DNA from: Gamsiella multidivaricata
Lineage: Eukaryota > Mortierellomycota > Mortierellomycetes > Mortierellales > Mortierellaceae
Assembly: GCF_025024155.1 (NCBI RefSeq)
Contig: NW_026251851.1
Span: forward strand, 1 to 49,884
Reading direction: 5' to 3'
DNA: 49,884 nt
Below the pieces are notes generated by a model. That model was given only the letters and a program-made list of their open reading frames with translations, ran no database searches and was not told the DNA's origin. Made by a program: the position numbers and the translations under genes. Numbering within the stretch: the first letter of the stretch is position 1; every line of letters begins with the position of its first letter. Shown piece by piece: positions 1 to 49,884 of this stretch.

Positions 1-920
1 TGGAGATTGTCCCGGTGTTTGCAACGCAAGAACCCGACATACAATTGCCCAGCACCAAAGACGTGCTGAGGAAGATAAACACCAACATGGTCAAGTGTTT
101 GTCCTTGCGCCTTGTTAATGGTCATGGCAAACGCAGGCTTAATAGGAAACTGGCGCCTAGTGAACTTGATTAGTGTAGATCCGTCATCCAGGGTTGTAAG
201 AGGTATGCGCGGAATAAGCACCGTTCGTCTCCTGAAGTCACCGTTAAGAATCTCAGCACTGATGTATCTCCGACGGAGTGCTCGAACAATCAGACGGGTA
301 CCGTTGCAGAGACCGAATTTGCCGTCCATGTTTCGAAGGAGAATAATTAGCTGGCCCACCTTCAACAGCAACTCGTGAGGAGGCATAACTGAAGGATTGA
401 GAGAATTCAGGTACTCTACAGGATACGCGGCATCGTTGGCACCAAGCCAAGATAATCGGAGGCACGGAGTGTTTTCTGGTTGTTCCTGATAAACCATAGG
501 CGATGCGCCTCGATCTTCGCGTACTGGTCCACCACGTACTGTTGAGCAAGGCGGCCAAAACACCAAAAATAACAGCGATTTTCTCGCTCAGTGATCTCCA
601 CGTTCTCTCGAAGCTGAAGACCATATGCAGTGAACTGGCGCAATGTTATGAACTTGCCGTCTCTACCTCCAGTAGCGCCTTCCTCATCAGCAAGCAACTG
701 TTGGCTGTCCTCTTCATCTTCGCTCTCCTCAGACATATCTTGAGTGTGGTTTGCTGCCACGCGTCCTCCTTGACCCTCGCCTTGCTCTGGTTCCTGAGCG
801 TCAACCTGCCTATCTCTGGCTGTGGGTTGCACCACATCTGCTTTATCTATGATCGGATACCTGTTATAGGTCCAACCGGTTTCGCCATGAGGATGTAGAA
901 GGATAGAGTGCGGAGGGTCG
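1..920 (-). pseudogene. Helitron Rep/helicase remnant, 3' part
   Basis: On the minus strand, about 1-430 encodes the C-terminal part of a PIF1-like Helitron helicase. It carries a GLCNGTRL-type segment, then AFAMTINKAQGQTLDHVGVY and LPQHVFGAGQLYVGF, which match the last helicase motifs of the family. About 430-560 encodes GRLAQQYVVDQYAKIEAHRL, which belongs to the Rep/Helitron-like N-terminal part, and near 885-920 lies YDPPHSILLHPHGETGW. The long middle section expected between these two parts (rolling-circle nuclease and most of the helicase) is missing, with the junction near 430. This is therefore an internally deleted copy with frameshifts. It continues beyond the left edge. Its upstream part resumes at 2523, on the other side of the Tc1 insertion. 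Confidence 0.85.
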
Positions 921-922
921 TA

Positions 923-952
923 CAGTCCACGGAAAAAGTGTTAGCATGTTTT
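923..952. repeat. Tc1/mariner terminal inverted repeat, left
   Basis: The sequence is identical over 30 bp to the reverse complement of 2493-2522 and diverges immediately inside. It is flanked by the TA duplication at 921-922. Confidence 0.97.
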
Positions 953-1174
953 CATAATTTCGACCTTTTTTCTTTGATACTTACATCAATACCGCCTACT
1001 GCTACGAGGCTTCACGCGATCAATCTCGTATATTTGTTAAGATTACCTGCCATGTTACGAGCCAATGGATGCACTCTATCAGGCTAATTGAGGACATGAA
1101 CATATTGACCCCATTCTAACACTTTTTCGAAATATGACCACCCTCTGATTCTGTTAGCTACTTTTCTGCCATTA

Positions 1175-2191
1175 TTAATCGATATGGCCTCCTTTATTTG
1201 CGTGAAGCTTCTTCATGCGCTCGGGCATGCTCTCATATAGCTCGTGAAGGAATTCGATATTTACTGTTGTCAATATATCCTGAACACGCTCCCAGAGGTC
1301 GTCCAAAGAGTTTGGTGCCTCTGGATACTGATCAAGTCGGTACTTGAGGTGCGACCATAGATGCTCGGTCGGGTTGAGGTCCGGAGAATTCGCAGGCCAT
1401 TCCATGACTGCGATCTTGGATTTCCTAAGGAAGTCTTCGACTATGCCTGCTGTATGCACTTTGGCATTGTCCTGCTGAAAAATGAATTTTGCTGGATCCA
1501 TACCAAACCAATCCCGAGATGCGCAAAGATAGTCCTTCAGTACATCGAGGTAGGCTTGTGCATCCATACTTCCTGGGATCCAGCAGGCATCGCCCAAGCC
1601 ATAAAATGTTATGCAACCCCAGACCATAATTTGGCCCCCTCCGCCCTGCTTTGTTTTCTGCACTTGGTGAGGTTGGATATCCTTCCTGTTGGGCTTCTTG
1701 TAATAGAATGTCCTGCCGAAGGACCCAATCCTGCTGATTATAGTTTCGTCCGAGAACATCACATTCTTCCAGTCGTCCACGGTCCATTTCAAGTGCGCCT
1801 TAGCAAATTCGTAGCGTGCTCTGATTTGATCCGGTGTCAGATCACGCTTCCTAGGCTGGACGTATGCTTTTAAGCCCTCCTGTTTAAGGTAGTTCTGGAC
1901 ACTGTCTACATGAACCTGCACTCCTTGCACCGATTGGATAAGTCGCTGGCCGTCGCGGAGGGTTACGGCTTTTCCTGTGACGAAATGACGAGCAAGTAAG
2001 GTCTTGGTCTTCTTCGAAACCTTCGAAGGACGCCCTATTTTAGGGGACGGAACGTTCTCCTTGTCCCTTTGACGAATCTTGGAAACGGAGAAAGTAGAGC
2101 TATGCAAGGATCTTGAGACCTCGCGGACAGATTTTCCTTGCCGAAGTTGGATAATCGCATCGCGTACGGTTTGTTCTCGCAGCCGCTTCAT
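1175..2191 (-). CDS. Tc1/mariner-family DDE transposase
   Basis: This 338-residue protein has the usual Tc1-family length. It has an N-terminal helix-turn-helix region (about 5-110), including a GRPS hook near 53-56 typical of the paired-type DNA-binding domain, and a C-terminal catalytic domain. The acidic triad is visible: D148 in MFSDET, D241 in QQDNAKVH and E276 in PDLNPTEHLW, giving DD34E spacing. The GGGGQIMVWGC block precedes the second Asp. The frame is uninterrupted from ATG to stop and lies wholly between the inverted repeats, so the enzyme may be functional. It would excise and reinsert the element at TA sites. Confidence 0.96.
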   Translation of the reverse strand: MKRLREQTVRDAIIQLRQGKSVREVSRSLHSSTFSVSKIRQRDKENVPSPKIGRPSKVSKKTKTLLARHFVTGKAVTLRDGQRLIQSVQGVQVHVDSVQNYLKQEGLKAYVQPRKRDLTPDQIRARYEFAKAHLKWTVDDWKNVMFSDETIISRIGSFGRTFYYKKPNRKDIQPHQVQKTKQGGGGQIMVWGCITFYGLGDACWIPGSMDAQAYLDVLKDYLCASRDWFGMDPAKFIFQQDNAKVHTAGIVEDFLRKSKIAVMEWPANSPDLNPTEHLWSHLKYRLDQYPEAPNSLDDLWERVQDILTTVNIEFLHELYESMPERMKKLHANKGGHID

Positions 2192-2492
2192 GTTTGATGT
2201 AAACTTGGGATGAATGTGGCGTAGGATGGGAGTAGTGGAAAACTGTGCAGTTGTATTGTTCTAGTTGCGAGTGAGGATGCAGACCGTAAGGGAAGAGCAC
2301 AATTTATAGGATTTTTTAAAAAGTGTTAGAGTGCACCTCATGACTTTCGAGATCCTTCGTTCCTCAGCTGAAGGTCATTCAAGCCTGGAACATTCTAGAA
2401 AACTCCTTGTAAGTTACGATATTGTCCACCAAACATCTCGGTCCTTGGTAATAGCGTAATAGGGAGATAAAGGAGTATAAGTCCAAAATAGC

Positions 2493-2522
2493 AAAACATG
2501 CTAACACTTTTTCCGTGGACTG
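2493..2522. repeat. Tc1/mariner terminal inverted repeat, right
   Basis: This is the reverse complement of 923-952 without mismatches. It is flanked by the TA duplication at 2523-2524. Confidence 0.97.
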
Positions 2523-3111
2523 TACTTGGTATCCGTCTCTCGAATTTTTCCCACCCCGCCGCCCCAGTTGTGGAGGTTGATGTCTCTCTTTTCACCTCCT
2601 TCTTGGTCCGGTAACAAAACTGCGATCTCGTAGGCCGATGGAAGGTCATATTGGTGGCGCTGCATATCCCGTCGCACCGCTCGGCCTTCAGGATAATCTT
2701 GAAATCGGCAATGCGATCGTGATCATAGTTCTCACGTTCGCGTATAGTCTTGTATGTCCGGGCAAGAGGGTTACTTTGCTCGATCATGGTCTGAAGCTCC
2801 CTTAATATGCTCTCCTCCAGTTGCGGATAAAGGTCCTTGCGCAGCTCCAGTTGTGCAGTTGAATCGTAGAAAGAAATCTGTGCAAACTTGGGCCGCTCTC
2901 CATTTTCCGGAAGAAGGTTCCTATAAAAATGGTGCACTTCTCCCTGGATTCGGAAAGTGTAGACGCCATCCGAAGGACTTGCCAAGTTTCTGTCAACGGT
3001 AGCAGCCATGGAGGTAAAAGAGAGGGCCTTGTTATACCTTCGAATATTCAGCCGAAATCGCTTGCTTTCCTCTGAACCCCCTGTGATCAACGCCAGAGGT
3101 CGCGGGTGCCC
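2523..3111 (-). pseudogene. Helitron N-terminal-domain remnant
   Basis: The minus strand encodes SEESKRFRLNIRRYNKALSF, then GVYTFRIQGEVHHFYRNLLP, then FAQISFYD, LEESILRELQTMIEQ and ARTYKTIRER. This order is typical of the Helitron-like N-terminal domain that precedes the Rep nuclease. The frame runs into the Tc1 element at 2522 and resumes beyond it at 920 with the expected next block (YDPPHSILLHPHGE). It is cut on the upstream side at about 3111 by the LTR of a gypsy element. What remains is a fragment with no start codon of its own. Confidence 0.85.
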
Positions 3112-3272
3112 TGTGCAATAAATAAGGTTTACCAGTGGAAATAAGTAACGAGACAAGAGAGGGATCTTTAATGGCCCCGCCAGGAAGGCTATTTTATAGC
3201 TGTCCTGGCGGGTTATCAAAATGTACGTGTCTTGCTAAATTATATTATGTACGTATGTCCAAATATGGCACA
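3112..3272 (-). repeat. 3' LTR of the gypsy element
   Basis: On the minus strand the 161-bp segment starts TGTGCC and ends TTGCACA, giving 5-bp inverted termini TGTGC/GCACA. It contains a TATAAAATA box. It is directly preceded by a purine-rich tract (minus strand of 3273-3283, GGGGAGGGAGC) of the kind that primes plus-strand synthesis. Helitron coding sequence begins immediately outside its end. Confidence 0.8.
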
Positions 3273-3584
3273 GCTCCCTCCCCAAGGGAAGGCTAAAAGC
3301 CGGGATGCCATAGGGCATATTGGACAGAGTATTATAGGGAAAAAATAAACCCTAGGCGCATATTAATGCAAGCTGAATTGCGCAAGGGAAAAAAGGAAAA
3401 ACCTTAGCTGCAATTGAGTCGAGGGCTGAAGCACCTCTATATGACAAAATAAAATATCACTCAAGGCAAAAAGAAAAAAGCCTTGTGAGGGAAAAAACCC
3501 AGTGGGAAAACCTCAACGTGAAAATAGGGGAAAGCAGAAAAAACCCCTTATCACCATTCAACTAGGTGCTGCATGCCTTGCTCA

Positions 3585-5715
3585 TTAATTTCGACCGCGC
3601 TTCCGCGTACGAGTAATAGGCTTCTCCTTATTACGTCTATCGTCATTAATATCTTCGACACTCATGTGGCCGCGTTTGCGTGCTGAGGTCCTTTCTGGAG
3701 CAGCATAGGATGTATCGTTCATTGGCCTTTGCTTTAATCGAGCTTTGCCTTTACGTTGCAATGATGAAGTCTCTTGCTCGTCGCACTTAGGGACGTGGTT
3801 CTTCAACGTTTGACGAGACTGCGGCCGAGATTGTGTCCCTGGTTGATCGCGAGTCTTCCAGTAGTCTGATAGACACTTTCTCTCAATAAAGTTCTCTTGG
3901 GGCTCCCAAGTCTTCTCTGAGTATCCTTTCCAACTTACGAAGTATTCTACATCGCCCCCAGGTAACTTCCGGTGGTCCAGAATTTTTTCTACTTCGTAAG
4001 TCACTGTGTCTTCATAGTCGTCGAGCACCAACTTGAGCTGCGATGGCGCGTAATTGCGTCCAAGGAGGGCTCCTGTGCCGTCCTTCAGCTCATATGCTCC
4101 TCCAGTCGTGCGACGGACAACAGTGTAAGGGCCTTCATACCTAGGCGAAAGTTTATCTCCCTTAATGGGATCCAGAGACATGACTTTGGCGCCGTCAGGG
4201 AACTCATTGTGCAGAACCGTTCTATTGAACCGCTCAATCATCCGCTGTTGAGTGGCACGCGCCTTAGCACTAATAGCTGGAAAGACGGTCTTGGTCATAT
4301 ATTCAAGCCGCTTTAAGAGTTCTTCATGGGATAATAATTCATCTTTGTCGTTGGAGAAATTATGAAATCCGTTGAATCGTCGCGCAAAAAATAGCGAAAA
4401 TGGGGAGGAGTTGTGAAATGCCACAATCCTAGTGTTTATAGCCATTTGTGCCATCGGAACATGCCTCGCCGATGATGCCTTTTGGTCTTTGATTTCTTTC
4501 CGGATGATATTGACGGCCGTCTTAACATGATTCTCTGCAACTCCGTTGCCTCGAGGATGATAGGGTGTTACCAGACGATGTTGCACTCCCATCTCTGAAA
4601 TCATGACCCTCATAACCTCGTTAACGAATTCTTTGCCATTGTCAGATTGGAGAATGCGCGGGAAACCGATAGTGGTGAATATCCGAAACAGTACTTTTGT
4701 GATTGTAGGCGCTTCCTTGTTTGGTATGGGCTCAAGGAACACGAACCGTGTACAGACGTCCACCAGAACGAGAAGAAACCGGTGACCTTTGTCATCCTCA
4801 GGGAATGGTCCGGCTAAATCGATAGCCATCTGTTCTCCCGGGAGCTGAGCATGAATGGCAGACAAAGGATGATATCCCTTACGCGCAATATTGACACGTT
4901 GACATTCTTGGCAACGCTGAACGTATTCCAGACAGTCCTTGGCCATAATGGGCCACGTCTTGTTCAACGAGTGAATGTGATTCACCATGGCATTGGTCCC
5001 GAAGTGGCCAAGCGCATGGGTGCTGGCGAGCAATATTCTTCTCTTACTCATCGCGACGGTCTCACGCAAAGTATTTGCATCCTGGATAAGGTGGATATAA
5101 CCATAAACCTTTGTAGGCAGAGTACCGGACGATTTACTGGACCATAATTCCATAGGAAACTGTCGAGATAATGCGTCGGGTAGTACATTGAGGACACTGG
5201 GTCGATAGACTACCTTGAAGGTATAGTCCAGAATGGTTTCCTGCCATCCAGTGAGCATAGAATTCATCTCCTTCTGTGAATGCATGAAGGTGAGAGCGCG
5301 ATGGTCCGTATAGAGTGTGAAATGTCTTCCCCAGAGGTAGTAGTGCAGCTTCTTGAGCGCAAAAACAATTCCGAGCAATTCTTTCTGTGTAGCAGAATAC
5401 TTTCGTTCACGTTCCTGCAAGGATCGAGTGACAAAAGAAATATATTTGATATTGCTGGGTTCTAACTCGCCTCCTGGTAACTAATATAACACCGCTCCTA
5501 TGCCAATGTTCGACGCATCTGTGGCCACGTAAAAGGGCATGCTGAAGTCTGGAAAGGATAGTACCGGGGCCTGTACGAGAACATTTTTCAGCGCGTTGAA
5601 GCATCGTAATTGGATATCGTTTAGTACGAACGATCCAACTCCATTGCGTAAAGCATCCAATGGTGCACCAACAGTACTATTCGGGGACATATATTCCATA
5701 GAGTTTTACGAAGGC
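3585..5715 (-). pseudogene. gypsy Pol fragment: RNase H, integrase, chromodomain
   Basis: The frame begins inside the reverse transcriptase tail (STVGAPLDALRN). RNase H follows, with acidic residues in ATDASNIGIGAVL, ATQKELLGIVFAL and LYTDHRALTF. A histidine/cysteine zinc finger comes next (HALGHFG ... CLEYVQRCQEC). The integrase core shows Asp in MAIDLAGPF, Asp in QSDNGKEF and Glu in GVAENHVKT. A chromodomain follows (YEVEKILDHRKL ... FVSWKGYSEKTWEP), then a basic tail. One in-frame TAG at 5481-5483 breaks it where related proteins read Gln (AVLY-stop-LPGGE). From 5420 down to the stop at 3585 the frame is open for 611 codons. Chromodomains of this class steer integration toward marked histones. 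Confidence 0.9.
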
Positions 5716-6149
5716 TTTTTCATCCTCATCGTTCTCGGCCCCATATGTGCCGTCAGCCAATTCACTAGATCTTTCATCTGACCCAAGCTTCCTTAGTTGA
5801 GCAGCAACATACTGGACCTTCGATTTGCGATCGGCCATGTCAGCGCCACCTCTGCCCTCCTCCCCGTCGAGAGGATGCATAAGCAGTGAACCTTGATGAA
5901 CCGAAGCGCAAGCGTAGAGCGTGCGGACGTACGCCATTACTCTTGTAATATAGTATGCTACTCCACCGCTTCGTATAGAATCGGGTGCTGAGCATGGGCG
6001 AAATAACACAACCGCCGAAGCACAATTGGGCCTTCGAGTAACGGGAAGTGTCGCTCTGATTTAATAAATTGGATAGTGCCTGGTCAAAAAGAACACTTTT
6101 TGATTACTTCCAATTTTAGACCTGAACGCTCTCACAAAGTCGTGGTACC
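5716..6149. other. Unassigned stretch between mobile elements
   Basis: There is no recognisable homology. The minus strand is open for about 110 codons (5677-6009) and includes GADMADRKSKVQYVAAQLRK followed by an acidic run, but no family could be assigned. It probably represents the interior of an older element or the host sequence into which the gypsy fragment was placed. Confidence 0.4.
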
Positions 6150-6351
6150 TGTGATGTTTTATGTATTTCAGTGTGAGTCAAGGAGACCAAAGAGCGTTGT
6201 TATTTATTATGCTCCCGGTAGGGGTTTTTATAGCCCCGACCTGGTGCTTGGAGTATTAGATAGCTTAATAGTCTCATGAATAAAAATGGAAGTGGCCTAA
6301 ATATGAAGGTTCACTCCCAGTACAGTCCCAATTTGGGGTCTGGACGGAACA
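6150..6351 (+). repeat. 202-bp LTR-like repeat, copy 1
   Basis: The segment starts TGTGATGTTTTATG and ends GGACGGAACA. It contains a TTTTTATAGCC box and GAATAAAAATGG. It is nearly identical to 19618-19819 in the opposite orientation, and the similarity stops abruptly at both ends in both places. The TG...CA ends, size, TATA box and AATAAA fit a solo LTR. No matching target duplication flanks it (GTACC left, CTAGG right). Confidence 0.65.
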
Positions 6352-7566
6352 CTAGGCGTCCTGGGATCTAACAACCACCTTGGATACTGGATACCAAGCC
6401 CGGACGAGTTCTCGGCTAACGCCGAAAAGGACATGATTGCTCACTTGATCGTCGAATTCAAGTTGCCCGTGGCCGAGATCCTGATTGATTATTGTCTGGC
6501 AAGAGCTCACTCGACCGACCCTATGTTGCTCGAAAAGTTGATGATCAGTGTTCCGCACCTTATACCCAAGCACCTTGACTGCAACAGGTTTATGCTCGGT
6601 TAAGTACATTATGATATCATCAGTGCTTCGCCCACCTTTCTTCGACTTTCTAGAACACTGTTGCTATCAACCCAGCCAGTATATATATAAATCATCCACA
6701 CGTAGAACTAGACAGCAGCATTCATACGAATAAAGTCCCCTTTCCACCCTAGATTCACTTCCACCTGATCTGACCGTTTGCACTGACGTAGCCTTGAATA
6801 TTGCCCGACGAGCTGCATTCCTTCCAGTCTTGAACCGAGATCAGCTTCTACAGCAGGCAGTCTATAACGGAGATCAGTGGCGGCGGGGCAAGTTTTGAGC
6901 GCCAGCAAAGACAAAGCTGTACGAGGTCATTGATCAGAACCCAATCTTTCATCGTCTCAACCGGTTGGCTATTTTCGACAACAACAAGACCCAGGTCCTC
7001 AAAAACCAGCCGGGATTGTTGCCAGTGACGGCTGAGACAGTGAAAAGAATGCCGACATCAAGACCAATCTGTACATGGCTCCGTTTTCGCTGGCTTGGAC
7101 GATTCAAGGAAACGAAGACGGCAGCAAAAAGGCGAAGAAGGACGGAAAATTATTGACTAGCCAGGTTGTTGACAAGGACTAGCAACTGCCGGCAAAGACG
7201 ACGAAGCCAGCAATTCCAGCGAAGCCGACGACGGTCGCAGGTGTCAGGACTTTAGTCCTTCGAATGATCTGGCATTTTGTCTTTCCGTTTGACAAGGTCT
7301 TTACCCACAGCCACTACGACGATCTCCAAGCCTATGACAATCCTGCCTTTTCGGCCCTGATGACCTACAAATGGACGAGATTTGCTCGATATTTTTGGTG
7401 TCTTCGACTGTCGTTTCAAATCTCGTATGAGTTTTTGGTCCTCGTCGTGACATTATTTCAACTCTATGGACTAGCAGATCTGCTCATGGCATACGCAACG
7501 GGTCCGAGACAAAAAAATAAAATAGCTTTATTGCACTGTTACAAAAAAAAAAAAAAAAAAAAAAAA
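6352..7566 (+). pseudogene. Retrocopy-like pseudogene of an unidentified membrane protein
   Basis: Read on the plus strand and ignoring the LTR at 6580-6782, the frame encodes GSNNHLGYWIPSPDEF, AHLIVEFKLPVAEILIDYCL, PHLIPKHLDVALNIARRAAF, KLYEVIDQNPIFHRLNRLAI, then MIWHFVFPFDKVFTHSHYDD and a hydrophobic, probably membrane-spanning stretch (ISYEFLVLVVTLFQLYGLA). Breaks are a TGA near 6896, a 1-base frameshift near 7046 and a TAG near 7178. No intron is needed. AATAAA at about 7516 is followed by 24 A residues (7543-7566), as in a reverse-transcribed mRNA. The 5' end abuts the LTR-like repeat at 6351. The parent family was not recognised. The C-terminal layout recalls fungal multi-pass channel-like proteins, which is only a guess. 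Confidence 0.6.
6580..6782 (+). repeat. 203-bp solo LTR, copy 1
   Basis: The segment starts TGCAACAGG and ends CGTTTGCA (5-bp inverted termini). It contains a TATATATAAA box and GAATAAAG. It is a close match to 9451-9653 over its whole length. It splits the pseudogene reading frame between ...PKHLD and VALNI. The flanks TTGAC (6575-6579) and CTGAC (6783-6787) are a 5-bp target duplication with one mismatch. Confidence 0.9.
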
Positions 7567-7568
7567 CT

Positions 7569-7766
7569 TTATTGGACGTTTAGCACATTTCTACAGACGA
7601 TATTCCGGGTGTAAACGCCCTCCCTCCCATCTATGACGCCATTTTCGACCAGAACCTTGAGGTTGTGCCGGTGTTTTCAACGCGAAAAGCCGACATACAG
7701 CTGCCCAGCACCAAAGACGTGCTGAGGAAGGTAAACACCAACGTGGTCAAGTGTTTGTCCTTGTGC
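7569..7766 (-). pseudogene. Helitron helicase C-terminal tail, second copy
   Basis: The minus strand encodes GQTLDHVGVYLPQHVFGAGQ, LYVGFSR, then RHNLKVLVENG and TRNIVCRNVL, ending in a stop at 7569-7571. This is the normal end of a Helitron Rep/helicase protein. The first part is closely similar to the fragment at positions 1-140. It is cut at 7766 by the start of a solo LTR, and a TGA follows LYVGFSR. Confidence 0.82.
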
Positions 7767-8158
7767 TGTCACGAATTAAGGTTGAGGACAGACTTGCGCT
7801 CACCTCAATTGACCCTAGTGGCTTGTGATTGCCTCGCGTCTGTTACGCGAGTCCAAATCACGTCGCGTCTCCAGAATTACCCCACATGGAAAGCATAACT
7901 GGTTTAACGTTGCTTGCCCGTTTCAAGCAGACGATTGCCCGCGTCCACCCTTGTCCATTCCATTATGTTTCGGTCCCGAGTACGGGAGCTTATAGGACAT
8001 AAGCTACCGAGCTGGGGTCCCGAGTCAAGTTTTATTCACATATAAAAGACATAACTAGCTGCCCTAATCAAACCTCAGTCTGCAATAAAATACTTTCCTG
8101 CCCTGTACTCACTCTTGCTCTTACATCCTCCACTTGCCTGCCAGTCCAGATCTTGACA
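7767..8158 (+). repeat. 392-bp solo LTR at a Helitron/Fanzor junction
   Basis: The segment starts TGTCACG and ends CTTGACA, with TGTCA/TGACA inverted termini typical of Ty3/gypsy LTRs. It contains ACATATAAAAGAC and GCAATAAAATAC, which fit promoter and polyadenylation signals. The left side is Helitron coding sequence and the right side is Fanzor coding sequence. The flanking 5-mers (TGTGC, CAGGC) do not match, so it is not a simple insertion into one target. Confidence 0.75.
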
Positions 8159-9033
8159 CAGGCGATATTGTGGTCATCGGCATTGGCCCGGGTGAGGTTT
8201 ACACAATGACAGCGACAAGAATCGACCCCGCCTTACCTACGAATAGAGAGTCTTTACGAATCCGCAGGGTATTCCTCTACAGGCCTTACATGCTCTTCAA
8301 GCGTCTCCTAGAAAAGCAGAAGGCCGCGGCACGCATTGATGTTCTTGAGGCAAGACTGCCCTCATTTACCGTGGAGAAGATCGAGGAATATCTGGCGTAT
8401 CTGGAGACGCCTGGTACGGACGGCGCCACCGCGCCCACCACGAGAGTCCGCCTTTTTAACTTTTACAACAGTCAGTGGATGCTAAGCAAGCGCTGGGATC
8501 TTCAAAAGGCTCAACAGGCAACGTATGACTACGCAGTTGCAGCCCTACTTGACCTTGCCGTCAGCAAGGACTTTGTTGGTCAGCCGCTGAGCTCGCAGGA
8601 TAGTGTAAAAGTGGTGTTTGCGGTAGGATTGGGCTCTTTTGATTCGCAAACTGGCCTACCAAGCAAGCATAGCGCACTTGAGAAGAAATTTGTCGGCAAG
8701 GTAAGAAAAAGAAAAAAAAAAAAAAGTGTGGCATACCATCCCTCATCCGCGCTGCAACTTTTTCTCGTCTTTTTGTTTGTTCTTTGACGCTGCTGATAGG
8801 CAAAGGCTATGGAACACACTGTGGTCGGGGTGCGCGAGTATTACACCAGTGCTCGGTGCCCTCGTGACCAATCTATGGCGTTCTTGGAGTCCGACAAGAG
8901 GCGGTCAAAGTACTGCCGAAGCTGTCAAATGTACTTTGATCGCAGTATTGTCGGCTCTGGGAACATTGCCACCGTGTGTCTGTCGCAAATCCAGAACCAG
9001 TGCCGGCCTGCCAAGTTCATGCCATCAACATAA
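8159..9033 (+). pseudogene. Fanzor (TnpB-like) C-terminal half, inactivated
   Basis: Two exons (8159-8700 and 8800-9033; GT-AG intron 8701-8799, phase 0) give a continuous frame of about 290 codons. It carries the RuvC-like nuclease part of a Fanzor protein: a first strand reading DIVVIGIGPGEVYTMTAT, a central helical part, VVFAVGLGSFDSQTG, VVGVREYYTSARCP, a zinc-ribbon half KYCRSCQMYF, and DRSIVGSGNIA. In the family, the first motif normally has Asp where this copy has Gly (GIGPG). The third motif normally has Asp where this copy has Ser (DRS), and the ribbon lacks one Cys (CPRD). The EYYTS glutamate is kept. The N-terminal half is missing, replaced by the solo LTR at 7767-8158, and there is no proper start codon. 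Family members are RNA-guided DNA nucleases often carried by eukaryotic transposons. Confidence 0.72.
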
Positions 9034-9210
9034 TCATAGGGGGTCGGAACCCTCTTTCAAAATTTGTAATTCAACATACAAAAATAGCGTGCATGAACAA
9101 CCCATTCTAAATTCTTTTTTTTTTTTTGTTTTAAACCAGGAACTCTATGGTAGTCTAGGTGGCGAATAATACGTATGACATGTAGTTGGAGTCTATGTTA
9201 GGTATATAAA
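9034..9210. other. Short noncoding stretch with T-tract
   Basis: No gene is seen. It holds the 3' flank of the Fanzor fragment and a run of 14 T at about 9115-9128, possibly the tail of another minus-strand retroposed sequence. Confidence 0.4.
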
Positions 9211-10557
9211 GATTTTTTTTTTTCTTTTAAGTGAGTTGGTGCTGTGCAACTATCCGGAGTGCGTTGGTGCGCATAGATCGCGCCACACCAGCACTATTGA
9301 TAGGGCTGTAATTCAACATAAAAGCATAATGCATATCCCATACGGCTCTGACCCCGCATGCCACCAACTGAGGCAGGTTGATGAAGCGGTGGAACTCTTG
9401 CTGGATGGTGACGCGTGGCAGAGACAGCTCAAGTAGTGAACAGAGGTCCTTGCAACAGGTTTATGCTCGGTTAAGTGCATTATGATGTCATCAGCGCTTC
9501 GCCCATCTTTCTACGACTTTCTAGAACACTGTTGCTATCTATCCAGCCAGTTTATATAAACCCCATCCACACGTAGAACTAGACAGCAGCATTGATACGA
9601 ATAAAGCCTCCTTTCCACCCTAGATCCACTTCCACCTGATTTGACCGTTTGCAGTCCTCGTCGGTCCAAGCGGACTGTCTAGTGAAGGTTGACAGGTATG
9701 ATGTCCATGCGGCTCGTTTCGGCGGGCAAAGGAAGACCATATGGCGCTTGTCTTAGACTATTCCTCCACATATACGGCAGTCTGGAGATGGGTCGTTGTG
9801 CCATTGACGGAAGCGGATCTCGTTGGTAGCCAGTTTGTTGTGGATATATCGCTACCAGATGGTTCTGGCATTATGGGGGATTTCAGCCTGCGAAAACCGT
9901 TTCCAAGCGGCTTTTGTGCCGTGGCGACGTGTGGCTGGAAGTGGCTTCTGGAAGAAGGCTCGGAGGTCTTTAGAGGAGGCAGTAGCGAGAGTAGGTATGT
10001 TTCGATTTGGTGGGGCCAGAGAGTGAAACACCTGCACATCGAGAAGCCGCTGAGCCATGTCATCCTCTGGCTAAACCAACGAGTGAGAGAGAGCGGCAAC
10101 CAGTTTGGAGTTAAACTTGCTAGGATACCTTGTGACCAGCCTGTGGAAGCCTGGCAGAAGTTTGGGGCCTCCAAAAACAAGGCGTAGGGTCGTGGGGTCG
10201 TGGTGCATGATGTCTCGCATGAGATACTGTGTGAACTCCCGAGGAGCTGGCAGTGGTGCGATCCACCATTCTACCGGTGTGGCCAGTAAGGTCTCCGCAG
10301 GAGGGAGGAGTAGCGGATCATCTGGGTTCGTGAGGCTAATGCGCGGCAGCTTATTGGCTTCCGTCACAATTCTGCTGAGCACCTTGATCTTGTTGATGGA
10401 CGTGCGGATTGCATCCGGTGTGGGGCGGATCAGGACAGCGAGTGGCTGGGATTCTTTCGAATATGCACTGAGGAGGACCAGCAGCACTGAACGTCCGAGG
10501 CTAGGCCTGAATTCTAACCAGTGGTTTCTGGTAGACAGATACTTGTACCCGTAAGTA
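9211..10557 (-). pseudogene. LINE ORF2 C-terminal remnant
   Basis: On the minus strand, decayed coding sequence runs from about 10557 to 9230 and ends in an A-rich tail (the T-run at 9211-9222 on the plus strand). Recognisable parts are AEIPHNARTIW, YIHNKLATNEIRFRQWHN and PDCRICGGIV ... HMVFLCPPKRAAW. The last is a Cys/His zinc-binding segment of the type found after the reverse transcriptase in non-LTR retrotransposons. After the solo LTR at 9451-9653 the frame resumes with DLCSLLELSLPRVTIQQEFH and ends LRIVAQHQLT-stop. Several stops (after TIW and GGIV) and frameshifts break it. The upstream part (10071-10487) is open but not assignable in detail. Confidence 0.65.
9451..9653 (+). repeat. 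203-bp solo LTR, copy 2, with perfect duplication
   Basis: The ends TGCAACAGG and CGTTTGCA form 5-bp inverted termini. A TTTATATAAA box and CGAATAAAG are present. The identical 5-mers GTCCT lie at 9446-9450 and 9654-9658, so the insertion ends are exact. It interrupts the LINE remnant. It is the same family as 6580-6782. Confidence 0.94.
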
Positions 10558-10884
10558 AAAAATAAATTCTGCTCTCGCGCCTAGTATGTCCTTCATCTTC
10601 TTAAAGGTGAGCCAGAAAAGTGCAAAGTGAGCAAGGGTGGGAGAAAAGGGTGGGGCATATATGGTCCTGGCCCTCGGTAATTAGCAGGAGACTCATAAAG
10701 CCTTTCCGCTCTGCAAGACCACCCCACTTAATATGATTCAGGATCCGAGGCTCTATTCCTATTCAACTAAAAATCGGAAAAGGCGGTAATCGTCGCGTTC
10801 TAGCACTGATTCTGATTTAAAGGCGCTCAGCCATAATCCAACGGACGATTTTCTATTTCAGGAAAAAACACGTTGCAGCACTTT
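10558..10884. other. Intergenic, downstream of the hydrolase gene
   Basis: No gene or repeat is recognised. It contains the 3' flank of the minus-strand hydrolase. Confidence 0.5.
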
Positions 10885-12733
10885 CTACTCTTCCTTGCTG
10901 GCGGTCTCGGTAACCTCTTCTCTCTTGAACTCGAGTGCAATACCCTCCATCATTGTCTTGATACTGTCGACCTTCCCACTGCTACCCGTAACAAAGGTGA
11001 AAAGAAGACCAAACTTGACGGTAAAGTCATGAAGCAAAGTCGTAAACGACTCATAGTGATAGTGTTCCAACTTCTGGTCATAAACGCTCATCTTCATGAA
11101 CAGCGAATTGCCCTCCTCAAGACGGATCATGATCTCGCCATAGACCGGATGAGTGTACTCGCCGGTGTAGTCGGACAATTGGTGACTATGTGGTTGGTTC
11201 TCGATACGCTCAGGAAGATCGCCTTTGGCTAACCTCGCGAAATGATTGTATACATGCTGAGTGTCCTCGACAGCGGCTTCAAAGAGCCAGTCCTCTGTTT
11301 TGGGCAAACCCAAGAGTTCATCGGCGATGTGGTAGAACAGGCATGACGGCAGGTTGGTGATATGGATGTTGGCCAAATGGGCAATGACCAGATCGGCATC
11401 TGGGAACAGGGCCAGGTGGGTTACATACCCAGGATTAGAGCCATCTAGTAGGAAGAGTGAAGAAAGTGATTAGCGCCTTGATATTAGTACTGGCACTTTT
11501 GTAAAAAAAAAAAAAAAGCCTATAGATATCAAAAAAGTAGTTTCTTACCATGACGGAAGTTTGCTTGACCCTTGTACGAGTCCACGATCCAACCGTACCC
11601 ATAACCCTTAACAGGTGACAAGTCAGACCACAGTCTTGGTCGCTTCATAATATTGTGAGGGGTAACGGTCTCTAAAATACTTTCTTTGCTCAGGACCTGC
11701 TTGCCATCGAGCTCACCCAATTTCAAGATAACTCTACCCCATTTGACGAGATCCACCACATCCATATAGATATCGCCAGCGGGGGCGACGCTCATAGGGA
11801 TTTCATCGACATACCCTTCCTCATAGAAACCCTTCTTGGCTTCCTCGAAGGAGGCTGCAGTAAAGGGCATGGCAAAATTAGGCCGTTTTGCCATCTCTGC
11901 TTGTGATAGTCCGGCACTCTTGAGTCCAAGGGGGTCAAAGATTTTTGTGGTGATCAGATCCACGTATGACATTCCAGCAACATTGGCGGCTGCCTCGCCA
12001 GCGACAGCATAGACGACGTTACTGTAGTTGACGGTGGGGGACAGCTTTGGGGGCATGTCAAGGTGCTTCAGTTGGTTGATGAGGACCTTCGGGGGTGCCG
12101 CATTTCTGATCCATGCCAGATCGATATAAGGCACAGGCTGTTAGTGGATTTTTTTTGTAGAGCACAAAGATATGGTAGTAACGGAAGGGTAAGGTCAGCG
12201 TCATTGACGTAGACGACTTGATAACAGTAGCGTGCGGAGGGCATCACTATCAATGTTCTTACTGTGCGATGTGCGAGCATGTCGGCAAATGTCAATTGAG
12301 AGGTCAAAACAGGATCCTTGAGTTCAAATTCGGGGAGATACTCGGACACAGGAGTCTTGTCCCAGTCAACCTTCCCCTCTGCAACCAATTCGCCAATGGC
12401 AGCAGCAGTGAATGCCTTAGTAACGGATGCGATATGGGAGACAGTCTGTAGGACAGGAGGAGAATTTAACGTTCGGTGGCGACCCCATCATGAGAAAGTA
12501 ATTTTCATTGTCGTCATAATCAGCATTTCGATCGAGTTATTTTATACCTCCTCAGTAAACGGATCGACACGGTTGCGCTTTCCAAAGCCCTGGGCAAAGA
12601 CGAGTTCGCCTTTATACATGATGGCGACGCTCATTCCTGGGATACCACCCTCGATCCTGGCCCTCTCGAGGACAGCAGGAAGTTTCTCAAAGAACTCTTT
12701 GTCGGAAGTTGAGGACTCGTGGATGATGGTCAT
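10885..12733 (-). CDS. Beta-lactamase-related serine hydrolase
   Basis: Four exons (12733-12548, 12445-12263, 12137-11549, 11444-10885) join in phase to 505 residues. The fold family is serine beta-lactamase/penicillin-binding-protein-like (PF00144 type). The nucleophile motif SxxK is Ser69-Val-Thr-Lys72 in SHIASVTKAFTAAAIGEL. The second motif is Tyr161-Ser-Asn163 in NYSNVVYAVAGEAA. The third is His319-Asp-Gly321 in FRHDGSNPGYVTHLALF. All catalytic positions are present. The N-terminus (MTIIHESSTS) is not a signal peptide, so it is probably intracellular. Fungal members act on esters, amides or lactones, and the substrate cannot be read from sequence. An upstream in-frame ATG (12904) is less likely because it adds a basic stretch without homology. 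The gene stands alone between two transposon blocks. Confidence 0.93.
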
Positions 12734-13348
12734 GATGAGGAAGAATTTGAGGAATACGAAGAGGCTATGAGGAAGAAGATCAAAGAGGAAGGAATGTCCA
12801 CTACGACGTCTCTTATAAGTACGATTTTCAAGAGTGTACCATGAGCGTCGAGATACTTTCCGCAGTTCGACTGCGGTAGGTACTAAGCATCGACTGTAAC
12901 ACACTCCATTTTTATATTCTCTAAAATGTTAAAACTTCATTCTCTTTATGCAAAACTTTATTTAATTGAGCAGCAGATGCATCCCGCTGTCAAGCTTCAT
13001 TTTCTCGATTGAACGATTAAAGATCCACTACCACCTAATCTACTGTAATTCTATTGATGTCTTCTTCTTGCCAGTTTCTACTGGGTCTTGAAGATTGTCA
13101 AACTGAATGCGACTTTCACCATTAGAATTGGAATAATTTTCTCAAAAAATAATAATGATCGGAAAATAAAAAGATTTGGAATGAGGATGCTGACAGGTTG
13201 ATTCTGAATGAAGAAAAAAACGTTGTTCCTGAATGTTTCTTATGTTGTTCCTGAATGTTTCTGATGTTGTTTTAGATCCTCCACTTCTTCATTGAAAAAA
13301 ATGAGAAGTATGACTGTGTCCAGAATCAATGAGAACAAGAGGGATCGG
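12734..13348. other. Intergenic, AT-rich
   Basis: It holds the 5' flank of the hydrolase gene. A short repeated phrase (TTGTTCCTGAATGTTTCT) occurs twice at about 13224-13262. No gene is recognised. Confidence 0.5.
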
Positions 13349-13730
13349 CTATATGCCACACCCCTTGGTGGCCCACGTAACTGCAGCATCGCGGCGAAAA
13401 TTATCAACGGATCGGTGGATCTCATCCGGGTCCGCGTAAATGGCGACATGGGTCATACTACTAGCTTGGGTAACTACCTCGGTCTTGTCAATCTCGGCTT
13501 GCTTGTTAATTTGAGCGGGGAGACCGACGGTTACAGCGTTCTCAAGCATGGCTAGTCTTGGATCCAGGCCGTTAACAAGGTTTCGGAAGAAGTCCCAGTG
13601 GTTGTGCAGGGACGAAAGAGAAGGCTCGACGGTCGTGAGGCTCTTAATGTCGTTTTCAATGGCAGTGATGCGTGCATCCAGTGCTGTGAGGAGCTGAAGG
13701 GCGTCAGGATTAGCAGATATGGCAGGACAA
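13349..13730 (-). other. Unidentified open frame fragment
   Basis: The minus strand is open for about 127 codons, with composition that looks coding: LQLLTALDARITAIENDIKS, LHNHWDFFRNLVNGLDPRLA, MLENAVTVGLPAQINKQAEI. It is predominantly helical and amphipathic in pattern. The only ATG in frame lies at 13549, in the middle of the open stretch. No family was recognised. It may be an exon or a fragment of a mobile-element protein. Confidence 0.35.
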
Positions 13731-14022
13731 AATCAAAAAAAAATAAAAGGTCAAAGTTGTGTGATCTAGCAATGTCGCGAGCCTATGCTTATTCAGAATC
13801 AAGATGAACTTTTTCTAAGCAAGGCAGATACGGACAAATGGTAGCAAGTGTTCAAGTGTCAAGAAAGAGGTGTCAAGATAAGCTTAGGAATATATTCAAG
13901 TTGCTAGATAAGGAGCAAACAAGTACAGAACTATGAAATATAAATACTTCTCATTTGTCTCCGTGTAACGGTCATACGCGTTGCCAAGAGTCGACCGATC
14001 GCTTGCCAAGTACCGATCGATC

Positions 14023-16600
14023 ATGTCGTGGTACGCGACAGTACGCCTTTCTTCGTAAGAAGGGTTACCAATCCTCTGTACTTTACCCATCAGCCGCGTC
14101 AACAACCTCGTGCACCGCCACCAGAAGAGTCGACCTTCTCTCTCGCTTTTCAGTCATCAGGAATGCTTATACGCGAAACTCCATCGAGATGGCCCATACG
14201 ATCCTGGAGCTGGATGTCATGCGGTTCGGGACCAAGGAAAACATCATTATCTACGTTGACGGAGTCCAGGCAGAGGAGAAGGAGTTCACTGCTCAGATCC
14301 GCCAAGAAGCTCGGGAGAAGACCACTAAGCGATGCAAAAAAAGTGTGGATGAACTACAAAGATGGATCGATAACAACCTCAAGGTCTGTAAACAACACTT
14401 TGCCGATGCCTAGACCAGCCTTTCGTCCTCCTTCTATTGGACCCTGCCCATCCGTGATGCATTTGTCAAGTATATGCAGGACGAGGGGTGGAATATTCAG
14501 CGATGCGAGACGGAAGCTGATGTTGCGGTCGCTCGGGATTGCAGATCTGGCGATATTGTCGTGTCTGCGGACAGCGATATGCTCGCGTACCCATCCTGTC
14601 AACCCTGTGGCGCCCGATTTCAAAGAATTTAATTCTGATCTACAAGATATCGAATATCTGTGAGGTTCTCAGTGTGTCCAGGATCCAACTCACGGTCCTC
14701 GCTGTTGCCTCCAACAACGACTATGAAAAAATATCTACTCTCTTGGACTGGCGACCAACTTTTCGATTATCAAGACGATCAAGAAACAAGGTAAATATCA
14801 ATGATCAAAGTATTACGGAGCGAGGCTGAACCATTTAACTAATATATCTATTTTTTTTACCTATTTTTGCAGATGTGCGACAGACGGTGAATGCATATTT
14901 GGAAGACTCCAAGGTCGTTTTAAAGAACACAGACAACAGAACACTTGAACTTGCACTCAGAGTCTTTGTTAATCTCCAACAGACGCCTGCCAGCGATCCT
15001 CGCCCTTTGTCCAGCGTCTCGTCCTACAGTGAGCTTTACAAACGACTCAAGGATCTTTGTGCCATATACCAGGAGAACAAGGATTTTCGCGCACAACTGC
15101 AACCAAGGTATGCTATATTTCTGCTCAATATCGCACGGCATTTAGGACTTGGCGTCGGCAATCGTCTCATAGCTCATCTTACTTATTGTTTTGATGGCAA
15201 TAATACTTGCAAGGATCAGATCATCCGCCTCCGCTCCTTGCAGTCTTTCATTCGATATAGGACAGTTGAGTCTCCAGCTATGTTGAAGCCTGATCTTGGG
15301 TCGCGCTTACCGCAGTCGCCATCACCGCAACCATCCTCAGCACAACCACAACAACCTGCACCGAATCTGCAGAATAATCCTCCGACCACATTACCGTCTC
15401 AGGAGTCAAACGGTCACCCGCCGCTTCCAAGGATGCAACTCCCACGAAATCGCCATCGTTACTCATTCAAGACGAGGACAGGGACAACAAACCCCCATCT
15501 CCCAGTCAAGATGAAGCTCTACAAGTTCAAGTCTTACAAGGAGTCTGAAGCAAAAGACGAGCTTGAGCCCTCCAGCGACGAGCCCAAGCCCAAGCCCAAA
15601 CTCAAAACGTTGTCCGATTCGAATGCAGCTACCCGCAAGCTCGCTATTACACGGTTATTGCAATACCAGCGCCCAACATCTACTTTGAACGCCGGTACTC
15701 TATCCGCTAACCTCAGACGAGCTCTGACAAACGATGGTACCGTTCAACAGGAAGTTCCTTTGTATCCGAAACGCTGTGCGCGAGGCTGCCAGGATCAAAC
15801 GACAAGGTCAACGAGTAATTGGAAAGTTTGTCGAGCATGTGAACAAGCATAGACCGGGTCTCAACGATCGTCGATTCATGAATTGTCTTTGTCCTCGAGT
15901 CTCCATGAAGGACGCGAAAAAGCTGGATGATGGTTGTGCCCCAGAGGACGACGATGAGGATGGTAGTGACATGGACCAGAAATCCAAGGATGGCAAAGGC
16001 TCTGAGCAGTTCCTGTTCCTCCAGAGCTTTCTGGTATACCTCTACTCTGGGAACTACTCACGAAAAAGTGGTACCGGTCAGAAGATCAACGATTTCATTG
16101 ATCGCCTCAAGGATCTCGGACTGTACGCTCCACCACGTCCTCAGGCCGCTCTCAACGAGACAACTCCCTTCTCACCAACAGAGTTACTCCTATCGGTGGC
16201 GTTGCAGCTCAAGGTCGAACTCAAAAAAATGTACCGTAATGGGACCTGTGAGCTGCATAATAAGGTATGGGTTGAGGGCACTACTGGTCATCTTAATTTA
16301 GCGCGTCTATTCGAATTTGAACTGAGGCGGATTCGATTCGATTCGATTCGATTAATTTGAATAGTTGCGCTATTCGTTACTGTCATTACTGTCACTATCC
16401 ATTGACGTTCCCTTGCGATATAGAAGATCATCGTCAAACAAGCCTTTCGGCTCCTCGAAGAAAACAAATTCCGTTGGCTACCCGCACAAAAGCTGAATAT
16501 ATTCAAATCCGCAGTGCACGAGATGTCCAAAATGCTGCCATCGAGGACGTTTTCCTACAGAAATGTGCATTATCTGCGATTTCTGTTCACCACAGCGAGG
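14023..16600 (+). pseudogene. FEN1/XPG-like nuclease joined to Fanzor-like region, decayed
   Basis: The first part resembles a FEN1/XPG nuclease: YAFLRKKGYQSSVLYPSAAS at the N-terminus, then FGTKENIIIYVDGVQAEEKE (the FDG-P type motif), then CETEADVAVARDCRSGDIVV with SADSDMLAY (the two acidic pairs of the XPG-I motif, 14507-14521 and 14570-14578), then LTVLAVASNNDYEK and IYSLGLATNFSIIKTI (helix-turn-helix with Asp). A GT-AG intron lies at 14791-14872. A proline/glutamine-rich linker follows, then IRNAVREAARIKRQGQRVIG, FLVYLYSGNYSRKSGTG and ELLLSVALQLKVELKKMYRN, which recall the N-terminal region of fungal Fanzor proteins. The RuvC part is absent; the gene is lost after about 16600, where Tc1 sequence begins. 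Breaks are a start-region shift, TAG at 14411-14413, 1-base losses near 14600 and 14732, and a shift near 15766. The nuclease call is firm; the Fanzor link is inference. Confidence 0.62.
16330..16353. repeat. GATTC microsatellite
   Basis: Nearly five tandem GATTC units lie in a probable intron (about 16266-16426) of the decayed nuclease gene. There is no spacer structure, so this is not a CRISPR array. Confidence 0.9.
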
Positions 16601-16639
16601 TTTCGTCGACTGTCATGCTGCTAAGGAGTATAACAAGGA

Positions 16640-16985
16640 GAACCAGGGCCCAGTCTCAGTAAATTTTATTAGGCGAGCACTCCATGATATAGGAATGAGA
16701 GCAAAAAAGTTCATCAAGAAGCCCATGCTCAAACCTCATCACAAGAAAGCACATTTAGAATTCATCAAGAAGCACCAACGTTTCACAGGAGATGACTGAG
16801 AACGCGCAATTTGGCCCGACAGGTCCAACATCAACAGAATATCTTCCGATGGGCTGAAGTACGCACGTATGAACTCATGAAAAGATCCTAAGGTCAAGGC
16901 GAGCGATATCGGACCAAGGCTAATCAGGTCTACGGTTAAGCATGGAGGCGGGGCATCATGGTTTGGAGCTGCATGACATGGTATG
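16640..16985 (+). pseudogene. Tc1-like transposase fragment
   Basis: The plus strand encodes FIRRALHDIGMRAKKFIKKP and HHKKAHLEFIKKHQRFTGDD, then after a stop a decayed catalytic block (NINRISSDGLKY) and KHGGGGIMVWSCMTW. These correspond to the inter-domain region and first Asp block of a Tc1 transposase. The subfamily differs from that at 923-2522. The expected Ser-Asp-Glu is mutated (WPDRSN), and both ends are missing. Confidence 0.75.
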
Positions 16986-17054
16986 TGTCACGGTCAGACA
17001 AGGCAAACAAATGTGTGTATCTGTATGTGTGGAGTAGAGGATCAAGTTAAAGGC

Positions 17055-19617
17055 TTTTTTTTTTATTTTTTTATTAACATAAATTCCTATGAGCACGAGA
17101 CGCATGGTCTGCAAAGGCCTTGAAGCCATAGATGCCTTCCATGCACGACAGAGCCGCATCTCCTACCAACCATGTTGGCTTGAGGCGTCAAATTCATAAC
17201 CCATGTCGCATAGCTAGCCTAACCTAACTCCTGCGTGATCTGTTGCGCGATACACGTCTCCTAATCCAGATCCAATGTTAATAAAGTTGTTTTTAAACCG
17301 AATAAACCCTCCATTATGTCCAACTTCCCCCGCCCCAAACAATGCTGCGGCACCCTATAATCCGCGGTCCGTCTACCTTCCTGGATCTCCGCTGCAAGTA
17401 ACCGTCTCCCTTTCAAATCAGAGAAATCACCAACACTACGTTGGTGTCCCCGATCACCGTTGCGTCCTCCGGCGCGTTTGCTCATGGTGATTCCAACTGA
17501 CTTTTCCCAGGCGACAGTGCCCTCGCATCGTTTGTTCCATATCTTGGTCCTGCCAAATTCTTCGATCCTGCTCACGAACTTTGTCACCATGATCGTCGCA
17601 ATCCACTTGGTGGTGGTAAATAGCTGCTTCCAGGTCTCAATGAGTCTCATTGGCACCAAACCTCGGTATAACTCCTTGACCTCCCAATCTGCCTCACTCT
17701 CCGGCTCCTCTCCTTCCGCAACCCGATATGCCCCTCGTCTTTCCGCCGTCCCCTGAATCCACTACATTGACTCCCAGATAGCCTTCGTTCCTGTTGCCGA
17801 GAAGTTGGGACAAGTCGCAGTGAAGGGCTTGTCCTTCCGTTCGGCCTCCTCTCTCTCCTGTTCCCATTTTCGCACTGCCTGTCTCCATGCGCGATATCCA
17901 TTCGACTTCACCTCCTCCACCGCATCCCTCCACTCTTGCTGCTGGTCGCATAAGGTAGCTGAACAACGCCAAAGATGATCGTTCGTCTCTGGTTCCCTCT
18001 CACACCTACGACATATGTCCGTTTGGTAGGTATCTGGATGTCGTTTCTTCATCGCCTGCAATGTCGGCAAATCTCCATGCAACTTCTTGATCCTGTGCGA
18101 ACGTAAACGACAGTCTTCCAGACTAGTGTATAAGCGCTTTGGCGGGTTGTTATCGTGTAGGATCCGCAGCGTGGGCGCCCATGCTACCGACCGCCAATCC
18201 TTGATGTAGGTCCTCGTTCGATGCTGCAATGTCCGCTGATAATGGTGCCGTACCGCGGACTGCAGCTTCAGTATCCTTCTCAAGTCCAGGTCTGCACTGT
18301 GTGTTGCAAACTGTGCGTAGCATTTCAAATCACAGTGTTGCGTTGCGTCTAGCCTCCATAGTCCTGTATCGATCCCATGTGCTGCCTTGGCAACAGTGTC
18401 CGCAGCCTCGTTGCCACGGTGTCCAGCATGTCCTCGTACCCAATGCACAGATATACCTTGCCCTTGTTGCAAGAAGGCATAATGTACCATCGCCCACCAC
18501 TGTGCATCTGCAGATCTCAAACGCTGCCTTGCTGTTGCTGAATCCCGCTGCTGCACCAACTCCTTGAAATTATTTACAACTGTGAGATTGTCGATGTAGA
18601 TGTCGACGTTCTCTTCCCTTGGGCTGATAAGAATTGTTGCCAAGAGCCCACACATCTCTGCGATTGTTGACGATGCGTATCCACCGACCCGTCCACTGAA
18701 CGCCGTTGTGTAGGGACCACCATCCACGGAAACGACAACTCCAAATGCTGCACTGACCTGCTCCGTGCCGTTGTGAATCATTGACCCATCCGAGCAGAAG
18801 TGAAGCCTTTGATGCGTTTGCAAACGTCCTCTAGCTGCCCGAATTTGCTGGATTGTTGGTACCTGGAACGCCAACCCAAATAAATCTCGCTCAATTTCAT
18901 CTGATACTGCCGGCAATGGTTGGCGAACAGGTGTCGTCATATTGTCCACCGCCTTGTGCGCATCCTCATGCAAGTGGTTTCTACACGCCTCTGAATCCCC
19001 ATTCATATATCTACGATATAAATGGCGTCGTCTTCGTCGTTCTTCTCTGTATCGAGCTCGCCTCTCGATGTCCCGCAGGCGCCGTTGCTCCTCCTGCTGT
19101 CGCTTCTCCTGCTGTCGCTCCTCTTTCAGTTGCCGCTGTCGGTCACGCTCTTGCTGTTCTGTCCGCCGCCGCTCCTCTTCCAATTGTCGCTGTTGTTCCC
19201 GCTTTTGCTGTTCTGCCTGCTGCATTTGTTGCCGAAGGTGCCTCTGTACTGCTTTCAGTTGTGCCCGCTTCTGTTTAATCCATTGTTGATCGAGTCTGTG
19301 CTCTTCTCTGTCGAAAGCACGGTCCAAGTCGTCTTGATCACGCAGTCGATTGCCTGTCATTTTTACCATAGCACGTCGAATGTATTCCTGCTTCCTTACG
19401 CTACGCTGGCTGAGCGTCTCTTGGACTCGCGGTGTGAAGAGCGCAGTGTCCGGATCCAAGTTGAGAATTTCCTGAGACGACAGCAAACCGTTGTTCTGCT
19501 CCCCATTGTCTTCCTCCAGTGGTGGTTGATCCATCGGTTGCTCTGCATTGTTATCTCCTCTGCCTTCAGACCTTTCCTCCTCACTCGCAGCTTCGTCATA
19601 CACGCTGTCATCGTCGG
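17055..19617 (-). mobile_element. LINE-type element copy A, 5'-truncated
   Basis: It is nearly identical to 46999-49587 in reverse orientation and ends in an A-rich tail (T-run 17055-17077 on the plus strand). The minus-strand frame holds an acidic segment, an Arg/Gln/Glu-rich coiled coil, RNase H (HFCSDGSMIHNG ... GHAGHRGNEAAD) and a zinc knuckle (CRRCEREPETNDHLWRC). A TAG at 17762-17764 replaces the Gln codon present in the intact copy (ESMQ versus ESM-stop). Its 5' end joins the 202-bp repeat at 19617/19618. The open frame therefore starts artificially inside that repeat, at 19693. No target duplication is visible. Confidence 0.88.
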
Positions 19618-19819
19618 TGTTCCGTCCAGACCCCAAATTGGGACTGTACTGGGAGTGAACCTTAATATTTAGGCCACTTCCATTTTTATTCATGAGACTA
19701 TTAAGCTATCTAATACTCCAAGCCCCAGGTCGGGGCTATAAAAACCCCTACCGGGAGCATAATAAATAACAACGCTCTTTGGTCTCCTTGACTCACACTG
19801 AAATACATAAAACATCACA
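19618..19819 (-). repeat. 202-bp LTR-like repeat, copy 2
   Basis: This is the reverse complement of 6150-6351 with few differences. It lies exactly between two head-to-head LINE fragments (copy A leftward, copy B rightward) and has no matching flanks. A TATA box and AATAAA are present in the same positions as in copy 1. Confidence 0.65.
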
Positions 19820-22015
19820 GAAATCGCACGAGGATTTGCGAGTGTTGGTCTTTTTTCAACAGATCAGATCATGGATGAAGGATTGGAGGTGCGGTCGTGG
19901 TCCTTCCTTCGCAAGCAGCAACGAGTCAAAGGGCCATCCAGACAATGGTTCCATGATTTCCAGTCCTGGATCACAGGCGACGATCACCGGCGTAGCTTCA
20001 TCAGCCAGTGGATTGCAGCAGAACGATGCAGGATAGGCGAATGCGCACACGACTGCCCTCGCTGTGTTGACCAAGTTGTACCCCCGCCACAACAAGAAAT
20101 CCTGCGAGAGGTGATAGGGCCCCTCACGGAGACCGAGGACAGACAAGCGAGGCGTACTGCTGAGGATGCTTTGCATACGTACAATATCGCGGTCCGACTC
20201 AAGGAATATAGACAGCGACAGCGACGTGAAAAATATAATGGCATGGATGAGGACCAGAAGGTACATGAAATGGAAAAAGCAGCACTCAAGGACATGGATT
20301 CACAGCCAACTACCATTCAGGATGCGGCAGCGCTCGCGTCCTTGGCTCCGCTAGCACAAATGATCGATTTCCCGTGGGTTGATATTGACCAGGAGACATG
20401 GCAAACGATCCGTGAGACTCGATGGAGGATCCCGCCTGGGCTGGAGGCAATTGTCCTTTATTCGGATGGATCAGTGAAGAACGCTGGCTCGGACACAGTC
20501 AGCCAATCGTTCGGCAGTGTCTATAGATGCGTTGACGGCTCATTTCAGACGGCTATCTGTGGTACAACGACGGATTACGCATCATCCACCAAAGCAGAAC
20601 TGGTGAGTCTGCTCGCGACAATTCTGTGCTGTCCCCGGGATCGCAACGCCATTATTCATATCGACAATAGAGCAGTGGTCCAACAGTTTGCGGCGTTAGT
20701 TAAGAATCGACATACAGCTACTCCACGACGACGGTTGAGAGCAGCATATGCCAACTGGTGGGCCGTGATCTACGAGGCGTACGTGCAGCAGGACAGCAAA
20801 GTAGATGTTCAGTGGGTTAAAGGACACAATGGCGATACTGGAAATGAGGCCGCTGACGAATTGGCGGACAAGACACACGACAGCGGGCGACGGCCTTGGC
20901 AACTGAACACACAGTATTTCACGAGCATGAAGACACATACGACCTTCTGTGGTCAGCCAGCGGAGGACGACATTCGCCAATTGATCAAGCATCAGTCTGC
21001 AGCCAGAGACCATCATGCATGGACTTGTCAACGATGAATGAAACAATTTATTCAGCAGTGGGAAGAAGTGGAGTGGCGATCCAGCCTTGCTATAATACAT
21101 GAGAAAAATCCGCCAGGGGGTTTTTTCACCAGCCTTGCGGATTGCAACCATCGGTCCCACAGGATCAAGAAAATCCATGGTATGCTGCCAACCATGCAGT
21201 ACATGCACAGGTGGAAGCCGAATCTGTATACCACAGACAGATGCCAAGTGTGCCTTACCATGGTGGAGGATGCCCAGCACCTCTGGGTCTGCAGAGTCAC
21301 ACAGAACAGACGACAGGAAGAATGGAGAAAGACACTTGATGGGGTTCTAAGTCTTGGACGCACCTTGGTAGATAAGGCGAGGAAAAAGTGGTTGTGCGAC
21401 ATGGAGGAGGCAATCAAGGATGGTCGACAATTCACACGCACCGAACCGAGTTTTACCCCGTGCGAGTTAGACACCCTTTGGTGGAGTCTGCGTGATATCC
21501 GGGGAGTGGAAACGATGGTGGATACGCGGGATGATGACTGGATAAAGCTGCTGGAGGAGCGGCGAGACAGGGACAATGGTGGCGAGGACAGAGAGAATGT
21601 CCACGAGGAAGAAGGAGAAGGAGTGGGCAGTCAAGAAAACGTACAGCAGGCAGCACCGCCTACCAGGCTATGGACAACGACAGACATATATCACGGGCTC
21701 GTACCAAAGTTCCTGACAACAGATTGGGCGCTACTCTTGAAGACGTCGAAGAGCATCGCGGCTTACCTGGTTGGACGTTTTGTAGAACGAGTTGAGGCTT
21801 TTGGCCGAGAGGAGTTATGGAAGGAGCGATGTAGTGCCACAGTGGCATGGGAAAAGTCCGAGGGCATATGCACGAGGATGAAGAAAGCCGGGGTCCAGGT
21901 AGGAGGTGAGACCCAGGGCTTTGTGAGACAACAGCTCCAAGAGGAGGTTACGACAGCGGCGAGGAGGAGAGCAGACAGCCGCTTGGTGGACCATCTTCAG
22001 GTAAGGTGGTGTTGA
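19820..22015 (+). pseudogene. LINE-type element copy B, divergent relative
   Basis: The open frame encodes the same layout as copy A with clearly diverged sequence. It has a charged N-terminal segment, RNase H (IVLYSDGSVKNAG, SSTKAELVSLLATI, IIHIDNRAVV, WVKGHNGDTGNEAADELAD), a NHRSHRIKKIHGMLPTMQ block, a Cys/His knuckle (CQVCLTMVEDAQHLWVC) and a C-terminal region WALLLKTSKSIAAYLVGRF. An in-frame TGA at 21035-21037 interrupts it; removing that one stop gives about 730 codons. No reverse transcriptase precedes it, because the 5' side is cut at the 202-bp repeat. Confidence 0.82.
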
Positions 22016-22631
22016 ACGAGATGGAGAGAGGAAGGAGGATAAAATTCATATCGGCCCGTGATCTTGACTAGGAGAGGACCCATCGGACCCGACAGGTTGC
22101 GTAGCGGTTTTGGGCCCCGGCTCAAGTATTAGAAACCATACGACTCAGAATGTGCACCATAGGTATTTGGTTCCTCATTTTACATTAGTTTAGTGGGTGC
22201 CTCTTGATAGCTATCTTTAGGTAACTATCGGCCGGCTGACAGTCCAAGCCCACTCGACCACCTGCTATACACTGCTGATGTGGACATCAAGCGACAGGTG
22301 GTAACTTTAGACTCGGTATCATCTGCGTCTGCAAATGCTCGGGTAGCGTACACTATATGTATAGAAGTACGCCCTATAGAAAGCGGAAGCAATTAGCAAT
22401 TTGCCCTTATGAATTAATGGAGAAAATGATAGTAGCCAGTTCTTTCTGGCTTAAATCGCCATGTCAATCCTTTCAGTTTTTCGTACGCTTTTCTCCATGC
22501 CGTAACGCATACCTGCGATGTATAGCTACACACTGAATAAAGAAGAATCATTCCTTTCTAACAGCCCAGCAACTTTGATCATAAGGGAATTTTTATTTTA
22601 AACATCGATTTTATTCGTATCTGGTTCTCCA
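22016..22631. other. Noncoding stretch after LINE copy B
   Basis: No gene is recognised. It probably includes the 3' untranslated part of copy B and the 3' flank of a small minus-strand gene. There is no obvious poly(A) tail. Confidence 0.4.
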
Positions 22632-22944
22632 TTACCAATCCTCAACTTTCAGAAAGTATGGTGCGCTTTGAACATTCACGGCCATCTCGTTGCGTATCGC
22701 AAAGATTCCAGAAATACCATCTACACTAAGCCAAGAACACTCAGTCTCATTCAAAGAGCTGTAGTCAGCCTGAGATATGCATCTTCATAACATATGTTCC
22801 ACTATGCTTTTGAATTGTTTGAAACCCAAGACCGACCTACCCGTTGCATCTAAATTTTTGCACATTGTACATTGATCACTTCTCAAATTGCTCAAATGCT
22901 TCTTCCTTCATGGTATACAATCGTTGACATCTACAGCATTTCAT
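22632..22944 (-). pseudogene. Possible small zinc-ribbon gene, broken
   Basis: A minus-strand ATG at 22944 begins MKCCRCQRLYTMKEEAFEQF. After a frameshift, SQCTMCKNLDA follows, giving two Cys pairs like a small zinc ribbon. A GT...AG gap (acceptor at 22769) leads to ADYSSLNETECSWLSVDGIS, GIFAIRNEMAVNVQ and SAPYFLKVEDW-stop at 22632. A CTATAAAGG sequence lies just upstream of the ATG. Reading phase does not close across the first part. It is either a pseudogene or a model I have not resolved. Confidence 0.33.
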
Positions 22945-23629
22945 GCTAGGCCTTTATAGATGCGTTCAGAAATGAACAGCAAACATCATATACATATATA
23001 GGGTTGGCGCGTTCATGATCGCGTTCTGAACGCCTACATCGCGAATGGAAAATTCATCAGCTGCTTCAGCTTTACTCTAGTCATGAATCGCACTCTGCGC
23101 CTCGGTGGGCTCCATGGTGATAGACAAAAAGTCCAGGAAGGGAGCCGGGGGACGGAGTGGACGTATTGGAGGTATTGAGAGGTGAATTCCGTTTTAATGT
23201 ACGAATGTATAGAATTGTGAATCATATTGAAGTCTTCTGGCGAGGACTCTAATTTGTCCTCCCTGCTTGTCCTGGTTCGAGGTTGGAAGAATCAGCAATC
23301 AAGTGTGTGACAGCTGAAAAGCCATGCATGCCAACCTTACCTTTTAGCGACAAAAATGAATTCTAGTTGTGCTAGACGAATAAACAATGTCTTGACAGAG
23401 GCCAACAGAGGCCAGCAGAGGGACAATCATGCGGTTTCCGCATAAACCGTAATCCACTCGCTGATTGTACCTCGCAAAAAAAAAAAAATATTGTCTCTCG
23501 CGATGGCAAACGCACAATTTTGCAGAGAAGATGGGGTACAAAAGATGATATGTACAAATATTTATTTTCACAGATATGCGCCATTCTGCTCCCTTTTACT
23601 GGCCTTCATTCGCCAAAGCATATTGGCGC
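22945..23629. other. Intergenic
   Basis: No convincing gene is seen. An A13 tract lies at 23476-23488. The right end is the 3' flank of the SCP2 gene. Confidence 0.5.
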
Positions 23630-24443
23630 TTAAAGCTTGGCCTTAAAGCCAGACTTCTCCTTAGCAGCGTTGAGAACAGAGTCAAGCTTGGTAGCCATCA
23701 TGATTGCGCCCTTGACTTTGATCTTGCCGGACATGAACAGCTTCTGGCCGTTGGCCTTGCCTTCGGCAAGAGCAATAAAGTCGTCATCAGCAATGTCGAT
23801 GGTGATGTCGGGCTTGAGGCCATTGACAGTTCCTTTGTGCATGGCACCGTTGCCCGTCTTCAAGTCAAAGGTCCAGGTAGCTAAAGAAAAGATATCCATT
23901 TACCTTAGCTGCAGTCCTAGTTATCACAGAAAACATGAATAATATGCTAGAGAGCATACCAACTTTCCCCTCCTTGTTCTTGACGTTGAATTGAAAGACA
24001 CCTTTGACCTTCTTGACCTGCTCCTGGCGTTCAGCCTCAGAGAGAGCCTTGAGATGCTCATCGATCTGGGTGAGGAGAGCAGAGGACTTGAAACCGTCGA
24101 CAGCGAGAGCTACGAATCCAGAAGCCATACAAAGAATGCGTGTGAGCTGGATGGATGACGCGAAAGGGAACTGCAAATTGTCCAGCATGCAAGACATTAT
24201 GCAATAGAATCTCTGCTGATATCCCAATGGCGTGGTTGAGTAGCCGGAAAAAGCGAAGAGTGTATCCTCCAGACCATTCTCGAATCAACTGGTCCTAAGC
24301 TGTCTATTGTTATCTGTCGGCTGCTGGCTGTGTCCATTTATGCTCCTTGTTGCTGTCTCGGCTGGTAGTGGCGGTGGGCGCTCATTCCAGAGATGGTTGA
24401 TGCACGATTGACAAGATGCAAGATGATGCCTCAACTTACACAT
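23630..24443 (-). CDS. SCP2: SCP2-type sterol carrier protein, peroxisomal
   Basis: The best model has a 4-nt first exon (24443-24440, ATGT), a 330-bp intron with donor GTAAGTTG, exon 2 (24109-23960) and exon 3 (23880-23630). Together they give 134 residues, starting MSLAVDGFKSSALL. That start mirrors the MSLKVDGF opening of yeast SCP2-like proteins, which is why it is preferred over the in-frame ATG at 24128. The protein is a single SCP2 domain: VKGVFQFNVKNKEGK, ATWTFDLKTGNGAM, GLKPDITIDIADDDFIALAE and GKANGQKLFMSGKIKVKG. The C-terminus is AKL, a PTS1 peroxisome import signal. Members bind lipids and acyl-CoAs and support peroxisomal fatty acid metabolism. Confidence 0.92.
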
Positions 24444-24818
24444 AGCGTTTACTTGAGTTGAGTAGAATAGAGAGTTAAGAGCAAGCGAGGGAGAGTTAAA
24501 GAATTAGAAAGAAGAGAAGAAAGGGAAATGCGTCCTTTCCTCGACCGATTCTTATACCGCCTGTTGAAGCAAGCACTCTCCGCCCCTTTTTCGTATTACG
24601 TTTCCTATTCCCGTTGCAGATCATATTCTCTCAACTGCACGTGCTAAAAATGCAGCCCGGGGGACGCGCTCCCCTCAATCCACTACACATAAACGAGGCC
24701 CCTTCCGCCGTGTTTCTCATCTGTAGACCACCGATGCCTTCATTCAGCTATGGATGCTATCAATGGTGTCGACAATGAAAGTGCTGCAAACAGACTACTT
24801 TATTTCTGGCTCAAAGCA
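24444..24818. promoter_or_regulatory. SCP2 upstream region
   Basis: This 375-bp gap lies between the SMC1 stop and the SCP2 start, with both genes on the minus strand. It should hold the SCP2 promoter and the SMC1 3' end. A purine-rich tract at 24478-24530 (GAGAG/GAAAG) lies just upstream of the SCP2 start. No defined site was recognised. Confidence 0.4.
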
Positions 24819-27800
24819 TTACTTCTCGAATTGATCGAGCGCAAGTGTGAGCGTCTTGCTACTATTCAGTCCTTGGTCGCGATAGATACCAACAAGCCCC
24901 TGTCCTCGCTCATACAGCGAGCTCTTCAACGAAATCACAATGAACTGCAGATTCTCCGATGCATGCTCCTGCAGATAGTGTCCAATTCGAGCCACGTTCA
25001 TGTTATCAAGAGCTGCATCCACCTCGTCCAGCACAAAGAATGGTGATGGCCGGAAAGAATGGATCGCAAACAGCAGTGCCAGTGCCGCCATTGTCTTCTC
25101 GCCTCCAGACAACTGGTCCATGTCCCGGAACCTCTTCATCGGCGGCATCGCATGGTACCGGATTCCATCAAGATACGGCTCCTCAGTACCCTCAAGCGAA
25201 AGATATGCCGTGCCTCCCATTGGAAATGCTGTCGATCGCGTCAATGACTTGTAAATCTCGTCAATTTTCTCAGAAATATGTTGAAATGCACGATTGAATC
25301 GGCTATAGCGCTCCTGCTTGACCACCCCAAATGCTTCCTTGATCGTCTTAGCACTCCTGCGGGCTGCATTGAATTCCTTGTCCGTCTGCTTTAGTCGCGC
25401 CTCCACTCCATCCAGTCGCTCAATCGCCTTCATATTCGGCGCCAACCGATCAATTTCATCCGAAAGCTGTCGTAATCGATCCAAAAATTCATTCTCCATC
25501 TGCTCCATCGTGCCCACCTCAGCTTGCTCTCCCGTCGATGATGACCCAGTGCCACCGCTCGAAGGTTGAGACTCTGACTGAGAGCTGGCCAATGACAGTC
25601 GATGGATATCGAGACCAACCGTGCCGGTTCCATGGCCTGCACCAGACGACAATGACATGCTGGAGCTGGGCAATGCTTGCTTTTGATCTTCATCCAATTC
25701 TGAGAAATCAACTGTGATCTTCCAATCCTGGCTACGACGACCCTGTGATGACCGAGTGGATACGCCTCCCTCCGTGTCAATATCCATGTCCGTGTCATTC
25801 GAAGATGGTTGTCGGTAGCCTTCCATATCATCCAAAGGCACATCGTCCAGAGATCCCTTTTCCATTGGCAACTCAATCTGTTCAAGCTTGCATCGTCTAA
25901 AGATCGACGATCGCTCAGAGTCTAACTTCTCTACCAACGATTCCTAGAAACATATATATTGCCAAAAAAAAAACATCAATACATCAACACATCACTTTTG
26001 TATCCTATCAAGTGAGAAACCCCCCCTGGAACACAGTGTACTACATATTACCTTGGAGCTGATCTCCTTCACCAATGCGTCCACCTGTCTGATAACACGC
26101 GCGACCTGTCTCTTCCCAGCATTGACCTGGTCCGTATGCTTCTGGAATACTGACCTGGCCTCGCCCAGTTCCTGTCCCAGTATATCGATCTCCTGCTGGA
26201 TGTCAGCCTGCTTCGACTGGATTTCATCCCGTTGTCTCTCATATCCGTCTAAGGCTGCCATTTCTGACGCCAGCATGTTTTCCAGTCGCGAGAGTCGCTC
26301 CTTTGTTTCATTGCGCTGTGCCGTCTCGAACAAGAGCTGGTTGCGCAACTTTGACAAAATTATTTCGAACTTTGCCCTCCTCTCCGATAGCTCCTGTGAG
26401 CGCCTTAACGTCAGCTCCTCATACTCTCGAATGCTGGCCATCCCTACTTTGCGACAGAGTGAGGTAAAGATCTCGTCCTCGATCCGATGAACAATTGACT
26501 CGATCATCGCTATCTCCTGTTCTTCCCGCGCAAGCTGACTTGACGACTGTTCTGCCTTGGGTCGCCTTTCCGCAAGCTCTACGTCGGTCAGCTTAATCTC
26601 CTCACGAACACCATTGAGTTTTCTCTTGGTCGCACTCAAATCCTCGCGTGAGAAAAGCAGCTTGCTCTCAATACCGGCCAATTCACTCTTGAGTGCTTCC
26701 TCGGGCACGCCTCTCTTCTTAGTCTTGGATAATTCATTTAGTTGAGTCAACATGGCATCCCTCCGTTTCTTCAGCTCCTCCACAACCTTCTCCTCCCAAC
26801 GACGAGTTATCGAGCCGGCCCCACTTTGGCCTCCGGTGATCAAGCCACTTTTGTGGAAAATGGTACCATCAAGTGCAACAGCCTTGACTTGCTGACCGAG
26901 ATCGTAACAAACGTGCTTTGCAACCTCCATCGTGTCGCACACCAGAGCATTTCCGCACACATAATGGATCGCACGCTCAACCACTTCGTCGTATTGCACA
27001 ACGTCAACGGCGAGACGTGAGCCTTTGGCCAACGTTCGCAGGCGATCGTTCAAAGGCTTGATAATGAGCGTGTCCAGAGGGAGGAACGTGGCATGTCCCG
27101 ACCGCTGCTCACGCAAGAGCTGGATGCACTCAATAGCTGTTCGCTCACGATCAACAACAATGGCATCCATGTGGCGTCCTAGAATGACTGATATCGCAGC
27201 GTCGTACTTTCGTTGAGTAGGCTTGCAGAGGTCTGTCACCCGACCGTGGACACCAGGGAAGATACGCTTGAGCATTGCCAATATTTCTTTGAGTCTCTGC
27301 TCCTTCTCAGATTCACGCTGGTCCAGCTTTGCCTCCATGAGTTGATTGAGCGTGCTGGTCAGTTTTTCGTTCAATTCCAGCTCTGTCTTCTCGATCCTGA
27401 GTCGTTCATTATTAAGGTTTGACAAGTCCTGTTGCACTTTGGCTTGATCCTGTAAGACTTTCGCAATATGGGACTCAACCTTGCGCTGATGATCCAAAAA
27501 GCTCGCCTCCTGCTCAGCCAGCCTACTCCTCTTTGTCTCCAGTTCTGTCATGGACTCCTTTAAACGGCTGTTTTCTTCGCGTGTCGTCTTAATATTTCTC
27601 TTCATCTGGCCCAGTTGCTGTGTCTGTGCCACCGTTTGCAGTGCAACTTCCTCCTTCCTAAAGGTACACGCAGGTGGGTATGACGTATAAGCAAACAGAA
27701 TAGCCTGATTCCGATTATAACACATATCGCGAAGGGACGTCCTCACTTACTTAGAGCTGTACAGGGCAAGGTCATCGTTGCCAAGCGTCACTCCCCGTAC

Positions 27801-29630
27801 CTTTTCCTGAGCCTTAGCCTCCAGCTCAAATTTTGTAGCGGCCTTCTCCAGCTGAGCCAGTTCCGCCTCCTGTTGCGCAACGCTCCCCTCTTGGGCCGCA
27901 TACGTCTCCTTGACTGTTGCCCGGTTGGCCTTGATCGACTTCATCTTCTTGGTGACATGGACTACCTTTTCGTCCAGACCTAGGCTCTCTGGATGCTACT
28001 CAAGGACACATGGACAAAATGATAAGTTGATGCTCACTGGCATTATGGGCTTTCATGATTACCTCGCTCAAATGAATATCTTCAGTTCGCGGACGTGCAC
28101 CTACCAAGTCACTAAGCGCTTTTTCGCGCTTACCGATAGACCTTTCCTTGCGATATGCTTCCCGCTGAGCGACTGCCTGTTCCTTCTTGGCGTTCTTCAA
28201 TGACTCCTCTAGTTCATCCTATGGGTGGATAATCGCATATACCAGTATTAGTTCCTTGTCTTTCTTCAAACAATCTCATAGAGAGAAAGTATGGTTCTCT
28301 GTCCTCAGAACATTACCAGCTCTTTTTGTACGGACTTGAGGGTTGTGTCTTTTGTAGCAATAACATTTTCAGCTTCAGTGATATTGCGCTCAATGTGAAA
28401 CAGCTTCCAGACAAGGTAGGTCACCAACAAGTTTGTCTAGCATTCAGTGTGACAAGGTCGGTAAAGTCACTCAGAGGAAGCACTCAACAACGACAGAAAG
28501 CGCATCACATAGATGTCCACAAACCTTTTCTGCCTGTAGTGTCTCGAAACGTTCAGCTTCGGCCAATTGCTCCTGATATTGTTTGATCTCTGCATTAATT
28601 CCCTTCTTCCTGTGAAAGTTAAATGTGGAATTTTCGACAGCGCGCTCCTGCTCCTGTTGAAGTCGGTCGTATTCCTGCTTGAGCTCCAAAGAGCCGCTGA
28701 TCTGCTCAATGAGTTTGGTAAGATCCTTTGGAGACTGCGACGCAATTGCCTCGATATCGCCCTAAAATATATCCATTAGTAAGTTGATGATATGAGTAAC
28801 ATAGCATAAAGGGAGCATTGCGTCAAAATGATCCATGTGGATGAGATGATAGCTGTTTTACCTGGAACACCAAGAAGTTCCTTGCTTTGACAAGAATATT
28901 GATCTCTTGTAGCGCCTTATCATAGTCTGCATAGAGCATGACCTTTCCGTTTATTTTATATTCGCTGATTCCAGCCATATTGACACTATTGGAAAGAGCA
29001 AAATGTAACATGTTAGTGTCAGTCAGTCTACTTGTTCTTAAACAGCATAATGGCTATAAATGGAAAGCGCGCTCTGTGTAGGCGTGTGCAGAAGGTACCT
29101 CCTGGTAAACCGTGTTTCGGTACCGCCGTCGTTTTGATATACAGCCATAACCCAGGCCTTCCTGGGATCGGAGTCATTGCCGGGCTGCTGCCGAGACGAC
29201 CCGTTAATCCTACCTCTATTGCTTTCGTCACTTTCATCGACACGGTCGCGATAGATAAGCTCCCGAAGCTGGCTGGAGCGCAGTTGAGCCGATTTGACTC
29301 CAAGAACAAACGATATAGCATCCATTAAATTGGATTTGCCTATAGGACGCATACTGTGTAGGTCAGTAAAATTGGTGGCAAATACATTTAAATAAAAATA
29401 CTGGCTTGCCTTTTGCTATCCATACTGGATGCATTATACAAACAATGACAGGCGCGCCATGGAATTAAGAACAATCAGTAGCAGTCGAATAAAAGAATAT
29501 GGCCTGGTGGGCCTTCGTTACCTGCACCATTGGGACCTATAACACAAGTGAAGTCATTAAAGAGTTCGATGATTTGATGGCCCTTGTAAGACTTGAAATT
29601 CTCGAGTTCTATGCGATGTAGACGCCCCAT
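24819..29630 (-). CDS. SMC1: Cohesin subunit SMC1
   Basis: Nine exons (29630-29522, 29339-29099, 28985-28862, 28761-28525, 28403-28317, 28218-28105, 27995-27751, 27657-26052, 25943-24819) join in phase to 1295 residues, close to the family's usual 1225-1240. Walker A is GPNGAGKS at 32-39. The first coiled coil follows [10 protein letters not shown] and [17 protein letters not shown]. The hinge spans about 518-670 ([14 protein letters not shown] ... SGLITGGQ). After the second coiled coil come [15 protein letters not shown], the ABC signature LSGGEK at 1199 and Walker [13 protein letters not shown] near 1223. An insert rich in Asp, Ser and Gly (about 25,520-25,830) makes it longer than relatives. 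With SMC3 and a kleisin it forms the ring that holds sister chromatids together and shapes chromatin loops in the nucleus. Confidence 0.97.
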
Positions 29631-29938
29631 CGTGCCTGGCGCGTACACGATGTTAGTACTTTTGCTGTGAAAGTGCGGCGGGCTGCTGAAATTGAGAGGG
29701 AAGTAGGGATGAAGGGAAGTGGAGAAGGGCAGTAAAAAAATGGTGGCAAAAGTATTCAGGCCACAACAAACAAAGGAAACGCGTTTCCGAAGGCGCGTTT
29801 ACGATCATCTCATTTATATCTTAAGGGTCGATCAAGGACTGCGGAGGCAAGTAAATAATAAACAACCGCGATTTTTGTTTCTCCAGCACTCTAGCACTTC
29901 ATCACCAAAGAACAGACCAGTATATCGCTTAAGACAGC
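29631..29938. promoter_or_regulatory. Shared divergent promoter of SMC1 and RPF1
   Basis: Only 308 bp separate the two start codons. An ACGCGTTTCC/GGCGCGTTT stretch at about 29778-29798 contains ACGCGT, the core of the MluI cell-cycle box that controls S-phase genes, including cohesin genes, in yeasts. That role here is inference. Confidence 0.5.
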
Positions 29939-31309
29939 ATGGTCGAAATCAACACCATCAAGAACAAGCTCAAAAGGGAGGAGCTTTTTCAGAAGCAAAA
30001 GGCTGCCAAGGCAAAGCAAAAGAGGGACCGTCGTACAGCACTGCAAAAGGAGGAGGCATCCAATCCTGAGAAGAAGGAGGTATGCTGCATCGTTTGATAT
30101 TTGCTGTCTGCGTTGATCAGAGGAGACACTGGTTATTTTTCGCACCAACTGTAACAGTTGTACCCATAACCAAAACCAAACATCATACTTTCAATTATAC
30201 TTCACTGGATGACATAGAAACGTCTGGCCGAGAATGTCCCTAATACACTCGAAAATACTAGAGAATTTGATGAGACCATTGTCGAGGAGGACGCAGAGGT
30301 AGCTGCCGACGAAGCAACGGACGAGTTTTCACGGTACTTCCAGAACGGAGTTCCACCGAAGCTTTTAATTACTACTAGCAAGGGACCAAGCGCTGTAAGT
30401 CCAAGCCCTTTAACTTCACACCTCAATTGCAATTGATCCGACCTTGGTTTTGAACATGCGACTCAAGATCATCCCTTTCACTTCATGATTGTCTCTGCAA
30501 CTGCCACTAGTCCGTGTATGAGTTCGCCACAGAACTCATCGATATATTCCCCAACAGCCATTTTGTGAAACGCAAACCCCAATTTGAGATGAAGCACATC
30601 ATCGAGTTTTCAAAAAACCGCGACTTCACTGATATCATGGTCATCAATGAAGACAGGAAAGAGCCTAGTACGTGCAAATGTTCCAGGAGAGATGTATAGT
30701 GTAAGGAATGTCGCACGCATAATACGAGAAGGATGTGCCGACGACCTAACGCGGCAATCTTGTTTATTCGTTCATGTAGATGCATTGACGCTGATTCACT
30801 TACCTGATGGACCCACCGCACATTTTAAGCTGAGCTCAATCTCGCTTAGCAAGGATATTGAGGGACATGGGCGCACTTCCTCGCACAAACCGGAACTGAT
30901 TCTCAACAACTTTAGCACCCGTCTAGGCCACACAATCGGAAGGATGTTCACCGCGCTCTTCCCTCATGTACCAGAGTTCCAGGGACGGCAGGTCGCCACA
31001 CTGCACAACCAGCGCGACTTTATCTTTTTCCGGAGACATCGGTGAGAGAAACCAACTTACTGTTGCTTTTGGATTGTCTGCATGCATTTGTCATGGCCAC
31101 AAAACTAACCATTGCTTTGGTTCAATGTGGTTTTATACGCATGCAGATATGTCTTCAAAAACGCGAAGCGTGTCAATTTGCAAGAGCTGGGTCCACGGTT
31201 CACACTGAAGCTGAAGTGGCTTCAGAAGGGCACATTCGATCGCAAGGGAGAACACGAGTGGATGTTCAAGCCCGAGATGGAGACGAGCCGCCGCAGATTC
31301 TTCCTCTAG
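29939..31309 (+). CDS. RPF1: Ribosome production factor 1 (Brix domain)
   Basis: Five exons (29939-30079, 30218-30394, 30511-30667, 30780-31041, 31147-31309) join in phase to 299 residues. The N-terminus is basic and helical ([20 protein letters not shown]). The Brix domain covers about 105-290: [74 protein letters not shown] and [14 protein letters not shown]. This matches RPF1, a nucleolar factor for 27S pre-rRNA processing and assembly of the large ribosomal subunit. It is transcribed away from SMC1 from a shared short intergenic region. Confidence 0.96.
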
Positions 31310-31862
31310 GCAGTCGAAGGCTACGACACGAAATCGACTACCATTTCGGCGTAGTTCGGTCATGCAGGCCGGACATTTATCTTTCCACAAACATTATCAT
31401 AATCATCACCATCATCGTCGTAATTACCGCTCTCTTTCGCTTTTGCATATTCTCAGCATACGTACTTGTACTATATCTCAAATATAGCTTTTCTCTCAGT
31501 TCTATTTATCTGTCCCCTGCCTGAGTTGTTTATCCATAGTATGGGGGAGACGCATGCGCACTCAATTTCGCCACGCACCCAATATGTCGACCGTGGGGCA
31601 GCTACACCTCCGTAGCCCAAAGGCTCTACTGGTCTTGTCTCATGCAATTTATTCTTTTCCTTTTCAGTCGAACATAATACAGCTTCACCTTGCATCTCTT
31701 CAATCTTTTCATGCATCGTTGAATTCCCTGCATCTTGACCTGATTCCACTCTTATTCCTCTCACACCTGCGTGTGACAGCCGCACTTTGTAGCGCAACAG
31801 TCCATACTGCACACATCCTTCGTTTTCTTTGACCCTATCTCTGGCAAGACTGATAGAACGCT
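31310..31862. other. Intergenic, RPF1 3' end to RING-CH gene
   Basis: No gene is recognised. There are CAT/ATC-rich short repeats near 31392-31420, probably RPF1 3' untranslated sequence, and a C/T-rich promoter-like region before 31863. Confidence 0.45.
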
Positions 31863-33865
31863 ATGACGAAAAGGCTGCTTGCCATTGCCGATACCAATGC
31901 CGATACCTCTATGGTTCTCGCTACTGATAACAAGGCGGATGCTGGGTCGCTGGAGAACGACTATGACGAGCTTGTCGACGAGGACTGGCTGGACATGGAT
32001 AATTTGCCAACTTCAGCCCAACTGACATTACTCGATAAGACTCCTCTATCTATTCCCGCCGATGATGACCACCAAGTACCCTCGTTGCCCCTCTCTGCCG
32101 GAGCCAGGCAGCAGTCTGTAGGGAGCTCTGCAAGCGCAGTAACAGGTGCACCTGCAACCGTTTCCCCTGCAACCGTGGGTTTGTCAGGAATAGAACTACA
32201 TGACCTTCAGCTACAGCTACAGGAGCACCTTCCAGGATCAACTAGTCCCTCGCCATCCTCGCATGACTCTGAGTATTCTCTACTCGACCCTTCAACAGAG
32301 CAAAGTCGAAAGAATTCCATGTCGAGCATCACAGGCTTCCATGCGCTCACCCCCACGAGCCCTTCGACGAGCGTCGGTGACGATTTTTCTGGGATCGAGT
32401 CGGCCTCCGTAGGGTCATTTAATAATGGAGTACCCAGCTCTGTTTCTTCCGATAGAGAGAGCCCTTCGGAGGATGACAACGAAGACGTGCACGTCGTAGA
32501 TGATACGTCTGACAAGAGTGACAATGGAGGGTTACAGAACAGCCTGGATCTAGAGCCCATAAGCGGCGCGGATTATACGGTAGAGACGGCACCGGTAACC
32601 TTGACCTTCTCTGCTCTGGCCTCTCCGCCCGCCAGTACGCCAGCTCGACGGGCTATGTACAGAACCACTGTGGAGAATGCAGCCAGCGATAGCGAGGACG
32701 AGCGGGGGTTACGCAGCCTGCCTTCGGGAATGCGACATAGAGGATTTCGCATACAACAGGGCAACCCAGAGGATCTTCGACAGCCGTTTTTTAACGCGTC
32801 AGCAGCGATACCGACCATGCCTGGAGCATTCACTGCGGAAATGGACGCAGAGATTCCCCAACGTGGACAACCTACGACGCCAGCAGTAACAGCAACAGCG
32901 ACGAACGACCAACCTGTAGAAGAACGACAATGCAGGATCTGCCTTGGTGGAGTTGACGAGGAGGACACATTAGGACGATTAATTTCGCCTTGTCTGTGCA
33001 AGGGATCTATGAAATATGTCCACGTTGAGTGGTGAGTGCGCACTTCTGAGATATAGACATGCATTGTCCCTTTAGCACCAATTGCTGGCCTACTGTTGAA
33101 CTGATCACCGTGTTATTGATCTTTTTTTCTCCTGCAGTCTGAATGCCTGGAGAGCTAGGAGCCCCAAGCCTGAGAGCCATTACAAGTGCGACACCTGCAA
33201 ATATTCTTTCTCGTTCCGTCGAACGAGCTTTGCTCGATATTTAGCACATCCCCTAACTGTCTTTGTACTGACCATGGCGGTGTTTGCTGCTGCTGTTTTT
33301 GCTGCTGGATTCGCCATGAAATTGTTCTTCTACCTGATGATGGATGAACCTCAAGAATTCATCTATCCTGCCGATCTGTAAGTTTTAGACAGTGGACAGA
33401 ATACGATCGAAAGACTTTATAGGATTGATCCTTATCAGAGCTCATTCTTTCATTATTATTGTTAGTGATGATTATGACGATGTTGAGCTCTTGCGACTGA
33501 AAGAGAGCGTAGTTATCTTCAGGACACCGGATAGTCTGCGGGCTGTTTTCCGGATTGACAAGAGCCATATGGTTTTTGGATCGTTCTTTGTCAGTATAAT
33601 TGGATTCCTACAGCTTCTGCTCTCGGCCCTCTGGATGGGTGGGGGCGGCGGAGTATTCAGGATCGGCGGGTTCGGACTCGGAGGTGGAAGACGGAGAGGT
33701 GCCCGTGGCGAGCGCCAAAGAGAGGCCGGGATCGGAGGCATGTTGATGGTCATGATTTTGGTGTTTGGACTGTTCAAGTCTTTGTACATGACCTACCAGT
33801 TTGTGCATCGTGTATCGCGACGCGTGCTGGCCAAGGCTGAGATGATGGTGTTGGAAGTGCAGTAA
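31863..33865 (+). CDS. RING-CH membrane E3 ubiquitin ligase
   Basis: Three exons (31863-33031, 33138-33377, 33466-33865) join in phase to 602 residues. About 350 N-terminal residues are acidic, Ser/Thr/Pro-rich and probably disordered. A C4HC3 RING-CH (RINGv) finger starts at Cys357: CRICLGG, PCLCKGSMKYVHVECLNAW, then CDTCKYSF. Three hydrophobic segments follow: LTVFVLTMAVFAAAVFAAGF, FFVSIIGFLQLLLSALWMGG and MLMVMILVFGLFKSLYMTY. A Gly/Arg-rich loop lies between the second and third. Membrane-bound RING-CH ligases of the Doa10/MARCH class ubiquitinate membrane or misfolded proteins. This layout, with the finger just before the membrane part, is closer to small MARCH-like proteins than to 14-pass Doa10. 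The exact orthologue is unclear. Confidence 0.9.
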
Positions 33866-34010
33866 CGGTCAATAACTCTTCGCGCTCTTGCATAATAAAA
33901 ATGTTGCTTTGTTATAGACCGGTCTCCATATTTGCTCATTCACGGTCTATTTCAACGCTGTGAGAGCCAAGGATTTTTAGGGACACGACCTACGCTGTGC
34001 ACGTACATGG

Positions 34011-35855
34011 ATGCACCCACACGTCCTCATGCCTTTCGACAAACTTCAATGCACTGCGTCTCCATCGTCCACCATCAGCTCATCAATCCGTGCGGAAACA
34101 TCCAGCTCCGAGTTCGACATAAAGGAACGAGCACCAGCGGCAAGTGTATCGGCCATGGGGATGACGACCATAGCCTCAGCGCCCACAAGAGCAAGGAAGT
34201 TAAGACCCCCGCTTCCTTTTCGATATCCAGCAGCAGGTACATCAGGATCAGAACATGATGCCACCATAGTCCGGATGATCGACAATGGCCATTCCTGGGC
34301 CGAAATCGAAGAAATTGCAGGAGAGGGAGCCTTTGATCGATATTACCACTCCTTGGATCCTGACCTTGAATCGTACTGGAGCATCGAGGCCATCGCCAAG
34401 CTGGACAGCATTGTTCAGGGCTTTCTCGCAGTAGCACCAATAACCACGCAAGCTGGAGATGACAGTGTCGATGTAGGTGAGGGGCTGTCTTGGGAAAAGA
34501 TATCAGACGATATAGGATCAACAATGCCCGGTATCTGCATGTATGTCTGGACTACATTTGGAAATGGAAGACCGCTCTCAGAGGAGGAAAAAACTATTGA
34601 AGCAGAGCAAGAGCGGAAACGCATTGCGGAAAACGAGATGGAACAGGCGCAGTTAGCTGAGGCTAAGAAAAGGGCACGGCTTGAAGAGGAAGCTGAGAAG
34701 GGAAGGTCGCGATTGACAGAGGTCGGGAAACATAAGATATGGCTGGCAGAGGAAGCAGAAAAGGAAAAGTCACGGCAAGCAGCGGAGGCAGAGAAAGAGA
34801 AGGCGCGCTTGGCAAAGAAGAAGGCAAGGCAGAAGTCACGGCTAGCAAAGGTACAGGAGGCAGAGATGAAACGGAAAGCGGCATTACGAAGGGCAAGGCT
34901 CGTGACCAGCGACGACGACGAGGATGATGAGGACGACGAAGGAATCGGTGTCTCTTCAGCCATTGAGTATCGCGTGAATAATGCCTCCACTACTCTGGGG
35001 TCCTCGAGAGGCCTCTCTCTCCGGCTGCGTAACAAGCACCCTTCAACTTCATGGACGATGCATCATCACAATAAGGATTTTACCCATCCAACTCTCGCGG
35101 ATCTCATACCGACAAAGTATCCAAGGACGCAGACAACTGAGACCATAGCCAGCGTGGGAAAGGCGAGAGCGTTAACGATGGGGGATATCGACGACAGCCG
35201 CCTATGGCGGACTCGTAGCCGGGCGCAAATGCAGAAGCAGATTGATGCGAGAGCTCTAATGGAGGGCCTTGCGCGGAAACAGCAGGTGGAGGCAGATCAG
35301 CGGCAACGTGAGCTCGAAAAAATGCTTGATGGTCAGAAGGCACTCAAGGTTGCGAGTGAGAGGAGGAGGCAGGAATCCAGACTGTGCCCAATATCTAGCT
35401 TATCGATGGGTACTCAACTGACGACTACGGATCTCGAGAACCAGGACACCCAAGCGCCCGGTAACCATCTTGGATCGCAAACTCATAAGCGGCAGAGGAT
35501 TCTCTCTGGACAGAAGAATCATAGATGGCTACAGAGATACTCAACTCCCCCGATCGCAGTAGCTCCATTGGTTGTCGACCTCACAAAGGATACAAAGGAC
35601 GCGGAATCAGGCCACAATACCGTTCCAAGCTATGCTCAGCAGATATCATTCCCCCTGAGGCCTTTCTGGGCGCCTTCCCCAAACACAAACCCATACTACG
35701 ATGTCTTGACATGGACGGCTGAGGACATCAAGAAGATGTGGAGCAGTTGGCTGCAGGTTGGCGACAACTGGGACCTAATTTCTAAGCATGCGCTTCAAGG
35801 AAGACACTCTCCGCATGCATGTCAAGCCTTTGTCATGGGAAGGGGCTTTGTCTGA
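34011..35855 (+). CDS. Myb/SANT-like protein with central coiled coil
   Basis: A single exon of 614 codons starts only 145 bp after the RING-CH gene. Three Trp-containing helical segments look like Myb/SANT-type repeats. Two are N-terminal (IVRMIDNGHSWAEIEEIAGE with YWSIEAIAKLDSIVQGFL, and LSWEKISDDIGSTMPGICMY). One is C-terminal (LTWTAEDIKKMWSSWLQVGD, NWDLISKHALQGRHSPHACQ). A long charged coiled coil of E/K/R-rich 10-12-residue units (AEKEKSRQAAEAEKEKARLA type, about 200-300) and an acidic DDDEDDEDDE run lie in between. The family was not recognised; a DNA- or chromatin-binding role is inferred only from the Myb-like segments. The start could also be the in-frame ATG 18 bp downstream. Confidence 0.75.
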   Translation: MHPHVLMPFDKLQCTASPSSTISSSIRAETSSSEFDIKERAPAASVSAMGMTTIASAPTRARKLRPPLPFRYPAAGTSGSEHDATIVRMIDNGHSWAEIEEIAGEGAFDRYYHSLDPDLESYWSIEAIAKLDSIVQGFLAVAPITTQAGDDSVDVGEGLSWEKISDDIGSTMPGICMYVWTTFGNGRPLSEEEKTIEAEQERKRIAENEMEQAQLAEAKKRARLEEEAEKGRSRLTEVGKHKIWLAEEAEKEKSRQAAEAEKEKARLAKKKARQKSRLAKVQEAEMKRKAALRRARLVTSDDDEDDEDDEGIGVSSAIEYRVNNASTTLGSSRGLSLRLRNKHPSTSWTMHHHNKDFTHPTLADLIPTKYPRTQTTETIASVGKARALTMGDIDDSRLWRTRSRAQMQKQIDARALMEGLARKQQVEADQRQRELEKMLDGQKALKVASERRRQESRLCPISSLSMGTQLTTTDLENQDTQAPGNHLGSQTHKRQRILSGQKNHRWLQRYSTPPIAVAPLVVDLTKDTKDAESGHNTVPSYAQQISFPLRPFWAPSPNTNPYYDVLTWTAEDIKKMWSSWLQVGDNWDLISKHALQGRHSPHACQAFVMGRGFV

Positions 35856-35969
35856 CGCCCCGTCAACAAATGTGTGCTGGCAGGATTTTAACTTAAAATA
35901 TAGATTGATGGGCCAGTTATATCCATGTATTATAAGATAGAATATAACGATTGGCTATTGCTACGAGAA

Positions 35970-37344
35970 CTATGCTGCACCATGCCTCACTGTCTGATAT
36001 GCACACTCGGCCCGCCTTCTAGGAATGTCCAGATCATAGTTCTCCTGCAAATAGTCAATGATAGAGGATACTGTCATCAACGAATTGAACGTTCTTTTCT
36101 CTAATAAATCTCGGGAAGATGTTATTGCTTAAGGTAAGAATCTAGAGCAAGGAGGCCATGTTATAATCCGCAAGCCAGGAAACCAGAGCAGAGCCGTAAA
36201 CCATGAGTGACTTACCGGCGTTACTCATGCTCCTCTCAAACATGTACATCAGATGGTGGTGAAAGATGAATGCGTTTGTTCCATAGGATAGGGCTAGGTC
36301 CACATAATCTTCGATGCATTCCCAAGGTGTAGTTGTATGGCCTGCAAACAAAGCAGGATTCTCTAGAATGCCTCTCGCAGCCATGGTGCCTGTTGTAGTA
36401 TCGGATCAAATTATCTCTTGTCAACGATAGATTCAAGTCCGTAAATACAATATATACATTATTACTTTTTCGTTTATTACCATCGACGCCGGTTGCCTCG
36501 ACAATCATGTTAGCATCGTCTATTGAGAAAACATCTCCGTTTGCCAGAACAGGCACTGTGGAGACTTCTTTTACGAGCTTCATGCCCTCTATACTGACCG
36601 GCTCTGTCGATTTTTGTCTCCGCGTCCTTCCATGAACGGTGATGAAATCTACTCCAACCGACAATGCTCTCTTCACAAATTCCTCCGTTTCCCTATCAAT
36701 CATCAAGAACAGAGGCGAAGAAAGATTACCTTGAACAGCTCTTGACCCATTGTCATCGGCAGTTGAATAATAATGCCTTTACCTGAGATCCTTATGAATA
36801 CGAATCTTGATCGAACATGGTACATCGATTCGAGCCTTGGTCATGCGGATCATATCGCGCACCGTTTCCGGGTCCGACATCAGGTGCGAACCAATCTTTT
36901 CGTTGACAGCCCATTTTTGCGGACAACCGCAATTGATGTCGATGCCTGATACATAGGGCGCTACTAATTCTGCAGCATTGGCCAGGTCAACGCTGGTTGA
37001 GGCTGCAAATTGGATCACAACAGGATCGTCCAGTAAGTTGGTGGAGAACTCGCATTCGCGGGAGTAGTTACTGGCAGAGAAGACGTCTGCAAGAATCATG
37101 GGCGTGTACACGATATCGCAGTTGTACCTGAGCAGCAATTGGTATTAGTGTAGGTTCGAATGTCCCATAGTGCAGCAGTCGTTTGATATCACCAATAACA
37201 GTACCTCCGCACAAGCTCTCGGAAGGGTAGCTTGCTGTAACGGACCATGGGGGCACAGACGTTCAGGGGCCTGGCCCTGGTGGAAAAGATCTGAAGAATG
37301 TCCTTTCTCGGGAGGGATCTCTGCGGGGTGTTCTCAAGCGACAT
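35970..37344 (-). CDS. DUS4: tRNA-dihydrouridine synthase, Dus4 type
   Basis: Five exons (37344-37205, 37127-36783, 36692-36481, 36389-36216, 36109-35970) join in phase to 336 residues, close to human DUS4L (317) and yeast Dus4 (367). It is an FMN-dependent TIM barrel: CAPMVRYSKLPFRELVRRY, YTPMILADVF, VVIQFAASTSVDLANAAELV, GIDINCGCPQKWAVNEKIGS with catalytic Cys115, CSIKIRIHKDLRETEEFV, FITVHGRTRRQ, VPVLANGDVFSIDDA and GTMAARGILENPALF. It reduces uridines 20a/20b of tRNA D-loops to dihydrouridine with NADPH. The last exon uses a weak acceptor (CCCGAG), but it restores a normal C-terminus ending VRHGAA. Confidence 0.95.
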
Positions 37345-37352
37345 GGCGGAAT

Positions 37353-37385
37353 GTGTGCGATGTGTGCGATGTGTGCGATGTGTGA
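37353..37385. repeat. Tandem 9-bp repeat ATGTGTGCG
   Basis: Three full units plus partial ones lie directly upstream of the DUS4 start codon. Confidence 0.85.
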
Positions 37386-37534
37386 GGGATGGAGTGGAAC
37401 AAAAAAAAACGACGCCACCAATTTGAGCTGAGTCGGTGTTGCGCTTGGATGGAGTAAGGAAACTCCCAATCTGAATGCTCGAATAATTTGTGTCCCACAC
37501 TGAATACAACAGTCTAACCCACAACTACGCACAC

Positions 37535-37578
37535 TGTAGCAAGTGATCAGCACAACGGTCTTCTTGTTCAACTGGAAC
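37535..37578 (+). repeat. 44-bp direct repeat, unit 1
   Basis: The unit begins TGTAGCAAGTGATCAGCACA and ends CAACTGGAAC. It matches 37617-37660 with one T/C difference; the unit spacing is 82 bp. Confidence 0.9.
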
Positions 37579-37616
37579 CATAATTCATTATTGATATATC
37601 TAAGCAAAAGGGTACT

Positions 37617-37660
37617 TGTAGCAAGTGATCAGCACAACGGCCTTCTTGTTCAACTGGAAC
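37617..37660 (+). repeat. 44-bp direct repeat, unit 2
   Basis: This is the second copy of the 37535-37578 unit in the same orientation, with one base different. Confidence 0.9.
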
Positions 37661-38403
37661 AAGGAACAAAAGACCGCTGGCTTCGATCCTCCTTTTATAC
37701 AGGCACAACCCCAAAACCTAATATCAAATCCTGCGTACCCTCGGTGGCTGCTGGCCAACATCGGGAACAGGGCTATTGGAAGACGAGGAGGCAGTGCTGA
37801 GTAGCAGACTAACAGTGGTTGCCCCTAAAAATTGGCTAACTCCTGTTTATGCCACTGAGCACGCGCATGTTTGTAACACCACCCTCCTCCCCGTCCTCCT
37901 CCCCATTGCTCTCAAGAGCCAACGCAAGAAAACAACAATGACACACTTGTCGTTATCATGGTCATGCTCATTGAAATTGTCATTGTCATTCCTCTTTTTT
38001 TCTTTTCTCTTTTTTTCGGCCGCCTCCTCGATACGCGCTTAGAAGCACTTCAGATACGTCCTGTGCATCCGATTGACCGCACACTTCACGCTTCATGCAT
38101 TGCTTTGCAGTTCAGTAGTGTCTGGCAGTCTGACCGTCTCATTAGAAGGAGTACCTGTTTGCCTATCTGCTACCCTCCTCTTCTTTCTTGTTCCTAGTCA
38201 TAATTTACTTTTTTCTTTCTTCCAGTCAAGATAAGACAAGAAAGACAACAGGACAATACAGCTCACACAGCAATCAGGACTCATAAAAGAACTGGAGACA
38301 AAGAACAGGCTCAGGACGACTGCACTCAGGAAGACAAACCAAGTATCAAAGAAACAGCGGCATCACAAAGACTGTAATTGCAACTACGACCGCTGCGGCC
38401 CCG

Positions 38404-41400
38404 ATGACCTCAATGGCGTCTTCAAAGCCATTGCCGCCTATCCCTGTATCCGGTGCGGAAAAGGCGCTGCAAGCACAGACATTTGCACAAGCACAGCCTC
38501 AGTCGCAGACAGCGGAACAGTCAAAACTGCCGCAATCAGCACATCCAGATACGCCACCAGTCAACACTCTCACAAGCATCTTCTCTTCACTCCTCTCCTC
38601 GGCCGCCTTCTCTTCTATGTCAGCTTCAAAAGCTGTCGCTGCTGCTGCAATCCCAAGGCATCCCTCCAGAGCGCCCACGCCAACCCTATCAGAGTCAACA
38701 GGAACACCTACATCAACGGCACTCACTGGCGTCGCTTCACTACCACCACCAGGATCAAGAACAGGAACTGATATACCAGCCCCAGCCTCTTCCTCAGCAA
38801 CGCCAGCAATAGCAACATCAATGGCCATCGCTAAACGACAGCAGCAGGTCATGGTCTCTCTGGACCAACGGTCCTTCCAGCATTTGCGGGCTATCGCTCG
38901 CCAGTCTATAGCGAGCTCCTATCTCGAGCCAGAGATCCTCTGGCAGCGGCTTTTCATGGATCTTGTCCACGTCCTTGCCGTGAATGCAGCCAATGCATGG
39001 CAACAGATCGAGGCGGCACATAAAGTAGCTCGAGCGGATCAAAACGACGGCACCAATGGCCTGGCAAGCATTGCTACCACGGCAATAGCGTCAGGCATAG
39101 TGAAGCCAGACATGAATAAAGAACAAGCGGAGGTCAAAGACAATGGCGAGAACAAGGACAAGGACAAGGACAAGGATGCCAAAAGCAAGCCTGCCTTCAA
39201 CTACAGTATTCGCCTTGTCAAGAACATCAGCTCTACCCAGGAATGCTCATTCACCGCTGGTCGATTCGAGGGAGAGCCTCTCTTGCTGGAAGAGCAATCT
39301 ATCACAGAGCGAAGGAGACGTATGTCACCACAGTATGCCGCCATGGTCTCCCTTTGGATTTTCTCGTCAATACGTCTCTACAGCATCTACATCAGAGCTT
39401 CTTGTTTACCGATATCTTTGGCATTGTTTATCATTAATAGCGCCTAAGGGAGGGCGACCCATAATTCCTCTTGGAGGTACTATCTCGCTTGCTGCCGGAT
39501 TGGAGGATTTGCCAAAGGCTGAAAAGATCCTGGAACTCCTGGTCTTTGCACTGTGCTCCTTGCACCTAGAAGCCTACCTCATGCGCGACCACAACGCTCC
39601 TAGACCAGACATCTCTGCGGCTCACGAAGCGGACGCCAAGTACAGCAAATCACCCACAAATTCACAACCAACCACTCTCAGCGATTCGAAGCGAGCGTCT
39701 AAAGGATCCATGTTCTTTGGATGGTTGTCCCGTGGCACTTTACCCGCGAAGTACAAGAAGGGAACAACACAGCTGGCCCAGGATCTGGATACTGCTTCTG
39801 GAAGCGGGTATCTCACCAATGGCTTAGGGCAGAACAACAGGTCAAGCATCGCCAACGACTTTGGAATGGCTGAGGATCTTCAGAGCTACCAGAGCCATCG
39901 ATTCGCAAAAATTATCCAGCAGGTGGAAAAGGCCATCATATCCGTTTCGCCGGAAATCACCTTCCCTCCGCCCTACCTCTTGCTTCGCCTGCGGGACGAG
40001 GAGGTTGTTGGGCCAGACTCAAAGAGGAAGTCATACACGTGGGAAGACGTGGAGTTCGTCGCGAAAAAAATCGGCTTTGGCAATCGCTTGAATCAGGCGA
40101 ACATCGCTGGCGGCAGTCAGCTCACGCGCTTTGGAACAACGTCGATCAGCGTCCACAATAACAACAAACTGCCAAAGTCAAACCGGCTGCCTGCCGACTC
40201 TAGAGCCGGACTGGACCATCTCATGACCAATAGCAACTCGCTTCAGGGGATATTCAACCACCAATCCATTACGTTTTCATACTCGTACTACTGGTCTGCG
40301 ACGGCTGCGGCGCCATGCAACCCACCCAACTTGATAACGGTCGACTATTACCGTAAGGCAGGGCTCTATGAAGACATGGGTCTCGGTGAGATGATTGAGT
40401 ACATTTGCAAGCGAGCCAACTCGGATTGTCTCGACAAGACATGTGGCCACAAGCGACTCGAGCACATTTCAACTTATACGCATGGCGAGGCCAGAATCAA
40501 CATTACGGTGGAGCAGCCCCGAATTGATTCCGCCACAGATTTTGATTTAGAAGAGTTCGCACCCTTTTTAGCCAACAACAGGACGATTGCCGTGTGGACC
40601 AGATGCAAGATGTGCAAGGCAAAGACGAAATCGAGAGAGCTATCGCGGCCAGCTCGATTGTATTCCTTTGGAAAATATCTAGAGCTGCTTCTATATGGTC
40701 AGCACTTTACGCCCGGTCCGCGGCCTCTTTGCGGCCATGCTCTGAATAAGGATGCTATCGCCCGGTGCTTCTTCTACCGTGAACTTGTGGTGACGTTTGA
40801 GTTCGAGAGTATCGATTTGTTTGAGATGCGGATATCAAGACTGCAAGTCCACGAGGACTATCCTGCGATGCCACGATTCAACCCTGGTGACATGGACGAC
40901 GACAGGCACCATTATTCAACTTCATATTCGTCCACAATAGGGTCCTCTCCGCGCGCCAGCACACTCTCTGTTTCGGTTAACGGCGACTACCTCGCAGAGG
41001 CTGAGCAGGCGAATATCCTAGACACCGTTCGACTTGAGATAATGCACTTTTATGAGTCTTGCAAGAAAATTGTCGTTGCCATGGAGGAGCACCTCGGAGA
41101 GACCAAATCTATATCCAAGCAGACCAGCAACAGGACCAGTAAAGCATCGGCCCCTGCTGTGGCAAAGGACCCAGCTCAAAAGGTCGCGTTGGATTGTCTG
41201 GATGAGCTGGGTGAGCGATGGAAGGCAGACGAATTCGATTTGTACGACCAACTCAAACACGTCTCACTTCCTCGATTGAACGAACTTCGCAACCGATTCA
41301 GGGATTACGTCAAGAGAACCATGCGCTCCATGGAGACCTGGCAAAATGAACATTACCCTGAGGCACTACAATCGAAAGACAAGGGCTCGATTGAGTGGGC

Positions 41401-41453
41401 ATTGCCAGACTATGTCATGTATGTGAATTCACCTTCGGCTTGGGGAATGCTTG

Positions 41454-41491
<38 letters not shown>

Positions 41492-44289
41492 ACCTGTATA
41501 TTTTTACTAGTCGACCTTCAATGCATACTTTCCCTGGAACCCCTGTTATTTTGCGTGAGGACGAAGTAAGCTCAATAATTGCATCTACTCTAAGGTAACG
41601 TTAACAGCCGTGCATCGAATGTCGTTCCTAGGTCCTTCTTTTTATGTCGTTTCAGCCTCTCTGATATGAAAACATTCTCCCCAAAAAAAAAAATAGCTGC
41701 AGGGATTATCTTGGTATGGTGTCGACTATGCTCAACAGAGATAGCGATGGTAGCGATGCTGAAGAGAGGGAACCATCACCACCACCACTGCCGAAAAAAG
41801 ATTACCGAATGGAGGGCTTTCTCAACCCAACGCGCACACCACTAAAGACTTCACGATCAGATGGCAGCGTGACCCTTCTCGGACGGAAATGCGGCATCAA
41901 CGAGAGCAATGGCAGTACAGTGGTTAGCAGCTCTCTCGACAACCGAAGTGGCTCTAGTCGGATGAGTGGATGCAACGTCGGTGATGATGAAGAGGAGGAC
42001 GAGGAGGAGGACGCGTTTCTTGTGGTGGATGGATACCAGACCAGTGTCAAACTCTTGCAGATTTCAAAGGTCGATTTTGCAAGTCTTATCCCCAATGGCA
42101 CCATGTCTCCACGGAGCACCATCGGAATTCATTTCGGAAGTGGCCGGCATGGCAAAAATTCGACCTTGGGTTTGAACACTGCGGACAGAAGGACCGATGC
42201 ATCTGAGAAGCGACCCTTCAGTATGATGTCTCTTCCTAATTCGACGCCGGCACTAGTTGCATCGCCGCTATCGACGCCTTCGGAGAAGGCCTCAGCCAAC
42301 TCGTTCTTTGTTTCGCCACCCGAGAGTCGCTCAACAACCCCAACCTCAGGAGGAAAGTCAAAGCACACGTTCGGTTATCAATCCCTCACATCTGGACTGA
42401 GTGGTACAATGAAGGGCTTAAGTCTTAACTCTTTATCGGAGAAGATTGGTAATGGGTTTTCGAGCTACAATTCTTCCAGTGTTTCTGCCGAGAAGGTAGA
42501 GAAGGAGCTGCTCATATCAGACACTACCGATGGTGGCAGCAAAGAGACGCCATCACCGGAAAGAGACATAAACTCAAGCATTGGAAACCCTCATATCAAG
42601 GCTCGTAAGTATTTGATTTTTGGTGCTGTATTATGCGCCAAAATATTTCTTTTTCAGAAACGCTGACATAGTCTTTTGTTTGCTATAGGATTCTCTCATG
42701 GAAAGACATCATTCTCATGTACTGTCTACTATGCAGCAGAGTTTGACACGCTTCGTCGTCGATGCGGTATCCACCAGATCTATGTTGAGTCGCTCTCAAG
42801 ATGCACTAGCTGGAATGCTAACGGCGGCAAGAGCAAGAGCAGCTTCTACAAGTCAAAGGGTACTCGGTCATGCACTAGCTCTATATGTAGGTTGCAAGTG
42901 AAGCGTATAGAAACATACTTTAACAATAACTGTTCTTTCTTTTTTTGATAAAAACAGATGAACGCTTTGTTATCAAACAAATGATTTCCAGCTGGAACAT
43001 TGCTGAAAAGGACGAGCTGCTGAAGTTTGCACCAAAGTACTTTGATTACATGGAGAAGACCCACGAGGCGCCCACGGTTTTGGCAAAGATCTTTGGCTTT
43101 TACTCGCTGAAGATTAAGAATGGCGAATCGGGTCAGGTTGTGAAGATGGATGTTCTGGTCATGGAGCATCTTTTTTACAAACAAAAGATTACCCGAGTAA
43201 GGAACAGAGGAACTCACTGCTGCCGGTAGACAGGACGTTTTGCAATGAAATATGCAAGGATGATGAGGTTTACAGAAATTTGACGTTTTATTTAACATTT
43301 CTTTCTAGACCTTTGATCTGAAAGGCATTCAGGATCGACACGCAGGAAGCAAATCGAATGCTGGCGGTGGTGGATCAACGACGCTTTGGGATGGAGACTT
43401 TATTGAGGGCCGATACAGGGCCCTTTTGCTTCTGCATTCACACTCGAAAAAGATTATCCGGGCGTCTCTACTGAACGATACAGAATTTTTGGCTGCAGCC
43501 AATATCATGGACTACTCGCTGCTGGTTGGCGTGGATGACGAACGCAAAGAACTTGTTGTTGGCATTGTCGGTCAGTGTTACGGCATAGAGATTGCAAGAA
43601 ATGGTGCCATAGCAAGGGTAAAAGGAGCCTTAGATTCTCATCTTTGTGCTTTTGTTGCTGGCCTCGTGGGCACTAGATTTTATTGGAGCATACACATGGT
43701 ACAAAAGAATCGAGTCCAAGGGTAAGACGACACTCCGGGGCGCGAAAGATAATGTCACGGTCCTCCCTCCACAGCAGTACAAGACACGGTTCAGAGAAGC
43801 GATGGAGCGATACTTCCTGTCTGTACCAGGTAAAATGTCGATTTCCGATGTCTCCATCTCACTTACACTATTCAAGAGCCTGAATTTACGGCGTTGATTA
43901 CGCAATGCATTATTCAATAACCAACTATCTTTTGCTTATATATCGTGACACCTTTTCTAGATAAATGGTCAAAGACGGTCGTGGAGCAAGAGGAGGAAGC
44001 AAAGGAGGCCAACAGCAGTAATGGCACGGCTCCAATAACCATACATGAAGGATCAAATGAGAACCTCGGTGCGCCAGATTTGGAGCAGACTCTGAAGAAC
44101 AAGACTTCTGGATATCTGGAAAAAATGTCTAAGGCTATTTTGCCTTCCAAACCGGTAGACTCTATGGCCCCCTCTCGTATCCTTTTGGCGTCAACTGAAC
44201 AGGACTGCGACGACAAGAGAGTGGATGGGTCTGGAGAGACTGAAGCCCGTGTCCAGAAACTGCCACGAGTATTTCATCCACTTGACTAG
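38404..44289 (+). CDS. FAB1: FAB1/PIKfyve-type PI3P 5-kinase lacking FYVE
   Basis: Nine exons (38404-39319, 39441-41418, 41511-41594, 41703-42604, 42689-42859, 42958-43196, 43309-43570, 43677-43829, 43961-44289) join in phase to 1677 residues. After a low-complexity N-terminus come a reduced chaperonin-like part (NYSIRLVKNISS ... LGGTISLAAGLEDLPKAEKI, LELLVFALCSLHLEAYLM), the Cys-rich region (TCGHKRLEHISTYTHGEARI; AVWTRCKMCKAKTK; GPRPLCGHALNKDAIARCFF) and the short exon PGTPVILREDE with SSIIASTLRDYL. The kinase domain (about 1290-1570) follows: FSCTVYYAAEFDTLRRRCGI, DERFVIKQM, LVMEHLFY, TFDLKGIQDRHAG, IMDYSLLVGVDD and YKTRFREAMERYFLSVPDKW. It would make PI(3,5)P2 on endosome/vacuole membranes. 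No N-terminal FYVE or DEP domain is encoded, and the middle of the chaperonin domain is missing. Confidence 0.93.
41454..41487. repeat. Poly(A) tract in intron 2 of the FAB1-like gene
   Basis: About 34 consecutive A residues lie in a 92-bp intron, starting 35 bp after the donor and ending about 20 bp before the acceptor. It may be a homopolymer expansion or the remnant tail of a small retroposed sequence. Confidence 0.85.
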
Positions 44290-44820
44290 AGAGATCTATG
44301 TTATTCTAGATGTATTTCTATTCACTCTTGCGTACTTGCATATGTCCCTAGCGAAGTAACAATGTTCATGGCAACGATTACGGCGCAGTTTGCACATATT
44401 TGGTTCTGATGGCAATAGTTTGCTCCGCAAGCATACAGTCGCCAGATTCGATTCCAGAATGTCCGGATGGTCAATCCCCTATCACCGCAGTGCGCCGACA
44501 AAGAACTCATCATTAGTTATCTAACATCGGAACACCTTTTGTTTTTTTGTTTTTAATGAGGAAAATGCAACTATATTTACAATGAATAAAGAGGTCCGTC
44601 TAAACTGCACTATCGTCTTGAAAGTGTAGACATTGAGAATAGCGGGGGAAGAGAGGGGAGGGCTACAAGTACAAAACGAACGCGAATCCACGGTGAAAGA
44701 AAAACGTGATCGGTATGAAGGGGAAGAAGAGAGACGCGACAATGATAAATCATATTGTGACGGAATGAGGTGATTATTAGATTATCGTATCGCGCCTTGA
44801 GTACCCATCATCGCCGATTT
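44290..44820. other. Convergent 3' region between FAB1-like gene and MET16
   Basis: Both neighbouring genes end here. AATAAA-type signals occur (near 44584 on the plus strand). No gene is seen. Confidence 0.5.
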
Positions 44821-45810
44821 TTATGCGACCTCGACGACCTGCTGAGGTTGCTGTTCTTGTTGGCGCTGCTGGATCGCCTGCTGCGCTGCAAGCAGAGCCT
44901 GCTTCTTCTTTTGGGTTGCCTGGAACTCAGCCCTCATCTTAAAATAGTCGACATGGAGTCCGCACTCGGTCTTCTGTTTGCCCTCCCAACGGCCAGAACG
45001 CTCGTCATCTGGATTCGAGGCAGGCTTGGTCGAGTGCCAGTCGCCAATGGAGCGATAACCCTGGTCAAGAAGAGCATTAAATGGGACTTGGTAGGCGCGG
45101 AGATAAGTCCAGACCTGCTGGAAAGACCAAGTCGCTAAGGGATTCAGCTTAAGAAGACCGGTGCCTGGCTCTACCTCAAGAATATCAAGTTGAGAGCGGT
45201 CACCCTTTTGAGAACGACGGCGACCGGAGATCACAGCCTGGGCGCCCAACTCTTGATAGGCGCGGCGGCCGGGCTCAACCTTGACGAGGTAATCATAGGA
45301 GACTTCATCCATCTCCCAGAGCTGTTTACCATGCAGATGCTCGAAATCCTCGGCCGTCTCGCAGTCTTGGGGCTTGTAGACCTTGAGAGGGATGTTGTAG
45401 TGATCTTGGACACGCTGGGCCAAATCGAGGGTCTCTTGGAAGTGGTAGAGGGTATCGATGAAGATCAAGGGAACAGGGTGGCGACGAGTGTTGTAGCCAG
45501 ACTTTTTGAAGCGGCTAAGGCTACCATCCTCATCATCGTCCTCCGAGGCCGAAGACGAGGCTGGCGTGGGGTGGACATTGGCGGCGGCCTGCTGATCGAT
45601 ATGGATGCGATTGATCATGTCGAGGATAACGAGGCCGGTAGGACCGAAGGCAGTGGTCTGGATAAGGCCAGGGAGGGATATCATGGCCCATTCGATGATC
45701 TTTTCTGGCGACAGTTTCTCGAGTTTGGCATTGATAAACTTGAGGTGGGCGGGGGTGAATGTTGCAGAAAGAGCGAATGTCTGCTTGCTATTGACTGTTG
45801 ACTCTGGCAT
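44821..45810 (-). CDS. MET16: Phosphoadenylyl-sulfate (PAPS) reductase
   Basis: A single exon encodes 329 residues. It has the adenine nucleotide alpha-hydrolase-like fold with IIEWAMISLPGLIQTTAFGP near the start, then VPLIFIDTLYHFQETLDLAQ, VISGRRRSQKGDRSQLDILE, KLNPLATWSFQQVWTYLRAY, YRSIGDWHSTKP and the active-site KTECGLH with Cys283. A Gln-rich tail (AAQQAIQQRQQEQQPQQ) follows. A Ser/Asp-rich insert (about 45,510-45,570) is lineage-specific. The enzyme reduces PAPS to sulfite with thioredoxin in assimilatory sulfate reduction toward cysteine and methionine. The in-frame upstream codons (to 46074) look like leader sequence: they are hydrophobic and lack homology. The ATG at 45810 gives the expected MPESTVNSKQTFALS start. 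Confidence 0.95.
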   Translation of the reverse strand: MPESTVNSKQTFALSATFTPAHLKFINAKLEKLSPEKIIEWAMISLPGLIQTTAFGPTGLVILDMINRIHIDQQAAANVHPTPASSSASEDDDEDGSLSRFKKSGYNTRRHPVPLIFIDTLYHFQETLDLAQRVQDHYNIPLKVYKPQDCETAEDFEHLHGKQLWEMDEVSYDYLVKVEPGRRAYQELGAQAVISGRRRSQKGDRSQLDILEVEPGTGLLKLNPLATWSFQQVWTYLRAYQVPFNALLDQGYRSIGDWHSTKPASNPDDERSGRWEGKQKTECGLHVDYFKMRAEFQATQKKKQALLAAQQAIQQRQQEQQPQQVVEVA

Positions 45811-46587
45811 GTCGGAAGAGTATATATCTGTGATCGAGTGTGTGAGGAGTGTGAGGAGTGTGTGTGACGGAGGAGTGAGAATGAAAGAGTAGAGTCTGCA
45901 GGAGGGCGTGAGGAAGATCGCAGGAACGAGAGAATTGGATTGGAGAGATAAACTATGAAGGTGAGTTTGGAAGAGTAATGAAGGAAAAAAGAAAAGGAAG
46001 GAGAAAAGAAGAAGGAACGACGGAGTTCCGGCGATGTTATATAGATTGGATGCAAGGGGCAACCAGATGCGCAATGGCAGCCACGTACCCCGATCTATGT
46101 TCTTTGGCGATAACGAACAAAGAACAGCTCGTCAAGTTGAATTGAGTTGCGTTGACCATGACAAATACACTGAGATATCTTGGTTCATGCGCATTTCTAA
46201 GCGGCAGTCATCATAGCGTGCATCCTTTTCTTTTGTGGGGGCAACAGCTCTCTGCAAAACAGCACAATTGCATCCTTCCATGGCTTCCTTATCCATCCCA
46301 CGATCTACCTAAGCGCAAAGTGTGAGAAGTGTAACGAAGTGGACACGAACCATCCAAGGAGTAACAGTGCCCTTTGTCTGCGTGGTTGAACATGCCACAT
46401 AGTCTATCGCCATATTGCGTCTTTCTCCAACGCGATGGTATCATCATCTTTCTTTTCGCTGCCAGCGAATCAAATTGCGCGGAGCGTCGCCTACGAAACT
46501 AAAAGTTCTTTTTAATCTAGAGAGGCAGTCACAGTTCTGCGCGTGTTGCGAAGCACAGAAAAAAAGTTCGGGCGAATTAAAATTTAA
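45811..46587. promoter_or_regulatory. MET16 upstream region
   Basis: A purine-rich stretch (GGAAAAAAGAAAAGGAAGGAG, about 45982-46012) and GAGTGTGTGAGGAGTGTGAG repeats near 45836-45865 lie upstream of the start. No clear CACGTG site for a Cbf1/Met4-type control was found; CCACGTACC occurs at about 46080. No gene is seen. Confidence 0.4.
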
Positions 46588-46659
46588 TTCCCAGTCCGGG
46601 GATCGAACCCGGGCCTTGTCGGTGAGAGCGACAAATCCTGACCACTGGACCAACTAGGA
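46588..46659 (-). tRNA. tRNA-Glu (anticodon CTC)
   Basis: The 72-nt minus-strand sequence folds as a cloverleaf. The acceptor stem TCCTAGT/ACTGGGA has one G-T pair, followed by discriminator A. The D-arm contains GTCCAGTGGTCAGGA, the anticodon stem is TGTCG/CGACA with loop CTCTCAC (anticodon CTC), and the T-arm is CCGGG-TTCGATC-CCCGG. The internal promoter boxes (A box in the D-arm, GGTTCGATCC B box) are intact. A run of T's follows about 20 nt downstream as the Pol III terminator. There is no intron. Confidence 0.97.
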
Positions 46660-46770
46660 AATAGTTGCATATCACATTGAGATTTAATACTACATATTGC
46701 TAACTTTATGAATTGTTATTTCCTCTCAGAGATCCTTTATTTCCTACCAGCCTTTCCCTCTCCTGCTCCC

Positions 46771-46789
46771 AGTAGTGAGTCCGAGGAAT
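46771..46789 (+). repeat. Target-site duplication, left
   Basis: The 19-bp AGTAGTGAGTCCGAGGAAT is repeated exactly at 49587-49605, flanking the LINE insertion. Confidence 0.95.
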
Positions 46790-49358
46790 GCAGGCGATCG
46801 TGCACGGGGGCGATTATGTCCAGGAAGCTACTGCACAATGGATTGATGAGCTACTGGAGGAATTACCATCCGATCTGGAAGAGCCACAGGCGCCAAATGG
46901 CTTGGACGAAGATGAGCAGCCCGCCGCTGTGCATCCAGCACCAGTTGACAATTTAGACAGGGCGGTATTACGTCTACCTGTAGGGAATACTGCGACTGCC
47001 GACGATGACAGCGTGCCCGACGAAGCTGCGAGTGAGGAGGAAAGGTCCGAAGGCGGAGGAGATAACAATGCAGAACAACCGATGGATCAACCACCACTGG
47101 AGGAAGACAATGGAGAGCAGAACAACGGTTTGCTGTCGTCTCAGGACATTCTCAACTTGGATCCGGAAACTGCGCTCTTCACACCGCGAGTCCAAGAGAC
47201 GCTCAGCCAGCGTAGCGTAAGGAAGCAGGAATACATTCGACGTGCTATGGTAAAAATGACAGGCAATCGACTGCGTGATCAAGACGACTTGGACCGTGCT
47301 TTCGACAGAGAAGAGCACAGACTCGATCAACAATGGATTAAACAGAAGCGGGCACAACTGAAAGTAGTACAGAGGCACCTTCGGCAACAAATGCAGCAGG
47401 CAGAACAGCAAACACGGGAACAACAGCGACAATTGGAAGAGGAGCGGCGGCGGGCAGAACAGCAAGAGAGTGACCGACAGCGGCAGCTGGAAGAGGAGCG
47501 GCAGCAGGAGAAGCAACAGCAGGAGGAGCAACGACGCCTGCGGGACATCGAGAGACGGGCTCGATACAGAGAAGAACGACGAAGACGACGCCATTTATAT
47601 CGTAGATATATGAATGTGGATGCAGAGGCGTGTATAGACCACTTGCATGAGGATGCGCACAAGGCGGTGGACAATATGACGACACCTGTTCGCCAACCAT
47701 TGCCGGCAGTATCAGATGAAATTGAGCGAGATTTACTGGGATTGGCGCTCCAGGTACCAACAATCCAGCAAATTCGGACAGCTAGGAGACGTTTGCAAAC
47801 ACATCGAAGGCTTCACTTCTGCTCGGATGGGTCAGTGATTCACAACGGCACAGAGCAGGTCAGTGCAGCATTCGGAGTTGTCGTTTCTGTGGATGGTGGT
47901 CCCTACACAACGGCGTTCAGTGGACGGGTCGGGGGATACGCGTCGTCAACAATTGCAGAGATGTGTGGGCTCTTGGCAACAATTCTTATCAGCCCAAGGG
48001 AAGAGAACGTCGACATCTACATCGACAATCTCACAGTCGTCAACAATTTCAAGGAGTTGGTGCAGCAGCGGGATTCAGCAACAGCAAGGCAGCGTTTGAG
48101 ATCTGCAGATGCACAGTGGTGGGCGATGGTGCATTATGCCTTCTTGCAACAAGGACAAGGTATATCTGTGCATTGGGTACGAGGACATGCTGGACACCGT
48201 GGCAACGAGGCTGCAGACACTGTTGCCAAGGCAGCACATGGGATCGATACAGGACTATGGAGGCTAGACGCAACGCAGCACCATGATTTGAAATGCCACG
48301 CACAGTTTGCAACACACAGTGCAGACCTGGACTTGAGGAGGATACTGAAGTTGCAGTCCGCGGTACGGCACCATTATCAGTGGACATTGCAGCATCGAAC
48401 GAGGACCTACATCAAGGATTGGCGGTCGGTAGCATGGGCGCCCACGCTACGGATCTTACACGATAACAACCCACCAAAGCGCTTATACACCAGCCTGGAA
48501 GACTGTCGTTTACGTTCGCACAGGATCAAGAAGCTGCATGGAGATTTGCCGACATTGCAGGCGATGAAGAAACGACATCCAGATACCTACCAAACGGACA
48601 TATGTCGTAGGTGTGAGAGGGAACCAGAGACGAACGATCATCTTTGGCGTTGTTCAGCTACCTTGTGCGACCAGCGACAAGAGTGGAGGGACGCGGTGGA
48701 GGAAGTGGAGTTGAATGGATATCGTGCATGGAGACAGGCAGTGCGAAAATGGGAACAGGAGAGAGAGGAGGCCGAACGGAAGGACAAGCCCTTCACTGCG
48801 ACTTGTCCCAACTTCTCGGCAACAGGAACGAAGGCTATCTGGGAGTCAATGCAGTGGATTCAGGGGACGGCGGAAAGGCGAGGGACATATCGGGTTGCGG
48901 AAGAAGAGGAGCCGGAGAGTGAGGCAGATTGGGAGGTCAAGGACTTATACCGAGGTTTGGTGCCAACGGGACTCATTGAGACCTGGAAGCAGCTATTTAC
49001 CACCACCAAGTGGATTGCGACGATCATGGTGACAAAGTTCGTGAGCAGGATCGAAGAGTTTGGCAGGACCAAGATATGGAACAAACGATGCGAGGACACT
49101 GTCGCCTGGGAAAAGTCAGTTGGAATCACCTTCATGAGCAAACGCGCCGGAGGACGCAACGGTGATCGGGGACACCAACGTAGTGTTGGTGATTTCTCTG
49201 ATTTGAAAGGGAGACGGTTACTTGCAACGGAGATCCAGGAAGGTAGACGGACCGCGGATTATAGGGTGCTACAGCATTGCTTGGGGCGAGGGAAGTTGGA
49301 CATAATGGAGGGGTTATTCGGTTTAAAAACAACTTTATTAACATTGGATCTGGATTAG
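46788..49358 (+). CDS. LINE-derived protein: coiled coil, RNase H, zinc knuckle
   Basis: The 856-codon frame is open. The N-terminal 150 residues are acidic (DELLEELPSDLEEP). Residues about 170-275 form an Arg/Gln/Glu-rich coiled coil. RNase H spans about 340-485 with all four acidic positions: Asp347 (FCSDGS), Glu391 (TIAEMCGLL), Asp413 (IYIDNL) and Asp477 (GHAGHRGNEAAD). LRSHRIKKLHGDLPTLQAMK precedes a CCHC-like knuckle (CRRCEREPETNDHLWRC). The rest is unassigned (ETWKQLFTTTKWIATIMVTK). The ATG straddles the insertion junction: A and T come from the target-site duplication and G from the element. The natural frame therefore probably began upstream and the start is accidental. In a full element this would be the C-terminal part of ORF2. 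Confidence 0.85.
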   Translation: MQAIVHGGDYVQEATAQWIDELLEELPSDLEEPQAPNGLDEDEQPAAVHPAPVDNLDRAVLRLPVGNTATADDDSVPDEAASEEERSEGGGDNNAEQPMDQPPLEEDNGEQNNGLLSSQDILNLDPETALFTPRVQETLSQRSVRKQEYIRRAMVKMTGNRLRDQDDLDRAFDREEHRLDQQWIKQKRAQLKVVQRHLRQQMQQAEQQTREQQRQLEEERRRAEQQESDRQRQLEEERQQEKQQQEEQRRLRDIERRARYREERRRRRHLYRRYMNVDAEACIDHLHEDAHKAVDNMTTPVRQPLPAVSDEIERDLLGLALQVPTIQQIRTARRRLQTHRRLHFCSDGSVIHNGTEQVSAAFGVVVSVDGGPYTTAFSGRVGGYASSTIAEMCGLLATILISPREENVDIYIDNLTVVNNFKELVQQRDSATARQRLRSADAQWWAMVHYAFLQQGQGISVHWVRGHAGHRGNEAADTVAKAAHGIDTGLWRLDATQHHDLKCHAQFATHSADLDLRRILKLQSAVRHHYQWTLQHRTRTYIKDWRSVAWAPTLRILHDNNPPKRLYTSLEDCRLRSHRIKKLHGDLPTLQAMKKRHPDTYQTDICRRCEREPETNDHLWRCSATLCDQRQEWRDAVEEVELNGYRAWRQAVRKWEQEREEAERKDKPFTATCPNFSATGTKAIWESMQWIQGTAERRGTYRVAEEEEPESEADWEVKDLYRGLVPTGLIETWKQLFTTTKWIATIMVTKFVSRIEEFGRTKIWNKRCEDTVAWEKSVGITFMSKRAGGRNGDRGHQRSVGDFSDLKGRRLLATEIQEGRRTADYRVLQHCLGRGKLDIMEGLFGLKTTLLTLDLD

Positions 49359-49544
49359 GAGACGTGTATCGCGCAACAGGTCACGCAGGAGTTAGGTTAG
49401 GCTAGCTATGCGACATGGGTTATGAATTTGACGCCTCAAGCCAACATAGTTGGTAGGGGATGCGGCTCTGCCGTGCATGGAAGGCATCTATGGCTTCAAG
49501 GCCTTTGCGGACCATGCGTCTTGTGCTCATGGGGATTTATGTTA

Positions 49545-49587
<43 letters not shown>
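46790..49587 (+). mobile_element. Young LINE-type insertion with poly(A) tail
   Basis: The element is bounded by a perfect 19-bp target-site duplication and ends in about 39 A residues (49549-49587) after TTTATGTTAATAAA. These are the marks of target-primed reverse transcription. The body contains one uninterrupted reading frame. Copy A at 17055-19617 is its near-identical, more decayed sister. No reverse transcriptase is encoded, so this is either a 5'-truncated copy or a non-autonomous element. It lies 131 bp upstream of the tRNA-Glu gene. Confidence 0.93.
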
Positions 49588-49590
<3 letters not shown>

Positions 49591-49605
49591 GTGAGTCCGA
49601 GGAAT
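49587..49605 (+). repeat. Target-site duplication, right
   Basis: This is an exact copy of 46771-46789, directly after the poly(A) tail. Its first A may belong to the tail, in which case the duplication is 18 bp. Confidence 0.95.
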
Positions 49606-49708
49606 CTTTCCTTCCTACCACGTTTGGGGGGCACATACATACACACACCGCACAATCCCTATCCACAAATCACTACCCCTACCAGTGCACCCAACCGTGC
49701 AACGCAAT

Positions 49709-49884
49709 ATGGCCATGACAGGTGGCATTGAGGCAGCTCTAAACCCTCACCAACGACCGACTGAGGTCGATAGCGGCATCATTGAGCATAAAAACAAAAA
49801 GCAACACGTAGACCTAGGTAATGGTGAGGGCAGCCATTCTATCATGGTCCCAGCCACATCTGGCAAGACACTTGTCCCGGACTC
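49709..49884 (+). CDS. Start of an unidentified gene, cut by the window edge
   Basis: ATG at 49709 opens a frame to the window end: MAMTGGIEAALNPHQRPTEV, then IIEHKNKKQHVDLGNGEG. No family was recognised. Without the LINE, it would start about 260 bp upstream of the tRNA-Glu gene, facing away from it. It could be the first open frame of another retrotransposon or a host gene. Confidence 0.35.
   Translation, partial: MAMTGGIEAALNPHQRPTEVDSGIIEHKNKKQHVDLGNGEGSHSIMVPATSGKTLVPD

What the first reader, a model, noticed from the sequence alone, without database searches (positions are those of the whole stretch)
14023..16600. FEN1/XPG-type nuclease apparently fused to a Fanzor-like protein
The sequence shows a flap-nuclease domain with its key motifs (YVDG; ETEAD; SADSD; NNDY plus helix-turn-helix). 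It is followed, through a Pro/Gln linker and without an intergenic break, by a segment (IRNAVREAARIKRQGQRVIG ... LKVELKKMYRN) that I associate with the N-terminal half of fungal Fanzor proteins. Known Fanzors are RNA-guided RuvC nucleases; a built-in 5'-flap/structure-specific nuclease would be a two-nuclease design able to process its own cleavage products or transposition intermediates. The copy here is broken by at least one stop and several frameshifts and lacks RuvC, so the fusion is inferred from order and from family memory.
Basis: partly seen in the sequence, partly recalled or inferred. Interest (0 to 1): 0.88.

Follow-up and report, generated by a model that had tools for sequence, protein, structure and literature searches.

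The report
Fanzor nuclease fused to flap nuclease
Mortierella-type fungi carry a repeated, likely jumping, gene family whose annotated proteins join a flap-nuclease domain to a Fanzor-type nuclease domain (both folds predicted by modelling), a two-cutter design that would likely cut DNA at an RNA-guided site and then trim the broken ends; the copy in this window is only a decayed, truncated fragment of it.

The parts
14041..14790 (+). FEN1/XPG-type nuclease domain (exon 1 equivalent), broken: YVDG, ETEAD, SADSD, NNDY present; one in-frame TAG and a frame change
14873..15107 (+). second exon equivalent: conserved extension of the FEN1 part (DVRQTVNAYLEDSK...RVFVNLQQTP)
   Evidence: boundaries approximate, read by eye
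15217..15650 (+). Pro/Gln-rich linker, likely disordered
   Evidence: pLDDT under 50 for P0020 338-428 and 432-504; boundaries approximate
15650..16294 (+). N-terminal half of the Fanzor part (IRNAVREAARIKRQGQRVIG ... LKVELKKMYRN), with one frame change at about 15,757; start approximate
   Evidence: corresponds to the beginning of P0018 418-1105, which aligns with PpFz and SpuFz
16297..16297 (+). right end of similarity to the other copies, just after the Fanzor N-terminal exon; RuvC and zinc ribbon missing here
8159..9115 (+). C-terminal piece (RuvC part and TNB zinc ribbon at 8800-8967) of a second FEN1-Fanzor subfamily; 92% identical to L067 3583-4543, a locus with a FEN1-like part upstream

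Best explanation
Window 14,041-16,297 is a truncated, decayed copy of a repeated gene, likely carried by a transposon, whose better-preserved relatives are annotated as one protein with an N-terminal FEN1/Exo1-type nuclease (fold predicted) and a C-terminal Fanzor-type RuvC nuclease (fold predicted), which would likely cut DNA at an RNA-guided site and then trim or resect the 5' ends of the break. Shown: the order FEN1 - linker - Fanzor N-terminus - RuvC - zinc ribbon in annotated proteins, FEN1 upstream of the zinc ribbon in 58 loci of this genome, both predicted folds in one model, and acidic motifs of both active sites kept in most members. Inferred: that the fused transcript is made, that an omega-RNA guides the Fanzor half, that both nucleases are active, and that the divergent neighbour gene is a MULE-type transposase that moves the element. 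Proposed mechanism: the transposase moves the element; the Fanzor half, loaded with an RNA from the element's end, cuts the empty donor site or the uninserted allele; the tethered FEN1/Exo1-like half removes 5' flaps or resects 5' ends at that break, biasing repair towards copying from the homologous chromosome or sister that still carries the element rather than end joining. The window copy itself, broken and without RuvC, would do none of this.
Against: No transcript or protein data: in the subfamily-A copies I read an intron separates the FEN1 exon from the next, so the fusion rests on gene models and conserved frames. 51 of 109 TNB loci have no FEN1 hit upstream. Every copy whose FEN1 and RuvC parts I could both read in this genome (L048-L053, L055, L056, L063, L067) shows at least one stop or frame break. 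The MULE label is weak: one of six pieces of the neighbour gene matched MULE, and below the cut-off (20.5 vs 27.6 bits); the genome-wide MULE search found 8 places, none beside a FEN1-Fanzor pair. No omega-RNA was found: folding of the last 130 bases of eight copies gave z from -0.8 to -2.6. No clean terminal inverted repeats or target duplication were recovered. The resection step has no direct evidence.
Confidence: 0.5

Rival explanations
1. Fusion real, but the FEN1/Exo1-like half works on the RNA or on transposition intermediates (maturing the guide RNA, or trimming branched ends made by a transposase), not on the Fanzor cut.
For: The superfamily includes an RNA 5' nuclease (XRN1 9e70 appears at 6.9e-5); a transposase-like gene sits beside a number of copies.
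Against: The top fold matches are the DNA nucleases Exo1 and FEN1. Solved Fanzors have no room for such a domain before their aligned part (SpuFz aligned from residue 18, PpFz from 103), so it is not needed for guide making in them.
Confidence: 0.25
2. Two neighbouring genes (a FEN1-like gene and a Fanzor gene) of one element, merged by gene predictors.
Against: Merged models in seven genera; the linker exons are conserved and in frame, and no conserved Met lies between the parts in the alignment; a model from this very genome (P0039) joins FEN1, linker and the start of the Fanzor part; a second diverged subfamily has the same order in single annotated proteins.
Confidence: 0.12
3. The FEN1-like half is catalytically dead and serves as a DNA-end-binding module.
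For: Some members lack an acid (P0013 GGSD, P0017 SNSD).
Against: All four motif patterns (loosely written) are found in 19 of the 25 proteins that have a FEN1 part (the 25 were themselves picked by having at least three of the four), and synonymous change exceeds amino-acid change in this half.
Confidence: 0.1

Closest known systems
Fanzor1 (SpuFz1, PpFz, GtFz; PMC10432273, PMC11423790; Bao and Jurka 2013, PMC3627910)
   Same: Predicted fold over 418-1105 of P0018, RuvC-I Asp, Glu before the zinc ribbon, C4 zinc ribbon, final Asp; probable residence in a DNA transposon, MuDr-type ones being among those described
   Different: More than 400 extra N-terminal residues with a FEN1/Exo1-type domain and linker; ten of the 12 fused models have 1,208-1,358 aa (P0018 with 1,180 starts late, P0019 with 1,011 is partial) against 600-700 aa for most Fz1 (passage seen in PMC11423790)
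FEN1 / Exo1 / XPG (Rad2 family)
   Different: Part of a longer, multi-copy protein rather than a stand-alone repair gene. The genome's four strong XPG_I matches are other loci, with no TNB match within 6 kb
MULE / Mutator-like transposons
   Same: Divergent neighbour gene with a SWIM finger above cut-off and a sub-threshold MULE match beside one copy
   Different: Would carry a second, FEN1-Fanzor gene; terminal repeats not resolved, and most pieces of the neighbour gene are not recognised as MULE by Pfam

Membership tests
Fanzor | D-X(125-275)-[TS][TS]-X-X-C4 zinc finger-X(5-50)-RD (Bao and Jurka 2013) | tested here: met
   Strict pattern in 7 of 12 fused subfamily-A proteins; of the other five, three have a zinc-finger Cys replaced or displaced (P0002, P0009, P0017), one reads KD (P0010), one has PS for TS (P0019); subfamily-B P0044 did not fit the pattern as written. 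Not testable in the window copy, which lacks this part
Fanzor | Fanzor fold | tested here: met
Fanzor | omega-RNA guided DNA cleavage | not testable with these tools
   No RNA-seq; folding of 3' ends inconclusive
FEN1/XPG nuclease | Rad2-family fold | tested here: met
   Pfam XPG_I: five places of this family above cut-off at 25.5-26.6 bits in the genome search; in single proteins at or below 24.4 bits, under the 24.9 cut-off, and no match in P0002, P0017 and P0018
FEN1/XPG nuclease | Conserved acidic active-site motifs | tested here: met
   All four loose patterns (YxDG, xEAD, SxxSD, ND) in 19 of 25 proteins with a FEN1 part; P0019, P0020, P0028, P0037, P0040, P0041 lack one; P0013 and P0017 have lost an Asp of DSD. 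Assignment to metal ligands is by the Rad2 alignment and recall
FEN1/XPG nuclease | 5'-flap or 5'-exonuclease activity | not testable with these tools
   none
MULE transposon | MULE DDE transposase with SWIM finger | tested here: inconclusive
   SWIM above cut-off in L063; MULE 20.5 bits, below cut-off 27.6, in one of six pieces; the 8 MULE places of the genome-wide search are not beside FEN1-Fanzor pairs; neighbour gene adjacent in 16 of 25
MULE transposon | Terminal inverted repeats and 9-bp target duplication | tested here: inconclusive
   Shared sharp right ends found; left ends and duplication not resolved

The most novel reading that the evidence does not exclude
A eukaryotic transposon encodes a single-chain RNA-guided cut-and-resect enzyme: the Fanzor half makes a programmed break and the tethered FEN1/Exo1 half immediately resects it, forcing homologous copying. 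To my knowledge it would be the first natural single-chain RNA-guided nuclease with a built-in flap/5'-end nuclease.
Probability: 0.3. Interest if true: 0.95.

Novelty: new variant of a known kind. Interest (0 to 1): 0.82.

Why it matters
Fanzors are the eukaryotic counterparts of TnpB and Cas12. A natural fusion with a 5'-flap/5'-exonuclease-type domain, found in seven genera of one fungal family and in two diverged subfamilies, suggests that what happens to the break matters to the element, and makes the open question of what Fanzor does for its element directly testable: mutate each nuclease and read the repair outcome. It would also offer a natural template for coupling guided cutting to end resection in genome editing.

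Tried and rejected
C32 was fetched because a RuvC hit lay in a 1,808-aa open frame; this was a run of N and was dropped. Pfam on the window ORFs alone gave only weak hits, best Pox_G5 7e-4 below cut-off. Terminal repeats: a short imperfect match near one left end (L034) was seen by eye, but no general repeat or target duplication. omega-RNA folding: not significant. Scans of viral contigs and of bacterial/archaeal genomes with A1: 11 and 35 pattern matches, no relative. P0044 against the PDB by sequence: one unrelated hit at E 1.9. Pfam did not recognise the N-terminal part of the neighbour gene, and the genome-wide MULE search did not find that gene. Apophysomyces P0027 is the only named hit outside Mortierellaceae (families of genera other than Gamsiella are recalled); it sits on a 2-kb contig and may be contamination; P0034 comes from a jgi source without a name. 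In one search the five FEN1 rows with L063 were probably read in a wrong frame (start not in step with the open frame) and are dropped; the RuvC pair L049-L050 (dS 0.04) is left out of the ranges. Literature: searches for Fanzor with XPG, FEN1, Mucoromycota and Mortierella, and for TnpB with flap endonuclease, fusion and transposon found no such fusion; a review (PMC12719977) came up twice, seen in the listing only; searches for Fanzor with fused, TnpB and eukaryotic transposable elements, domain architecture, and Mutator were seen as listings. In PMC10711439, PMC10432273 and PMC11423790 only passages were seen; in PMC3627910 passages and section 12. One Fanzor paper asked for by DOI is not held, so absence from print is not proven. 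After checking, the MULE label was lowered to tentative and the confidence from 0.55 to 0.5.

Full report
What is there. The window's FEN1-like motifs and the Fanzor-like segment are real and lie in one ordered stretch, 14,041-16,297. The copy is decayed: one in-frame TAG, at least two frame changes, and similarity to its relatives stops at both ends. It contains the FEN1 part, a second conserved exon, a Pro/Gln-rich linker and the N-terminal half of the Fanzor part; the RuvC and zinc-ribbon half is absent.

Which genome. Two proteins found by the database search, P0035 and P0039, are annotated for Gamsiella multidivaricata on contigs whose lengths (736,129 and 253,859) equal those of C126 and C134 of this assembly. 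The window is therefore from that fungus, Mortierellaceae.

Family in this genome. The DNA query found the window copy, eight others at 93-94% over 1.8-2.2 kb, and ten weaker places at 65-67%. A protein query with the Fanzor N-terminal segment found 65 places. Better-preserved copies continue past the window's truncation into a RuvC part (LTLDAGQAFVVGAY) and a TnpB-type zinc ribbon with the HRD motif. The genome holds 109 places that match the Cas12f1-like TNB family. Of these, 58 have a FEN1 hit upstream on the same strand within 6 kb; 56 of the 58 distances are under 4 kb and the median is about 3.0 kb. Five TNB loci have a FEN1 hit on the opposite strand within 6 kb and three have one in the wrong order. 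51 of 109 are unpaired: some lie at contig ends, others may be truncated or have a FEN1 part too distant to detect, and some may be ordinary Fanzors; I did not sort them. 48 of 106 FEN1 clusters are likewise unpaired, the window copy among them.

Homologues elsewhere. The first database search (read-through of one genomic copy) returned 25 proteins; a second with FEN1-less rows brought the total to 42 ids. Both scored only the roughly 8,000 candidates that share most words, so the lists are not complete. By genus name all named sources are Mortierellaceae except P0027 (Apophysomyces, 2-kb contig); P0034 has no name. By motif, 25 of 42 have the FEN1 part, 16 of 42 the zinc ribbon and 12 of 42 both: P0001, P0002, P0006-P0010, P0013, P0017-P0019 and P0028, from Entomortierella, Gryganskiella, Haplosporangium, Linnemannia, Podila, Mortierella and Dissophora. 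P0008 carries both XPG_I and TNB in its precomputed Pfam list, although rescored here XPG_I gives 23.5 bits against a cut-off of 24.9.

Active sites. The RuvC-I Asp is present in 12 of 12 fused subfamily-A proteins; the Glu just before the zinc ribbon in 11 of 12 (Lys in P0013); the final Asp in 12 of 12; the strict Bao-Jurka pattern in 7 of 12 (an earlier version of the script, took a FEN1-region motif for RuvC-I in P0006 and P0013). FEN1 motifs: all four loose patterns in 19 of 25, with P0013 and P0017 having lost an Asp. Between subfamilies, amino-acid-changing differences are well below synonymous ones in both halves. Synonymous sites are near saturation, so omega could be computed for few pairs: 0.22 and 0.39 for FEN1, 0.26 for RuvC; the close RuvC pair L049-L050 (dS 0.04) gave 0.62.

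A second subfamily. L067 (C166) has MGIRGLYSTLKKRGL and TEAD/SADSD/KNDY in FEN1-like frames and a RuvC frame with GIDPGEV downstream. A search with its frames found four annotated proteins; P0044, P0045 and P0046 carry FEN1-like and RuvC-like segments in one protein by eye, though Pfam does not score a FEN1 part in them. The window itself holds a C-terminal piece of this subfamily at 8,159-9,115, 92% identical to L067. Whether the two pieces in the window are historically linked is unknown.

Transposon context. A divergently transcribed gene beside several copies has a SWIM finger above cut-off in L063, a MULE match below cut-off in one of six pieces tested and an N-terminal part without a convincing Pfam match. 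A genome-wide MULE search found eight places, none beside a FEN1-Fanzor pair. So the gene is transposase-like and MULE-type only tentatively; DDE-like motifs in other pieces were seen by eye. 16 of 25 hits of its N-terminal part lie divergently within 1.5 kb of a FEN1-Fanzor hit (C137 counted by its Fanzor hit). Three recent copies share a sharp right end, and five copies of the window's family share another; left ends and target duplications were not resolved.

Mechanism. Shown: architecture in annotated proteins and loci, folds by prediction, conserved motifs, a dispersed repeat family with shared right ends. Inferred: a transposase moves the element, the Fanzor half is guided by an RNA from the element, and the FEN1/Exo1-like half processes the ends of the Fanzor cut so that repair copies the element back. 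Exo1 being among the top fold matches makes resection plausible, but FEN1 matches equally well, and flap removal, guide-RNA processing or handling of transposition intermediates remain open.

Literature. Solved Fanzors begin their alignment near their own N-termini (GtFz residue 2, SpuFz 18, PpFz 103) and so have no room for such a domain there. Within the open-access library I found no paper that holds both Fanzor and XPG, or Fanzor and Mortierella; the one that holds Fanzor and FEN1 is a genome-engineering review, seen in the listing only. One Fanzor paper asked for by DOI is not held.

Noticed in passing
window 8159-9115 (+): RuvC and TNB part of a second FEN1-Fanzor subfamily, 92% identical to L067 on C166; TNB match at 8800-8967.
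   Followed up: yes
window 16497-16796 (+): Fragment that resembles a Tc1/mariner transposase by eye; no second DNA copy in the genome.
   Followed up: partly
window 1175-2260 (-): Uninterrupted 361-aa Tc1/mariner-type transposase frame (DDE_3, HTH_Tnp_Tc3_2).
   Followed up: no
window 3585-5480 (-): LTR-retrotransposon pol part with RNase H, integrase and chromodomain.
   Followed up: no
window 17762-19705 (-), 19811-21037 (+), 46779-49358 (+): Three long frames with an RNase H domain, perhaps non-LTR element remains; the first and third look near-identical in translation by eye and share a Gln/Glu-rich stretch.
   Followed up: no
genome G000: 109 TNB places in 37.5 Mb, an unusually heavy Fanzor load by my recollection.
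   Followed up: partly
L048, L059-L062 right ends: A GGCG...CGCC hairpin with TGACGTAG just inside the right end of the window's family; possible guide-RNA scaffold or terminal repeat, not significant by folding alone.
   Followed up: partly
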